A DNA stretch of 64,000 nt from Buttiauxella izardii (GTDB taxonomy: Bacteria; Pseudomonadota; Gammaproteobacteria; Enterobacterales; Enterobacteriaceae): contig NZ_QZWH01000004.1 in the NCBI RefSeq assembly GCF_003601925.1, forward strand, positions 1 to 64,000, read 5' to 3'. The position numbers and the translations under genes were made by a program. Each line of letters begins with the position of its first letter. Within the stretch, counting starts at the first letter, position 1. This document shows positions 1 through 64,000 of this stretch, piece after piece. Below the pieces are notes generated by a model. That model was not told the origin of the DNA. It did no database searches and saw only the letters and a list, made by a program, of their open reading frames with translations.

Positions 1-480
1 CTCCCGGCGATCGCACCCTCCAGCCGTTCCCGACGGCTGGACCCGGCCACCTGGAGTCAAAATGGAGGCGATTGAAGCCGGAACCAGAGGTCAACGTCAA
101 AACCTAAAGACAACACCGAGCCGGTTTTGACCTTGTTCCCGGTATAAATTGCCCCAGTGTTCCCCATAAGTCAGGGTTGAGCTGCCGGGAGCAGCGAAAG
201 AGAGCGATCCGCCGGGAGCGAGTCGCGAACGACCCTGATGTTGGGGATAAGCTGGGGTTTACCGCGCAGCGGCAATTTAATCACCGGGCGACGGGGTCGC
301 CAGGGGGATGTCGTTATCCCACTGGCACGTTCACCGTTTTCTGGAATTAAAGAGATAACTGAACGCACGGGTGAACGGAAAATCAGCAAGGCTTGCAAAT
401 CTCACCCTGACAAGATTGCCAGGGTGGACTTGTAACTCCCCAGGGAGAACGAGAAAACGTAGGGTGATGGCCAATTTCAG
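1..480. other. GC-rich hairpin-rich segment without a convincing gene
   Basis: This stretch lies downstream of rpoS and holds only two short overlapping reading frames on opposite strands (75 and 65 codons). Neither has a good ribosome site or a family I recognise. It is rich in perfect inverted repeats: CCAGCCGT/ACGGCTGG at 20-40 (5-nt loop), CACCCTG/CAGGGTG at 403-426 (10-nt loop) and CTCC/GGAG at 436-447. Base composition is clearly more GC-rich than the rpoS intergenic spacer that follows. It could be part of a dispersed non-coding repeat, a structured RNA, or the end of an element continuing left of the window. No function is assigned. Confidence 0.35.
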
Positions 481-484
481 ACAT

Positions 485-518
485 AAAAAAAGCGGCGACC
501 TAAGGTCACCGCTTTTTA
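485..518 (-). terminator. rpoS transcription terminator
   Basis: The stem AGCGGCGACC/GGTCACCGCT (491-500 and 505-514, one mismatch, 4-nt loop) is flanked by A-rich and T-rich tracts. Read on the minus strand it is followed by a T run and sits about 30 bases after the rpoS stop codon. The symmetric flanks mean it could also act on the plus strand. Confidence 0.8.
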
Positions 519-546
519 TTTGAACAGTCGATTATTCGCGGAACAT

Positions 547-1539
547 TTACTCGCGGAACAATGCTTCGATATTCAGACCTTGAGTCTGCAAAATTTCACG
601 CAGACGACGCAGACCTTCAACCTGAATCTGACGAACACGTTCACGAGTCAGGCCAATTTCACGACCCACATCTTCCAGTGTTGCAGCTTCATAGCCTAAC
701 AGTCCAAAACGACGAGCCAGCACTTCACGCTGTTTGGCGTTCAGTTCAAACAACCACTTAACGATACTTTGCTTCATATCGTCGTCTTGCGTGGTGTCTT
801 CCGGGCCGTTGTCTTTTTCGTCAGCCAGAATATCCAGCAGCGCTTTTTCAGAATCGCCACCCAGCGGGGTGTCGACTGAAGTAATGCGCTCGTTGAGACG
901 CAGCATACGGCTAACATCATCAACCGGTTTATCCAGTTGCTCGGCGATTTCTTCTGCACTCGGCTCATGGTCGAGCTTGTGAGAAAGTTCGCGAGCGGTA
1001 CGCAGATAAACGTTCAGCTCTTTGACGATATGAATCGGCAAACGAATCGTACGGGTTTGGTTCATGATTGCCCGTTCGATGGTCTGACGAATCCACCATG
1101 TTGCATACGTCGAGAAACGGAACCCACGTTCTGGGTCAAACTTCTCAACAGCACGAATCAGCCCCAGATTCCCCTCTTCAATCAGGTCCAGCAGAGCCAG
1201 ACCACGATTGCTGTAACGACGGGCAATCTTTACCACCAGACGCAAGTTACTTTCAATCATGCGACGGCGGGAAGCGATATCACCACGCAGAGCGCGGCGG
1301 GCAAAATACACCTCTTCTTCGGCTGTCAATAACGGGGAATAACCAATCTCCCCAAGATAAAGCTGAGTCGCGTCAAGCACACGCTGAGTGGCCCCTTGTG
1401 ACAACAACTCCTCTTCGGCTATGTCGTTATCACTGGGTTCCTCTTCTACGAGGACTTTTTCGTCAAAGACCTCAACTCCATTCTCATCATATTCCGCGTC
1501 TTCATTTAACTCGTTAACTTTCAGCGTATTCTGACTCAT
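547..1539 (-). CDS. rpoS: RNA polymerase sigma factor RpoS (sigma-38)
   Basis: RpoS directs RNA polymerase to general-stress and stationary-phase promoters. The 330-residue length equals E. coli RpoS. Region 1.2 lies near residues 55-90. Region 2, with the core-binding and -10 recognition segment ([12 protein letters not shown], about 141-152), follows. Region 3 contains Lys173, the residue needed for RssB/ClpXP recognition in E. coli. Region 4.2 ends in the helix-turn-helix [18 protein letters not shown]. The start is fixed by TAGGAGCC seven bases before the ATG. The gene lies 63 bases beyond nlpD. In E. coli the main rpoS promoter is inside nlpD, giving a long leader that is the target of small RNAs such as DsrA; the same arrangement is possible here because nlpD is intact. 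No truncation is seen. Confidence 0.98.
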
Positions 1540-1602
1540 AAGGTGGCTCCTACCCGTGATCCCTGGGCAAAATACTCACACGAATGTCAGCATTTTGCCG
1601 GC

Positions 1603-2739
1603 TTATCGCTGCGGTAAATAACGCAGCGGGTTGACGGATTTCCCCTTGTAACGAATTTCAAAATGTAAACGTGTTGAACTGGTTCCGGTGCTACCCATGG
1701 TAGCTATCTTCTGCCCCGCCGTGATTTCTTGTTGTTCCCGGACCAGCATTGTATCGTTATGGGCGTAGGCACTCAGGTAATCATCATTGTGTTTAATGAT
1801 GATCAAATTACCGTAACCACGCAGCGCGTTACCGGCATAAACCACTCGCCCGGAGGCGGTAGCAACAACAGCCTGGCCTTTGCTGCCTGCGATATCGATC
1901 CCTTTATTGCCACCTTCGGTAGCAGCGAAGTTCTCAATAACCTTGCCTTCAGTCGGCCAGCGCCAGGTCGAAATTGGCGCGCTATCGGACGTGCTGCTGG
2001 CAGTTGGTACAGTAGTTGTAGAGCTAACCACAGGTGCCGTAACCGGTGCTGTGACGACTGTCGCAGTACCTTTATTATTCGGCAACATTTTGTTAGCACT
2101 CTGTTCACCTGAATCCTCAGAATACGTAATTACAGGTTTAGAAGCAACCACCGTGGTGGTATTTTGCGCAGCGATAGGCGCAACGCCTTGCGCATTGGCA
2201 TCTGCCGTGGTTACGGCATTGCCACCGGTAATTGGCGTACCCGATGCGTTACCGATCTGCAGCGTTTGCCCTACATTCAAGCCATACGGTGCCGGTACAT
2301 TGTTGCGCTGGGCTAAGTCACGGAAATCGTTTCCGGTAATCCATGCGATGTAGAACAGCGTATCGCCGCGTTTAACGGTATAAGTGCTGCCGCCGGTGTA
2401 ACTGCCTTTCGGAATATCGCCATATTTGCGGTTATAAACGATGTGGCCGTTTTGAGTTTGTACCGGCGTGGAAGCGACCGGCACCGGCTGCGTTTGCATT
2501 GGCTGAATCGTCGGTTGCTGCTGTACGGGTTGAATTTGTGGAGTCTGACTTTGGGTGGACATTTTCGGTGGCTGGGTTATCAGCATGCCACCAGAAGAAC
2601 TGCTGCTGGCATCGCTGTTGCCGCCCACAGAACTGATAGGCGCCTGGCTGTTATTGCTGGTACATCCAGCTAACCACAAGCTCACCAGCGATAACGCTGC
2701 AATACGGCGTAAAGTAAAAGTTGGGCTTCCCGCGCTCAT
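1603..2739 (-). CDS. nlpD: murein hydrolase activator lipoprotein NlpD
   Basis: NlpD is an outer-membrane lipoprotein that activates the amidase AmiC at the division septum. The start at 2739 was chosen over an upstream ATG because GGGGGATT precedes it and it gives a clean lipoprotein signal: basic residues, a hydrophobic stretch and the lipobox LAGC with Cys26 as lipidated residue. A Gln/Pro/Thr-rich linker spans about residues 30-105, a LysM peptidoglycan-binding domain about 118-163, and a C-terminal LytM/M23 fold about 275-375. The LytM domain is degenerate: the first zinc ligand position reads NKGID instead of HxGxD, and the later HxH motif reads HFE, as known for this non-catalytic activator. 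It has 378 residues against 379 in E. coli. It is co-oriented with pcm and rpoS and probably carries an rpoS promoter. Confidence 0.97.
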
Positions 2740-2823
2740 TAATCCCCCAAAAACTATCATATGCTTATGTGTGAAAATACGGCAGAACTGGCGCTTGCGG
2801 CCAGTTATCAAAAATCTCGCTGC

Positions 2824-2837
2824 GCGTAACGTTACGC
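2824..2837. repeat. 14-bp perfect palindrome in the pcm-nlpD gap
   Basis: GCGTAACGTTACGC reads identically on both strands and lies in the 133-base gap between pcm and nlpD. It might be a protein-binding site for an nlpD promoter. No T run follows it, so it is not a standard terminator. No regulator can be named. Confidence 0.4.
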
Positions 2838-2872
2838 CAAAATCCTTAGAAAAAAAGCAGGATATTTCCGGG

Positions 2873-3499
2873 TTATGCCAATTCGCCTTTCACTAAAGGA
2901 ACAAAACGAACGGCTTCTACCGTATCAATAATGAATTCTCCACTCAGTCTGCGGACACGTTTCAAAAACTGCCTGTCTTCGCCAACCGGGAGAACTAAAA
3001 CACCACCTTCATCCAGCTGAGACAACAGTTCAGTTGGAATCTCTGGCGGAGCCGCCGTAACAATAATAGCGTCAAATGGGCTGCGCGCATGCCAGCCCTG
3101 CCAGCCATCACCGTGACGGGTGGAGATATTGTGCAGATCGAGCTGCTTTAAACGTCGCCTTGCGTGCCATTGCAGGCCTTTGATGCGTTCAACTGAACAA
3201 ACATGATGCACCAGATGCGCCAAAATGGCCGTTTGATAACCAGAACCGGTGCCGATTTCCAGCACGCGCGACTCGGGCGTCAATTCCAGCAGCTCGGTCA
3301 TTCTGGCAACCATATAAGGTTGTGAGATGGTTTGGCCGGAGCCAATGGGCAATGCGGTGTTTTCCCAGGCTTTGTGCTCAAACGCTTCGTCGACAAATTT
3401 TTCTCGGGGCACCTGCGCAATCGCATCCAGAACTTTTTCGTCCGTAATGCCTTGATGGCGAAGCTGATCGAGAAGGGCTTGTACGCGTTTGCTTACCAT
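2873..3499 (-). CDS. pcm: protein-L-isoaspartate O-methyltransferase
   Basis: Pcm transfers a methyl group from S-adenosylmethionine to L-isoaspartyl residues in damaged proteins, starting their repair. At 208 residues it matches the E. coli length. The SAM-binding loop [15 protein letters not shown] lies at about residues 79-93, and the family segment [13 protein letters not shown] at about 53-65. It overlaps the end of surE by seven bases, so the two genes are probably translationally coupled. The surE-pcm-nlpD-rpoS order is the usual stationary-phase survival cluster of enteric bacteria. Confidence 0.97.
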
Positions 3500-4254
3500 T
3501 GCTCATCCACTCCTGATTTATTCAACCAGTGGCTGACAACCTCACGAGCGCTGTGGGCGGTGAGATCAACATGCAATGGCGTCACCGACACGTAGCCTTC
3601 ATCAACGGCGGCGAAATCGGTATCCGGGCCTGCATCGAATTTGTCCCCCGGAGGCCCAATCCAATACAGCGTATTTCCACGGGGATCTTCTTGCGGAATG
3701 ACTTTATCTGACGGATGGCGGCTGCCACAGCGCGTCACGCGAATACCCTTGATTTGATCAAGCGGCAAGTCCGGCACATTAATATTCAAGATACGACTGG
3801 TGCGCAGCGGCTCACGCATTAGCGCGCGCAAAATAGTGCACGTCACCGCGGCTGCCGTTTCATAGTGCTCATGACCGTTGAGTGACACAGCCAATGCTGG
3901 AATACCTAAGTGCCGCCCTTCCATTGCCGCCGCAACGGTGCCGGAGTAAATAACGTCATCACCGAGGTTTGGCCCGGCGTTGATACCGGAAACCACCACT
4001 TCGGGAGCGGGACGCATCAACGCATTCACGCCAAGATAGACACAGTCCGTCGGCGTGCCCATTTGCACGGAAATATCACCGTTAGGCAAAGTGAAAGTTC
4101 GTAATGAAGATTCGAGCGTCAGTGAGTTTGAAGCCCCACTGCGATTACGGTCAGGGGCGACAACCTGCACTTCGGCAAATTCCCTTAGTCGGGCCGCCAG
4201 AACTTGAATGCCCGGCGCATTGACCCCGTCATCGTTACTCAAAAGTATTCTCAT
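3493..4254 (-). CDS. surE: 5'/3'-nucleotidase SurE
   Basis: SurE is a metal-dependent nucleoside monophosphate phosphatase that also acts on 3'-nucleotides and short polyphosphate. The start [10 protein letters not shown] at 4254 was chosen because it puts the metal-binding Asp8-Asp9 pair at the N-terminus as in all SurE proteins; the frame is open 29 codons further but with no homology. Other metal or phosphate contacts visible are the NRSGASNS loop and [18 protein letters not shown]. The 253-residue length equals E. coli. The gene follows truD by about 110 bases and overlaps pcm. Confidence 0.97.
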
Positions 4255-4367
4255 ATTGAATTTACAAAGCTTCTTATTGTTGTATCCCAGTGAGCTGATT
4301 TTAGTGCAGCCGTCATGAAATTGTTGCTGTTTTTGTAACATTCACAACAAAGATCTGTCCAGGATTA

Positions 4368-5414
4368 CTATTCGGCAATATCGGCGTAGCCGCCTGGAGC
4401 GTTCATCAGTTCACGCACCACACTGGTGGCAAAGCTTCCGGCTGGCAGCCAGAATTTCAGCTCAACGGTCGCGTCATCCCACCAGTCCCAGCTTAACTCT
4501 TTCGGCATCACCAACATGGCACGGCGAGCGGCTTCTACGCGCTCACGTACCAGCAAACCCTGCAAATCCGTTTCCTGCGCGACACACTCTTGCTCAAATG
4601 CGAGTGCAGCATTTAGCGTGCCCCACGCGCCATCGCCCGGCAATGGTGCGGTAATCAGCAATTCACCCGCATCGACACGCTGTTGCAACTCTGGCATTTC
4701 TTCCGGCGTTGCTACAAACCAGCTTCCGCGCCCGGCGAGCTGCAAAGCGTCACCGTCGATGACCTGGTTAAAGTCCGGCTTTTTCAGCCTTTCGCTGACA
4801 ATCTGGTTAAACATCGCGCTGCGAGCCGCTGACAAATAAAAGCTGCGTTTGTTGCGGTCACGAATGGGCGCATTACTCTGCGCCCAGCGTACGGCCTGAT
4901 GCAAGTTATTGCCTGCGATGCCAAAACGCTGGCTGCCGAAGTAATTCGGCACACCGTTATGCAGAATCGTATTCAGACGCTGCTCAAGCTCAGCGCGGTC
5001 GCTCACGTTACGCAACACCAGCGTAAAGCTATTGCCTTTCAGTGCACCGAGGCGCAGTTTGCGACGGTGACGGGCATATTCCAGCACCTGGCAGCCTTCA
5101 AGCTGGAAGGCTTTCATAACTGGCATTTCTTTGCCCGGCAGACGCACGCAGAACCATTGTTCGGTGACCGCATGTTTGTCTTTCTGCCCTGCAAAACTGA
5201 CTTCACGCGCAGGAACTTTCAAAAACTTCGCCAGCGCATCCGCCACAAAACGCGTGTTACAGCCGTTTTTCAGGATGCGCAACAGCAAGTGTTCGCCATC
5301 GCCATCCGGGCCAAATCCTAAGTCTTCGATAACCACAAAGTCTTCTGGATTGGCTTTGATTAAACCGGTGCCCTGCGGCTTACCGTGCAGCCAGGTCAGA
5401 TTCTGCATATCCAT
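4368..5414 (-). CDS. truD: tRNA pseudouridine(13) synthase TruD
   Basis: TruD isomerises uridine 13 of tRNA-Glu to pseudouridine. The catalytic aspartate sits in the motif [11 protein letters not shown] as Asp79 (Asp80 in E. coli, which is one residue longer). The family segment [18 protein letters not shown] follows in the middle of the protein. At 348 residues it is full length. Its ATG shares one base with the ispF stop codon (TAATG), so the two are coupled. A second in-frame ATG two codons later is an alternative start that would not change the product. Confidence 0.96.
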
Positions 5415-5893
5415 TATTTGCGAGCCTTATGCAGTAGCGCGACCGCTTCGCACGCAATGCCTTCGCCACGGCCAGTAAAACCGAGCTTTTCGGTAGTTGT
5501 CGCTTTGACGTTCACATCATCCATATGGCAGCCGAGATCTTCAGCAATAAACACGCGCATCTGCGGGATGTGCGGAGCCATTTTCGGTGCTTGCGCAATA
5601 ATCGTCACATCGACGTTACCCAGCGTGAAACCTTTCGCCTGAATACGACGCCACGCTTCGCGCAGTAATTCACGGCTATCCGCGCCTTTAAACGCCGGGT
5701 CGGTGTCCGGGAATAATTTACCGATATCGCCTAACGCCGCCGCGCCGAGCAGAGCATCCGTTAATGCGTGCAGCGCCACATCGCCATCTGAGTGAGCGAG
5801 CAGCCCTTTTTCGAACGGGACACGCACGCCGCCAATGATAATCGGGCCTTCGCCGCCAAAAGCGTGTACATCAAAACCATGTCCAATACGCAT
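5414..5893 (-). CDS. ispF: 2-C-methyl-D-erythritol 2,4-cyclodiphosphate synthase
   Basis: IspF cyclises CDP-methylerythritol 2-phosphate to methylerythritol cyclodiphosphate with release of CMP in the MEP isoprenoid pathway. The zinc ligands Asp8, His10 and His42 are present in RIGHGFDVH and ALHAL. The [17 protein letters not shown] and [13 protein letters not shown] signatures are intact. It is 159 residues long, as in E. coli. It begins with a TAATG overlap on ispD and ends with the same overlap on truD, so ispD-ispF-truD form one tightly coupled unit. Confidence 0.97.
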
Positions 5894-6603
5894 TATTCAG
5901 TCTCCGTTTGGGTTAACCGCGTGAGGTAAAACTCCGCCAACGCCAGGTCTTCAGGACGAGTCACTTTGATATTATCGGCGCGGGCGCTAATTAATTCGGG
6001 ATGGAAGCCACAATACTCAAGAGCCGAAGCTTCATCAGTAATTGAGGCGTGTTCATCGAGCGCACGCTGCAAGCAGCTGCGCAGGAGTTCCAGAGGGAAA
6101 AGTTGCGGCGTTAAAGCGTGCCAGAGGTCTTCACGATCGACAGTATGGGCGATGAGATTTTTGCCCGGTTCGCCGCGTTTCATGGTGTCGCGCACCGGAG
6201 CGGCCAGAATACCGCCGATTTTGCTGGTTTCAGTAATCGCCAATAAACGCGCTAAATCATCCTGATGCAAACACGGGCGCGCGGCATCGTGCACCAAAAC
6301 CCATTGCGCACCTTGCACCACATTTAAGCCAGCAAGCACCGAATCAGCACGCTGCGCGCCGCCTTCAATCACCGTCACATTGGGGTTTGAAGCAAGGGGC
6401 AAAGAGGCAAACCAGGTGTCGGTTGGGCTAATGGCGATCACGACATGAGCCACGCGTGGATGGGCCATCAGGCTCGCCACCGCGTGTTCAAGAATAGTTT
6501 TATTGCCGATTTTAAGATATTGCTTAGGACATTCCGTTTGCATGCGGCTGCCGATACCTGCTGCCGGCACCACGGCAATTACGTCCGGGGAGGAGTCTGC
6601 CAT
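5893..6603 (-). CDS. ispD: 2-C-methyl-D-erythritol 4-phosphate cytidylyltransferase
   Basis: IspD transfers CMP from CTP to methylerythritol 4-phosphate, the third step of the MEP isoprenoid pathway. The nucleotide-binding N-terminus [20 protein letters not shown] and the later VHDAARPC segment are the conserved catalytic motifs. Length is 236 residues, the same as E. coli. It lies 20 bases downstream of ftsB, an arrangement conserved in enteric bacteria, so division and isoprenoid genes share a transcript. Confidence 0.97.
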
Positions 6604-6623
6604 GTAGTTTCACTTACGCTTGA

Positions 6624-6938
6624 TTATCGATTGTTCTGCCCGGCATTGTTGCCTAAGCGCTTAGAGCTATCGGGTACCAGGCGGTAGAAGGTTTCACCCG
6701 GTTTAGTCATGCTGAGTTCATTACGTGCGCGTTCTTCAATGGCTTCCTGTCCGCCATTAAGATCGTCGATTTCCGCAAAAAGCTGATCGTTACGCGCTTT
6801 GAGTTTAGCGTTCGTCGCCTGTTGAGCGGCAACGTCGTCATTCACTCGCGTGTAATCGTGTACGCCGTTTTTTCCAAACCACAGCGAATACTGCAACCAG
6901 ACCAACAAGGCCAGCAATAGCAGCGTTAGTTTACCCAT
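6624..6938 (-). CDS. ftsB: cell division protein FtsB
   Basis: FtsB joins FtsL and FtsQ in the divisome and helps activate septal peptidoglycan synthesis. The start MGKLTLLLL at 6938 was chosen by homology; eight further upstream codons are open but do not match. A single membrane helix covers about residues 3-20, followed by a periplasmic leucine-zipper-like coiled coil at about 30-70 ([20 protein letters not shown]). With 104 residues it is one longer than the E. coli protein. The C-terminal tail ([13 protein letters not shown]) is variable in the family. Confidence 0.96.
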
Positions 6939-7122
6939 CCTGCCCCCTGAAAAACGGCACAATCATCGCACAAAATTTTATCGAGTCTCGCTCCGGGTAC
7001 AAAGCGACCCTGCGTATTTGCGGCAGAATTTATCACAGATAGCGGCAACATGCGCGTTTGCAGGTGAGTTAGCGAACTTACGGTCATAAATAGTCTGTTA
7101 CGGTTTGTTGAATATTTAGCGG

Positions 7123-7446
7123 TTAGCCCATAAGCCACAAGAATAAGATGCCGAACATCAGTGCCACGGCTAACACAGTCGCCGCGCAGCTATACACCAC
7201 GCGTCCACGCAACAAGGAGTGCAAAGCAATCCCTACGACCACCGCAACAGGTAACAGCGCAAGGAAGAATGGCCAGGTATAGAGGAAGAAAAACAGGGTG
7301 TTAGGGCCATAGACCAGAAATGGAATGCCCAGCGCCAAGAGCCACGACAAAAACCCGATAAACGCCCCAGCCAATGACCAGGTCGTTTCTTCGATGTCAG
7401 AGCCAGCTTCAGCCGATGTAATAGCGATGTTGGAACTATTGCGCAT
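7123..7446 (-). CDS. ygbE: DUF3561 family inner membrane protein YgbE
   Basis: YgbE is a small membrane protein of unknown function, 107 residues as in E. coli. Three hydrophobic segments are visible: about residues 22-45, 50-78 and 83-107. The start at 7446 (MRNSSN) matches the E. coli N-terminus; a further ATG seven codons upstream lacks support. It sits 50 bases downstream of cysC in the usual position. No enzymatic motif is present and nothing in the sequence indicates a role. Confidence 0.9.
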   Translation of the reverse strand: MRNSSNIAITSAEAGSDIEETTWSLAGAFIGFLSWLLALGIPFLVYGPNTLFFFLYTWPFFLALLPVAVVVGIALHSLLRGRVVYSCAATVLAVALMFGILFLWLMG

Positions 7447-7496
7447 AACAAATCCATAACCCTGCAAGCCAGGCGCGAAACGGCCCTGGCAATGTC

Positions 7497-8102
7497 TTAG
7501 GTTTTGATAATAACGTCACGCCGCAACAGGTCTAATAATTGCGCAACCAAATTTGTTACTAATTGTTCGCCGCCTAAGTGTATTTCCGGGTTCACTGGCG
7601 CTTCGTAAACCGAATCAATTCCGGTGAAATTGCGCAGCTCACCGGCACGGGCTTTTTTGTACAAACCTTTCGGGTCGCGGGCTTCGCAAATAGAAAGCGG
7701 AGTATCAACAAACACTTCGATAAACCGCCCTTCTCCAACGAGGTCGCGCACCATCTGGCGTTCTGCACGATGAGGCGAAATAAACGCGGTCAACACCACC
7801 AGTCCCGCGTCGGCCATTAACTTAGCCATTTCACCCACACGGCGGATGTTTTCCTTACGATCGGCATCGCTAAAACCCAGGTCGCTGCACAAACCGTGGC
7901 GCACGTTATCGCCATCGAGCAAATACGTGCTGACGCCCAGTTTGTGTAACGCCTCTTCCAGCGCGCCTGCGACGGTGGATTTACCCGAGCCGGAAAGCCC
8001 GGTAAACCACAGCACCGCGCCGCGATGCTGATGAAGTTCTTCGCGTTGCTCAACCGTGACCGGATGCGCATGCCAGACGACGTTTTCGTCGTGCTCAGCC
8101 AT
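7497..8102 (-). CDS. cysC: adenylyl-sulfate kinase
   Basis: CysC phosphorylates adenosine 5'-phosphosulfate (APS) to PAPS, the second step of sulfate activation. The P-loop GLSGSGKST lies at residues 35-43. The [14 protein letters not shown] segment contains the serine that forms the phospho-enzyme in E. coli. At 201 residues it is full length. Its start overlaps the cysN stop by one base, so cysD-cysN-cysC is a coupled operon. In enteric bacteria the operon is activated by CysB with acetylserine under sulfur limitation. Confidence 0.98.
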
Positions 8103-9529
8103 TATTTGCCTCCCAGCAAATCGCGCGCGCCCCAGTGAGGGAAGTGGCGACGCACCAGCGCATTCAGTTCCAGCTCAAATGCGCTGAAGGCTGAAGGTTC
8201 CTGATACACCTCTTCTTGCGGCTCACGCACCATACCGGCACCGACCGTGACGTTGGTCAGTCGGTCGATGAAAATCAGCCCGCCAGTTACCGGATTTTCC
8301 TGGTATTTATCCAGCACCAACGGTTCGTCAAAGGTTAAATCCACCAGGCCGATACCGTTGAGCGGCAGGCTTTCGACCGCGCGCTGGGTCAGGCTGTTAA
8401 TCTCAACCTGATAGTGAATGTTATCCACGCGCGCGCGGGTTTTCTTGCCTGCGACTTTGATGTCGTAGCTTTGGCCCGGCACCAGCGGCTGCTCCGCCAT
8501 CCACACCACGTCGACTTTCGCGGTTTGCACCGCAGGCTGTGAATCAGCAGCATCCACCAGCAAATCGCCACGGCTGATGTCGATTTCATCTTTCAGCACC
8601 AGCGTAATCGCTTCGCCCGCAGCGGCTTGTTGCAAATCGCCATCGAAAGTGACGATTCGCGCAATGGTTGATTCAACGCCCGACGGCAGTACTTTCACGC
8701 GCTGCCCGACGTTCACCACGCCAGATGCGAGCGTTCCCGCATAACCACGGAAATCCAGATTCGGGCGGTTCACATACTGAACCGGGAAACGCATCGGCTG
8801 TTGTTCAACGATACGTTTCACTTCTACGGTTTCCAGAAGCTCCAATAAAGTTGGGCCGGTGTACCACGGCATACTCGCGCTTTGGGTCGCGACGTTGTCG
8901 CCTTCAAGGGCGGAAAGCGGCACAAAACGAATATCCAGATCCGACGGCAGTTGCTCAGCGAAAGTCAGGTAATCCTGTTTGATCTGCTCGAATCTTTCTT
9001 CGCTGTAATCCACCAGATCCATTTTGTTCACCGCGACCACCAGATGTTTGATCCCCAACAGCGTGGAGATAAAACTGTGGCGGCGGGTTTGATCCAGCAC
9101 GCTTTTACGGGCGTCGATCAATAAGATCGCCAGATCGCACGTCGAAGCGCCGGTCGCCATATTACGGGTGTACTGCTCGTGCCCCGGCGTGTCGGCGATA
9201 ATAAACTTACGCTTTTCCGTCGAGAAATAACGGTAAGCCACGTCGATGGTAATGCCCTGCTCGCGCTCGGCTTGCAGGCCGTCCACCAGCAAAGCGAGAT
9301 CCAGTTTTTCGCCCTGCGTACCGTGGCGTTTGCTGTCGGTATGCAGTGAAGAAAGTTGATCTTCATAAATCTGGCGCGTGTCATGCAGCAGGCGGCCAAT
9401 CAGCGTACTTTTGCCGTCATCGACGCTGCCGCAGGTCAGGAAACGCAGCAGGCTTTTGTGTTGTTGCGCGTGCAGATAGGCTTCAACGCCGCCTTCATCA
9501 GCAATTTGTTGTGCAATCGTAGTGTTCAT
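8102..9529 (-). CDS. cysN: sulfate adenylyltransferase subunit 1 (GTPase)
   Basis: CysN is the GTP-hydrolysing subunit of ATP sulfurylase; GTP cleavage drives APS formation by CysD. It is an EF-Tu-like GTPase: the G1 loop GSVDDGKST is near residue 33, the G3 motif [11 protein letters not shown] and the G4 motif NKMD follow, and two beta-barrel domains fill the C-terminal half. The length of 475 residues equals E. coli. It is separated from cysD by 11 bases and overlaps cysC. Confidence 0.98.
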
Positions 9530-9540
9530 CTGGCGGCTCC

Positions 9541-10449
9541 TTAGAAATAACCCTGGCGTTTTTTAAGCTCCATGGAGCCTGCCTGGTCGCGGTCAATTGC
9601 CCGCCCTTGACGTTCACTGGTGGTTGAAACCAGCATCTCTTCGATGATTTCCGGCAGCGTCTGCGCTTCGGACTCAACGGCCCCCGTCAGCGGCCAGCAG
9701 CCCAGGGTACGGAAGCGCACCATTTTCTGCTCGATCACTTCACCAGGTTGTAAATCGATGCGGTCGTCATCAACCATCAACAACATGCCATCACGTTCCA
9801 GCACCGGACGCGGTGCGGCCAGATACAACGGCACGATCTCGATATTTTCCAGGAAGATGTACTGCCAGATATCCAGCTCCGTCCAGTTAGAAAGTGGGAA
9901 CACGCGAATGCTCTCGCCTTTGTTAATCTGGCCGTTGTAGTTGTGCCACAGTTCCGGGCGCTGGTTTTTTGGGTCCCAGCGGTGGAAACGGTCACGGAAA
10001 GAATAGATACGTTCTTTCGCACGAGATTTTTCTTCATCACGACGCGCACCACCAAAGGCGGCATCAAAACCGTACTTGCTCAGCGCCTGCTTCAGCCCTT
10101 CAGTTTTCATGATGTCGGTATGTTTGGCGCTGCCGTGCACGAACGGGTTAATCCCCATCGCCACGCCTTCCGGGTTTTTATGCACCAGTAACTCGAAACC
10201 GTAGTTCTTCGCGGTACGGTCACGGAAATCGTACATCTCGCGGAATTTCCAGCCGGTATCAACATGCAGCAGCGGGAAAGGAAGCGTGCCTGGGTAGAAG
10301 GCTTTACGGGCCAAATGCAACATCACCGAGGAGTCTTTGCCGATGGAATACATCATCACCGGATTGGAAAATTCGGCGGCAACCTCACGGATGATATGGA
10401 TGCTTTCTGCCTCCAGTTGCCGTAAGTGAGTAAGTCGTTTCTGGTCCAT
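9541..10449 (-). CDS. cysD: sulfate adenylyltransferase subunit 2
   Basis: CysD catalyses adenylylation of sulfate to APS together with CysN. The PP-loop [16 protein letters not shown] lies at about residues 34-49, and the family signature [16 protein letters not shown] in the middle. The start [11 protein letters not shown] at 10449 matches E. coli CysD and gives 302 residues; the frame is open 15 codons upstream with no homology. It is the first gene of the operon, divergent from iap across a 269-base gap that must hold the CysB-activated promoter. Confidence 0.98.
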
Positions 10450-10718
10450 AACCTTCCCTAACCGAGGTTTAGTACGGCGGGGACGCCGCCCCACCGTTTA
10501 AAAATTCATTGGACGACTATACGGCTGAGGTTTCTTCGTTATGAAATTACGATTTGGCATGAGTAGTTCCAGAAAGGAATAACGCGCTGGCAATGCAAAT
10601 CACAAAATGTGCTTTAGCCACGAGAGAATGCGGGTTTCAGAGCAATTGAAATTGTGTAACGCCCATCACAGTTTCATACTATGCGGGCAAAATTTTTCCT
10701 CTTTGAAAGGGACCCACT
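10450..10718. promoter_or_regulatory. cysD-iap divergent intergenic region
   Basis: This 269-base gap separates the divergent cysD and iap genes. By homology it carries the CysB-dependent cysD promoter, but I could not place the CysB half-sites with confidence. The iap side ends in GAAAGGGA, a good ribosome site seven bases before the iap ATG. No CRISPR repeat or inverted repeat of note is present. Confidence 0.5.
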
Positions 10719-11759
10719 ATGTTTTCCGCATTGCGCCACTCGCTGACCAGCCTGGCGCTAGGCATTTGCTGTACTTTGCCAGCCTTTGCAAGTAGCTCGC
10801 CTATCGGCGAAATTGCCAGTCAACAAACGCGCCACATTGCGACGGTATACCAGGGGCGAATGGCCGGTAGCCCTTCGGAAATGCTGGCTGCGGATTACAT
10901 CAAACAGCAATTTGACCAGCTAGGCTACCAAAGCAATATTCGCCGTTTTAATACCCGCTACCTTTACACCACCAAAGACGGTCATCAGAACTGGCATAAC
11001 GTTAGCGCAAGCTCAGTGATTGCTGCCCGTGAAGGAGTTGAGCCACAACAAATTATTATCATGGCGCACCTCGATACCTACACGCCGCTCAATGATAACG
11101 ACGTCAATAACAACCTCGGTGGTTTAACGCTGCAAGGTGTGGACGACAACGCTTCTGGCCTTGGCGTGATGCTTGAAATCGCAACCCGCATGAAAGACAT
11201 TCCCACGCTGTACGGCATTCGTTTTATCGCCACCAGCGGTGAAGAACTGGGCGCGTTGGGCGCGGAAGATATCCTCAAACGCATGAGCGCCAACGAGAAG
11301 AAAAACACGCTGCTGGTGATTAATCTCGACAACTTAATTGTCGGCGACAAACTCTACTTTAACAGCGGTAAATCCACGCCGACCGCCGTCAGCAAATTAA
11401 GCCGCGACCGCGCGTTAAAGCTGGCACATCAGCTGGGCGTTCCGGCCACGACCAATCCGGGCCTTAATGCCAAATTCCCAAAAGGCACCGGTTGTTGTAG
11501 CGATGAAGAAGTGTTTGATGAAGCGGGCATTCCGGTGCTTTCCGTCGAAGCCACTAACTGGTCGCTGGGCGAAAAAGACGGTTTTCAGCAACGCGCAAAA
11601 AGCAAAGCCTTCCCGGATGGGACCAGCTGGCATAACGCCCTGATTGATAATCAACAATATCTCGATAAATGGCTGCCGCATCGTATCGAAAAACGCAGTC
11701 ATGACGTGGTACGCGTGATGCTGCCGCTGGTGAAGGAACTGGCTAAGGTCAGGCATTAA
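10719..11759 (+). CDS. iap: alkaline phosphatase isozyme conversion aminopeptidase
   Basis: Iap is a periplasmic M28-family metallo-aminopeptidase that in E. coli removes the N-terminal arginine of alkaline phosphatase. A Sec signal peptide ends around residue 24 (CTLPAFASS). The di-zinc motifs of M28 peptidases are visible in order: MAHLDTY, GVDDNASG, TSGEELGALGAE, INLDN and a C-terminal WHN. At 346 residues it is one longer than E. coli. It is followed by a strong terminator. In E. coli K-12 a CRISPR array lies directly downstream; here an unrelated uronate-catabolic block begins instead. Confidence 0.95.
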   Translation: MFSALRHSLTSLALGICCTLPAFASSSPIGEIASQQTRHIATVYQGRMAGSPSEMLAADYIKQQFDQLGYQSNIRRFNTRYLYTTKDGHQNWHNVSASSVIAAREGVEPQQIIIMAHLDTYTPLNDNDVNNNLGGLTLQGVDDNASGLGVMLEIATRMKDIPTLYGIRFIATSGEELGALGAEDILKRMSANEKKNTLLVINLDNLIVGDKLYFNSGKSTPTAVSKLSRDRALKLAHQLGVPATTNPGLNAKFPKGTGCCSDEEVFDEAGIPVLSVEATNWSLGEKDGFQQRAKSKAFPDGTSWHNALIDNQQYLDKWLPHRIEKRSHDVVRVMLPLVKELAKVRH

Positions 11760-11774
11760 GCCTTCCCTGATTGA

Positions 11775-11803
11775 AAGGCCGGTGCTTAACGCACCGGCCT
11801 TTT
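11775..11803 (+). terminator. iap terminator
   Basis: An 11-bp perfect stem AAGGCCGGTGC/GCACCGGCCTT (11775-11785 and 11791-11801) with loop TTAAC is followed by a short T tract, 15 bases after the iap stop. Confidence 0.85.
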
Positions 11804-11813
11804 AGTATGACTA
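11803..11813. promoter_or_regulatory. predicted GntR operator O1
   Basis: TAGTATGACTA is an interrupted palindrome of the form TAGT-N3-ACTA, the shape used by FadR/DgoR-type GntR repressors. It lies about 110 bases upstream of the lyase gene, at the left edge of the uronate block. The same 11-mer, extended by ATA, recurs at 18966. Binding by the local GntR protein is inferred. Confidence 0.55.
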
Positions 11814-11890
11814 ATAAAGACGCAATTTTGTGACTCACCCGACTCATTTAGCCTTTCATTCTGGACATAACCGCGACTCCGAAACTTAAA

Positions 11891-11901
11891 TAGTCATACT
11901 A
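11891..11901. promoter_or_regulatory. predicted GntR operator O2 at the lyase promoter
   Basis: TAGTCATACTA is the exact reverse complement of operator O1. It lies 22 bases before the lyase ATG, where a bound repressor would block the promoter or early elongation. The ribosome site AGAGAGAAG follows it. Confidence 0.6.
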
Positions 11902-11922
11902 ATAAGTATCAGAGAGAAGATT

Positions 11923-14031
11923 ATGCCTGCCTGCTCCCCGCTGTTTATTGATAACGACGATGCCGCCGCACTGCGCATCCATTTAAAGCGTCATTCTCTG
12001 CTGGGCGACACCTTGCGCCATCAACAGCAACAAGTTGAGCAATGGTTGAATGCGCCGCTGTCAGTGCCTGGACATGGTGAAGGCGGCGGGCCGGAACACG
12101 CTCAGCACAAACTGAATTACCAGATGATGAATCTGGCTGGGCGTTTGTGGCTCATCACTCATGATGCGCGTTACAAAGAGCGGGTGATTCAGATTCTCAG
12201 CGCTTATGCCGACCTTTATCCGCAATTAGGCGACGCCATCAGCCATGACTCCAACCCGCCAGGGCGTTTATTCCATCAGACGCTCAATGAACATATGTTT
12301 TTGCTGTATGCCGCTGAAGCCTGGCACTGCGTAAAAGCGGAATCGACGCCGCAGCAAATCCAGAATATTGAAAACAATTTGCTGCGTTTAATGGTGCAAG
12401 ACGCCACGCATACTCACGCCGCGACCTTCGATATCGTGCACAATCACGGCATGTGGTCGGTTGCTGCCGTGGCGATTTGTGGCTACGTGCTGGGCGATGA
12501 CGAAATGGTACTGGACTCGCTTTATGGCCTGGCGCGAGACAGCGTCAGCGGCGGCTTCTTCGCACAACTCGATCAGCTTTTTTCATGCGATGGCTATTAC
12601 ATTGAAGGGCTTTATTATCAGCGTTTTGCCCTGCGCCCTCTTCTCTTATTAGCCGAAGCCATTTCACGACGCCAGCCTGAGCTTGATATCTGGGAATATG
12701 GCCAGCGTATTATTCAACGCGCTTGCTACACGCTGTTCGCGCTGGCCTTCCCTGACGGCACGATGCCCGCGTTGAATGACGCCTCAAAAACAATGGATTT
12801 ACGCGATGAAGGTGCGGTTATCGCCGTCAGCCTTTGCTGGCAGCATTACGGCGCGGACTCCCGCCTGGCTGAATTAGCTCGCTGGCAATCAATCGTATGG
12901 CCTGGGCGCGGGGCGTTATCACTTTGCGATCATCTTGAAACCTCACCACCGCAATCTTCCTCCTGGCCGAGCCAGTTAGTGCGTGACGGGCAAGAGGGTG
13001 AGCGCGGTGCCATCGGCGTGTTGCGTGTGCGGGATAACCAACAAGACGACAATATGGCGCTGATGTATTGGGGCGGGCACGGCAATATCGCCGGAATGCA
13101 TTCGGCATTAAATCATGGGCATTTCGACAGCTTACACCTGAGCCTTTTTAACCGTGGCCGCGAATTTTTACGCGATTACGGTTTCGGGCGTTGGGTCAAT
13201 ATCGAACCGAAATTTGGCGGGCGCTACATCCCGGAAAACAATAGCTACTGCAAGCAAACCGTCGCCCACAATACCGTGGTGGTGGATGAAGGCTGCCAGC
13301 ATTATTTCGATAAAGACCAGGCCGCACTGCATCATGGCGAAACGCACTTCTTTATTACAGACAACCCACACGGCCAGGGCATGAGCGCCCGGTGTGATAA
13401 CTACTGGCCTGGCGTCCGTCAGCAACGCACGGTGTTATTACTTAATGTGCCGCAGTGCAAAAAACCACTGGTGCTCGATTTGTTCAGTCTGAGCAGTAGC
13501 GATCAACATCAGTATGATTATTGCCTGCACGGGCGCGGGCAACTGATCAACGCGTCAATGCCGCTGAATAGCAACAAATCATGGCAGCCATTAGGCGAGA
13601 AAAACGGTTATCAGCATTTATGGGATTGTGCGCGTGGCGAGATAATTACCGGTGAAAATGGGCAACTCACCTGGCTTGATGGCGATACTTTTTATACCGC
13701 AACGGGAGCATTACCCAACGGTGGCGAGCTGATTGTGGCTCAAACTGGAGCCAGCGATCCGAACTTTAATTTACGCGTGGAACCGGCGTGGTTATGGCGC
13801 ACCCATGGCGACAACGTATTGTTTGCTACCGCGATTGAAAGCCACGGCTACTTTGATGAAGCCAGCGAAACTTCGCGCAATGCGCGTGGGCAAGTCAAAC
13901 GAGTGGAAGTGCTTGAGCATGATTTGAATTCGCAAACGAAAGTCGCGATCTATTTTGTGGAAGGTGAAGCGCTGGAAATACGCGTCGATAACCGCCCAGG
14001 GTTTGGGCAGTTTTCGGTGCAACCTTTATAG
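11923..14031 (+). CDS. cytoplasmic oligo-uronate lyase, PL17 / heparinase II-III type
   Basis: The 702-residue protein resembles exolytic oligoalginate lyases (PL17) and related heparinase II/III-fold lyases, which release unsaturated uronate monomers by beta-elimination. The N-terminal half is an alpha/alpha toroid. Candidate catalytic residues are Asn174-His175 (in IVHNHGMWS), Tyr231 or Tyr232 (EGLYYQRFA), and His398 or His400 in NHGHFDSLHLSLFNRG, which opens the C-terminal beta-sheet domain. The Asn-His to Tyr spacing of about 56 agrees with what I recall for Alg17C. There is no signal peptide, so it should act inside the cell on imported oligosaccharides, which fits the linked symporter. 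Substrate (alginate, glucuronan or another uronan) cannot be decided. The gene ends six bases inside the convergent gntR gene. Confidence 0.75.
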   Translation: MPACSPLFIDNDDAAALRIHLKRHSLLGDTLRHQQQQVEQWLNAPLSVPGHGEGGGPEHAQHKLNYQMMNLAGRLWLITHDARYKERVIQILSAYADLYPQLGDAISHDSNPPGRLFHQTLNEHMFLLYAAEAWHCVKAESTPQQIQNIENNLLRLMVQDATHTHAATFDIVHNHGMWSVAAVAICGYVLGDDEMVLDSLYGLARDSVSGGFFAQLDQLFSCDGYYIEGLYYQRFALRPLLLLAEAISRRQPELDIWEYGQRIIQRACYTLFALAFPDGTMPALNDASKTMDLRDEGAVIAVSLCWQHYGADSRLAELARWQSIVWPGRGALSLCDHLETSPPQSSSWPSQLVRDGQEGERGAIGVLRVRDNQQDDNMALMYWGGHGNIAGMHSALNHGHFDSLHLSLFNRGREFLRDYGFGRWVNIEPKFGGRYIPENNSYCKQTVAHNTVVVDEGCQHYFDKDQAALHHGETHFFITDNPHGQGMSARCDNYWPGVRQQRTVLLLNVPQCKKPLVLDLFSLSSSDQHQYDYCLHGRGQLINASMPLNSNKSWQPLGEKNGYQHLWDCARGEIITGENGQLTWLDGDTFYTATGALPNGGELIVAQTGASDPNFNLRVEPAWLWRTHGDNVLFATAIESHGYFDEASETSRNARGQVKRVEVLEHDLNSQTKVAIYFVEGEALEIRVDNRPGFGQFSVQPL

Positions 14032-14721
14032 GCGGTGCTTGCTGGCAGTCATCAACGCCAGCGATGCTTCATAGGCGGCGTCACCATCGCCAATCATAAT
14101 TGCGCGATAAATGCGGTGATGGTCTTCCAGACACATGCCGCCTTCTTTTGAGGAATGGCTGATAAACCATTTAAAGACGGTAGTCAGCACATTGCCAAAC
14201 GGGGCGTAGAAGCAGTTGCCCGAGGCCAGGAAAATAGCGCGGTGGAAGCGAGTATCCACATCAACCCAACGGTCGGGGTCGAAGTCTTTCGCCACAATAC
14301 ACATTTCTTCATGCACGCGGGACAGCTCAATACGCTGTTCGCTGGTCGCATTCAGCGCTGCAAGGCGTGTCGCATGCGGCTCAATAACGCGGCGGAACTC
14401 GAGAAACTGGTGATACATTTCCAGCGTCCCTTCCATACCGTTCATCCACTCAAGCAACTGAACATCAAGAATGTTCCAGTTATTACGCGGACGAACGCGG
14501 GTTCCCACTTTCGGACGCGATTCCAGCATCCCTTTTGATGACACAAGTTTTAACGCCTCACGCAATGCTGTGCGGCTCACGCCGAGTTGTTCGCAAAGCT
14601 CCACTTCGCTGGGCAAAATATCACCCGGCAAAAGTTGCCCGGAAAGGATCTTGCGGGCGATATCGCTGGCAATAAGTCCGTCCAGACCGCGTTGCGTCGA
14701 AGCAATGGTTGTGAATTGCAT
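14026..14721 (-). CDS. GntR-family (FadR/FCD subfamily) transcriptional repressor
   Basis: This 231-residue protein has an N-terminal winged helix (SEVELCEQLGVSRTALREAL, about residues 37-56) and a C-terminal all-helical FCD ligand domain with the metal-binding pattern DTRFHRAIF and a later His-His-Arg. It is closest in style to E. coli DgoR, including a segment NWNILDVQLLEWM that parallels DgoR QWNYLDTDVLQWV. The start at 14721 was chosen because the HTH then begins at the usual distance; 14 more codons are open upstream. A uronate or a KDG-type intermediate is the likely inducer. Predicted operators occur at its own start and at every promoter of the block, so it is the probable local regulator. 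Confidence 0.85.
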   Translation of the reverse strand: MQFTTIASTQRGLDGLIASDIARKILSGQLLPGDILPSEVELCEQLGVSRTALREALKLVSSKGMLESRPKVGTRVRPRNNWNILDVQLLEWMNGMEGTLEMYHQFLEFRRVIEPHATRLAALNATSEQRIELSRVHEEMCIVAKDFDPDRWVDVDTRFHRAIFLASGNCFYAPFGNVLTTVFKWFISHSSKEGGMCLEDHHRIYRAIMIGDGDAAYEASLALMTASKHRL

Positions 14722-14725
14722 GCTT

Positions 14726-14765
14726 TTGTCATACCTGAAATGGGAAGGAAAATAGTGTATCACTA
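14726..14765. promoter_or_regulatory. predicted autoregulatory operator of the gntR gene
   Basis: TTGTCATACCT (14726-14736) matches the TWGTNNNACTA operator at all but the last base, five bases upstream of the gntR ATG. A second palindrome, TAGTG-TAT-CACTA, lies at 14753-14765. Together they suggest negative autoregulation, but the match is weaker than at the other promoters. Confidence 0.4.
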
Positions 14766-14801
14766 AATTGTGGAGGCTCTAAATGCCTCCACATATCGCC
14801 G

Positions 14802-15578
14802 TTATGGTGCCATTTGGCCGCCATTCACATCTAAAATCTGGCCGGTAATGTAGCCACTCATTTTATGAGACGCAAAGAACAGGAAGCTCGGCGCAACCTC
14901 TTCACTGCGGCCAAAACGCCCCATCGCAATGGAACCAGCAATTTTGTCGCGCAACTCCTGCGGCTTATCTTCATGGAAAGCAGTGTCGATAGTGCCCGGT
15001 GAAACGATATTGAAACGGATATTGTCTTTGGTGAACTCTTTCACCCAGTTGCGATGGATGTCGTGCAACCAGGCTTTTGATGCAGCGTAAATCCCCGCGC
15101 CAATACCACCGCCTTCGCGCCCTGCAATGGAACCGGTGCTAATGACCGAGGCAGTTTCACCGCTGATTTTTGCGGATTCACGCAGGTGAGGAATGGCATA
15201 TTTGGTCATCATTAATGCCGAGCGTGCGTTCAAGTTCATAACGCGGTCATAGAAGTCGTCGTCGATGCTTTCAAGGCCAGCACGCCCGCCTAAACCCCCG
15301 GCGTTATTGATAAGCACATCAAGCCCACCAAATTGTTCGACAAAAGCGCTAACCAGTTGCTGACAGGCGTCTGACTGAGATAAATCAGCCGGGAAATAGC
15401 AAACTTCGCCACCCAATGCGCGAAGCCCGGCAAGCTGCGGTTCCATCTCCTGCGCTGAACGACGGCCATTAATACCCACTTTTGCGCCACAGCGTAAAAA
15501 TGCCTCTGCCGCAGCCAAACCCACACCTGCCGAAGCACCAGTGATTAACACGCGTTTATTCCGTAAATCAGAAAACAT
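14802..15578 (-). CDS. SDR-family oxidoreductase, probable DEH (4-deoxy-erythro-5-hexoseulose uronate) reductase
   Basis: This 258-residue short-chain dehydrogenase resembles the Sphingomonas A1-R enzyme, which reduces the alginate-lyase product DEH to 2-keto-3-deoxygluconate (KDG). It has the Rossmann motif GASAGVG (14-20), NNAG (91-94) and the catalytic Ser150, Tyr164 and Lys168. The stretch VISTGSIAG followed by GGGIGAGIY is shared with A1-R as I remember it. Arg39-Arg40 after the second strand favours NADPH. The start at 15578 is preceded by AGAGGTGAT, and an upstream ATG was rejected. It has its own promoter region with a predicted operator at 15601. Reduction of DEH to KDG would follow the lyase directly. 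Confidence 0.75.
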   Translation of the reverse strand: MFSDLRNKRVLITGASAGVGLAAAEAFLRCGAKVGINGRRSAQEMEPQLAGLRALGGEVCYFPADLSQSDACQQLVSAFVEQFGGLDVLINNAGGLGGRAGLESIDDDFYDRVMNLNARSALMMTKYAIPHLRESAKISGETASVISTGSIAGREGGGIGAGIYAASKAWLHDIHRNWVKEFTKDNIRFNIVSPGTIDTAFHEDKPQELRDKIAGSIAMGRFGRSEEVAPSFLFFASHKMSGYITGQILDVNGGQMAP

Positions 15579-15600
15579 CGGATCACCTCTATTTGTCATT

Positions 15601-15617
15601 TAGTATTACAAATACTA
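15601..15617. promoter_or_regulatory. predicted GntR operator at the SDR promoter
   Basis: TAGTATTACAAATACTA is a perfect inverted repeat (7-bp arms, 3-bp spacer). Its reverse strand contains TTGTAATACTA, which fits the TWGTNNNACTA operator. It lies 22 bases upstream of the SDR ATG, between the symporter stop codon and the SDR gene. Confidence 0.6.
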
Positions 15618-15673
15618 CCAACCCCATTCTCTTATGCAAACGAAAAGCGCCCGATAAAAGGCGCTTTTGCGAG

Positions 15674-17449
15674 TCAGAGCGTATGTTTCGCTTGTTGCGG
15701 GGAATCCTGCACCACCCGGCAACTCAGGCGCAGCAAATAACCCACGAGGAATATCGCCGCCGCACAGCCCAGGAACAGCAATCGCCCCCACATTGGGTTG
15801 GGAATCAGCACCATCAACACCATACCGCCACTCATTAACATCGTGATAAAACCGATCTTTTCGCGTTGCAGTCGATCAAACTCACTCTGCTGAGAGTCTT
15901 CCACCACTTCGGTTTCGATGTTCTTGAAGAAGGTTTCAATCTGCTGCTGCTCTTTCGCAGAATATGACGTTTCGCGGTAGAACAATTTGGTGCAGATAAA
16001 GAATCCCCCGGTGAGAACCAAATGCGCAACGATGTTAATGATGACGTTGATTTCGCTCAGTTCGCGTTTGGTAAACTCAATTCCCAGCAACTGGCCGAGC
16101 GCTTTCGAGGTCAGCACATCCATACACAGCCACGACACAAAGATACCGAAAACCACCGTTCCCCAAGCCGCCCAGCTCGGCGTGCGCTTGATAAACATGC
16201 CGAAGAACAGCGGCACAAGTAGCGGAGCCTGAGCAAGTGTTGAAACCGACATCATGAGGTCAAACAAACTCATGCCTTCAAGATGACTGAAGAACAGCGA
16301 AACAATAATCACCAGCAAGCCATTCACAATGCAGAACATTTTCCCGGCAAACAGTTCTGCACGGTCACTGATCTTTTTGTTACGGCAAACCACCGGCACC
16401 CAGAAGCTGCGCACGAAAATGCCACTGTTACGGTTCAACGCTGGATCCATTGTCGACATGGTGGCGGCAAATAAACCAGCGACCAGTAAACCCACCGTTC
16501 CCGCAGGCATTGCACGTTCTACAAAGCTCAAATAAATGGTATCCGAAGCTTTATTTCCAAGTGCGGCATATTGTGCAGTGGCATCTGGATAAAGGCTTGC
16601 AGACACCCACGGCGGAATAAACCAAATTAGCGTCCCCACAGCCATTAATATCATGGCAAAGAAAGCTGCCTTTTGGGCATTCTTCGAGTCTTTGGCATTC
16701 AGGAAACGGTAAGAATCCTGCATGTTATTTATATTCTGTAATTGTTTAACAATAAAGAATATCACCGAGCCTAATATCACCACACCGTAATTCATATTCG
16801 GGCCCATAATAAAGCCAGAAGGGAAATGAGTGATCATATTAACCGGCCCGCCGACATTCACTAATGCAACAATGGCACAGGCAACAGAGATAACCGCAAC
16901 AATTAATGTCTGCACAAAGTCGGAAGCGACAACACCCCAGGCCCCGCTTAATAATGAGATCATTAATACCACAATGCCGGTTACCCAAATAGTAACCGAA
17001 AGATCCCAGCTAAATACGGTACTCACAAATATCGCCAGCGCATTCATCATTACCGCGCCGCTCAGTATACTCAGCGGAATAATCACCCATGTGAAGAAGT
17101 GTTCATTCTGTGAACCAAAGCGATGACGAATCACTTCTGTGGCCGTATCAACGCGTACCTGGCGGAAACGTTTAGCAAACCATAACCAGGAAATTCCGTA
17201 TGCGATGGTATTCCCGAGGAATATGGCTGCCACCATAAAGCCATCGCTAAACGCTTTCCCGGCGGCTCCGGTAAAAGTCCAGGCGCTAAACTGCGTCATA
17301 AACGCCGTCGCCCCCACCATCCACCACAACATACGGCCACCGCCACGGAAATAATCACTGGAGGATTTACTGGCCATTTTTTTAAATATAAAACTGATCA
17401 ACACCATTAAGATGAAATAACCACAAATTACAGCGGTATCATAGATCAT
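15674..17449 (-). CDS. sodium:solute symporter (SSS family), probable oligo-uronate importer
   Basis: The 591-residue protein has about 13-14 hydrophobic segments and the SSS-family pattern of the solute:Na+ symporters, including FMTQFSAWTFTGAAGKAFSDG in helix 2 and a sodium-site-like ATMSTMDPALNRNSGI. A cytoplasmic segment rich in Gln and Glu (about 480-530) precedes the last two helices. Related SSS transporters (ToaA/ToaB) import oligoalginate in marine bacteria. The gene begins 23 bases after manD and is probably co-transcribed with it. Substrate is inferred from the neighbours only. Confidence 0.75.
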   Translation of the reverse strand: MIYDTAVICGYFILMVLISFIFKKMASKSSSDYFRGGGRMLWWMVGATAFMTQFSAWTFTGAAGKAFSDGFMVAAIFLGNTIAYGISWLWFAKRFRQVRVDTATEVIRHRFGSQNEHFFTWVIIPLSILSGAVMMNALAIFVSTVFSWDLSVTIWVTGIVVLMISLLSGAWGVVASDFVQTLIVAVISVACAIVALVNVGGPVNMITHFPSGFIMGPNMNYGVVILGSVIFFIVKQLQNINNMQDSYRFLNAKDSKNAQKAAFFAMILMAVGTLIWFIPPWVSASLYPDATAQYAALGNKASDTIYLSFVERAMPAGTVGLLVAGLFAATMSTMDPALNRNSGIFVRSFWVPVVCRNKKISDRAELFAGKMFCIVNGLLVIIVSLFFSHLEGMSLFDLMMSVSTLAQAPLLVPLFFGMFIKRTPSWAAWGTVVFGIFVSWLCMDVLTSKALGQLLGIEFTKRELSEINVIINIVAHLVLTGGFFICTKLFYRETSYSAKEQQQIETFFKNIETEVVEDSQQSEFDRLQREKIGFITMLMSGGMVLMVLIPNPMWGRLLFLGCAAAIFLVGYLLRLSCRVVQDSPQQAKHTL

Positions 17450-17472
17450 AATCGTACCCTTAGGTCAGAGGA

Positions 17473-18690
17473 TTACCAGTTCCAGAGCGTTCCGTCTTCG
17501 AGGCGGCTAACAGGAAGATAAGATCTGACATAGGGATAATTCCCCATGGCGGCTTCATCTATATCTATTCCCAAACCTGGTTTGTCAGAAACCAACAACA
17601 TTCCATCCTTGAGGGGCAATTCATATTTAAAGATATTGTTTACTTCAGGTGTGCCAAAACCAACAAATTCCTGGATACCAAAATTCGGTGCCCAACTATT
17701 AAGGTGAAGATGAGCCATTGTTGAAATAGGCGATAAATCCGGTGCGCCGTGCGGTGCCATACGCACATGATAAAGATCGGCGAAGGCACTGAGTTTACGC
17801 ATTGGTGTTATTCCACCACCGTGGGAAACCGCAGTGCGGATATAATCTATCGATTGCGTTTCAATTAACTCTTTTGCATCCCAGATGGTATTGAATATTT
17901 CACCCACTGCCAGCGGCGTCGTAGTGTGCTGGCGAATGATTTGATAACCCGCTGGGTTTTCTGCCGTAACGGTATCTTCTAAAAACAGCAAGTCATACGG
18001 CTCGAGCAATTTACCCAGGCGCGCCGCTTCTATTGGCGTCAGACGGCTATGAACATCATGTAATAAATCAATGCCATAACCAAAACGCTCGCGGGCTGCT
18101 TTAAATAGCTCCGGGATAAAATTCATATATTTGCGCGTTGACCACGATTGTTCCGGTGGCAATGGGCGATTGCCTTGCAACTCGTAGTAATTTTTCTTCC
18201 CTTCCAGCGTGCCGTAAGTGCCTTTGGTAGAAGGAATAGCGCATTGCAGACGGATGGCTTTATAGCCCTGTTCAATATAATTTGCTGCGTTATCCAGCAC
18301 TTCGTCGATGCTTTCGCCGTTGGCATGAACATACACCGTCACACCCTGGCGGCTTTTCCCGCCCAGCAGTTGCCAGACTGGCAGCCCCGAGTGTTTGCCC
18401 AGAATGTCCCACAATGCCATATCGATTGCGCCAATCGCCGTCATCGTCACCGGGCCTTTACGCCAGTACGCACCGCGATAAAGGTACTGCCAGATATCTT
18501 CGATATTACGCGGATCTTTGCCGATAAGACACGGAGCAATATGCTCTTCCAGATACGCTGCGACGGCCATTTCCCTGCCATTCAATGTGGCATCACCCAC
18601 ACCATAAATCCCTTCGTCCGTTTCAATCTTTACCGTAACAAAATTCCGTCCAGGCCGGCTCACCAGCACTTTGATGCGTTCGATCTTCAT
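17473..18690 (-). CDS. manD: D-mannonate dehydratase, enolase superfamily (ManD/RspA type)
   Basis: ManD removes water from D-mannonate to give KDG. The 405-residue protein carries the magnesium ligands Asp212, Glu238 and Glu264, and the catalytic His214 and His314. Arg147 and Tyr159, the pair known as the base in characterised ManD, are at the same positions. The ends LEDGTLWNW and [21 protein letters not shown] are typical of the family. It is the first gene of the manD-symporter unit, with a predicted operator 50 bases upstream of its ATG. In this cluster it could handle mannonate produced from saturated mannuronate ends. Some family members also act on D-gluconate, so specificity is not certain. 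Confidence 0.85.
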
Positions 18691-18739
18691 AGCGACTCTC
18701 GTAAGGTAGAGAAAAGACAGGGTCAGTAAATTATTCTAT

Positions 18740-18756
18740 TTGTCGTACTATAGTAT
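18740..18756. promoter_or_regulatory. predicted GntR operator at the manD promoter
   Basis: TTGTCGTACTA (18740-18750) fits the TWGTNNNACTA operator and overlaps a second palindrome TACTATAGTA (18747-18756). It lies 50 bases upstream of the manD start. Read on the minus strand, TATAGT within it could be the -10 hexamer, so binding would occlude polymerase. Confidence 0.55.
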
Positions 18757-18965
18757 TTATAAACTGATTATTGTGTGAACAATGTCGTAGTTTTTAAGTT
18801 ACGGAACGAGGGATTATTTGTTGCTAAATAGTAAATATTAGCGATATTTATGAATGCGCCTGCAGTAAATCCAGCTAACACATTGATTTTATTGGTTGAT
18901 ATTTAAACCAGTTAGAATGCTGAATTTATAATGGCGAGGGGATTTGTGAAGTGTTCTGAATTAAT

Positions 18966-18976
18966 TAGTATGACTA
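18966..18976. promoter_or_regulatory. predicted distal GntR operator
   Basis: TAGTATGACTA lies 276 bases upstream of manD and 35 bases from the cysH terminator. With the next three bases (ATA) it is identical to the site at 11803, so the same 14-mer marks both ends of the uronate block. The 370-base gap 18691-19060 otherwise holds only AT-rich DNA, the manD promoter operator and the cysH terminator. Confidence 0.5.
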
Positions 18977-19003
18977 ATAGAAATATCCATGCATTATGAT
19001 GCA

Positions 19004-19036
19004 TAAAAAAAGCCCTTCTGCAGTGCATGAAGGGCT
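19004..19036 (-). terminator. cysH terminator
   Basis: On the minus strand the stem AGCCCTTC/GAAGGGCT (19029-19036 with 19011-19018, 10-nt loop) is followed by seven T residues, 25 bases after the cysH stop codon. Confidence 0.85.
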
Positions 19037-19060
19037 TGGGGATTATTGTGCTTTCTGGGG

Positions 19061-19792
19061 TCACTCGTGCAAACCGCACTCACGTTTCAAACCAAAGAAA
19101 CGCGTTTCTTCTTCCGCCATGCCTTCTTCCCACTTACGTGTCGTGTGGGTGTCGCCCACGGAAAGGTAGCCTTGATCCCACAACGGATGGTATTTCAGGC
19201 CGTTGGCGGTGAGGTATTGGTAAACCTGGCGGTTGTCCCAGTCGATGATCGGCAGAATTTTGAAGACTTCACGTTGAATCGCCAGCACCGGTAAATTCGC
19301 GCGGCTGCCAGATTGCTCGCGGCGCAGGCCAGCGAACCAGGTTTGCCCGTTTAGTTCACGCAGCGCACGGTTCATCGGCTCGACTTTGTTGATGTCATTG
19401 TATTTCTCAATGCCTTCAACGCCCTGCTCCCACAGCTTGCCGTAACGCGCTTCCTGCCACGCCGCACTTTCCTTCGCGCTGAACACTTTCAGGTTCAGTT
19501 TCAGCTTGTCGGTTAGCTCATCGATAAACTGGTAGGTTTCCGGGAACAGATAACCGGTGTCGGTGAGAATAACCGGGATATCTGGAAACTGTTGAGTGAC
19601 CAGATGCAGGCTCACCGCCGCCTGAATACCAAAGCTTGAGGAGAGCACAAACTCACCCGGCAGGTTTTCCAGCGACCAAGTTACGCGCTGCTCCGCAGTG
19701 AGTTTTTCAAGCTGGCTGTTGACCTCGCCCAGCGCCATGATGCGCTCGACTTTTGGGAGTTCATTCAGCGCTTTTAGATCGAGTACTGACAT
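19061..19792 (-). CDS. cysH: phosphoadenylyl-sulfate (PAPS) reductase
   Basis: CysH reduces PAPS to sulfite and PAP with thioredoxin. The 243-residue protein has the PP-loop-like segment [13 protein letters not shown] and the [13 protein letters not shown] motif, and ends in the catalytic ECGLHE with the redox cysteine four residues from the end. It lacks the paired iron-sulfur cysteines of the APS-reductase branch, so it should prefer PAPS, which agrees with the presence of cysC. It is the last gene of cysJ-cysI-cysH and is separated from cysI by about 100 bases containing palindromic repeats. Confidence 0.97.
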
Positions 19793-19821
19793 AGGAGCCT
19801 CGCTTTGTTGCTAAATATCAT

Positions 19822-19883
19822 GGTGGACTTGTCCACCCTACAACGGCTTTTCGTAAGTCGGATAAGCGTTAGCGTCATCCGAC
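19822..19883. repeat. REP-like palindromic elements between cysI and cysH
   Basis: Two inverted repeats lie in the 100-base cysI-cysH gap. GGTGGAC/GTCCACC at 19822-19837 has a 2-nt loop. GTCGGAT/ATCCGAC at 19857-19883 encloses AAGCGTTAGCGTC, the layout of enterobacterial REP sequences. They could stabilise the upstream cysJI messenger or weaken cysH expression relative to it. Confidence 0.65.
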
Positions 19884-19892
19884 ATTAAATGG

Positions 19893-21605
19893 CTAGTCCC
19901 ACAAATCCCGAGCGGGATCCAACACCGGGCGAACAATCCCGGCACGGATGGTGAAATCGCCAAAGCCTTCATCGGCCTCACGCTCTTTCGACCAGCGCCC
20001 TACCAGCTCATCAATCGAAGCCAGGATTTCCGGCTCGGTGATGTTTTCACGGTACATACGCGGAATACGCGTGCCGATGCGGTTGCCGCCGATGTGCAGG
20101 TTGTAACGCCCAGGCGCTTTCCCCACCAGGCCGATTTCCGCCAGCAACGCGCGGCCACAGCCATTCGGGCAGCCGGTCACACGCGTGACGATGTGTTCAT
20201 CTGGCACGTGATGTTTTTCCAGCACTTCTTCAACTTTAGTCACAAACTGCGGCAAGAAGCGTTCTGCTTCCGCCATCGCCAGCGGGCAAGTCGGGAATGC
20301 CACACACGCCATCGAGTTTTCACGCTGCGGTTTCACCGCGTTCATCAGGCCGCTTTCTTTGGCAATCTTCTCGATTGCGGCCTTCTCGCTGGCCGGAACG
20401 CCAGCCACGATCAAGTTCTGGTTGGCAGTCAGGCGGAAATCACCTTTGTGGATCTTCGCGATTTCCATCAGGCCGGTTTTCAGCGGACGATCCGGGTAAT
20501 CCAGGATACGGCCGTTTTCGATAAACAGCGTCAGATGCCATTTGTCGTCGATGCCTTTTACCCAACCGATGCGATCGCCACGCCCGGTAAATTCATACGG
20601 GCGAATCGGCTCGAATGTGATGCCCGCGCGGCGTTCAACTTCCGCTTTGAACACGTCAACGCCGACGCGCTCAAGGGTGTATTTGGTTTTGGCATTTTTA
20701 CGATCGGTACGGTTGCCCCAGTCGCGTTGTGTGGTGACAACGGCTTCAGCTACCGCCAGCGTATGCTCCAGCGGAATGTAGCCAAACTCGCTGGCGGTGC
20801 GGGCGTAAGTCGCTTTGTTGCCGTGTTCGATAGACAAACCACCGCCGACTAATAAGTTGAAGCCCACCAGCTTGCCGTCTTTGGCAATCGCGATGAAGTT
20901 CATGTCGTTGGCATGAAGATCGACATCGTTCTGCGGCGGCACCACAACGGTGGTTTTAAACTTACGCGGCAAATACGTTTCACCGAGGATCGGCTCTTCG
21001 TCGGTGGTCGCTACTTTCTCTTTATCCCACCAGATCTCCGCGTAAGCACGGGTGCGTGGCAGCAAATGTTCAGAGAGTTTTTTCGCCCATTCATAGGCTT
21101 CCTGGTGCAGTTCAGACTCCACCGGGTTGGACGTACACAGCACGTTGCGGTTGACGTCGTTGGCGGTTGCCAGCGCGTCCAGCCCGACTTCATGCAGCAT
21201 TTCGTGCGCCGGTTTCACGTTCTTTTTCAGAATGCCGTGGAACTGGAAAGTCTGACGGTTAGTCAGGCGAATGCTGCCGTAAATGGTTTTATCTTCGGCG
21301 AATTTGTCTATCGCACGCCACTGCTCGGTGGTGATAATCCCGCCCGGAAGACGGCAGCGCAGCATCATGGCGTGGCGCGGTTCGAGCTTTTGCTCAGCAC
21401 GTTCTGCACGGATATCGCGGTCGTCTTGCTGGTACATACCGTGGAAGCGAATCAGCAGGAAGTTGTCGCCTCGGAAGCCGCCGGTCAGCCCGTCCTGCAA
21501 ATCTTCTTTGATAGTCCCGCGCAGGAAATTACTTTCGCGTTTCAGGCGCTCGGCATCACTCAATTTGCCTTCGACCACTAATGGTCCTGGGTGTTTTTCG
21601 CTCAT
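19893..21605 (-). CDS. cysI: sulfite reductase hemoprotein, beta subunit
   Basis: CysI carries siroheme and a 4Fe-4S cluster and reduces sulfite to sulfide with six electrons supplied by CysJ. The four cluster cysteines are visible in [11 protein letters not shown] and TGCPNGCGR. The substrate-binding basic residues sit in the repeated sulfite/nitrite reductase half-domains (for example [12 protein letters not shown]). Length is 570 residues, as in E. coli. The start overlaps the cysJ stop in a TAATG, so the two subunits are translated in a coupled way. Confidence 0.98.
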
Positions 21606-23410
21606 TAGTAGACATCTCGCTGATAACGGCGCTCAACGCGCAGCTCACTTAAAAATTCATCTGCCGTTTCGAGGTCCATGCCACCGAACTCGGCTACCAC
21701 TTCCAGTAATGCTTGCTCGACGTCTTTTGCCATGCGATTCGCATCGCCGCAGACGTAAATGTGGGCACCTTCATTAATCCAGTTCCACAGTTCCGCGCCT
21801 TTTTCGCGCAGTTTGTCTTGTACGTATATTTTATGTTGCTGGTCGCGAGACCAGGCCAAATCGATGTTGGTCAGCAGGCCGTCTTTGACGTAGCGCTGCC
21901 ATTCAACCTGATACAGGAAATCATCGGTAAAGTGCGGGTTGCCGAAGAACAGCCAGTTTTTGCCGCTCGCCCCGTCGTTTTCACGCTGCTGCATAAAGGC
22001 GCGGAATGGCGCGATACCGGTGCCTGGGCCAATCATGATCACCGGGGTTTCCGGGTTGGCTGGCAGGCGGAAGTTGTCGTTATGTTCAATGAACACGCGC
22101 ACTTCGCCATCTTCTTCCAGACGGTCGGCCAGGAAGCCCGATGCGCCACCCGTGCGGGCGCGGCCTTCGATGTCATAACGCACCACGCCAACCGTAATGT
22201 GCACTTCCGTTTCGGCTTCCGCCTGGGAAGAAGCGATGGAGTACAGGCGCGGCGTCAGCGGGCGCAGTAAATCAATCAGTTGTTCGGCATTTAATTCAGC
22301 CGGAGCGTAACGCACCATGTCGACAATCGGTGTGTTCTGGGCAAAGTGTTGCAGCTTGGTTTTATCGCCAACCAAGTCCAGCAGCGCCGCATTGCGCGTG
22401 ATTTGCGCGTATTTCTCAACGATGTTGGCGGTGTTGATGGTCAGCTCGAAATGCCATTCCAGCGCTTCACTTAACGGCAGCGTTTTGCCATCAACCGTGA
22501 CGCTTTCGTCACCTTTCAGCCACAGCAGTTCGACCAGTTCTTTGACCAGAGCGGCATCGTTTTGATACCAGACGCCCAGCGCGTCGCCCGGCTGGTAACG
22601 CAGGCCGGAATCGCCGAGATCAATTTCAAAATGGCGCACGTCTTTTTCAGAATCGCGACCGGTGATTTTCTGGTTAACCGCAAGCGTCGCCGTGAGCGGC
22701 GCTTCTTTGGTGTACGGGCTGGTGAAGACTTCGTTAACCACGCCCGTTGCCGTCACCGCCGCTTGCGCCGGAGTTTCTGCCGGAACGCGAGATTTCAGCA
22801 CTTCGACAATTTTTGCCCGCCATTGCGTAGCGGCTGGCTGGAACTCAACATCGGTATCGACGCGGTCAAGCAGGCGTTCGCCGCCCAGTTCGGCCAGTTT
22901 GGTGTCAAAATCTTTACCGGACTGGCAGAAGAATTCGTAAGAAGTGTCGCCAAGGCTGAATACCGCAAACGCGGTGCCTGCGAGTTTTGGCGCTTTTTTC
23001 GAGAACAGGAACTTGTGCAACGCCACGGCTTCTTCAGGCGGCTCGCCCTCGCCTTGTGTGGAAGTCACCACGACCAGCAGTTTTTCCTGGGCAATTTGTT
23101 TGAATTTATAGTCGCCCGCGTTAACCAGGTTAACGTTCAGTTTTGCTGCCAGCAAATCGTCACGCAGTTGCTCGCTGACGCGGCGCGCGTTGCCGGTTTG
23201 GGATGCAGAAATCAGAGTAATCACCGGCACTTCAGCAGCCGCAGGCTGTGGCGTGGCGACTGCGCCCGGTTGTTGATTAATCATTCCCCAGAAATAGCCG
23301 GATAACCAGGCCAGTTGTGTCTGCGAGAAATCCGTTGTCGCCGCCTGGAGGCGTGCCAGTTGCTCCGGGGTAAGCGGCAGCAAAGCGGTCGGTGGAGCCT
23401 GAGTTGTCAT
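21605..23410 (-). CDS. cysJ: sulfite reductase flavoprotein, alpha subunit
   Basis: CysJ passes electrons from NADPH through FAD and FMN to CysI. An N-terminal flavodoxin domain (about 65-200, [12 protein letters not shown] and [11 protein letters not shown]) is followed by an FAD-binding domain (about 235-450, with RLYSIASS) and an NADPH-binding domain ([18 protein letters not shown] and [14 protein letters not shown]), ending in the typical Tyr. The start [13 protein letters not shown] at 23410 follows E. coli; an upstream ATG 13 codons earlier was rejected. The product has 601 residues. It heads the CysB-regulated cysJIH operon. Confidence 0.98.
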
Positions 23411-23724
23411 GCGTTTTGAGTTCCAGTAGCAAAAGGTCCGTTTCAACAATCAACGGTAAAAAGCATTCATAGGTGTAAGGTTAACCATCGGGATAATAAC
23501 AATTAAAGAAGGGATAGAAATATGAAATAACCAAAATGACTAACCGCTTTTACGGGTAATGGATAACGTAAAAAGTGGTTAACTAACCCACTGAAAGATA
23601 ACGACTAAAACAACAAAAAATATCAGTAACAAGCCTTTGGGAAAGGTCGCAGGGTATTGTTGATGCGTGAAATAGTCATTTCCTGTACTATGCCGCGGTT
23701 ATTTTGTATGAAAGAGACTCAATC
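23411..23724. promoter_or_regulatory. cysJ-queD divergent intergenic region
   Basis: This 314-base AT-rich gap lies between the divergent cysJ and queD genes. By homology it holds the CysB-activated cysJ promoter and a queD promoter, but no binding site can be placed with certainty. No reading frame, tRNA or riboswitch-like structure is evident. Confidence 0.45.
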
Positions 23725-24084
23725 ATGTCCACCACCCTGTTTAAAGATTTTACCTTCGAAGCCGCTCACCACCTGCCGCATGTGCCGGAAGGCCACAAAT
23801 GCGGTCGCCTGCACGGCCATTCATTTATGGTGCGTCTGGAAATCACCGGCGAGGTTGATCCTTATACCGGCTGGATTATGGATTTTTCAGAGCTGAAAGC
23901 GGCGTTTAAACCGACTTATGATCGTCTGGATCATTACTATCTGAATGATATTCCAGGGCTTGAGAATCCAACCAGCGAAGTGCTGGCGAAATGGATTTGG
24001 GATGAAATGAAGCCACTTGTGCCGCTGCTAAGCGCGGTGATGGTGAAAGAAACCTGTACCGCCGGTTGCGTGTATAAGGGTTAA
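23725..24084 (+). CDS. queD: 6-carboxy-5,6,7,8-tetrahydropterin synthase
   Basis: QueD converts 7,8-dihydroneopterin triphosphate to 6-carboxytetrahydropterin in the queuosine and 7-deazaguanine pathway; QueE, encoded 11 kb away in this window, uses its product. The zinc-binding histidines are in FEAAHHL and RLHGHSF, and the catalytic cysteine in [10 protein letters not shown]. The later [10 protein letters not shown] segment closes the fold. It has 119 residues; the start at 23725 follows the E. coli N-terminus rather than an ATG seven codons upstream. Confidence 0.96.
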
Positions 24085-24098
24085 TTAAGTTTCCCCAT

Positions 24099-24120
24099 TC
24101 CCTCTCTTGCCTGAGAGGGA
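24099..24120. repeat. 8-bp inverted repeat after queD
   Basis: TCCCTCTC/GAGAGGGA with a 6-base loop lies 15 bases after queD. No T run follows, so termination is doubtful. The core resembles the interspersed repeat between mazG and relA (43451-43530) and may be a short relative of it. Confidence 0.45.
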
Positions 24121-24200
24121 ACTAAATCGTTGTGCCCCCCTTCAAATAAATCATTTCTTATCAATGCTATGTTGAGCCATTGCCTCACAAGGTTATCAAA

Positions 24201-25478
24201 ATGGACACAACAGACTTTGATGTTATTGTCGTTGGCGCAGGGATGGCAGGCTCCAGTTGCGCATTGCTTTGCGCGCGCGCCGGGCTTTCAGTTCTGCTGC
24301 TGGAACGCGCGACGCAACCCGGCGGCAAAAACCTCTCTGGTGGGCGGCTTTATAGTTACGCCCTGGAAAGTATTATTCCTGACTTTGCACAACACGCCCC
24401 GCTAGAACGCGAAGTGATACAGGAAAAAATCTCGCTACTCAGTGGGCACATCGCCACAACATTTGATTATCGCCACCTGCCGTTTTCTCCCGCATCCACT
24501 TCCCATACTATTTTGCGCGCACGATTTGATCCCTGGCTTGCACAGCAAGCTGAGCTGGCGGGAGCTGAATGCCTGAACAGCGTGATGGTCGAAGAATTAT
24601 TGATGGAAGGAGAGACCGTTCGCGGTGTGAAAGTGGGCGGCGAAGTGCTGCGCTGCAAAACAGTGGTATTGGCTGAAGGCGCAAATAGCCTGCTGGCTGA
24701 GCGCCACGGGTTAATCCCAAAACCCACGCCGCACGATATGGCGCTGGGGATTAAAGAGGTTTTGACGCTGCCACAAGATGTCATCGACAGCCGCTTTTCT
24801 CTTGAAGCAAATGAAGGAACAGCGTGGTTGTTCAGCGGCGAGCTAAGTGAATCACTACCCGCTGGTGGCTTTCTGTATACCAATAAAAACACCCTTTCAC
24901 TGGGGATTGTTGCCCCGCTTTCTACCATTCAAGCATCAGCCGTCGCTGCCCCACAATTGCTGGAAAACTTTAAACAACATCCTTTGTTGCGCCCGCTGCT
25001 CAAGCAGACTGAATTACTTGAGTACGGAGCGCATCTGGTGCCAGAAGGCGGTTTAAAAAGCGTTCCTAAAAACCTTGCGGGAAAAGGCTGGATGATTGTC
25101 GGTGACTGCGCCCGTTTTTGCGTGAATACCGCCCTGACTATTCGCGGAATGGACTTAGCGATCCTCTCAGCAAAAGCGGCGGCGCAAACTCTGGCGGTTC
25201 AAGCAAGTGCGGGTTCATTGCGTGAGATTTACCACCAACAATTGCACACCAGCACACTTTGGGCAGTGTTAAAACGCTATCAGCATTTGCCTGATTTGTT
25301 GCGGACTTCCGCGCTCTTTTCAGCTTATCCACAACTGCTGGCGGAGTTGCAACGCGAGCATTACGAAGTGGGGGAAATTAGCCCTGAATTTCTGAGAAAA
25401 CGATTGTGGAAACACACGCGAAAGCAAGGAATTGCCAGCGTGCTCACAGACCTTGTAAAAGGTGCCAAAAACATATGA
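24201..25478 (+). CDS. ygcN: FAD-dependent oxidoreductase of the FixC/ETF-quinone oxidoreductase family
   Basis: YgcN resembles FixC and electron-transfer-flavoprotein:quinone oxidoreductases, which pass electrons from a flavoprotein to the quinone pool. The 425-residue protein starts with the dinucleotide-binding motif DVIVVGAGMAGSSCA, followed by the family segment QPGGKNLSGGRLY and a second FAD contact near MIVGDCARFCVNTALTIRGMD. Its stop codon overlaps the ygcO start as ATGA. With YgcO and the ETF pair YgcQ/YgcR encoded nearby, it completes an electron chain for the ygc pathway. The physiological substrate of the pathway is not established to my knowledge. Confidence 0.88.
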   Translation: MDTTDFDVIVVGAGMAGSSCALLCARAGLSVLLLERATQPGGKNLSGGRLYSYALESIIPDFAQHAPLEREVIQEKISLLSGHIATTFDYRHLPFSPASTSHTILRARFDPWLAQQAELAGAECLNSVMVEELLMEGETVRGVKVGGEVLRCKTVVLAEGANSLLAERHGLIPKPTPHDMALGIKEVLTLPQDVIDSRFSLEANEGTAWLFSGELSESLPAGGFLYTNKNTLSLGIVAPLSTIQASAVAAPQLLENFKQHPLLRPLLKQTELLEYGAHLVPEGGLKSVPKNLAGKGWMIVGDCARFCVNTALTIRGMDLAILSAKAAAQTLAVQASAGSLREIYHQQLHTSTLWAVLKRYQHLPDLLRTSALFSAYPQLLAELQREHYEVGEISPEFLRKRLWKHTRKQGIASVLTDLVKGAKNI

Positions 25479-25747
25479 ATGCGGATCATAAAGTTGCTAA
25501 AAATCACTATCAGCCAGAGGCACAAGCGCACATCATTCCTGCTGCAAACCTTGACCCAGAAACAATGGCGCTGCTGGTGAAATGCTGCCCTGCCGGGTTG
25601 TATCACATTATGGGAGACGGCAGCCTGCGGGTCGATGTTCATGGCTGCCTCGAATGCGGAACCTGCCGAATGCTGGTAGATGAGCAGGCGCTAAAACTCT
25701 GGCGTTACCCTGCCGCAGATTACGGCATTCATCTACGCTTTGGCTGA
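25475..25747 (+). CDS. ygcO: FixX-like ferredoxin
   Basis: YgcO is a 90-residue ferredoxin-like protein of the FixX family, expected to carry a 4Fe-4S cluster and to work with YgcN. Cluster cysteines are visible in LVKCCPAGLYH and GCLECGTCRML. The start at 25475, overlapping the ygcN stop as ATGA, was chosen over an ATG 23 codons upstream inside ygcN because the family begins here and coupling is usual. Confidence 0.85.
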   Translation: MNADHKVAKNHYQPEAQAHIIPAANLDPETMALLVKCCPAGLYHIMGDGSLRVDVHGCLECGTCRMLVDEQALKLWRYPAADYGIHLRFG

Positions 25748-25767
25748 TTGATTATGGAGAACTTGCT

Positions 25768-26343
25768 GTGCCCTTAATTCATTTATTAAAACAGAATCCT
25801 GTTATTGCGGCGGTCAAAGATCAGGAGAGTTTGCAGCTCGCGTTGCAATCCGACAGCCTGTTTATCTCGGTGTTGTACGGCAACATTTGCACCATCACCG
25901 GTATTATTCAGCAGATCAAGAAAGCGAAGAAATACGCTTTTATTCATGTCGATTTGCTGGAAGGCACCTCGAATAAAGAGATTGTGATTAACTTTCTCAA
26001 AATGGTGACCGACGCGGACGGGATTATCAGCACTAAAGCATCGATGGTAAAAGCCGCCCGCACGCAGGGTTTCTTCGCCATTCACCGCATGTTCCTGGTG
26101 GATTCAATTTCGTTTCACAATATTGATAAACAAGTTGCCCAATCGAACCCGGACTGCGTGGAAATTCTGCCGGGTTGTATGCCAAAAGTGTTGGGTTGGG
26201 TGGCGGAGAAAATCAATTTGCCGATTATTGCCGGGGGCCTGGTTTGCGATGGCGAAGATGCAAACGTGGCGCTAAGTGCCGGGGCGCTGGCTATTTCAAC
26301 CACCAACCGAGGTGTCTGGGAACTGGCAAGTTCACTGCGTTGA
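25768..26343 (+). CDS. ygcP: GlpP-family (glycerol-3-phosphate responsive type) antiterminator YgcP
   Basis: YgcP belongs to the GlpP family; Bacillus GlpP binds a leader RNA and prevents termination when glycerol 3-phosphate is present. The 191-residue protein has the TIM-barrel-like family pattern: HVDLLEG, DGIISTKASMVKAAR, DCVEILPGCMPKV and IIAGGLVC, with a phosphate-binding end ALSTTNRGVW-like (AISTTNRGVW). Length equals E. coli YgcP. It is the last gene of ygcN-ygcO-ygcP and its end overlaps the convergent ygcQ by 12 bases. Two nearby leaders (31712-31775 and 31934-31995) share a sequence built into terminators and are its probable RNA targets. That target assignment is inference. Confidence 0.88.
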   Translation: MPLIHLLKQNPVIAAVKDQESLQLALQSDSLFISVLYGNICTITGIIQQIKKAKKYAFIHVDLLEGTSNKEIVINFLKMVTDADGIISTKASMVKAARTQGFFAIHRMFLVDSISFHNIDKQVAQSNPDCVEILPGCMPKVLGWVAEKINLPIIAGGLVCDGEDANVALSAGALAISTTNRGVWELASSLR

Positions 26344-27207
26344 ATATTCTGCCAGTGCCTCCAGCACTGGCATCATTTCATCAACAATCACCACGTCAGC
26401 CTGAGAAAAAATAGCCGCGTTTTCGTCGTTGTTGATAGCCACAATCAGAGTGCTGTCTCGAATCCCTGCGCTGAATGCCGCAGCACCTGAAACACCCGCA
26501 ACAATGCAAACATCCGGGGAAATCATTGCCCCTGACATCCCGATAAGCCGGTCCATTTCGCACCACGCATTCATCACGACCTGGCGGCTGGCCCCAGTTT
26601 CGGCACCCAGTTTTTGCGCCAGCACTTTTACCCGTTCCATATTATGCAAAGTTTCAACGCCTTGCCCCACTGCCAGTACGCATCGGGCGCGCTGGAGTGC
26701 CGGGCGGGGAATATCCTCAAGGCGATTTATCTCCAGCAACCACGGCGGAAAATCATTACTTAGTTGCAGCATTTTTTGAGTAGCAGCAGCAGGAAGAGCG
26801 CCAGGCCGCGACGAGCGGGAAACGCAAACACACCACGGCTTTTCACCCGCGCTAAAACACCCCACCATCGCGTTACCGTAAATCGGGCGTGAAAACGTGA
26901 CTTGTTCAGCTGAAATCATCTTTGTTGCGCCACAAAACGCCAGCCCTTGCAGCCGGGATGCGAGGCGCGTCGCAAGTTCCGTTCCGCGCAGGCCGGAGGG
27001 AAAGAGTAATAAATCTTGTGGCGCGGTGAGAAAATGAGTTTCCAGGGCGACGAGATTGTTTTCTGCAATCCAGGGAGCCGCCCCTGCCAGCCGCCAGATT
27101 TCAAATTCAGGGTCAACCAGTTCAGATTGGTTAATAAAATAACTGATTTCCCCCAACTGGCGTTCGCCCAACTCCCCCTGAGCGGTAATGATTAAAGCTA
27201 TTTTCAT
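26332..27207 (-). CDS. ygcQ: electron transfer flavoprotein alpha subunit-like YgcQ
   Basis: YgcQ is the FixB/ETF-alpha type subunit that binds FAD with its partner YgcR. The C-terminal half carries the ETF-alpha FAD motif: the segment from about residue 200 (GASRQVVMNAW) through ISPDVCIVAGVSGAAAF to IVAINNDENAAIFSQADVVIVDE. It has 291 residues, slightly more than E. coli YgcQ. It overlaps the end of ygcR by four bases and ygcP on the other strand by 12. Electrons probably come from the YgcU flavoenzyme. Confidence 0.87.
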   Translation of the reverse strand: MKIALIITAQGELGERQLGEISYFINQSELVDPEFEIWRLAGAAPWIAENNLVALETHFLTAPQDLLLFPSGLRGTELATRLASRLQGLAFCGATKMISAEQVTFSRPIYGNAMVGCFSAGEKPWCVCVSRSSRPGALPAAATQKMLQLSNDFPPWLLEINRLEDIPRPALQRARCVLAVGQGVETLHNMERVKVLAQKLGAETGASRQVVMNAWCEMDRLIGMSGAMISPDVCIVAGVSGAAAFSAGIRDSTLIVAINNDENAAIFSQADVVIVDEMMPVLEALAEYSTQ

Positions 27208-27992
27208 CGCGGTAATCTCTCACGCAGGAAATTTTCATACAGTAATCGGGCTTTCTCTTGAGGAGTTGCACCGTCAATTTTTTGTGCGCGGCGTGAATAG
27301 TGCTCGCGGGTTAGCACCACATTTGGCGATGAATTTGCAGCGTGCTTCGCTGCGGCTGCCGTAATAATTGGCGCTTTGCTGGCGGCAAGTTTCTGGCGAA
27401 TACCGGGTATACGCAGACTGTAGCGCCCATCGTTCATGACGATAAGCACCACCGGTAGCGCCACGCGGCAGCGCAACCGTTCGCCATCCTGAAGCAGTTC
27501 GACTTCGAGTTGATGATTGGCAGCGTCCACCACAAAATCCACCACGCCTGCAAGAACAGGCCAATCCAGCCGTTCCGCAAGCAAAAAACCGGTTTGTGCG
27601 TTGTTGCCTTCACTGCTCTGGCTGCCTGTTAAAACAAGTGTTTGCGGGTGTTGTTTCACCCATTGAGCCAGCGCGTCTGCCACCTGTTTGGGTGAAAATC
27701 GTAAATCGCACGCACTTTGAGGCTCAAGCCGCGCCAAATGGCTAAAACCCAATGCGTTAAGCTGGCGTAAAAACGGCTCACTGTGCGCGCCACCCAGTGT
27801 CAGTGCGGCCAGGTTAACAGCCTGCGAATGTGTAAGCTGGCGCAGCGCAAGTTCAGCTGCCACTTGTTCATCCAGCCCTATTTGATAGCGGGCGTAACTG
27901 AGATCAAGCGGCCCGGATGTGGCTTCTTGCCATGCCTGTTCCGGCAACATGGAAAGATCAGGTTCCGCTTTAAATGCCAGAAGTATGTTCAT
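27204..27992 (-). CDS. ygcR: electron transfer flavoprotein beta subunit-like YgcR
   Basis: YgcR is the FixA/ETF-beta type subunit that pairs with YgcQ. The 262-residue protein has the AANH-like fold of the family, with an N-terminal KAEPDLSMLP, the adenosine-binding TLVLTGSQSSEGNNAQTG and the recognition-loop region SLRIPGIRQKL. The start at 27992 lies inside the end of ygcS (23-base overlap), which points to coupled translation; an ATG 14 codons upstream was rejected. Confidence 0.86.
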   Translation of the reverse strand: MNILLAFKAEPDLSMLPEQAWQEATSGPLDLSYARYQIGLDEQVAAELALRQLTHSQAVNLAALTLGGAHSEPFLRQLNALGFSHLARLEPQSACDLRFSPKQVADALAQWVKQHPQTLVLTGSQSSEGNNAQTGFLLAERLDWPVLAGVVDFVVDAANHQLEVELLQDGERLRCRVALPVVLIVMNDGRYSLRIPGIRQKLAASKAPIITAAAAKHAANSSPNVVLTREHYSRRAQKIDGATPQEKARLLYENFLRERLPR

Positions 27993-29325
27993 TGATTTCC
28001 CCCGGTAACTTCTCCTTGTTTCCTGAGGCTGCAACCAGCGTCAGATCCTTAGTTTCTGGTGCCCAAAGTATCGAGACAACCAGCCCGAGCAGCAGAACGC
28101 CCGCCAGTATCAGCATTGTGTGTTGCAAGCCCCACGCCGCAAGCGTTAATGGCAGCAGGCCAGTGCTAATCGCTGAACCTAAACGGCTCATGGACGTGGC
28201 AAAACCCACGCCGAGGGAGCGAATATCCGTCGGGAAGCTCTCCGCAGGCAACACGCCTACCAGGTTGCTAATGGCGGAAATCGTGGCGGTAAAGGTGATA
28301 AACAGCGCGAAAATCAGCGAGGTATTGGTGAGAGACGTGAATGCCAGCGCAATCAGGCAAAGAGAGAGAATGGCAAATCCGTTAATCAACAGACTACGCC
28401 GGGAGCAATATTGCGTCAGCACTAAGCCCACTACCGCGCCCACCACCAGCAGAAGATTCAGCAGCAGATTGGCCTGAAGCGAATGCTCGAAACCCACGGT
28501 CTGCATGATTGTCGGCAGCCAGGTGTAAATCACAAAATAAGGGATCACGAGGCAGACAAAAAACAGGCTGTTAAACGCCGTGCGCCGCCAGTATCGCGAT
28601 GAAAATAGCGTGCGTATGTGGCGCGAAGTGGAAACTGCCATTTCGTCGCCCAGCAAGACATTCGGCCCAAGGTGGCGACGCACAATGGCATGAGCTTCCC
28701 GGAAACGCCCCTGGCGCATCAACCAGCGTGGTGATTCCGGCGTCCCCCAGCGTAACAGTGTGATGATTGCCGCAGGCAGCGTTGCTGAGGCAAGCAACCA
28801 GCGCCAGATGTCAGGGGAAAAATCAGCAAAATAGTGGCCAACGAGATTGGCAATAACATAACCCACGGTCCAGACCACGCTGAACGCGCCCAGCAATGTA
28901 CCTCGATGACGGCGTGGCGCAAATTCCGCCAGTAAAGTGTGACCAACGGAATAATCACCGCCCAACCCAATCCCCACCAGAACGCGGAGCCAGAAGAGTT
29001 GCTGCGCGGTTTCGGCAAAAAATTGTAAAAACGAAGCTAAAGTGATCACGACAAAACTGAAGGTAAATATTTTCTGGCGACCCACAAAATCAGAAACCCA
29101 TCCCAGCACCAGGCTGCCAAAAAACAGCCCAAATAGCGCCGCGCCGCCGATCATCCCTTCCTCCAGGGTGGTCAACGAGATTTGTGATTTCAAAGAGATA
29201 AGTGCAAAACCAATAATACCCAGCACATAGCCGTCAGTGAGATGAGCGCCGAAAGTCAGACCGGCAATGCGACAATGAAAACGGTTGAGCGGCAGATCGT
29301 CCATGCGGACTGTTGATGCAGACAT
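27970..29325 (-). CDS. ygcS: MFS transporter YgcS
   Basis: YgcS is a 12-helix major facilitator of the sugar/metabolite:H+ symporter type, 451 residues. Typical family motifs are GWVSDFVGRQKIF between helices 2 and 3, GLGGDYSVGHTLLAEFAPRRHRG, and PESPRWLMRQGR before the central loop. The start MSASTVRMDDLPLNRFHCR at 29325 follows E. coli; an upstream ATG is unsupported. It sits between ygcU and the ETF genes in the minus-strand operon, so it probably imports the substrate of the YgcU/YgcW enzymes. The substrate is unknown. Confidence 0.9.
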   Translation of the reverse strand: MSASTVRMDDLPLNRFHCRIAGLTFGAHLTDGYVLGIIGFALISLKSQISLTTLEEGMIGGAALFGLFFGSLVLGWVSDFVGRQKIFTFSFVVITLASFLQFFAETAQQLFWLRVLVGIGLGGDYSVGHTLLAEFAPRRHRGTLLGAFSVVWTVGYVIANLVGHYFADFSPDIWRWLLASATLPAAIITLLRWGTPESPRWLMRQGRFREAHAIVRRHLGPNVLLGDEMAVSTSRHIRTLFSSRYWRRTAFNSLFFVCLVIPYFVIYTWLPTIMQTVGFEHSLQANLLLNLLLVVGAVVGLVLTQYCSRRSLLINGFAILSLCLIALAFTSLTNTSLIFALFITFTATISAISNLVGVLPAESFPTDIRSLGVGFATSMSRLGSAISTGLLPLTLAAWGLQHTMLILAGVLLLGLVVSILWAPETKDLTLVAASGNKEKLPGEINEHTSGI

Positions 29326-29387
29326 AGCAGCTTCCTTCTGACTCACGGCCAGCAGAAGTGCGGCCTCAAACGAGACCGCACAATATC

Positions 29388-30842
29388 CTATTTTTCAATA
29401 GGATAAATCGTTCCTGTATTCATAATGCCATTCGGATCAAATTGTTCTTTCAGTCCTTTGAGAAGCAGATATGCGCTGCCGTGCTCAAGCTTCGTCCATT
29501 GGGTACGATGCTTGCCGATGCCGTGGTGATGCACCATCGAACCGCCCTGCCGAATCGTCTCTTCAACGATGATTTTATTAAGCGGATTATGGTACTTATT
29601 GATCTCATCTTCCGGCTTGCAGTCCACCACGTTGTAGTCGTACACGAAGTACATATTGGTGCCGTTAATGTAGCTGTGCGATGAGTGACCGCCGAGCATG
29701 GTGATGTCGTCTGCATGCGGGAATTCATTGCGGATACGGTCAATAACACGATGGTAAATCTCGTTAATGCAGCTCCAGCTTCCTGAGACTTCGGTGGTAA
29801 AGCCCATGTTGCCGGTATTCATAATCTGCACGCGTTCTGCAGCCACTTTTTCCGGCCCCCAGTTCAGGTTATTGAACCAGTTTTCGATCAGTTTACTGTC
29901 GACACGTTTGCATTCAGGATAGCGGGCCACAACTTCTTCAATGCCTTGACCCGTGGCTTGCGCCAGGCGTTTGGTGCCTTCGGCCATGAAAATCAGCACA
30001 CATTTTCCATCGGCAAAATGTGTGAAGTGTTGGGTGCCATCTTCGGCGTCATATAAACGCGCAATCGACGGACGATACCCTTCCACCATCACTTCGCGCA
30101 GGATGTTGAAGCCGGTTTTCATGTTGTCGAGAATGTAGCCGTAGAACAGATTATTTTCCGGCATATATTTGAAGATTTTCACTGTGACTTCAGTGATATA
30201 GCAAAGCGCACCTTCGTTACCGATGATGATGTGGCGGATATCAGGGCCAGCCGCGCGGCGTGGAACATTTTTGATGCGCGTGATAGTGCCATCCGGCATC
30301 ACGGCTTCCAGCCCGACCACCATGTCTTCAATCGCGCCGTACAAAGTAGAGAATTGCCCGATGCTACGTGTAGCCACCAGACCGCCCATTTGTGCCAGCG
30401 GTTTGGACTGTGGCGAATGCCCGGTAGTGTAACCTTTGGCACGTAGCGCGTTTTCCAGCACTTCAAGCGGTACGCCACACTGCGCGGTGGCCTGCATGTT
30501 TTCGATATCCAGGCTGATAATTTTGTTCAGTCCTGAACCATCGAGCACCACCGAATTTCTGACAACAGTTTCTAACCCCCCTTCAGTAGCAGATGCGCCA
30601 GTACGCGGCACGCAGTTAATATGGTGCTTATTCAAAAAGGCGAGAACCCGTGAAACCTGCTCGGCGCTGGTTAATTTAACTACCGCAGCGGGAAGCGGCA
30701 GCGTAAATACGCCATGGATATCGGCATATTTTCTGAAACGATCGATACTATTTTTTTGCAGCACTTTCTCGTCGGTAATAACCTGCTCAGGGCCAACAAT
30801 TTCCTGCAAATGTTCAACTATCGCTTCTCGATTTAAAGACAT
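29388..30842 (-). CDS. ygcU: FAD-linked oxidase YgcU
   Basis: YgcU is a 484-residue flavoenzyme of the FAD_binding_4/FAD-oxidase_C family, which includes D-lactate and glycolate dehydrogenases and alkyl-glycerone-phosphate synthase. The FAD-binding loop PRTGASATEGGLE (about residues 79-91) and GVPLEVLENALRAKGYTTGHSPQS are in the N-terminal domain. The catalytic GGSMVHHHGIGKHR lies near the C-terminus. Length equals E. coli YgcU. It lies 59 bases after ygcW and 62 before ygcS. It probably oxidises a hydroxy-acid-like or polyol-derived substrate, delivering electrons to YgcQR. Confidence 0.9.
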   Translation of the reverse strand: MSLNREAIVEHLQEIVGPEQVITDEKVLQKNSIDRFRKYADIHGVFTLPLPAAVVKLTSAEQVSRVLAFLNKHHINCVPRTGASATEGGLETVVRNSVVLDGSGLNKIISLDIENMQATAQCGVPLEVLENALRAKGYTTGHSPQSKPLAQMGGLVATRSIGQFSTLYGAIEDMVVGLEAVMPDGTITRIKNVPRRAAGPDIRHIIIGNEGALCYITEVTVKIFKYMPENNLFYGYILDNMKTGFNILREVMVEGYRPSIARLYDAEDGTQHFTHFADGKCVLIFMAEGTKRLAQATGQGIEEVVARYPECKRVDSKLIENWFNNLNWGPEKVAAERVQIMNTGNMGFTTEVSGSWSCINEIYHRVIDRIRNEFPHADDITMLGGHSSHSYINGTNMYFVYDYNVVDCKPEDEINKYHNPLNKIIVEETIRQGGSMVHHHGIGKHRTQWTKLEHGSAYLLLKGLKEQFDPNGIMNTGTIYPIEK

Positions 30843-30901
30843 GACTTGACCTTCCTGCAACGTGAATGGAATTATTAAATAATAAAGTTGGGGATATTAA
30901 G

Positions 30902-31687
30902 CTATCTCACTAAATAACCGCCATCGACAACCAACAAATGCCCATTAACATAATCAGATGCACGACTTGCCAAAAATACCATTGCCCCCATTAAGTCCTG
31001 AGTTTCACCCCAACGATTTGCCGGAATATGGTCAAGTACGCGTTTATTGGTTTCAGGATTTTTACGAGTTTCAGTGGTGATTTCTGTTGCGTAATAACCT
31101 GGGGCAATCCCATTGACCTGAATATTATATTGACCCAACTCATCACAATAGGCTTTGGTAAAACCAGCCAGAGCATGTTTGGTCGCGGAATAAGCCGGTG
31201 ACCATTGCCCACCTAAATAGGAGAACAAAGAACAGATATTAATTATCTTTCCGGATTTTTGCGGAATCATTAATTTTGCCGCCTCGTAGCTCAGCTCAAA
31301 TGCCGCAGTCAGGTTGATGTCAATCATCGGGTCCCAGTCTTCGCGCCCGAAGTCCAGCACCTTGTTTAGCTTACAGATCCCGGCGTTGTTAACCACAATA
31401 TCCACGCGACCAAATCGTTCTTTACAGGCTGCGATAACACGAGCGGGCGCACCTTTTTCAGTAATGTCTACCTGCATAATTTCGACGCTAACACCTTGTT
31501 GCTCAATGATTTCCTTTGTCTCGCCGTTATCCAGAATAAAGCTTGGAATAAACACATTCGCACCACCTTTGGCCAGTGCGACAGCAAATGCCTGCCCTAG
31601 TCCACTGTTGCCGCCAGTAACAATCGCGGTTTTGCCTTTTAACGAGAAGAAGTCGAGTGAAAATTCATTCAGTAAATTCAGTGACAT
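30902..31687 (-). CDS. ygcW: SDR-family oxidoreductase YgcW
   Basis: YgcW is a 261-residue short-chain dehydrogenase, the same length as in E. coli. It has the cofactor motif TGGNSGLGQAFA, NNAG, and the catalytic Ser-Tyr-Lys set in NICSLFSYLGG and YSATKHALAG. It is similar in style to gluconate 5-dehydrogenases and KduD-type enzymes. It is the first gene of the minus-strand ygcW-ygcU-ygcS-ygcR-ygcQ operon and is preceded by GGGGTGAT. A terminator-containing leader lies 25 bases upstream, so expression probably depends on antitermination. Confidence 0.9.
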   Translation of the reverse strand: MSLNLLNEFSLDFFSLKGKTAIVTGGNSGLGQAFAVALAKGGANVFIPSFILDNGETKEIIEQQGVSVEIMQVDITEKGAPARVIAACKERFGRVDIVVNNAGICKLNKVLDFGREDWDPMIDINLTAAFELSYEAAKLMIPQKSGKIINICSLFSYLGGQWSPAYSATKHALAGFTKAYCDELGQYNIQVNGIAPGYYATEITTETRKNPETNKRVLDHIPANRWGETQDLMGAMVFLASRASDYVNGHLLVVDGGYLVR

Positions 31688-31711
31688 ACATCACCCCATA
31701 AGATTAAGGAC

Positions 31712-31775
31712 AAAAAAAATGAGAAAAGCAATCTCCCCCCTGAAGGGAAGCTACTTTTCTCATCGTCTCTAGTAA
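31712..31775 (-). promoter_or_regulatory. ygcW leader: shared antiterminator-type sequence and intrinsic terminator
   Basis: Read on the minus strand, TTACTAGAGAC (31775-31765) is followed by GAGAAAAGTA (31761-31752). The second element forms the 5' arm of a hairpin: ATGAGAAAAG pairs with CTTTTCTCAT (31763-31754 with 31728-31719), and eight T residues follow (31719-31712). This is a textbook intrinsic terminator ending 25 bases before the ygcW ATG. The upstream TTACT can pair with AGTAG at the top of the terminator arm (one G-U pair), which would break the terminator. The same two elements precede yqcE. Control by YgcP is inferred. Confidence 0.75.
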
Positions 31776-31812
31776 CTGGCTTAAATATTTAACACAGCCG
31801 CGAAATCAATTA

Positions 31813-31828
31813 CGTGACTTCTATCACA
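31813..31828. promoter_or_regulatory. CRP-like site on the ygcW side
   Basis: CGTGA-CTTCTA-TCACA differs from the CRP core TGTGA-N6-TCACA at one base. It lies about 40 bases before the conserved start of the ygcW leader, a suitable place for activation of that promoter. Confidence 0.55.
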
Positions 31829-31881
31829 CTCTTTTATTTCCCCCATTACAAAACACGTATCTGTCGTTATTAATTTTAATT

Positions 31882-31897
31882 CGTGATAATTCTCACA
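31882..31897. promoter_or_regulatory. CRP-like site on the yqcE side
   Basis: CGTGA-TAATTC-TCACA again differs from the CRP core at one base. It lies about 40 bases upstream of the conserved yqcE leader sequence and mirrors the other site, so each divergent promoter has one. Confidence 0.55.
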
Positions 31898-31933
31898 CTA
31901 AAAGACTAATTGCTGTGATACTAATTTTAGATA

Positions 31934-31995
31934 TTACTAGAGACCCCGAGAAAAGTAATCCGCCCGCAAGGGTTGATTCCTTTTCTCTTTTTTTT
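31934..31995 (+). promoter_or_regulatory. yqcE leader: shared antiterminator-type sequence and intrinsic terminator
   Basis: TTACTAGAGAC (31934-31944) is followed by GAGAAAAGTA (31948-31957). GAGAAAAG pairs with CTTTTCTC (31948-31955 with 31980-31987), extended by ATC/GAT inside, and eight T residues follow (31988-31995). The terminator ends 36 bases before the yqcE ATG. TTACT can pair with AGTAA (31954-31958), an alternative fold that consumes the terminator arm. The loop (CGCCCGCAAGG region) differs from that of the ygcW leader, while the arm and upstream element are the same, so the shared part has been kept for a reason. Confidence 0.78.
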
Positions 31996-32031
31996 GCCTG
32001 TAAATAACGCTATCAACGACGAGAAAACAAC

Positions 32032-33330
32032 ATGCAACAATCAAATTTTCGCCGCTGGGTCACCCTGGCAATAATAAGTATTAGTGGTGGTGTTAGTTTT
32101 GACTTGGCCTATCTTCGCTATATTTATCAAATTCCGATGGCAAAGTTTATGGGTTTTTCCAATGTAGAAATCGGATTAATCATGAGTACCTTCGGAATTA
32201 CCGCAATTATTCTCTACGCGCCAAGTGGAATTATTGCCGATAAATTCTCCCACCGTAAAATGATGACTAGCGCGATGATCGCAACCGGAATATTAGGTTT
32301 CATCATGGCATCATATCCCCCGTTATGGGTAATGCTGGCTATTCAGGTCGCCTTTGCGATTACCACAATTTTAATGCTGTGGTCGGTGTCGATAAAAGCA
32401 GCGTCATTGCTGGGCGATCACCGTGAGCAAGGCAAGATTATGGGCTGGATGGAAGGGCTGCGCGGCGTAGGTGTGATGGCGCTGGCCGTTTTCACCATGT
32501 GGATATTTTCGCGCTTTCACCCCGATAACAGTAACAGCCTGAAGACCGTCATCCTGATTTACAGTGGTGTTTATATCGCGCTGGGGATTTTGTGCTGGTT
32601 CTTTGTCACCGACGGTTTTACCGCTCGTGAAGCCAGTGCCGAAGAGGTCGCAAAGCCGGCGTTTAAACTGAGCGATATTATCGCGGTGCTAAAAATTCCG
32701 ACCACCTGGTATTGCAGCATGATCATTTTTGGCGTCTATACCATTTACGCCATTCTCAGTTACTCCACGAACTATCTTACTGAAATTTATGGCATGTCCC
32801 TGGTTGCTGCCAGTTATATGGGCATTGTCATCAATAAGATTTTCCGCGCGATGTGCGGCCCACTCGGTGGACTTATCACGACATACAGCCGTTTTAAATC
32901 GCCGACCAGGGTCATTCAATTTTTAGCCTTAATCGGCATTATTACGCTGGTTGCACTGCTAATAACCAACCAGAACCCGCAATCGGTAGCGGTCGGAATC
33001 GGGCTAATTTTACTGCTTGGCTTTACCTGTTATGCCTCGCGCGGGCTGTACTTCGCCTGCCCAGGGGAAGCCCGCACGCCAACATTCGTGATGGGGACGA
33101 CCGTCGGAATTTGTTCGGTCATTGGCTTTTTGCCGGACGTATTTGTGTACCCCATTGTCGGTCACTGGCAAGACACGTTGCCCGCCGCCGAAGCCTATAA
33201 AAACATGTGGTTGATGGGATTGGGCGCGCTTTGCGTGGTGGTGGTCTTTACCTTTTTGCTGTCCCAGAAAATACGACATCAGCAGCCGCGTGAGCATGTT
33301 GAATCATTACAGGAGAATGGAAATGCCTAA
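32032..33330 (+). CDS. yqcE: MFS transporter YqcE
   Basis: YqcE is a 432-residue, 12-helix major facilitator with resemblance to the organophosphate:phosphate and sugar-acid transporter branch. Features include DLAYLRYIYQIPMAKFMGFS in helix 1, APSGIIADKFSHRKM between helices 2 and 3, and a C-terminal hydrophilic tail. It is the first gene after the terminator-bearing leader and its end overlaps ygcE by eight bases, so it forms an operon with the kinase. A phosphorylatable sugar or polyol is a plausible substrate, given that partner. Confidence 0.88.
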   Translation: MQQSNFRRWVTLAIISISGGVSFDLAYLRYIYQIPMAKFMGFSNVEIGLIMSTFGITAIILYAPSGIIADKFSHRKMMTSAMIATGILGFIMASYPPLWVMLAIQVAFAITTILMLWSVSIKAASLLGDHREQGKIMGWMEGLRGVGVMALAVFTMWIFSRFHPDNSNSLKTVILIYSGVYIALGILCWFFVTDGFTAREASAEEVAKPAFKLSDIIAVLKIPTTWYCSMIIFGVYTIYAILSYSTNYLTEIYGMSLVAASYMGIVINKIFRAMCGPLGGLITTYSRFKSPTRVIQFLALIGIITLVALLITNQNPQSVAVGIGLILLLGFTCYASRGLYFACPGEARTPTFVMGTTVGICSVIGFLPDVFVYPIVGHWQDTLPAAEAYKNMWLMGLGALCVVVVFTFLLSQKIRHQQPREHVESLQENGNA

Positions 33331-34801
33331 AAAATATATCATCGGAATTGATGGTGGGAGCCAGAGCACTAAAGTCGTGATGTATGATTTACAAGGAAAT
33401 GTGGTGTGCGAAGGCAAGGGTTTGCTGCAACCGATGCACACTCCAGATGCTGATACGGTTGAACATCCTGACGACGATCTCTGGACGTCTTTATGCGACG
33501 CGGGAAAGGATCTGATGAGTCAGTTTAAAGGCGATGCCGGGGATATTCTCGGCATTGGGCTTGGATCGATTCGTTGTTGCAGAGCTTTGCTAAAAACCGA
33601 TGGCACGCCCGCCGCACCGTTAATTAGCTGGCAAGATGCCCGTGTAACACGCCCTTATGAGCATACCAATCCCGAAGTGGCTTATGTCACTTCGTTTTCA
33701 GGGTATTTGTCGCACCGCTTAACGGGCGAGCGTAAAGACAACGTTGCCAACTATTTTGGCCAGTGGCCGGTGGATTATAAAACCTGGGCGTGGAGCGACG
33801 ATCAGGAAGTGATTAAGAAATTTAATCTCCCACGCCATATGTTATTTGATGTGCAAATGCCGGGCACTGTGTTAGGTAAAATCACTCTCGAAGCATCGCT
33901 TGCGACCGGTTTCCCGGAAGGCTTGCCTGTCGTGTGCAGCACCAGCGATAAAGCCGTTGAAGCGCTGGGTGCAGGATTGCTGGATGACGAAACAGCAGTG
34001 ATTTCATTGGGCACCTATATCGCGTTGATGATGAACGGCAAGGCGTTACCAAAAGATCCGACCTGGTATTGGCCGATTATGTCATCCATTCCTGAAACGC
34101 TAATTTATGAAGGATATGGCATCCGCAAAGGGATGTGGACGGTCAGCTGGTTGCGAGACATGTTGGGCGAGTCCCTCATTAAAGATGCACAAGCGCAGGG
34201 GCTTTCGCCGGAAGATTTGCTCAATCACAAAGCAGCCAAAGTTTCTCCGGGTTGCGACGGTTTAATGACGGTGCTGGATTGGCTGACTAACCCGTGGGAA
34301 CCGTATAAAAGAGGGGCGATGATCGGTTTTAACGCCAACATGAATTACGCCTGGATTTATCGCTCTATTTTAGAAAGCGTGGCGCTGACCTTAAAAAATA
34401 ACTACGACAATATGTGCGGTGAAATGGGTCGCCATGCGAAGCACATCATTATTACGGGCGGCGGCTCAAACAGTGATTTGTTTATGCAAATCTTTGCCGA
34501 TGTATTTAACCTACCCGCAAAACGAAATGTGATTAACGGCTGTGCAAGCCTCGGGGCGGCCATTAACACCGCCGTTGGTCTGGGCGTTTATTCCTCCTGC
34601 GAGCAGGCGGTGGAGAAAATGGTGCGGGTAAAAGATACTTTTGTGCCAGTCGAAAAAAATGCCGCGCTGTATGAAGCGATGAATAAGGAAATATTCAAGG
34701 ATCTCACCAAACACACCGATGTGATATTGAAAAAATCCTATGAAGTGTTTCATGGCAATTTGAATGAAGTGGATTCGATTCAGAGTTGGTCGAACGCGTA
34801 A
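33323..34801 (+). CDS. ygcE: FGGY-family carbohydrate kinase YgcE
   Basis: YgcE is a 492-residue kinase of the xylulokinase/glycerol kinase family with an unknown sugar substrate. The phosphate-1 motif IGIDGGSQSTKVVMYDL is at the N-terminus, ISWQDAR marks substrate binding, and the adenosine motif ITGGGSNSDLFMQIFADV lies near residue 385. The start at 33323 was chosen because AGGAGAATGG precedes it at a good distance and E. coli YgcE begins there; earlier ATGs lie inside yqcE. REP-like DNA follows the stop. Confidence 0.9.
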   Translation: MPKKYIIGIDGGSQSTKVVMYDLQGNVVCEGKGLLQPMHTPDADTVEHPDDDLWTSLCDAGKDLMSQFKGDAGDILGIGLGSIRCCRALLKTDGTPAAPLISWQDARVTRPYEHTNPEVAYVTSFSGYLSHRLTGERKDNVANYFGQWPVDYKTWAWSDDQEVIKKFNLPRHMLFDVQMPGTVLGKITLEASLATGFPEGLPVVCSTSDKAVEALGAGLLDDETAVISLGTYIALMMNGKALPKDPTWYWPIMSSIPETLIYEGYGIRKGMWTVSWLRDMLGESLIKDAQAQGLSPEDLLNHKAAKVSPGCDGLMTVLDWLTNPWEPYKRGAMIGFNANMNYAWIYRSILESVALTLKNNYDNMCGEMGRHAKHIIITGGGSNSDLFMQIFADVFNLPAKRNVINGCASLGAAINTAVGLGVYSSCEQAVEKMVRVKDTFVPVEKNAALYEAMNKEIFKDLTKHTDVILKKSYEVFHGNLNEVDSIQSWSNA

Positions 34802-34819
34802 CGGGATAATGTTGTTTTG

Positions 34820-34879
34820 TCGGGGGCGCTGCGCTTGCCCGACCTACGAAAACGACTATGGTTTTGTAGGGCGGATAAG
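34820..34879. repeat. REP-like palindrome between ygcE and queE
   Basis: TCGGG...CCCGA with inner GC/GC pairing lies at 34820-34842, and a partial partner TGTAGGGCGGATAAG at 34865-34879. The words match enterobacterial REP/BIME elements. It separates the convergent ygcE and queE genes and may slow read-through in both directions. Confidence 0.6.
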
Positions 34880-34900
34880 TGCAGCTTCTTCTATCATTTT

Positions 34901-35572
34901 CTAAGCGATATTCAAATACTTATGCGTTTGCATCGAAAACCGCCAGTTGCGGGCGATACAGGTTTCAATGCACAGACGCGTGGCGTCTTCTTTCTGGCTG
35001 ATAGGCTGGAGCGCAATCACCCGCTTTTTATCATCCACCAGCGTTGCCAGTAGCTCATCCAGCGCTTCAATATCTCGCATACGCCCGACCGGATGCTTAA
35101 TTTCATCCGCGCGTTCTAACGCCTGAGACAACACGTCGTAACCGCCGCGCATGTTCACTTTCGGGGAAACGGTGACCCATGTGTCTGCGGTGCAGCGCAC
35201 TTCGTGAGTGCCGCTGGTTTCAATCTGGCAGCTATAACCGTGGTGCTCAAACAGCGACGTTAACGGCGTGAGATCGTGAATACACGGTTCGCCGCCAGTA
35301 ATCACCACATGGCGCGCGGTGTAATCCTGGCGCTGGAAAATCGCTAACAGGTCTTCAGCGCTGGCGCTGCCCCATTTATCGGTTTCTTTGGTTTTAGCCA
35401 GAATACTGAACAGAGAGACTTCACGATCCGCGAGTTTATCCCAGGTGTGTTTGGTATCGCACCACGCGCAGCCCACCGGGCAGCCTTGCAGGCGAATAAA
35501 AATGGCGGGCACACCAGTAAAATAGCCCTCCCCTTGCAGGGTCTGGAACATCTCGTTAATCGGATACTGCAT
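34901..35572 (-). CDS. queE: 7-carboxy-7-deazaguanine synthase
   Basis: QueE is a radical-SAM enzyme that contracts 6-carboxytetrahydropterin to 7-carboxy-7-deazaguanine in queuosine synthesis. The cluster cysteines lie in RLQGCPVGCAWCDTKHTW. The 223-residue length and the start MQYPINEMFQTLQGEG equal E. coli; codons further upstream have no homology. It carries the insertion-type cluster loop known for enteric QueE. It uses the product of QueD encoded at 23.7 kb. Confidence 0.96.
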   Translation of the reverse strand: MQYPINEMFQTLQGEGYFTGVPAIFIRLQGCPVGCAWCDTKHTWDKLADREVSLFSILAKTKETDKWGSASAEDLLAIFQRQDYTARHVVITGGEPCIHDLTPLTSLFEHHGYSCQIETSGTHEVRCTADTWVTVSPKVNMRGGYDVLSQALERADEIKHPVGRMRDIEALDELLATLVDDKKRVIALQPISQKEDATRLCIETCIARNWRFSMQTHKYLNIA

Positions 35573-35847
35573 AGTCATCTCAAAATAGGTGTAAAGAGTA
35601 ATTATCGCAGAAGTGACGGTTGAGATCATGCGTAACGCGGCTGCGAGGGCTATTTGTTCTGCAATAAGCGCCTCATCCCCGCCGAGATACCCATAAAATA
35701 AACATGGCCTTTGTGCTTACCATCACAACATTCGGACTTATCTCAGCTCTTAGCCCTCTGGCTTGATCATCATCATATTCCAGGTGCCCCCACGCTCTTA
35801 GCATCAACCCTGAATTATCCCCTCACAATCACATAAGGAAGTGAAAT

Positions 35848-36561
35848 ATGGAAAGTTCTGTTGATACAGACACGCAACGCGTCGGGCCGGGTGCCTATAT
35901 CGCGCTGTTGTTCGCAATGGTGTTTTTCTCTGGCCTGTTGGGTGGCAAAGAGTGGTACGGCGTCTTCGATTTCACCACGCTAAACGGTGCGTTTGGCAAA
36001 GTGGTCACCGATGTCAATCTTTCGGGCGATGCAATCGACGCCGCCAAAAGTGCTTTTCGCGGTAAGGGCGGGCATGGCGCAATGGACGGGTTCCTGTTTG
36101 CCTTTGGCTTAATTCCCGCAGTCATGTTTGCGTTGGGGATGATCAACGTACTTGAGCATTACGGCGCGCTGAATGCGGCTCGTAAACTGCTGACCCCGCT
36201 ATTACGCCCGCTTCTCGGCATTCCTGGTTCAACCGGCCTTGCGCTGATTGGCAGCCTGCAAAGTACCGACGTCGGCGCATCGCTGACTCGCGTATTAGCC
36301 GATGAAGGGCAGATAACCGAGAAAGAAAAAACGGTTTTCACCATGTTCCAGTTTTCAGCCGGGGCCATGATCACCAACTTTTTCTCCTCCGGTGCGGTGC
36401 TGTTTACGCTGGTGGCGATTGACGGAACGAGTGCCGTTCCCGCATCCATCGGCCTGTGTGTGGCGGTGATGTTCATTATGAAAATTGTCGGGGCGAATGT
36501 GATGCGCCTGATTCTGAACGTTTCAGAGCGCAAACAGAGTGTGGAGGTGCAACATGGCTGA
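35848..36561 (+). CDS. YjiH family (nucleoside-recognition/SpmA-like) membrane protein
   Basis: This 237-residue membrane protein belongs to the YjiH-like family with Gate/nucleoside-recognition domains. About six hydrophobic segments are visible, with conserved glycine-rich stretches ALIGSLQSTDVGASLTRVLA and FQFSAGAMITNFFSSGAVLF. In E. coli yjiH and yjiG lie beside the dipeptidase gene iadA; here the pair precedes an M20 peptidase, so a peptide or amino-acid-conjugate transport role is plausible. AAGGAAGTG lies seven bases before the ATG. A 275-base gap separates it from divergent queE and should hold its promoter. Confidence 0.75.
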   Translation: MESSVDTDTQRVGPGAYIALLFAMVFFSGLLGGKEWYGVFDFTTLNGAFGKVVTDVNLSGDAIDAAKSAFRGKGGHGAMDGFLFAFGLIPAVMFALGMINVLEHYGALNAARKLLTPLLRPLLGIPGSTGLALIGSLQSTDVGASLTRVLADEGQITEKEKTVFTMFQFSAGAMITNFFSSGAVLFTLVAIDGTSAVPASIGLCVAVMFIMKIVGANVMRLILNVSERKQSVEVQHG

Positions 36562-37021
36562 TACCGCTAAACCGATGATCACCGACGTTTTCGTTGCCGG
36601 TGCCCGCAAAGGCTGGAATATCGCGACCACCAGCACGCTTCCTAACGTGTTGATGGCCTTCATTATTATTTATGCACTGCAAATTACCGGCGCGCTGGAT
36701 GGCCTGGCGTGGATATTTGGCCCATTGATGAAAGTGTTTGGCCTGCCGGGTGAAGCGGCTGCCGTGCTAATCGGTGGCTGGATGTCGATGGGTGGCGCAA
36801 TCGGCGTCGCTGTCACTCTGTTTGAAAAAGGTATTCTCACCGGCGCACATCTTGCGATTCTTGCTCCCGCCATTTATTTGATGGGCTCACAAATCCAATA
36901 TGCAGGCCGCATTCTTGGCGTTGTCGGCATCCCGGCAAAACGTATTCCCTTAATGATCGCAATTTCGGTGCTGAACGCCTTTGGCGCCATGTTAATTATG
37001 CGACTTTTGATTCTGGAGTAA
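36554..37021 (+). CDS. YjiG family membrane protein
   Basis: A 155-residue membrane protein matching E. coli YjiG along its length (FVAGARKGWNIATTS, LPNVLMAFIII, GLPGEAAAVLIGGWMSMGGAIGVA). It has about four hydrophobic segments and is the partner half of the YjiH protein, probably forming one transporter. The start at 36554 overlaps the upstream gene by eight bases and has the strong ribosome site GGAGGTG. It is followed after three bases by the peptidase gene. Confidence 0.78.
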   Translation: MADTAKPMITDVFVAGARKGWNIATTSTLPNVLMAFIIIYALQITGALDGLAWIFGPLMKVFGLPGEAAAVLIGGWMSMGGAIGVAVTLFEKGILTGAHLAILAPAIYLMGSQIQYAGRILGVVGIPAKRIPLMIAISVLNAFGAMLIMRLLILE

Positions 37022-37024
37022 GAC

Positions 37025-38137
37025 ATGGATTTAAAACAGTATCTTCACGAGCTCAAAAAGCTGGTCAATATCGACTGTGGAACAGCAACCATTGATGGCG
37101 TTGAGGAAGTCAGCCAGATTATTCAACAGTGGTATCAGAACGAAAATTGGCATTGCGACCGAATCAGCCTTGGCGAAAAAGTCGGGCCGGGATTATTTGC
37201 TACCAACAAACCTGACGCTGACCGTTTTGATGTGTTGCTGGTCGGGCATATGGACACCGTATTCCCGGTGGGAACCGTGGCTGAGCGCCCGTTCAGCATC
37301 GAAGGCAACCGAGCTTACGGGCCTGGTGTTTCAGATATGAAAAGCGGGTTGCTGAACATTCTCTGGGCGCTACGTGGGATGGATAAAGCCACGCTTGCGC
37401 GTTTATCCATTGGCGTAGCCATGAACCCGGATGAAGAAACAGGCTCGGCGCATTCGCATCACTGGATTGGCGAACTGGCAAAACGCAGCCGCTGCGTGCT
37501 GGTGTGTGAAGCCGCAAGAGCGGATGGCTCGCTGGTGAAAGCGCGAAAAGGCATCGCGGGCTATAAGTTGACGTTTAAAGGTGTGGCGGCACATGCGGGT
37601 AATGACCCGGAAGCGGGTCGCTCGGCGATTAAAGCGCTAGCGCGGGCGGTGCTGGAAATCAGCGAACTGGCCGATATGGCCAAAGGCACCACCATCAATA
37701 CCGGCGTCATTTCCGGGGGCGTGGGGGCGAATATCGTTCCGGAACATGCGGAGATGATTGTTGATGTTCGCTTCCAGGATAACGACGAATATGCGCGTGT
37801 GCATGCCGCCATTCAGGCTTACGGCCAGCGGGAATTTGAACGCGATGTGAAAACTACCGTTCACCAGCAAGCGCATAAACCGGCGATGGCACCGACGGCG
37901 GATACTGAAGAGCTGATGCGAATGGTTGAGCAAGCCGGTGTTGCGGAAGGTGTCGATGTGCGCTGGAAGTCCGTCGGCGGCGGTTCTGATGCCAATCATA
38001 CCGCAGCGTTGGGCATTCCTTCACTGGATGGTTTCGGCCCGATTGGTGCCGGTTTCCACAGCGCATCAGAATACCTGGAAATCGACAGTATTGAGCCACG
38101 TATTCGCTTGCTTAAGCGGGTGATTCAGTCGCTTTAA
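37025..38137 (+). CDS. M20 family metallopeptidase (carboxypeptidase G2-like)
   Basis: This 370-residue M20A peptidase resembles glutamate carboxypeptidase and related zinc peptidases. Zinc and catalytic residues are His75 and Asp77 (VGHMDTV), Asp104 (GVSDMKSG), Glu137-Glu138 (PDEETGS), and a late His in GPIGAGFHSASEYLE. A dimerisation lid domain (about 170-290) interrupts the catalytic domain. No signal peptide is present, so it acts in the cytoplasm. Only three bases separate it from the YjiG gene, so transporter and peptidase form one unit: import and hydrolysis of a dipeptide-like or N-acyl amino acid substrate. The exact substrate is unknown. Confidence 0.82.
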   Translation: MDLKQYLHELKKLVNIDCGTATIDGVEEVSQIIQQWYQNENWHCDRISLGEKVGPGLFATNKPDADRFDVLLVGHMDTVFPVGTVAERPFSIEGNRAYGPGVSDMKSGLLNILWALRGMDKATLARLSIGVAMNPDEETGSAHSHHWIGELAKRSRCVLVCEAARADGSLVKARKGIAGYKLTFKGVAAHAGNDPEAGRSAIKALARAVLEISELADMAKGTTINTGVISGGVGANIVPEHAEMIVDVRFQDNDEYARVHAAIQAYGQREFERDVKTTVHQQAHKPAMAPTADTEELMRMVEQAGVAEGVDVRWKSVGGGSDANHTAALGIPSLDGFGPIGAGFHSASEYLEIDSIEPRIRLLKRVIQSL

Positions 38138-38157
38138 ACGCTCCTGGTTAAAACAGA

Positions 38158-38183
38158 TGGCCGGGGAAATCCCGGCCAAATTT
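38158..38183. terminator. bidirectional terminator between the M20 peptidase gene and adhP
   Basis: The stem TGGCCGGG/CCCGGCCA (38158-38165 and 38171-38178) is followed by AAATTT and preceded by A-rich DNA. It separates two convergent genes and can serve both. Confidence 0.7.
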
Positions 38184-38191
38184 AATGCTTC

Positions 38192-39208
38192 TTACTTCTT
38201 CGTTTTAAAATCAATTACCATGCGGCCTTTGATTTTACCCTCTTCCATTTCCTTGAAAATGGCATTGATATCTTCAAGTGGGCGCATCGTCACTTTAGGC
38301 ACCACTTTGCCTTCGGCGGCAAACTGGAAGGCCTCCGTCAAATCCATACGCGTGCCGACCAATGAACCGACAACTTCAATACCATCCAGCACCAGGCGTG
38401 GAATATTCAGGCTCATGGACTCAGAAGGCAGGCCGACCGCCACAATGCGAGCGCCGGCACGAACGGCATCGACCGCCGAGTTGAACGCCGCTTTCGCCAC
38501 GGCAGTGACGACCGCCGCATGAGCGCCGCCCACTTTTTCCTGGATAACCTTCGCCGCATCTTCGTTTCGCGAGTTGATGACTAAATCCGCCCCACACTCT
38601 TTAGCGAAATCGAGCTGGGCGTCATTCACGTCGATGGCAATGACTTTGGCGTTAAAGACGTTCTTGGCATATTGCAGCGCAAGGTTGCCCAGCCCGCCGA
38701 GGCCATAAATCGCAATCCACTGACCCGGCTGAATATGGGAAACTTTTACCGCTTTATAAGTGGTGACGCCGGCACAGGTCACGCTACTGGCAGCGGCTGA
38801 TTCGAGGCCGTCAGGGACTTTCACGGCGTAATCGGCGACGACGATACATTCTTCGGCCATGCCGCCATCAGCGGTGTATCCTGCGTTCGTCACGCTGCGG
38901 CACAGCGTTTCGTTGCCGGTATTGCAATATTCACAGTTGCCACATCCGCGGAAGAACCAGGCGACGCTTGCACGATCCCCGACTTTCAGCGATGTCACGC
39001 CAGGGCCGATGGACTTCACCACCCCGATCCCTTCATGGCCCAGAGTGATGCCAGTAACATCCCCAAAGTCTCCGTTTTTCACATGTAAATCGGTGTGGCA
39101 AACACCGCAACACTCCATTGTCAGTAATGCCTCGCCGTGTTTCAGTGCACGAACGGGTTTATCAATGATGCCGACAGAGTGGTCTTTGTTAACAACTGCA
39201 GCTTTCAT
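38192..39208 (-). CDS. adhP: zinc-dependent alcohol dehydrogenase AdhP
   Basis: AdhP is a propanol-preferring, NAD-dependent zinc alcohol dehydrogenase. The catalytic zinc ligands lie in [12 protein letters not shown] and GHEGIGVV, the structural zinc cysteines in [15 protein letters not shown], and the nucleotide motif in [15 protein letters not shown]. The start at 39208 is preceded by AGGAGACC and agrees with E. coli AdhP; the frame is open 36 more codons but without homology. It has 338 residues against 336. The gene is not at this locus in E. coli K-12. Confidence 0.92.
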
Positions 39209-39330
39209 GGCGGTCTCCTGACCTGTGAGTGAAATAACCCGGTAATCCTGGTCGAGAGAAGGAGCAACCGCAAACTGCATTCCCGGTTTATGCGAGAGTG
39301 GCTCAGGTTTCGCCAAATAATAGGCACAAA

Positions 39331-39355
39331 AAAACCCACCGAAGTGGGTTTTTTA
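39331..39355 (-). terminator. eno terminator
   Basis: On the minus strand the stem ACCCAC/GTGGGT (39344-39349 with 39334-39339) is flanked by AAAA and a long T run, 25 bases after the eno stop codon. Confidence 0.85.
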
Positions 39356-39379
39356 ATCAGAATTTAAAGCAGTAACGAA

Positions 39380-40756
<1,377 letters not shown>

Positions 40757-40767
40757 CTAACTATCTC

Positions 40768-42423
<1,656 letters not shown>

Positions 42424-42633
42424 TTAGGTTTAAAGACGATGGAAGTACCAGGACGGGAAAGTAGTATACCCGAACAGTATCGGCGCCACAAACTTTCATT
42501 CTGTCTGCAAAGCCGTGACCTCGCGCTTTGTCAGGGCAATGAAAATAGCCCGTCTGGTATAAATGTTTTTGACGTAAATCAAGCGCTTGTTAAATTGAAA
42601 TTGCCATTAAAAGCGCTTGACCACAAAAATGCG

Positions 42634-43425
42634 TTAAATTTCAGTTTCCTGGCGTTTAACCTGTTGCCAGACTTGTTCCATGATTTCCAGGTCAACTCCA
42701 GTCATTGTCAGCCCTCTGTCGGCAATAATCCTTTCCACTTCGCGGAAACGTCGCTCAAATTTCAGGTTGGCTTTTTGTAATGCTGTCTCAGCTTTGGTGC
42801 CTAAATGGCGCGCCAGATTGACGGTGGCGAACAATAAATCACCGACTTCTTCTTCCAGTTTTGCTTCATCGACGACGACTTGTTTTGCTTCATGCATCAC
42901 TTCGTCGATCTCTTCATAGACTTTGTCTAAAACCGGGCCAAGTGTGGTCCAGTCAAACCCCACCGTCGAACAACGCTTCTGGATTTTGTGCGCCCGCATT
43001 AATGCCGGCAGCGCGTGAGGAATGTCATCAAGTGCGGAATGCTGTGCTTTTTCCGCACGTTCATCACTCTTGATTTGCTCCCAGCGCTCCAGCACTTCGG
43101 TACTGTTTTGCGCCGTGCCGTCTGCAAAAATGTGTGGGTGGCGACGTTCGAGTTTGTCGCTAATTGATTTGCAGATATCGTCGAAATCAAAGCGCCCTTC
43201 TTCCTGTGCCATTTGGGCGTAGAACACCACCTGGAACAGCAAATCACCAAGCTCACCGCGCAAATCATCAAAATCTTCGCGATTGATAGCATCAAGCACT
43301 TCGTAGGTTTCTTCCAGGGTGTACGGCGCGATAGTGGCGAAGGTTTGCTCTTTGTCCCACGGGCAACCGGATTCCGGGTCACGCAGGCGCTTCATGATGC
43401 CCAGTAGGCGGGTAATTTGATTCAT
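42634..43425 (-). CDS. mazG: nucleoside triphosphate pyrophosphohydrolase MazG
   Basis: MazG hydrolyses NTPs and dNTPs to monophosphate and pyrophosphate, and in E. coli affects ppGpp levels and the mazEF toxin system. The 263-residue protein has two MazG domains; the first contains EETYEVLDAI and GELGDLLFQVVFYAQ, and the second EIDEVMHEA and EEEVGDLLFATVNLARH, which form the magnesium-binding EExxE/ExxD sites. The start MNQITRLLGIM at 43425 follows E. coli. In E. coli the mazE and mazF genes separate it from relA; here they are missing. Confidence 0.96.
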   Translation of the reverse strand: MNQITRLLGIMKRLRDPESGCPWDKEQTFATIAPYTLEETYEVLDAINREDFDDLRGELGDLLFQVVFYAQMAQEEGRFDFDDICKSISDKLERRHPHIFADGTAQNSTEVLERWEQIKSDERAEKAQHSALDDIPHALPALMRAHKIQKRCSTVGFDWTTLGPVLDKVYEEIDEVMHEAKQVVVDEAKLEEEVGDLLFATVNLARHLGTKAETALQKANLKFERRFREVERIIADRGLTMTGVDLEIMEQVWQQVKRQETEI

Positions 43426-43450
43426 TTTGGATCCTTGTGAATAAAACAAC

Positions 43451-43530
43451 CCTCACCCTAGCCCTCTCCCTGAGGGAGAGAGAACAAGCTTTCCCCCTCG
43501 CCCCTTTGGGGAGAGGGTCGGGGCGAGGGG
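43451..43530. repeat. interspersed hairpin repeat between relA and mazG
   Basis: The 112-base gap is filled by two strong hairpins. CTCTCCC/GGGAGAG (43464-43480) has a 3-nt loop. CCCTCGCCCC/GGGGCGAGGG (43495-43504 with 43520-43529) is a perfect 10-bp stem with an inner CCCC/GGGG. The CCCTCACCCTAGCCCTCTCCC wording resembles GC-rich interspersed repeats of enteric chromosomes. It occupies the site of the E. coli mazEF toxin-antitoxin genes. Confidence 0.65.
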
Positions 43531-43537
43531 CAATCAA

Positions 43538-45766
43538 TCAGCCGTGCAACCGCCTCGCGTCGATAATATCCGGCACCTGGTTCAATTTACCCAGTACGCG
43601 CCCCAGCACCTGCAGGTTGTAGATCTCGATATTCATATCGATGGTCGCCAGTTGCTGCTTGGTGTCGCTGCGGCTGGCAACGCCCAGTACGTTCACCTTT
43701 TCATTCGCCAGAATGGTTGTTATGTCACGCAACAAACCACTACGATCGTTGGCTGTGACGCGCACCACCAGCGAATAACCGCTGGAGTAGCTTTCGCCCC
43801 ATACTGCATCAACGATACGTTCCGGCGCGTGGGATTGCAGTTCAGCAAGCTGGTCGCAGTCTGCACGGTGAATCGAAATACCGCGCCCTTGCGTGATAAA
43901 ACCAACGATCTCGTCACCCGGAATCGGCTGGCAGCAGCGCGCAATGTGGTGCATCAGGTTGCCAACCCCTTCCACTACGACACGTCCATTGTCTTTGCTG
44001 CGCGACTGCGGCGTGTAGGATTTCTTCTCCAGTTGGCGAAGCGCTTGCTCATCCTGTTCCGCAGCAGTCGGCTTGTTAAACTGCGATTGCAGGTAGTTAC
44101 TCATCTGGTTAAGACGAATATCCCCGCCGCCGATGGCCGCCAGTAACTCTTCAACATCATTGAAGTTATAGCGCGGCAACAACGATTTCTCGGCCTCTTT
44201 CAGGCTGATCCCCAGATGTTCAATTTCATCATCAAGGATCTGCCGCCCGGCCAGGATATTTTTGTCACGATCCTGTTTGCGGAACCAGTTGTGAATTTTA
44301 GCTCGCCCACGGCTGGTGGTGATGTAGCCAAGGTTCGGGTTCAGCCAGTCGCGGCTTGGGTTCGGCTGCTTCTGGGTGATGACTTCAATTTGGTCACCCA
44401 TTTGCAGTTGATAGGTAAACGGCACAATGCGCCCACCGATTTTCGCGCCAATGCAACGGTGCCCAACATCGCTGTGAATATGGTAAGCAAAGTCCAGTGG
44501 CGTAGAGCCAGCCGGTAAATCTACCACGTCGCCTTTTGGCGTAAACACATACACGCGGTCATCAAACACCTGGCTGCGCACTTCATCCAGCAGCTCGCCG
44601 GAATCCGCCATCTCTTCTTGCCAGGCGATCAGTTTACGCAGCCACGCGATGCGATCTTCATGACTGGAACTGCCGCTCTTGGCATTGCCCTCTTTGTATT
44701 TCCAGTGAGCCGCAACGCCGAGTTCTGACTCTTCGTGCATCTGCTTGGTGCGAATCTGGATTTCAATGGTTTTGCCGTTTGGCCCCAGCACCACGGTGTG
44801 AATGGATTGGTAGCCATTCGGTTTCGGGTTGGCGACGTAATCGTCAAATTCGTCCGGCATATGGCGATAATGCGTGTGCACAATACCGAGTGCGGCATAG
44901 CAATCCTGCAAACGCTCAGCCACCACGCGCACCGCGCGCACGTCAAACAGCTCATCAAAGGCGAGAGATTTCTTCTGCATCTTGCGCCAGATGCTGTAAA
45001 TGTGTTTCGGGCGGCCATAAACTTCTGCCTTCACGCCCTCTTCTTTCATCGATTTGCGCAGCGCACTCACGAACTCGTCGATGTAATGCTCACGGTCGAT
45101 GCGACGCTCGTGCAGCAGTTTGGCGATACGTTTGTATTCAGCAGGATGCAGATAACGGAAGCAGTAATCTTCCAGCTCCCATTTGAGCTGGCCAATACCC
45201 AGGCGGTTAGCAAGCGGCGCATAGATATTGGTGCACTCTTTCGCCGCCAGCACACGTTCATCTTCCGGCGCGTCCTTCACTTCACGAAGGTGCGCGATAC
45301 GTTCGGCGAGTTTGATCACCACGCAGCGGAAATCATCAACCATCGCCAGCAACATGCGGCGAACGTTATCGACCTGTTCCGCAGAGACAGAATCGGTATG
45401 TGCGGCTTTCAGCTGACGAATGGCAGCCATATCGCGCACGCCGTGAATCAGCGTGACGACCTGGTTATCAATGCTTTCGCGCATCACTTCTTCGGTGACT
45501 ACGCCCGCATCCGCCAGCGGGAACAGCAAAGCGGCACGCAGCGTGTCGTTGTCCATGCTCAGCATCGACAGGATTTCTACCATCTCGACGCCGCGCCACA
45601 GCAACAACTCCGCGTTAGGATGGCCTTTCGTCTGTTGCTCGCAATACCGCCAGGTTTCGGCTAAGCGTTCACATGACTGCTGGTTGGTGATCCCGAGGCT
45701 CGCAATCCATCTGTCGGGCGCAAATTCGCCAGCTTTATTGAGATGTGCACTTCTTACCGCAACCAT
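43538..45766 (-). CDS. relA: ribosome-dependent GTP pyrophosphokinase RelA
   Basis: RelA makes (p)ppGpp when uncharged tRNA enters the ribosomal A site. The N-terminal hydrolase domain is inactive: the HD motif is replaced (AALLFPLADAG). The synthetase domain contains YGRPKHIYSIWRKM, ANPKPNGYQSIHT and IQIRTKQMHE. A TGS domain (VYVFTPKGDVVDLPAGSTPLDFAY, with HIHSDVGHRC), a zinc-finger-like helical segment (with HHIARCCQPIPGDEIVG) and a C-terminal ACT domain follow. It has 742 residues against 744 in E. coli. It lies 48 bases after rlmD. Confidence 0.98.
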   Translation of the reverse strand: MVAVRSAHLNKAGEFAPDRWIASLGITNQQSCERLAETWRYCEQQTKGHPNAELLLWRGVEMVEILSMLSMDNDTLRAALLFPLADAGVVTEEVMRESIDNQVVTLIHGVRDMAAIRQLKAAHTDSVSAEQVDNVRRMLLAMVDDFRCVVIKLAERIAHLREVKDAPEDERVLAAKECTNIYAPLANRLGIGQLKWELEDYCFRYLHPAEYKRIAKLLHERRIDREHYIDEFVSALRKSMKEEGVKAEVYGRPKHIYSIWRKMQKKSLAFDELFDVRAVRVVAERLQDCYAALGIVHTHYRHMPDEFDDYVANPKPNGYQSIHTVVLGPNGKTIEIQIRTKQMHEESELGVAAHWKYKEGNAKSGSSSHEDRIAWLRKLIAWQEEMADSGELLDEVRSQVFDDRVYVFTPKGDVVDLPAGSTPLDFAYHIHSDVGHRCIGAKIGGRIVPFTYQLQMGDQIEVITQKQPNPSRDWLNPNLGYITTSRGRAKIHNWFRKQDRDKNILAGRQILDDEIEHLGISLKEAEKSLLPRYNFNDVEELLAAIGGGDIRLNQMSNYLQSQFNKPTAAEQDEQALRQLEKKSYTPQSRSKDNGRVVVEGVGNLMHHIARCCQPIPGDEIVGFITQGRGISIHRADCDQLAELQSHAPERIVDAVWGESYSSGYSLVVRVTANDRSGLLRDITTILANEKVNVLGVASRSDTKQQLATIDMNIEIYNLQVLGRVLGKLNQVPDIIDARRLHG

Positions 45767-45814
45767 TGTCCTCTCCTGTCGGGTACTCGCTTCAGGCCTG
45801 GCCTGATTAATCGC

Positions 45815-47128
45815 TTAAATGCGCTCAAAAAGCGCCATAGACTCAAGGTGCCCTGTGTGCGGGAACATATCGAGCATTGCCAACTGGCGCAGTGTGTAAC
45901 CTGCTGCCAGCAATGCCTCGCTATCACGGGCAAGTGTCGTCGGGTTACAAGAAACATAGACCACTCGCTCAGGGGCAAGTGCAATCACATGCTGCATGAC
46001 ACCCGGTGCTCCCGCTCTCGCGGGGTCGAGCAATATCTTGTTGAATCCCTGGGCTGCCCAGGGCTGGCGCGTTACATCATCTTCCAGGTTTTCATGGAAG
46101 AATGTGACGTTTTTCAGGGAATTACATTCTGCATTATATTCACCTTTCGCCACCAGCGCAGCAACGCCTTCCACTCCTACAACACTTTGGGCGCGTGTAG
46201 CGAGCGGGAGCGTAAAGTTTCCCATTCCGCAGAACAGGTCAAGCACGCGGTCGGTGGGCTGAATATCCAGCCATTCAATCGCACGAGCGACCATCTGCTG
46301 ATTCACGCCATCGTTCACCTGGATAAAATCACGCGGGCTGAACGTTAAGCGTAGTCCGTCTGAATGATAGCTGGGCTGGACGTCATCCAGGGCTGTGAGT
46401 GTCTCACTGTCTGGCGCTAAAAACAGCGCGACGCCATGAGAATGCGAAAAGCGTTCCAGTTTTTGCTTATCATCATCATGAAGTGCATCTAAATGACGCA
46501 ATACCATCAACGGGCCATTATCGGCATGAACCAATTCAACATGCCCTAAACGCCGAACGGCTTTTAATTCCGATAGACATTGGTGCAAGGGTTCCAGCAA
46601 TGCCTCAAGTTGGGGCACCAGAACCGGGCAACGACGAATATTGATCAGTTCGCTGTCCTGCGATTTACGAAAACCCATCTGTAAGGTTTGCGTTTTAGGC
46701 TGATAATTCAACCCTAAACGCGCACGACGGCGATAACCCCATGGCGTTCCGGAGATAATTTCGTTGACCACCGCCGGAGTTTCACGCGAGCCCATCATGC
46801 GGGCCAGCGCCCTGGATTTTGCTTGCTGCTGCAATTCAACACTAGCGTGTTGTTGTTGGCAGCCACCACAAACGCCAAAATGCGGGCAACGCGGCGCAAC
46901 TCGTTGCGGGCTATCATTTAAACGTCGCTTAACTTTCGCCTGGGAAAAGTTACGTTTATCTTCGGTAATCGTAATTTCGACCTGTTCGCCAGGCAACGCG
47001 CCCTGGATAAAAACAGCCTTACCGTTGTGACGTGCCACGCCCTGACCAAACGGGTCAAGGTCGTTAACCGTCACGGTTATGATCTGACGAGTCGTAACCC
47101 GTCGCTTTGCAGAGTAGAATTGCGCCAT
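45815..47128 (-). CDS. rlmD: 23S rRNA (uracil-1939-C5)-methyltransferase
   Basis: RlmD (RumA) methylates U1939 of 23S rRNA. An N-terminal TRAM RNA-binding domain (residues about 10-70) is followed by iron-sulfur cysteines in [15 protein letters not shown] with a fourth in the RRCPVLV region. The methyltransferase domain has the SAM motif [27 protein letters not shown] and the catalytic cysteine in [13 protein letters not shown]. The 437 residues agree with E. coli (433). It is divergent from barA across 60 bases. Confidence 0.97.
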
Positions 47129-47188
47129 GAGCCAGAATGCTCTCTCAAAATATTAACTATTGCTTCAATTGTCCCATATCGGAACCCC

Positions 47189-49948
47189 ATGACCAACTAC
47201 AGCCTGCGCGCACGCATGATGATCCTGATTCTGGCGCCGACATTAATGATCGGTTTATTGCTCAGCATCTTTTTTGTCGTCCATCGTTACAATGACTTGC
47301 AGCGTCAATTAGAAGATTCCGGCGCGAATATCATCGAGCCGCTGGCGGTTGCGAGTGAATACGGCATGAGTTTCCACAGCCGCGAGTCGATTCGCCAGTT
47401 GGTCAGCGTTTTGCACCGCCGCCATTCCGATATCGTGCGGGCGATTTCAGTGTTCGATGAACACAATAAATTGTTTGTTACTTCTAATTATCAACTCAAT
47501 GCTTCCGCACTCAAGTTGTCGAACAACGAAAAACCGCCGCACAGCTTAAGCATCACGCGCTACGGGGATTCGATTATCCTGCGCACGCCGATTATTTCTG
47601 AGAGCTATTCACCAGACGAATCAGAAGTGACCGACGCCAAACCGGCGGGTAACTCGCTCGGATACGTCGCGATTGAACTGGATTTGAAATCCGTTCGCTT
47701 GCAGCAATACCGGGAAATTTTCATCTCGACGCTGATGATGTTGTTCTGTGTCGGTATCGCGATGCTGTTTGCTTACCGCCTGATGCGCGATGTCACCGGG
47801 CCGATTCGTAATATGGTGAACACCGTTGACCGAATCAGGCGCGGGCAACTCGACAGCCGGGTGGAAGGTTTCATGCTCGGTGAATTAGATATGCTGAAAA
47901 ACGGCATCAATTCGATGGCGATGTCGTTGACGGCGTATCACGAAGAGATGCAGCACAACATCGATCAGGCAACGTCTGACCTGCGCGAAACGCTCGAACA
48001 GATGGAAATCCAGAACGTCGAGCTGGATCTGGCGAAGAAACGCGCCCAGGAAGCGGCGCGCATTAAGTCTGAATTCCTCGCGAATATGTCTCACGAGCTG
48101 CGCACGCCGTTAAATGGCGTGATTGGTTTTACCCGGTTGACGCTGAAAACTGATTTGAACGCTACCCAGCGTGACCACCTGCATACCATTGAGCGCTCGG
48201 CGAATAACTTGCTGACGATTATCAATGACGTACTCGACTTCTCGAAGCTGGAAGCGGGCAAACTGATCCTCGAAAGCATCCCCTTCCCGCTGCGTAATTC
48301 GCTGGACGAAGTGGTGACGTTACTGGCGCATTCGGCCCACGACAAAGGCCTGGAGCTAACGCTCAACATCAAAAATGATGTGCCGGATAACGTGATTGGC
48401 GACCCGCTACGATTGCAGCAAGTGGTAACGAATCTGGTAGGTAACGCGATTAAGTTTACCGAAAGCGGCAACATCGATCTGGTGGTCGAAAAACGCTCGC
48501 AGGGCAACAATAAAGTCCAGGTAGAAATGCGCATTCACGACACCGGCATCGGTATTCCTGAACAGGAACAATCGCGTTTGTTCCAGGCATTTCGTCAGGC
48601 AGATGCCAGTATTTCCCGTCGCCACGGCGGCACCGGGCTGGGGCTGGTGATTACCCAGAAACTGGTCAGAGAAATGGGTGGCGATATTTCATTCCATAGC
48701 CAGCCAAATCAAGGCTCGACCTTCTGGTTCTATATCAATCTGGATTTGAATTCCAACGCGGTTCTGGACGGTTACTCCACCGAAAACCTCGCGGGCAAGC
48801 GCATTGCGTATATCGAACAAAACGCCACTGCCGCGCAAAGCACGCTCAATATTCTGGCCAATACACCGCTTGAAGTGATTTACAGCCCGACGCTTATGAC
48901 TCTCGCCGAAGCGCACTACGACATTATGTTGTTTGGTTTGCCGGTGGCATTCCGCGATTCGCTTTCCATTGCCAATCCGAAACTGGCGAAAGCCGTCACC
49001 ATGACCGACTGCCTGATTCTGGCGCTACCCAGCCATTGCCAGGTCGATGCAGAATCGCTTAAAAAAGAAGGCGTTGCGGGCTGCCTGCTGAAACCCGTTA
49101 CCTCGACACGTTTGCTGCCATTGCTGGCCGAACACACCTTTGATGCCGACCCGGCGCTTGTAAACAGCAATGAAAACAAAAAGCTACCGCTGACGGTAAT
49201 GGCCGTAGACGACAACCCGGCAAACCTGAAACTGATTGGCGCACTGCTTGAAGATCATGTGCAGAGTGTTGAACTGTGCGGCAGCGGAGCGCAGGCCATT
49301 GAACGGGCGAAACAGATGCAGATAGACATCATTTTGATGGATATCCAGATGCCGGAAATGGACGGCATTCGCGCCTGTGAACTGATTCGCCAGATGCCAC
49401 ACCACCAGCAAACGCCGGTGATCGCCGTGACCGCCCACGCCATGGCAGGGCAAAAAGAGAAACTGTTAAGCGCCGGGATGAATGACTATCTCGCCAAGCC
49501 AATCGAAGAGAAAAAATTATATAGCCTGCTAATGCGTTATCAGCCGGGGGCAATTACCGCGCCAACATTAGTGGCAAATGTGGAAACCACCGCGCAAACC
49601 CGCGATCAAAACCAGACGCTGGACTGGTCGCTGGCGCTGCAACAGGCGGCTAACAAGCCGGACCTGGCGCGCGATATGCTGCAAATGTTGTTAGCGTTTT
49701 TACCTGAAGTGCGCAACAAAGTTGAAGAGCAATTGGTCGGGGAAAACCCGGAAGGGCTAGTGGATATCATTCATAAACTTCACGGCAGTTGCAGTTACAG
49801 CGGCGTGCCAAAGTTGAAAAATTTGTGCCGACAGCTGGAGCATGAGTTGCGCAGTGGAGTGAAGCCCGAGGATCTGGAGCCTGAGCTTCTTGAGTTACTT
49901 GATGAAATGAATAACGTTTCGAAAGAAGCCCAGCGAATGCTCAGTTAA
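47189..49948 (+). CDS. barA: hybrid sensor histidine kinase BarA
   Basis: BarA is a tripartite sensor kinase that phosphorylates UvrY and so drives the CsrB/CsrC small RNAs, sensing short-chain acids such as acetate. Two membrane helices (about 9-31 and 178-198) bracket a periplasmic domain. A HAMP domain (about 200-255) and coiled coil lead to the kinase core with His302 in [13 protein letters not shown]. The ATPase motifs ([23 protein letters not shown]), a receiver domain ([27 protein letters not shown]) and a C-terminal HPt domain ([13 protein letters not shown]) follow. The start [13 protein letters not shown] at 47189 was chosen over one 54 codons upstream. It has 919 residues (E. coli 918). 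Confidence 0.98.
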
Positions 49949-49983
49949 ACGAGTTTTTCGTAGGGCGTCCGTCGCTTTTTAGA

Positions 49984-51318
49984 TTATCTAACCATACAAG
50001 GGCGTTTGTTATTAAACGCCCAATTTGGGATCAAGAACTGCATCGCCATCGCATCATCACGCGCACCTAAACCATGCTGCTGATAAAGCTCATGCGCTTT
50101 CATTACTTGATCCATATCCAGCTCAACGCCAAGCCCCGGCGTTTTCGGCACTTGCACCATACCGCCTTTAATTTCAAACGGTTGTTTGGTCAGACGCTGG
50201 TTACCTTCCTGCCAAATCCAGTGCGTGTCAATGGCGGTGACTTTGCCCGGAGCCGCAGCGGCAACGTGGGTGAACATCGCCAGTGAAATGTCGAAGTGGT
50301 TATTGGAATGCGAACCCCAGGTCAGGCCAAATTCGTGGCACATTTGTGCGACGCGTACCGAACCCTGCATCGTCCAGAAATGCGGGTCAGCCAGCGGGAT
50401 ATCCACCGATTGCAGGGAAAGCGTGTGGCCCATCTGACGCCAGTCGGTGGCAATCATGTTGGTGGCCGTTGGTAAGCCCGTCGCCCGGCGGAATTCAGCC
50501 ATAATTTCCCGGCCTGAATAACCCTGCTCGGCACCGCACGGATCTTCCGCATACGCCAGAACACCACGCAATTGCTTACCAATACTAATCGCTTCATCGA
50601 GCGACCAGGCACCGTTCGGGTCCAGCGTCACGCGGGCTTGCGGAAAGCGCTTTGCCAGCGCCGTTACCGCTTCGGCTTCTTCTTCACCCGCTAATACGCC
50701 GCCTTTGAGTTTGAAATCATTAAAGCCGTATTTGTCGTATGCCGCTTCCGCGAGGCGCACCACCGCATCCGGCGTCATCGCTTCATCGTGACGCACGCGA
50801 TACCAGTCGCATTTGTCATCGGGCTGGCTTTGATAAGGCAAAGGCGTTTGTTTGCGATCGCCAACGAAGAACAGATAGCCAAGCATTTCCACTTCACTGC
50901 GCTGCTGCCCGTCGCCCAGCAAAGACGCCACGTTCACGCCCAGATGCTGGCCGAGCAAATCGAGCATGGCGGATTCTATGCCTGTAACAACGTGAATGGT
51001 GGTGCGCAAATCAAAGGTCTGCAAACCGCGCCCGCCGGAATCCCGGTCAGCAAATTCCGCACGCACTAGATTCAGGATATTTTTGTATTCGCCCAGCGTT
51101 TTGCCAATCACCAACGCCGACGCGTCTTCCAGCGTCTGGCGAATTTTCTCGCCGCCGGGGATTTCCCCCACGCCGGTGTGGCCGGAGTTATCTTTGACAA
51201 TCACAATATTACGGGTGAAAAACGGCGAGTGCGCACCGCTCAGGTTCATCAACATGCTGTCGTGGCCCGCAACGGGAATAACCTGCATCGCGGTGACTTT
51301 TGGGGTAATCGTTGTCAT
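49984..51318 (-). CDS. gudD: glucarate dehydratase
   Basis: GudD dehydrates D-glucarate (and L-idarate) to 5-keto-4-deoxyglucarate. This enolase-superfamily enzyme has the KxK base motif in [11 protein letters not shown], the metal ligands in TLDPNGAWS and AEDPCG, and the His base in [10 protein letters not shown]. The ATG at 51318 was preferred because AAGGA lies eight bases before it; an ATG three codons upstream at 51327 aligns equally well with E. coli but overlaps the ribosome site too closely. It is the last gene of gudP-gudX-gudD, regulated by CdaR in E. coli. Confidence 0.97.
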
Positions 51319-51346
51319 GTTACTCATTCCTTGTCGTCAAGATGAA

Positions 51347-52687
51347 TTAGTTGCGGCCAAATGCCGGACGTTTGCGATCAAACTTCCAGCCCGGCACCAG
51401 ATATTGCATCGCCGTAGCATCATTGCGCGAGCCGCCTGGCAGGGATTTATACACCTCGTGGGCTTTTTGCACCTGCTCCCAGTCAAGCTCAATGCCTAAG
51501 CCTGGCGCATCCGGCACCGCGATTTTACCGTTCACGATTTGCAGCGGGGATTTTGTCAGGCGCTGGTCACCCTCCTGCCAAATCCAGTGGGTGTCGATGG
51601 CGGTCGGTTTGCCCGGTGCCGCAGCGCCAACATGGGTGATCATCGCCAGTGAGATATCGAAATGGTTATTAGAATGACAGCCCCACGTCAGGCCCCATTC
51701 GTCGCACATCTGCGCCACGCGAACCGCCCCGCTCAGCGTCCAGAAATGCGGGTCGGCAAGGGGAATATCCACGGCATTAAGCATGATGGCGTGGTTCATT
51801 TCGCGCCAGTTGGTGGCAATCATATTGGTGGCGACCGGCAGCCCCGTGGCGCGACGAAATTCAGCCATTACTTCACGCCCGGAATAGCCTTGTTCCGCAC
51901 CGCATGGGTCTTCGGCATAGGTCAGCACGTCGCCCATCCCTTTGCACAAAACAATGGCTTCATCCAGCAGCCAGGCGCCGTTCGGGTCAACGGTGATCCG
52001 CGCATCCGGGAACCGTTTTTTCAGCTCGCGTGCGGCATCGAGTTCTTGCTCTCCAGGCAATACGCCACCTTTCAGTTTGAAATCTTTAAAGCCGTAACGA
52101 TCTTGCGCCGCTTCGGCGAGTTGCACAATCGACTCGCTATTCAGCGCTTCTTGATGACGTAATTCATACCAGGCGTGACGGGCGTTTTTCCCATCCAGAT
52201 ACGGCAAATCCGTTTTGTTACGGTCGCCGATGTAAAACAGATAACCCAACACGGTGACTTCATCGCGCTGTTTTCCCGGTCCTAAAAGCTCGCAAACCGG
52301 GACGTTCAGCGCTTTGCCGAGCAAATCAAGCAACGCGGCTTCAAGTGCCGCAACCGCATTAACGCGCAGCTCGAACGTCCACGCGCCTTTGCCGAAGGTA
52401 TCAAAATCTGCCGACTGATTGCCTTTATGAACGTTCTGCACCACGCGATTCATGCGCGCGATTCCCTGGCCGACCACCTGAGGAATAGCGTCGACCAGCG
52501 TCTGGTAAATCACTTCGCCGCCGGGCGCTTCACCCACGCCCGTATTCCCGGCATTATCGGTCAGTACCACAATATTGCGCGTGAAAAAGGCCCCGTGCGC
52601 ACCGCCGATGTTGAGCAGCATGCTGTCATGCCCCGCCACCGGAATGACTTTCATATCAGTAATCTTCGGGCTTGCCTGAGTATTCAT
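51347..52687 (-). CDS. gudX: glucarate dehydratase-related protein
   Basis: GudX is a paralogue of GudD (446 residues) with the same enolase-superfamily layout: [30 protein letters not shown] and [10 protein letters not shown]. In E. coli it has weak glucarate and idarate dehydratase activity. It begins two bases after the gudP stop and ends 28 before gudD, so it is central in the operon. Its catalytic residues all appear intact, so it is probably an active enzyme with altered preference rather than a relic. Confidence 0.95.
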
Positions 52688-52689
52688 GA

Positions 52690-54060
52690 TTAGTGCCCTG
52701 TTATTGTGGATTTGAGTTCGACTGGTTTGAGTTCGATGCGTTTGATGTCACCGACAATCACCAGATAGCTCAGTACCGCAACAATCGCGTGAACGCCAAC
52801 GTAAATCAGCGCGCCGTTGAACGAGCCGGAAGTGCCGACAATGTAGCCGATAGCGATTGGTGTCACGATGCCGGAGACGTTACCGAACATGTTGAACAGG
52901 CCGCCGCTCAGGCCGCTGATTTCTTTCGGCGCGGTATCCGCCATCACCGCCCAGCCCAGCGCACCGATGCCTTTGCCGAAGAATGCCATCGCCATAAAGC
53001 CGACCACCATCATTTCGGACTCAACATAGTTACAGAACACCATGCTCACGGAGAGTAGCATCCCGAGCACGATTGGCGTTTTACGGGCGATGTTTAACGA
53101 ACCGGTGCGGCGCATCAGGTAGTCAGAAATCACGCCGCCAAGCACCCCGCCGATAAATCCGCACACTGCCGGAACGGACGCCACGAATCCAGCTTTCAGA
53201 ATCGACATGCCTTTTTCCTGCACCAGATACACCGGGAACCAGGTAATAAAGAAGTAGGTCAGCGCGTTAATGCAATATTGGCCGATATAAACGCCGATCA
53301 TCATGCGCGAGGCGAGCAGCTGTTTGATCTGGCCCCATTTCTGCGCCATCGGAACTTTTTCCTGGGTTTTTGCCTGATCCATATTGATCAGCGCCCCGCC
53401 TTCAGCGATGTAATCCAGCTCTTTCTGGTTTACCCCCGGATGATTATTCGGCTCGTGAATCACTTTCAGCCAGACAAAGCTGATGATGATGCCCAGCCCG
53501 CCCATAAAGAAGAACACGTGCGACCAGCCCACTTCGTGCGTCAGCCAGCCCATGATTGGCGCGAAGATCACCGTCGCGAAATATTGAGCGGAGTTAAAAA
53601 TAGAAACCGCCGTGCCGCGTTCCTGTGCCGGGAACCACGCAGCGACAATTCGGCTGTTGCCGGGGAAGGAAGGCGCTTCGGCCAGGCCCACCAGGAAGCG
53701 CAAAGTAAACAGCGCGATGATGATGCCAAAACCGCTGAAGATATCGACGAAGCCTTGCAGCAAGGTAAACAGCGACCAGATGAAAATTGACCAGAAATAA
53801 ACGCGTTTTGAGCCGAAGCGGTCTAGCAACCAGCCGCCGGGGATTTGGCCGATAACATAGGCCCAGGAGAACGCAGAGAACACGTACCCCATGCCAATCG
53901 CATCAAGGCCGATATCTTTTGCCATTTCCGAACCGGCAATGGATAACGTGGCGCGGTCACCGTAGTTAAACGAGGTGACGATGAAGAGCATGACTACTAT
54001 CCAATAGCGAGCGTTGGTCCTTTTCTCGGCGACGCTCGCCGTCTGGCTAATCGAATTCAT
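52690..54060 (-). CDS. gudP: glucarate/galactarate MFS transporter GudP
   Basis: GudP imports D-glucarate and D-galactarate with protons. The 456-residue protein has 12 helices of the anion:cation symporter branch, with [19 protein letters not shown] after helix 1 and [15 protein letters not shown] between helices 2 and 3. The start [20 protein letters not shown] at 54060 is preceded by CAGGAGTG. It is the first gene of gudPXD; the promoter must lie in the AT-rich gap to its right. Confidence 0.96.
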
Positions 54061-54589
54061 GTTGCACTCCTGAATCATAGCTTTTAGCTACAGTTCATTC
54101 TGGATTTGTAGGGTTTTCAGAATGAGTTATCGGCCTACCCGCAGTATTTTGGTGAGGCTGAATCTGCGGTTTATTGTTTGCCGAGGGAAAGTATATGAAG
54201 GGAGTCAGAACGCCTCATCGTGCAAAGACACAAGTTTAATGAACACAATGTGAGCAGTTTATGGCATACGTCCAACGCGCTGGGGGATGGTTCACGATTT
54301 TTGAAACAAACCTGAGAAATATGTGGGATTTGTGAGGTGGCGGGGAGTGTGGGAAAGTAAGTCTTTAAGTTGATATAAAAGCATTCTGGATATATTTCAC
54401 AAATATTCATTTCGGCGTTGCATTTTATACATTTGCATTTCGCCTTATTAGTATCAATTTATTTAATTGGAACAAATAGCTAATTCTAAATGTTATTATT
54501 AATACAGGTTTATTTGTTGAGCTTTGAAAATAACGCGAGGTGAAGTGCAGCAAACACCTTCAACCCCACTCACCGCAACAACTAATTAG
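54061..54589. promoter_or_regulatory. gud upstream region and AT-rich spacer
   Basis: About 530 bases upstream of gudP contain no convincing gene. The part nearest gudP should hold its promoter and CdaR site, which I could not place. Beyond about 54360 the DNA becomes markedly AT-rich and the known enteric order (yqcA, truC, syd) is lost, marking the left edge of an accessory region. A short minus-strand frame at 54171-54410 looks random. Confidence 0.45.
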
Positions 54590-54601
54590 ACTCGGCTTAA
54601 A

Positions 54602-54769
54602 GTACGCGTGATACCCGGTTGCTTAGTGCTGACCGCACAAGAACCGATTGTTATTCCTGCGCCACCGGAAGAGCCGGAAATTATGAAAATATTGCGTAAG
54701 GCCTGTAACCTTCCGCGCCGCAAGCAAATCCACGTTACGGATTATGTTGAGATGATCATCGAAAAATAA
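54602..54769 (+). pseudogene. SymE-like toxin remnant (C-terminal part)
   Basis: An open frame bounded upstream by a stop at 54587 encodes about 57 residues, including VRVIPGCLVLTAQEP and MKILRKACNLPRRKQIHV. This aligns with the C-terminal half of E. coli SymE (VKVMEGCIVLTAQPP; LRQVCKLSARKQRQV), an SOS-induced, RNA-binding toxin of the AbrB-like fold. The N-terminal half is missing, so this is a remnant. SymE-like fragments are often seen beside Rhs and CDI loci, which agrees with cdiA nearby. Too short for confident family assignment without a profile search. Confidence 0.6.
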
Positions 54770-54808
54770 GACATAAAAGATGTCGCTAAATATATATTAG
54801 ACAAATCA

Positions 54809-54830
54809 ATCCCGATGGATTTATCGGGAT
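54809..54830 (-). terminator. possible terminator hairpin downstream of the lipoprotein gene
   Basis: ATCCCGAT/ATCGGGAT forms a perfect 8-bp stem with a 6-nt loop. On the minus strand it is followed by TTGATTTG, 60 bases after the lipoprotein stop. It could equally end transcripts from the SymE remnant on the plus strand. Confidence 0.45.
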
Positions 54831-54889
54831 TTCCCATATTCCTATGAGCCCCATGAGCAGTTAATAATAAATTATTCTCAGATACTATT

Positions 54890-55405
54890 TTACCCCCAGA
54901 AACCCAACGGGCAAATATTATCCGTCCAGGTATCCGCTTGGCCATTTGTAGCTGTGAGGTCTTTAATTGTTATTGAATAGTCACCAATAATTAAATCGTA
55001 ATCATGATTTGCCTGCGGAGCCAACTTTTTTGAAAACTCGCGTTGATATGTTCCTAAAGAAGCATAGTGAGTTACAGTTAATTTCTGATCAGGTTTAATA
55101 CTATATTCTTTAACTATCAATCCCCTTACGTCACTAGATGAACGCATACCCGAAACTTTTTTATCACCCGTAGTAGGAACACCCATAACAGATACCGGGG
55201 AAGTTAATCTTCTTTCATAATCCTTAACATAACAATCTCCTTCTTTTTTATAAACCCGGATAACTGTATGACCCAAATCCTCAATTCTGAGATGTGCTGC
55301 GTCTGTGCCAGTATAGTCATCAAGTACAGGACGAAGACTAAAAGAACAACCAGTAACCATTGAAGATAAAGCCAAGGTTATAAGTAGTTTAAATGCTAAA
55401 TTCAT
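54890..55405 (-). CDS. uncharacterised lipoprotein
   Basis: A 171-residue protein with a lipoprotein signal: positively charged start, hydrophobic core and lipobox MVTGC (cysteine near residue 20). The +2 residue is Ser, which favours outer-membrane sorting. The mature part is hydrophilic with no motif I recognise. The start at 55405 has TGGA upstream; another ATG four codons earlier is weaker. Base composition is AT-rich like its neighbours. It lies downstream of the Ail/OmpX-like gene on the same strand, about 140 bases away, and may be part of the same surface-associated set. No function is proposed. Confidence 0.7.
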   Translation of the reverse strand: MNLAFKLLITLALSSMVTGCSFSLRPVLDDYTGTDAAHLRIEDLGHTVIRVYKKEGDCYVKDYERRLTSPVSVMGVPTTGDKKVSGMRSSSDVRGLIVKEYSIKPDQKLTVTHYASLGTYQREFSKKLAPQANHDYDLIIGDYSITIKDLTATNGQADTWTDNICPLGFWG

Positions 55406-55506
55406 TTTCCAATCCATCGTGTATTATTAAATTTATGGGGTAAATAAAATTAACTTAATCCCATTTTCGATTAAAGCATTTCGTATGCTTGATATAAAAC
55501 ATTAAT

Positions 55507-55536
55507 AACCAGAGAGGAATATCATCCACTCTGGTT
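55507..55536 (-). terminator. hairpin after the OmpX-like gene
   Basis: AACCAGAG/CTCTGGTT forms an 8-bp perfect stem 10 bases beyond the stop codon of the outer-membrane protein gene. The T run after it is poor, so termination may be partial. Confidence 0.5.
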
Positions 55537-55545
55537 AAAAATAAA

Positions 55546-56130
55546 TTAGAAGCGGTAACCCACGCCAATATTAAAACCATTCACTGAATGATCGCTCGCG
55601 CCATCGTCCAGATTAGAACCTTCATAAGCCAAATCGATAACCATATTTTCTACTGGATTTATCTGAACACCTGCGCTATATACCAGGGACGTTGAATCGT
55701 TTTTACCACTGTAGTTACCCATATCAACATAACCACGGTCACCTTCGTAATTTTTCCAGTTATAGTTATATTTAACTTTGCTATAGCTGGCACCCAGAAG
55801 CCCATAAACACTGACTAATTCATTAATACGCCACGCTGGCCCCGCTGTCAGAGAGTAATATTTTACATTAGCGCTGTTATCAATAATATCGCGTTCGACA
55901 TTATAAGAATAACCTTTAGAGCCAGACATAAACGAGAAAGAAGTCATAACGCTTACTGGTGACTCCCACTCATATCGGTATTTTAAGTTCATCCCATTGA
56001 TATTTTTAAAATCCTGAACGTGAGCCTGTGCATAACCAGCGGTGATACTTTGAGTATCCGCTTGTGCCACAGATGTAGCACCCAGCGCAGACAAAAGAAC
56101 AGCAGTTAAAAAAGTGTATTTCATTGACAT
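55546..56130 (-). CDS. Ail/Lom/OmpX-family outer membrane protein
   Basis: This 194-residue protein is an eight-stranded outer-membrane beta-barrel of the OmpX/Ail/PagC type. A signal peptide ends at AQA (about residue 24). Alternating strands end in tight turns, with family stretches NLKYRYEWESPVSVMTSFSF and LTAGPAWRINELVSVYGLLGASY, and the C-terminal GVGYRF ends in phenylalanine as required by the BAM machinery. Family members mediate adhesion, serum resistance or stress responses. The ATG at 56130 follows AAGGATGAATC. The gene is in AT-rich DNA beside a CDI locus and is not the core ompX, which lies elsewhere in enteric genomes. Confidence 0.87.
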   Translation of the reverse strand: MSMKYTFLTAVLLSALGATSVAQADTQSITAGYAQAHVQDFKNINGMNLKYRYEWESPVSVMTSFSFMSGSKGYSYNVERDIIDNSANVKYYSLTAGPAWRINELVSVYGLLGASYSKVKYNYNWKNYEGDRGYVDMGNYSGKNDSTSLVYSAGVQINPVENMVIDLAYEGSNLDDGASDHSVNGFNIGVGYRF

Positions 56131-56157
56131 GATTCATCCTTAATTTTAATGATTGAA

Positions 56158-56179
56158 AACCCTCTAGTACTGGAGGGTT
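56158..56179 (-). terminator. hairpin upstream of the OmpX-like gene
   Basis: AACCCTC/GAGGGTT with an 8-nt loop is followed by TT on the minus strand. It may end transcripts from the CDI region before the OmpX-like gene. Confidence 0.4.
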
Positions 56180-56309
56180 TGGTTGGTACTTTATATACAG
56201 ATGCCAACCACAAAACACCTGGCAACTAAATTCTTGGTTATTAATTATAATGCTAGTATAACAATCACTTCCGGCTTGATAGCCGGGGTAATTTGCTTGC
56301 TGAGTATAT

Positions 56310-56674
56310 CTATTGAAACATTTCTAGTATCAAAAATACCTTATAGATACTCACAACAAGATCAAAGTCTTTTATGATGTGTCTTGCTGATCCATAATCT
56401 CCAAGGGTCAATACCTTTTCATCCGACTGAGTTAAATTAGGAAGAGTCATAACCTCCTCATCTTCATTCAAAAAACAACCACATATAGTTCTTTTTCCAC
56501 TCTCACCTAAATTTCTGCGACTTAATAACCTTCACCATCCAATTTATCCAATGTCATACAACCACTAGACAATCTGACATTATTTAATGAGTTACTAACA
56601 TCCTCCCAGTAATCAGGTTTCTTAGTGCCATCTTTTGGCAAGCAAGACCAAGAGAGGAATAATTCACTCATCAT
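56310..56674 (-). pseudogene. frameshifted small gene, possible dead immunity gene
   Basis: A strong ribosome site (AAAGGAG, seven bases before the ATG) starts a frame of 50 codons, MMSELFLSWSCLPKDGTKKP onward, that ends in TAA at 56522-56524. A second frame, shifted by one base, continues without a stop from about 56533 to the TAG at 56310. It gives another 74 codons of protein-like sequence (RTICGCFLNEDEEVMTLPNL). Joined, they make an acidic soluble protein of about 121 residues, a typical size for a CDI immunity protein. It lies 65 bases beyond the orphan immunity gene in the same orientation. I do not recognise the family; the frameshift could also be a sequencing error. Confidence 0.45.
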
Positions 56675-56738
56675 GGACTCCTTTAATGCGGAAGCCCTTT
56701 TGTCAAAGTAAAACTAACACTACATAAGTTATAATGAC

Positions 56739-57206
56739 CTACATAACAGTTCGAAAATAACTGTAAAAAGCGATCAAGTACAAAACTCTGACACCCCACA
56801 AAATAGCCCCAAAAATCCCTGATGGGTTATTCAACAGTAACAATCCAAAAAACTTAGAGCCTTTCAACTCCCTTGTATATATCCTTCGTTGAAAGCATCT
56901 AAAAACAAAGCACACAACCCACGCACAAATAATAAATGGAAAGAACTCAGCACCAGTCCCTTTAATACAATAGATATATAAATATAAGACAGGTATGCCT
57001 AGTAGTAACGCCACTCTAGCAAAAATGACATAAACATCGCTGTTTCGTAAGAAACAAATAGCATCCCAGAAATAGCTCATACTTTCAGGAGCCATAAGGG
57101 ATATTTTTCCTCTTTTACAATAAAGGTAGAAAGAAGGAAAAATAATCATCATTATGATAGCACTTAATATGGTTTCCATGCTTACCATCCAATTATTAAT
57201 AGTCAT
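56739..57206 (-). CDS. multi-pass membrane protein, probable orphan immunity protein
   Basis: A 155-residue protein with four hydrophobic segments (about residues 10-28, 60-82, 86-100 and 128-150) and basic loops. Its start overlaps the end of the orphan toxin gene by 11 bases and has no strong ribosome site, so translation is probably coupled. An internal ATG at residue 11 with GGATGG upstream is an alternative start. Position and coupling indicate an immunity protein for the adjacent orphan CdiA C-terminus; a membrane immunity protein suggests a membrane-acting toxin. AT-rich codon use. Confidence 0.55.
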   Translation of the reverse strand: MTINNWMVSMETILSAIIMMIIFPSFYLYCKRGKISLMAPESMSYFWDAICFLRNSDVYVIFARVALLLGIPVLYLYIYCIKGTGAEFFPFIICAWVVCFVFRCFQRRIYTRELKGSKFFGLLLLNNPSGIFGAILWGVRVLYLIAFYSYFRTVM

Positions 57207-57690
57207 AATGATAAACTTCTTTGCCCGAAGAAGCGTTCATATCTAATTCACCTTTAGATATACCACTCCAGCCCCAAGAAGGCCCTGCGCCAATACTCAA
57301 ACCTATGCCGTCTTTACCATAGTTTACTTCACCTCCCCATAACCCCAAACCAAAGCTCAATGAACTATTCCTATCAGTACTTCCTATATTGGAAAAATAG
57401 GGACCAAATTGTACACCTATTTGACCAGAAGCTCTCATGCCAATAGCCATAGTTTCACCACGATTGATAGAAAATTGTGAGTTATCAGACCCTGCATCAT
57501 AATAATAACCAGGGCCAAATCCCGCAGCAGCTTCGGTTTTTGCATAAGGTTTAACCTTATAAGTTCCCCCCCACGATGGTCCTTCTCCAATAGAAATACT
57601 ATCCAACCCAGCCTGGGTCTGTTCAGGCGTCAGATTATTTTCCACCGCGTACTTATCCCAGGAAGCTGCTGCCTGCCCATAATCCATCAT
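57196..57690 (-). CDS. orphan CdiA C-terminal (toxin) fragment
   Basis: The 164-residue frame begins at an internal ATG but stays open upstream through VKNNNL (57706-57723). Its DNA, GTTAAGAATAACAATCTT, matches the cdiA sequence for VENNNL at 17 of 18 bases. This is the signature of an orphan cdiA-CT cassette: the former in-frame fusion point at VENN, now without the rest of cdiA. The protein is glycine-rich in its C-terminal half (FGPGYYYDAG, GVQFGPYFS, LSFGLGLWGGEVNYG) with repeated GEGPSWGG/GAGPSWGW motifs. No enzyme motif is recognised. It lies downstream of cdiI and overlaps a membrane protein that is its probable immunity partner. Confidence 0.6.
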   Translation of the reverse strand: MMDYGQAAASWDKYAVENNLTPEQTQAGLDSISIGEGPSWGGTYKVKPYAKTEAAAGFGPGYYYDAGSDNSQFSINRGETMAIGMRASGQIGVQFGPYFSNIGSTDRNSSLSFGLGLWGGEVNYGKDGIGLSIGAGPSWGWSGISKGELDMNASSGKEVYHYDY

Positions 57691-57724
57691 CCCTGACGGC
57701 AGATTAAGATTGTTATTCTTAACA

Positions 57725-57973
57725 TCAGTTTCTATTTTTTCTGTAGTGCTGATAATAAACCCACCAACAACCTACAGAGATCAAAGATCCTGCAAAAGAT
57801 GCAGCTTTGATATATTTAGTTAAATCACTGATAGATATTTCAAACGGCACGTCATACATAACAAAGAAAAATAATCTTGCCATGATGAATAATAGAACTA
57901 CAAAAACGTTCAGCGCAAATACACATGAAGTGAATAGATAAATAAAAACTAATAGACTCTTTTTGAAGATCAT
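57725..57973 (-). CDS. small membrane protein, probable CdiI immunity protein
   Basis: An 82-residue protein with two hydrophobic segments (about 5-40 and 56-72) joined by a short loop and ending in basic residues. Its ATG overlaps the cdiA stop as ATGA, the usual layout for cdiI. A two-helix inner-membrane immunity protein implies that the linked toxin acts at the inner membrane. The sequence itself matches no family I know; the assignment rests on position, size and topology. Confidence 0.65.
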   Translation of the reverse strand: MIFKKSLLVFIYLFTSCVFALNVFVVLLFIMARLFFFVMYDVPFEISISDLTKYIKAASFAGSLISVGCWWVYYQHYRKNRN

Positions 57974-60900
57974 TTTCCATTCCCCTTCAATTTTTCAACA
58001 TCAACTTTACCGACCTGATCATTTATCGTTTCAGTGCCTAAACTAGCTCCAGCATTGCCAAAAGCTCCAGGTAACGGATTAATCGGTAATGGTTTAGAAA
58101 TCCCCATTCCGAAATCAACCCAGATCCAGTCTTGCCATGGTTTCATTGGGTTCAGGACTTTATCTAGCGGTAACTCAACTAATTTGCCGACTCCGTAACC
58201 CAGCCCCGACGCTACACCACTGATGGCACCACCTTTCAGCGGATCGTCACCTTTGAGGTAACTGGAGGTGCCACCGCTGATCGCATTCACCCCCATTGTA
58301 CCCCACACGCCGGTTCCTGCAGTCAACGCACCTGTCCAGTACGCCAGAATGACATCATTCGGATTAATTTCTCCATTGATTAGATAACCTATTCCGGCAT
58401 TGGCTCCGCCACCTATGAGGCTTGTAGTTGCTGCAGCTCCCGGCAACAATGGCCAAGCCAGAGCACTCCCCATTGCCGCTACAGCCGTTTCACAAGATAT
58501 TGGTGTGCCACCGCTACAAGCTTCCTTAATTGCAGCCTGCTGTTGTTCCTGCCATTTCTCAGCCGTACCCGGTTTATTTGCCTCCGCAGCCGCCAGTACA
58601 CTTGCAAGATTGTTATTCTCAACCGCATTCTTCCCGGCCTGAGCGCCTGCCACGGCTCCCGCAGAACTGTCACTTATGACGCCACCGGCTATCCCCGCCG
58701 CCAGCGTGGAAAGTGCTGTGATTGTCTGTTTCTGTTCCTCAGTCAGTTTGTCGCGAGGAATATCCGGGTAAAGTTGCTGAGCGATGTATTCTCCCATTGC
58801 AGCTCCGGACGCTCCGGCAAAACCACTGTTACCCTGCATTTCTGCCAGCACCGCCCCCACCACCGCATGTGCCATCAGGTTAGCTTCGGTATTGACTTTA
58901 CCCGTGACCGGATCGGTAGTCATATCATGAATGACCTCTGCCAGATACGGCGCAGCCCCACCCGCCAGCGCTTTAGTCATATCGCCGCCCGCCAGCCCCT
59001 GAATGGCGGCGGTGGCAGCCTGAAGCCCCTGCTGTATCGAGCCGCCGGTGCCGTAATCTGATTGACTGAACGCATCGTTATACGCGTTCTGGTAAATCAG
59101 CTTGTCGATATCACCCGCTTTCGGTGCCTTTTCGGGATTTTCTTTTGCCCACTGGGCTTCTGCGGCGCGTCGCTCTTCCGGTGAGACGTTCTTCATCTTC
59201 TCATTAGCCGCTTTGGTCGCTTCAATCTGCCCCTGCGTCCGCACCACATCCGCCGCCTGGCTGCCTATCTCCCCTATCGCCTGGATTTCCTGCAACCGCC
59301 GCTGCTCTTTCTCTTTATCGAAAATCGTGTCCAGACCCGGATTGGCGTTCGCCACGTCACGGCTCAGGTCGTCGACATTCTGCGTCTGCTTGTCTTTTTC
59401 ACGGATAACGATGGTGCCGCCCGAGACGGCTGACTTCGTGGTCGAGTCCGCGCTCCCTTCGCTGCCCGCGCCCACCAGCAGGCCGTTGGCCATATTCCCC
59501 AGGAACTGGTCGCCAACGCTGCCGCTGCTGCTGATGCCCGCGCTCTGGTGCTCCACGCTAAATTCAGCGTGGTTGTCGATGTTGCTGAAGCCCAGCGTGC
59601 CGGTGTCGAGGCGGTTTTTGTCCTCAGACCCGGTGCTGCTGATAACGGCGCCGTTGAGCTGGGTGTGTTCGCCGACGGTGATATCGAACCCGCCGCTGCC
59701 TGCAAAGATGCCGGTCTGCTCCTGCACTGCGTTATAGTCGCTGTGCATTTTGTCCTTGCTGATGTTCACCGAGCCGCTGCCACCGCCCATGCTCACACTG
59801 CCACCCGTACTGCCGTTCTGCTGTTTCGAGTCGTACTGGTCACTGTCTTTTTCACTGGTCAGCGTCAGGTTACGTCCCACATCCAGCGTCACTTTGTCGC
59901 CGCTGATTTGTGCACCGGTCAGCGTGGTGTCGCGCCCGCTGTTGATGGTAAGGTGGTTGCCCGCATCAAGGGTGGTTTCGGTATGGGTGGTGCCGTTGCC
60001 GGTTTCACTGCCTTTGCCTTTATTGACGCTGGCGTTCACCGAGATGCCGTTCGCCCCGCTGCCAAAGTTAATTCCCACGCCCACCGAGCCGCCCTGGCTT
60101 TCGTTTTTGCCTTCAAGCTGATGGGTGTTCTCGGCGGATACCAGGTTCACGTCACGCGCGGCATCAAGCGTGATGTCGTTGCCCGCTTTTATCTGGCTGC
60201 CCTGAACGTTAATGTCGGTGCCGGTGGCGTTAATGCTCAGGTTTTTGCCCGCCTGAATCGTGCTGCCCTGGCTGTCGTGGTTGGTCTGCGTCTGTTCGGA
60301 TTTCGACGACTGGCTGCCGTAAGAGAGGTTCACGCCAATCATGCTGCCTTCAGAGCCGTTGGCCTGCGCCAGTTCGCTGGCCTGATACGCCTGCGCGCCA
60401 CTCAGTGCCGCTTTCACGCCGTCGAGCGCCGCCATGCGTCCGTTGCTGCTGCTTTCTTTATTCGCTGTGTTGGCGCTGGTCACCGCCTGGTTTATCGCGC
60501 TGCCCACCGCGCCGGAGAGCGCCAGGGTCAGGCCGCTGCTGCTTTGCTCGACCGTGTGTTTTGAGCTGCTGTCGTTGTCCGCCGCGAGAATATCCACCTG
60601 CTTACCCTGCAGCGCGATGTTGTTCCCCGCCAGCACGTCCGAGCCTTTGATGGTCAGGCCGTTGCCCGCCACCATATTCACGTCGCCGTTGATGCTGCCC
60701 ACCGTGCTGCCTGCGCTGGTCAGGCTGGTAACGGTGTCGGTGGTTTTCAGGTCGTTGGTGCCGTAGCTGATGCCAATGCCGCCGGTGCCGCTCAGGCCGG
60801 TTTTTTTCTCCTGATGCAGATGCAGTTCGTCATGCTGTTCGGTGGCCGTCGTCACAGTCAGGTTGTTCCCGGCAATCAGGTTCACATCCTGCGAGCCCGC

Positions 60901-63900
60901 CACGCTGCTGCCCTGGATCAGCATGTTGTTCCCGGCAGACATCGTCACGTTTTCCCCGTCTAGCTGGCTGCCCACTGCCGTCTGGTTGCTGAAGCTGTTG
61001 CGGTCTACGGTGGTGGTTTTCGAGGTCATACTGCTGCTGCCGGTCTGCTTCGTGTACTGGTCGAAGCTGTCGGTGGCCGTGCCGTTGACGATGTTCAGGT
61101 CGTGACCCGCCTGCACGGTCAGTTGCTCGCCTGCGGAAATATTCCCCGCCGTGATATTCACGTCGTGCCCTGCGCCCATCGCCACATCGCCCGCCCCCTG
61201 AATGGAGGTGCCCATTTGCATGCTCTGCGAGCGGCTCAGGGTGTCGTCCTGCCCCCAGCTCAGGTTGTCATGGCTTCCCGTAGTAACGGTGCTCAGGTTC
61301 AGATTATTCCCCGCCACAATGGTGGTCTGGCTGTTGCTGCCGCTGTTGGCGATTTGCGCACCCGTCAGGTTCACGTCGCGCCCGGCCTGCACGCCGAGGA
61401 AGCCGCCGTCGTTGCTCACCGACAGACTGCCGATGCGGTCAACGCTGGTGCGGCCAAAATCGCCGCCGACGCTGGTGGCGCTGCGCGTGGTGGTGGTGAC
61501 GTTAATGTCACGCCCGGCCATAGCCAGCAGGCTGTCGCCGCCTTTAATGTTGCCGCCAATATTGTTGATATCGGTGCGTGCCTGCAGCGCCACATCGTTG
61601 CCGCTGATGATGCCGCCGAGGTTATTGATGTTGTTCGCCAGTATCTGCGTGCTCTCTTTCGCGCTGATACGCCCGCTGTTGGTCAGGTCGCCACTCAGGT
61701 TAAGGTTGACGTTTTTACCTGCCAGCAGTGCGCCGCTGCCGTCCAGATCACCTGGTTTGACCTTCGCGTACACCTGCGGCACCAGTACCTGTTGCGTGCT
61801 GCCGTCCGGCAGTTGCACGGTCTGCGTCACCATCCAGACGATGTCGCTGGTCAGCGCGCTCATCTGCTCCGGTGTCAGCGCCACGCCCGGTTTCAGGCCC
61901 CATTTCTGGCCGAAGGCAATGCCGTTATCCATCAGCATTTTATACTGTTCTTCGTCACTGGAAGTGCCACCGAGATAGCGCTGGCCGGTCAGTGCCACCA
62001 CCTGTTCGCGGATCAGCCGTTGCTCATAGAAGCCGTCGCCGAGGCGCTTCTGGATGTTGTTCGGATCGGTGATAAACGCCTGCATCATGTAGTCGGAACT
62101 CATCCACAGCTTCTGATTGGTGAAGCGCGGGTCGGTTTCGACCAGGTACGGGCTGTTGCTCTCCGGGTGCGATTTAAACAGGCTGTTGTCCGGAATGCGC
62201 GTGTTTGGGCCGACCATGCGAATAACTTCGCTACCGCCGGGTTGCGCCACTTCAAAAGTTTTGCCTGGCGACAAGTTACCCACGGATGGGATCGTCACCG
62301 CCCCCACAGGATCGGTGGAAACAGCGCCCGCGCCGTTCGGCCCGGCGATATCACTCAGGCTGAGGCTACCCGCACCCTGAATGCTGCCGCTCACCGACGT
62401 ATCCTGATGCGCATCCACCGTCAGGCCGCTGCCCGTAATCTGGCTGTGATCGGCCACGGTGCTGGAGTTCAGGCTGATGGCCTGAATGATCGCTGGTGGC
62501 GTGTAATCTGAAACGCTAACTTTTGGGGAATCACCGCCTTTGCTCTGCTTGCGGGTGTAGCGCGTTGAAGTCCCGTCATCGATGATTTTGCGCTCGCCGT
62601 TCACTTCCACGTTATTGAGGTTGGCGGCGTTAATGTTGAGGTTGTTCCCCGCGACGATCTGGCTCTTGTCGTTAAGCACATTCCCGGCGTTGATGGTGAG
62701 GTTGCCGCCCGCAATAATCTGCCCGGGGTCGCTTTCCAGCACGCGATCTTCGGTGATGGTGCGCGTGTAGTCAAAGTGGGTGAACTTGTCGCCAGCGGTG
62801 TTGTGGCAAAGCACGCCTTCGATACAGATGATCCAGGTTTCATCTTTGTAGATGCTGATGTCGTAGTCGTTATCGTTGTAAAGCTGGCTGCCCAGGCGGT
62901 CGACCAGGTATTCGGAGATATGTTCCTGCGAAACCACCACGTTTTCGGTTGTAAAGTGGTCGTTGATGTTGTTGAGCGTGGCAACGTTGAGCGTCATGTT
63001 GCCTGCGGATTCAATCGTTGCGCTGTGGTTGTTCACCACGCCCGCCTGCCCGGTGGCAAGCCAGTCGCTGTTCAGGCTCCCGCCGAGGAACAGGTTCCCG
63101 TCGCTGTAAATCAGTGCGTGGTCGCTGTTGTTAAGCGTGCCAACGCCGATGTCCAGTTGTTGGCGAGCGGCGATAGTGGCGGCGGTGCCATTCTCGGCGC
63201 TGTTGTTAAGGGTGCGAGCGTCAATCGCTAGCCAGTCACCGTAAATGCGCCCGGAGCCAATATTATTGAGCGTCTGCGCGGTGAGCCTGGTGTCGTAGCC
63301 GTCCAGCAAACCACGGTTGGTGAGCGTACCCGTGATGCGCAAATCCAGCGTGCCCGCACTCAGCTCGCCGTCAACGGTGTTGTTAAGCGATGCGGCATTC
63401 AGCGTAAAAGTATCGCCCGCCTGCATTAAGTTCTGGTTGGTGACGCTGCCCGTGGTGGTGAAATCCAGATTGCCATTGGCCTGAATGGTGGCGGTGTTGG
63501 TGAAGTCACTGGCTAGCGTCAGCGACATATCGCCCAGCGAAAGCAGTTTACCGTCGCCTGTCAGGCTGCTGCTGGTGATGCCCAGCGCCTCGCCCGCTTC
63601 GATATCACCCTGGCTGTTGAGCACTGCGGCGGCGTGGATCTGCGCCTGATCCATGGCGGTGATCAGACCATTACGGTTATCCAGATCGCCCGCCAGGTTC
63701 AGCACCAAATCCTCGTTCGCCAGAATGTCGCCGTTTTGGTTGTTGAGGGCGTCAGCATTCACGGTGATATTACCGCCCTGAATCCCCATCGATGTGTCGC
63801 TGCTGTGGGTGTTCTGGTTGAGAACCTGCGCGGCATTCATCCACACCTGTTGCGCGCTTTGGATCAGCCCTGCGGTGTTGTCGATCACTTTGCTGGCGGC

Positions 63901-64000
63901 ATTCAGCGCCATATCGCCCAGCGCCTGAAGTGCGCCGTGCTGGTTGTTGATGCCGGAGGTGGTCAGAGTCAGGTCGCTTTTCCCGGCGACCTGCCCGTTG
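57970..64000 (-). CDS. cdiA: CdiA-type filamentous haemagglutinin/contact-dependent toxin, 5' end beyond the window
   Basis: A protein of more than 2000 residues whose frame runs through the right edge (NGQVAGKSDLTLTTSGINNQ precedes the first in-window Met), so the TPS secretion domain and cdiB lie outside. The visible part is a beta-helical chain of haemagglutinin repeats (for example AGNNLNLSTVTTGSHDNLSW). Then comes a pretoxin region ending in VENN at 58623-58612, about 217 residues from the end. The C-terminal toxin domain has hydrophobic glycine-rich stretches (AWPLLPGAAATTSLIGGGAN, YWTGALTAGTGVWGTMGVNA, GAISGVASGLGYGVGKLV) and ends in EKLKGNGK. Membrane-active toxicity is suggested by this and by the membrane immunity protein. 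CdiA is expected at the cell surface, delivering this domain to neighbours. Confidence 0.85.
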   Translation of the reverse strand, partial: NGQVAGKSDLTLTTSGINNQHGALQALGDMALNAASKVIDNTAGLIQSAQQVWMNAAQVLNQNTHSSDTSMGIQGGNITVNADALNNQNGDILANEDLVLNLAGDLDNRNGLITAMDQAQIHAAAVLNSQGDIEAGEALGITSSSLTGDGKLLSLGDMSLTLASDFTNTATIQANGNLDFTTTGSVTNQNLMQAGDTFTLNAASLNNTVDGELSAGTLDLRITGTLTNRGLLDGYDTRLTAQTLNNIGSGRIYGDWLAIDARTLNNSAENGTAATIAARQQLDIGVGTLNNSDHALIYSDGNLFLGGSLNSDWLATGQAGVVNNHSATIESAGNMTLNVATLNNINDHFTTENVVVSQEHISEYLVDRLGSQLYNDNDYDISIYKDETWIICIEGVLCHNTAGDKFTHFDYTRTITEDRVLESDPGQIIAGGNLTINAGNVLNDKSQIVAGNNLNINAANLNNVEVNGERKIIDDGTSTRYTRKQSKGGDSPKVSVSDYTPPAIIQAISLNSSTVADHSQITGSGLTVDAHQDTSVSGSIQGAGSLSLSDIAGPNGAGAVSTDPVGAVTIPSVGNLSPGKTFEVAQPGGSEVIRMVGPNTRIPDNSLFKSHPESNSPYLVETDPRFTNQKLWMSSDYMMQAFITDPNNIQKRLGDGFYEQRLIREQVVALTGQRYLGGTSSDEEQYKMLMDNGIAFGQKWGLKPGVALTPEQMSALTSDIVWMVTQTVQLPDGSTQQVLVPQVYAKVKPGDLDGSGALLAGKNVNLNLSGDLTNSGRISAKESTQILANNINNLGGIISGNDVALQARTDINNIGGNIKGGDSLLAMAGRDINVTTTTRSATSVGGDFGRTSVDRIGSLSVSNDGGFLGVQAGRDVNLTGAQIANSGSNSQTTIVAGNNLNLSTVTTGSHDNLSWGQDDTLSRSQSMQMGTSIQGAGDVAMGAGHDVNITAGNISAGEQLTVQAGHDLNIVNGTATDSFDQYTKQTGSSSMTSKTTTVDRNSFSNQTAVGSQLDGENVTMSAGNNMLIQGSSVAGSQDVNLIAGNNLTVTTATEQHDELHLHQEKKTGLSGTGGIGISYGTNDLKTTDTVTSLTSAGSTVGSINGDVNMVAGNGLTIKGSDVLAGNNIALQGKQVDILAADNDSSSKHTVEQSSSGLTLALSGAVGSAINQAVTSANTANKESSSNGRMAALDGVKAALSGAQAYQASELAQANGSEGSMIGVNLSYGSQSSKSEQTQTNHDSQGSTIQAGKNLSINATGTDINVQGSQIKAGNDITLDAARDVNLVSAENTHQLEGKNESQGGSVGVGINFGSGANGISVNASVNKGKGSETGNGTTHTETTLDAGNHLTINSGRDTTLTGAQISGDKVTLDVGRNLTLTSEKDSDQYDSKQQNGSTGGSVSMGGGSGSVNISKDKMHSDYNAVQEQTGIFAGSGGFDITVGEHTQLNGAVISSTGSEDKNRLDTGTLGFSNIDNHAEFSVEHQSAGISSSGSVGDQFLGNMANGLLVGAGSEGSADSTTKSAVSGGTIVIREKDKQTQNVDDLSRDVANANPGLDTIFDKEKEQRRLQEIQAIGEIGSQAADVVRTQGQIEATKAANEKMKNVSPEERRAAEAQWAKENPEKAPKAGDIDKLIYQNAYNDAFSQSDYGTGGSIQQGLQAATAAIQGLAGGDMTKALAGGAAPYLAEVIHDMTTDPVTGKVNTEANLMAHAVVGAVLAEMQGNSGFAGASGAAMGEYIAQQLYPDIPRDKLTEEQKQTITALSTLAAGIAGGVISDSSAGAVAGAQAGKNAVENNNLASVLAAAEANKPGTAEKWQEQQQAAIKEACSGGTPISCETAVAAMGSALAWPLLPGAAATTSLIGGGANAGIGYLINGEINPNDVILAYWTGALTAGTGVWGTMGVNAISGGTSSYLKGDDPLKGGAISGVASGLGYGVGKLVELPLDKVLNPMKPWQDWIWVDFGMGISKPLPINPLPGAFGNAGASLGTETINDQVGKVDVEKLKGNGK
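57973..58623 (-). other. VENN-delimited CdiA C-terminal toxin region
   Basis: From VENN to the last residue is 217 amino acids. The first part has a cysteine pair (KEACSGGTPISC), characteristic of pretoxin modules, and the rest is the presumed toxin. The VENN junction (58606-58623) is where cdiA-CT/cdiI cassettes recombine; the orphan cassette carries an almost identical junction at 57706-57723. Confidence 0.65.

Follow-up and report, generated by a model that had tools for sequence, protein, structure and literature searches.

Paired leaders of ygcW and yqcE as probable GlpP-type conditional terminators read by YgcP

In the window, a 64,000-nt stretch of the Buttiauxella izardii genome, the divergent genes ygcW (minus strand) and yqcE (plus strand) are separated by a gap of 344 bp, which contains the leaders of both. 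Judging from sequence comparison, it is very probable that both leaders are conditional terminators of the GlpP type that are read by YgcP, so that a single protein would turn both operons on. The first-pass annotation had proposed YgcP as the reader of both leaders, and this proposal is supported by the co-occurrence of ygcP with the leader element, by covariation, by linkage in other phyla, and by a hairpin plan in common with the glp leaders.

The ygcP gene (25768–26343, plus strand) encodes a predicted RNA-binding antiterminator. Its assignment to the GlpP family, made at the outset, is confirmed by a full-length match to PF04309 (G3P_antiterm; profile positions 1–173 of 173) with a score of 208 bits against a cut-off of 27, which is also the only Pfam match of the protein at E 0.001. 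YgcP further matches the solved structures 3kts, a glycerol uptake operon antiterminator (E 3e-31), and 1vkf (E 1e-13), and an alignment of eight GlpP/YgcP proteins (A1) has 18 invariant columns. The PF04309 profile weakly resembles HisF-like barrels. The first gene of the putative minus-strand operon is ygcW (30902–31687), encoding a KduD-like SDR dehydrogenase that falls under the NCBIfam cut-offs; the same gene string holds ygcU, an FAD-linked oxidase (PF01565/PF02913; 29388–30860), ygcS, an MFS transporter (27970–29346), and ygcR and ygcQ, the electron transfer flavoprotein subunits (26332–27992). The putative plus-strand operon comprises yqcE, an MFS transporter (32032–33330, from ORF and profile match), and ygcE, a sugar kinase of the FGGY family that is under every NCBIfam cut-off (33290–34801, taken as the longest ORF; the true start may be downstream of 33290).

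Both leaders carry the same 24-base pattern, TTACTAGAGAC-N3-GAGAAAAGTA, which is present in exactly two copies in the 4.77 Mb genome, one per leader, while its reversed control is absent from that genome. The strand GAGAAAAG forms the 5' arm of the terminator in both cases, and the terminator is followed by eight T. In the ygcW leader (minus strand), the predicted antiterminator hairpin (31749–31777) consists of AGTTACT (31777–31771), the loop AGAGACGATGAGAAA (31770–31756) and AGTAGCT (31755–31749), and the intrinsic terminator (31712–31761) consists of a hairpin at 31761–31721, one A, and the T run at 31719–31712. In the yqcE leader (plus strand), the antiterminator hairpin (31932–31960) is made up of ATTACT (31933–31938), the loop AGAGACCCCGAGAAA (31939–31953) and AGTAAT (31954–31959), and the terminator (31948–31995) of a hairpin at 31948–31987 with the T run at 31988–31995. 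Some of the hairpin and terminator end positions in both leaders were assigned by eye. Thus, the shared pattern described in the first-pass annotation is real, the strand in common serves as 5' arm to a terminator with eight T, and the pairing noted there between TTACT and this strand extends to a stem of 6–7 base pairs. The terminator loops are not alike in the two leaders, again as described, while the arm and the upstream element are shared. The sixth stem pair is G-C in the ygcW leader versus A-U in the yqcE leader, a compensatory difference. By these predicted structures, each leader has an intrinsic terminator whose 5' arm is common to an alternative hairpin.

When the two leaders were folded, as had been suggested, the terminator was the stable structure, at −22.8 kcal/mol (z −5.5) for ygcW and −30.4 kcal/mol (z −4.5) for yqcE, with 0 of 200 shuffles as stable in either case. 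The upstream hairpin is weak on its own (−1.2 kcal/mol, z −0.2, for ygcW; −4.5 kcal/mol, z −1.8, for yqcE), and would therefore need help to form. Likewise, in all of 130 unique leaders the terminator was more stable than the fold obtained when the antiterminator was forced (mean energies of −28.1 versus −10.8 kcal/mol for the ygc type and −33.7 versus −17.0 kcal/mol for the glp type). Termination is accordingly the predicted default, and the weak hairpin would require a bound protein. R1, a covariance model of 48 unique elements, gave 47.1 bits (E 2e-8) for the ygcW-leader hairpin and 39.2 bits (E 3e-6) for the yqcE-leader hairpin, both sequences being themselves in the model. An Rfam search of positions 31600–32100 returned a best E of 0.1, far under the gathering score, and in six further loci it returned two gathering matches, neither of them over an element.

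The specificity of the element for these two leaders was assessed by scanning other genes as well. In a strict test that required motif, stem and terminator before an ORF, it was found in the enterobacterial loci in 28 of 38 ygcW, 23 of 35 yqcE and 1 of 35 ygcE leaders, and before none of 314 other ORFs. The corresponding numbers for the named loci, that is, the best 80 of 177 YgcP-type loci with record titles, were 20/49 for ygcW, 19/37 for yqcE, and 8/672 for other unclassified ORFs; in the Bacilli loci, 0 of 422 other ORFs passed. (Thirteen of the 80 named loci are themselves enterobacterial, several of them from the same genomes as the enterobacterial set, and gene counts are tblastn matches, so that a gene split into two matches is counted twice.) A generalised finder detected the element in the enterobacterial loci before 35/40 ygcW, 35/38 yqcE and 1/37 ygcE genes, and before none of the remaining genes tested; since this finder required the hairpin and terminator to overlap, the overlap is not independent evidence. 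Dinucleotide-shuffled leaders gave 1/332, 1/364 and 1/130 in the three sets (3/826 in total). Scanning of whole loci gave 66 elements in the enterobacterial set (33 of 45 loci), 66 in the named set (46 of 80 loci) and 15 in the Bacilli set (14 of 40 loci), compared to none in one shuffle of each set. A mirror-image control (11 mirror matches versus 59) was dropped because AGAG..GAGA is nearly its own mirror, and dinucleotide shuffles and the leaders of other ORFs were used in its place. There was no sign of autoregulation, with 0 elements in 37 enterobacterial ygcP leaders; candidate elements precede 3 of 79 YgcP-type genes in the named loci (best 80 of 177) and, in the Bacilli set, 1 of 5 YgcP-like and 1 of 39 classical glpP genes.

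Co-occurrence was assessed in 295 genomes of the family, the window's own genome included, of which 41 encode a PF04309 protein over the cut-off. The window-derived pattern (at most one mismatch) was present in 25 of the 295, all within these 41, and in 0 of the 254 genomes without PF04309 over the cut-off. R1, a partly circular test in that the model includes elements of the tested genomes, found 34 of the 41 versus 1 of the 254 others (G256, a weak match with E 0.002); 30 of the 34 had two matches and four had one. The expectation that the pair is retained wherever ygcP is kept therefore held for 34 of the 41 genomes, with seven exceptions. Four of the exceptions (G061, G108, G240, G313) have a divergent PF04309 subtype (L117, L113, L111, L112), 27–30% identical to a classical GlpP, in other gene settings, and in a fifth (G223) ygcP is only a fragment with a stop. 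The last two (G189, G276) have kept ygcP and genes of both operons and lost both elements. At one locus (L076), the ygcW–yqcE gap is down to 130 bp and holds one palindromic terminator common to both strands; the antiterminator arms are gone and, by eye, no CRP-like site is left. The same collapse of the divergent region to a single palindromic terminator is seen in L081; both loci belong to the genus of L080, apparently Limnobaculum.

The divergent PF04309 subtype occurs in some enterobacteria (L111–L117, L125), and a whole-locus scan of these found no GAGA..GAGA element. The gene adjoins a kinase gene together with GlpD-like and FAD-oxidase genes in L111, L112 and L114, and a kinase and an SDR gene in L115–L117 and L125; no reference gene was found at L113.

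Close yqcE orthologues (at least 74% identity) were confined to genomes that also have ygcP, and none of the 295 genomes had one without it. Since the genes of the cluster are passed on together, ygcP cannot be identified as the responsible gene by co-occurrence alone, and co-inheritance accounts for some or all of the co-occurrence of motif and PF04309. Two genomes loosen this caveat. In G182, ygcP is on one contig and the leaders are on another, at least ~28 kb away, and both are retained. In G213 (L110), the ygc cluster is rearranged on one strand, with one element 81 bp before ygcW and a second 166 bp before the ygcE-matched region. The cluster is patchy even inside the genus, as 0 of 11 sampled same-genus genomes had PF04309. 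In G271 (C1:2860660-2861912), yqcE was matched as two overlapping pieces, as if split, beside a ygcP gene and two elements that look intact.

E. coli K-12 has AGTTACC-agagataatgagaaa-GGTAACT before ygcW and ATTACT-agagacctgagaaa-AGTAAT before yqcE, at ~2900362 (minus) and ~2900506 (plus) of NC_000913.3. Its ygcP is annotated as a putative anti-terminator regulatory protein, and the ygc genes are annotated as putative. The leader region of another E. coli record (L066) was matched in 5,019 of 5,426 E. coli genomes, in 4,998 of them over at least 80% of its length; a megablast search of E. coli with the window leaders gave no match. That record, NZ_CP134663.1 (H1), is 4.9 Mb long, is labelled as a plasmid and carries the chromosomal ygc region, and the label looks wrong.

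Beyond the family, we used a second covariance model, R2, trained on 39 enterobacterial elements only. At E 0.01, R2 matched 22 of the 67 non-enterobacterial loci among the best 80 of 177 YgcP-type loci and found no match in the other 45. The matched loci belong to Bacillota, Actinomycetota, Spirochaetota and Chloroflexota, and include an Anaerolineaceae MAG, two Spirochaetes MAGs, Virgibacillus, Halobacillus, Thalassobacillus, several Clostridia or unplaced Bacillota, an Enterococcus, and seven Streptomyces. In some of the R2-negative loci, for example those of Curtobacterium and Sporomusa, diverged elements could be seen by eye. Of 17 whole genomes searched with R1, eight had no match and nine had exactly one, which in every case lay at most 400 bp from the region where the YgcP-type gene had matched; three of the nine matches are weak (E 0.001–0.008), and the model itself contains some of these elements. 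Homologues of the enzyme genes also adjoin the YgcP-type gene and element in Streptomyces clavuligerus and Enterococcus gilvus. In four Lachnospiraceae-type loci (L170, L171, L192, L203), an AUUGC/GCAAU stem encloses a GAGA..GAG loop ~1.6 kb downstream of the YgcP-type gene, possibly representing another class of element.

These distributions bear on the possibility that the leaders are conditional terminators read by another RNA-binding regulator, such as one of the BglG/LicT type, or are RNA-only riboswitches, with YgcP a mere neighbour. We consider this very unlikely. BglG-type RAT hairpins likewise overlap the 5' arm of the terminator, ygcP is co-inherited with its presumed targets, and YgcP binding is a prediction; however, the element tracks the PF04309 genomes, its sole genome-wide match lies no more than 400 bp from a YgcP-type gene in 9 of the 17 whole genomes, the same plan is found before many glpF and glpD genes beside classical GlpP, and no Rfam match lies over the leaders or over the elements in six loci. 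The loop, at 15 nt, is moreover small for an aptamer, which argues against a riboswitch.

Each leader has a CRP-like site with one mismatch to TGTGA-N6-TCACA. The site CGTGACTTCTATCACA (31813–31828, plus strand) is centred 43.5 nt upstream of the ygcW 5' arm (31777), and the site CGTGATAATTCTCACA (31882–31897, plus strand) is centred 43.5 nt upstream of the yqcE 5' arm (31933). These spacings were worked out by hand; the automated scan chose the equally good partner site at 112.5 nt. Across the enterobacterial elements, a CRP-like site (at least 8 of 10 matching positions) was found no more than 130 nt upstream of 70 out of 70, versus 4 of 70 when the sequence was mirrored. The best-matching site was ~42–44 nt upstream in 37 of these elements and 80–118 nt, mostly ~100 nt, upstream in 33, where the partner's site was possibly picked. 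If the CRP-like sites are centred at −41.5 relative to the transcription start, a known geometry for CRP, the transcripts would begin only a few bases from the hairpin. A sigma-70 scan found no promoter at its threshold, so that the proposed starts are derived from the CRP spacing only. In E. coli, ygcW/yqcE is listed as a predicted CRP target (PMC3105977, PMC1794230). The arrangement suggests a gate of CRP and YgcP on both leaders.

Covariation was analysed in the 48 unique elements, which were admitted only if at least four of the five inner pairs could form. Counted from the outside, pair 2 was G-C in 36 elements, A-U in 11 and other in 1; pair 5 was A-U in 46 and G-C in 2; and pair 7, the innermost, was U-A in 35, C-G in 9 and unpaired in 4. 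The outermost of the seven pairs was unpaired in 14 of the 48. There were 22 double-change cells versus 5.5 in shuffles, with 0 of 500 shuffles reaching 22, and 94.3% stem pairing versus at most 54.5% when the partner was slid; the percentage paired is partly built in by the choice of elements, and related sequences can inflate both measures. Two other measures were not above the shuffles: three pairs had a double change versus 2.3 in shuffles (matched by 165 of 500), and there were six further pair types versus 8.0 (matched by 500 of 500). The enterobacterial subset gave the same picture as the full set. The innermost three-way set (5' arm:shared strand:terminator arm) was U:A:U in 35 elements, C:G:C in 9 and C:A:U in 4, so the far arm of the terminator follows the innermost change, as expected if one strand serves two mutually exclusive hairpins. 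The covariation check across other genera that the first-pass annotation had called for came out in favour of the stem. In Curtobacterium, GUCGCU/AGCGAC occupies the position of the stem (by eye, and outside the counts).

It is extremely unlikely that the terminators are ordinary, fixed ones, that the shared upstream sequence reflects one leader copied onto the other, and that regulation is by CRP only. The CRP-like sites before 70 of 70 enterobacterial elements would fit such a scheme, and both terminators can have the same sequence within a genome (L080), which suggests copying. However, the upstream 5' arm, though it adds nothing to the terminator, is conserved across phyla and changes in step with the shared strand, and none of the 48 unique elements departs from the loop bases GAG and GAGA, whereas the spacer varies. 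A third alternative, in which YgcP does bind the leaders but has its main effect on the stability or translation of the mRNA and not on termination, is exceedingly improbable. GlpP also stabilises glpD mRNA in B. subtilis (PMC7430163, PMC7509114), but the three-way covariation fits mutually exclusive structures.

The reading of the leaders as conditional terminators under YgcP leads to the following scheme. Transcripts would start at CRP-dependent promoters, with the antiterminator hairpin near the 5' end, where the 6–7 bp stem GUUACU/AGUAAC would close a loop with GAGA-N4-GAGA. The 3' arm of this hairpin and the second GAGA would double as the 5' arm of the intrinsic terminator. Without YgcP, the far more stable terminator would win, and transcription would halt before ygcW and yqcE. 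With a small phosphorylated ligand, YgcP would hold the weak hairpin and allow RNA polymerase to read through. Most simply, the ligand would be the product of the operon's own kinase, YgcE, by analogy with GlpK-made glycerol-3-phosphate activating GlpP, and because an FGGY kinase is encoded in the second operon; the gene context suggests a phosphorylated compound other than glycerol-3-phosphate. One protein would then switch on import (YqcE, YgcS), the kinase (YgcE), the oxidoreductases (YgcW, YgcU) and electron transfer (YgcQR).

A broader proposal, to which we give a little less than an even chance, is that the stem-GAGA-N4-GAGA-stem' hairpin is an uncatalogued class of RNA and the common target of GlpP and YgcP from Bacilli to Streptomyces, Spirochaetes, Chloroflexi and enterobacteria. 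The facing GAGA blocks could form sheared G-A pairs that are read by the barrel protein, an idea drawn from the invariant loop bases, and the stem sequence would separate paralogous circuits in one cell. E. coli K-12 would then have a hidden two-operon regulon gated by cAMP-CRP and, via YgcP, by the YgcE product. The analysis gives YgcP a defined, predicted RNA target, specified down to single bases, in E. coli K-12, the best-studied strain of the laboratory, and it defines GlpP-type leaders by sequence across phyla. It also offers a route to the substrate, since an inducer of both leaders would be the YgcP ligand or its precursor. In the open-licence literature searched, we found no RNA target described for YgcP and, in agreement with the first-pass annotation, no earlier account of such a switch. 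Parts of the Bacillus element may already be described in the older literature on GlpP. In two surveys of attenuators or ncRNAs, glp or ygc terms are absent from the main text.

Antitermination by GlpP in response to glycerol-3-phosphate is experimentally established in B. subtilis (PMC9604022, PMC7430163). The ygc system resembles that of B. subtilis GlpP, which has the glpD, glpFK and glpT leaders, in having a PF04309 protein, a kinase product as the likely inducer, and a weak hairpin that overlaps the 5' arm of the terminator and has a GAGA-N4-GAG loop, as in many glpF and glpD leaders of Bacilli. In our Bacilli GlpP set (40 loci plus L075 and L122), a stem-GAGA..GAG-stem' plan, scored as GAG-N-GAG within a stem of at least 4 pairs and overlapping the terminator, was present in 29 of 53 glpF/glpD leaders (glpF 12/24, glpD 17/29); it was unmatched in 12 of the 24 glpF and 12 of the 29 glpD leaders, and found in 0 of 29 glpK leaders. 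One example reads GGUC-GGAGAUAUGGAGA-GACC and runs into the terminator, and a leader of Cytobacillus spongiae has, by eye, the same hairpin plan with a GAGA-N4-GAG loop. Four nucleotides between GAGA and the second GAG was the mode in both types (46 of 67 unique ygc-type loops, 24 of 30 glp-type). The stem differs, being GUUACU/AGUAAC in the ygc elements and most often GGUC/GACC in the glp leaders, as does the commonest base before the first GAG (A versus G). The classical leaders do not have the same target sequence: at E 0.05, R2 matched two of the 40 Bacilli loci, and one of these two is a ygc cluster. The two types of leader are thus related in their architecture. In Halobacillus halophilus, a YgcP-type gene with a GUUACU element coexists with a classical GlpP with a GGUC element (L143, L266), which suggests that stem and flank keep the two circuits apart in this organism. 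The ygc system also differs from the GlpP system in its non-glycerol genes, its paired divergent leaders with CRP-like sites, and its Gram-negative host.

A protein-stabilised hairpin that excludes an overlapping terminator is also the principle of BglG, LicT and SacY (for LicT, see PMC7430163), but the protein families are unrelated. The BglG/LicT regulators combine a CAT RNA-binding domain with PRD domains; YgcP, with PF04309 as its one Pfam match, is not a member of that family. HutP of B. subtilis is similarly a ligand-activated protein that prevents termination in a leader, and is described as binding clusters of NAG repeats (PMC7430163), whereas the predicted ygc target is one hairpin with two GAGA blocks. 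The ygc system thus appears to belong with GlpP-type antitermination, as a variant with the same protein family and RNA plan and a different stem, different genes and a different host.
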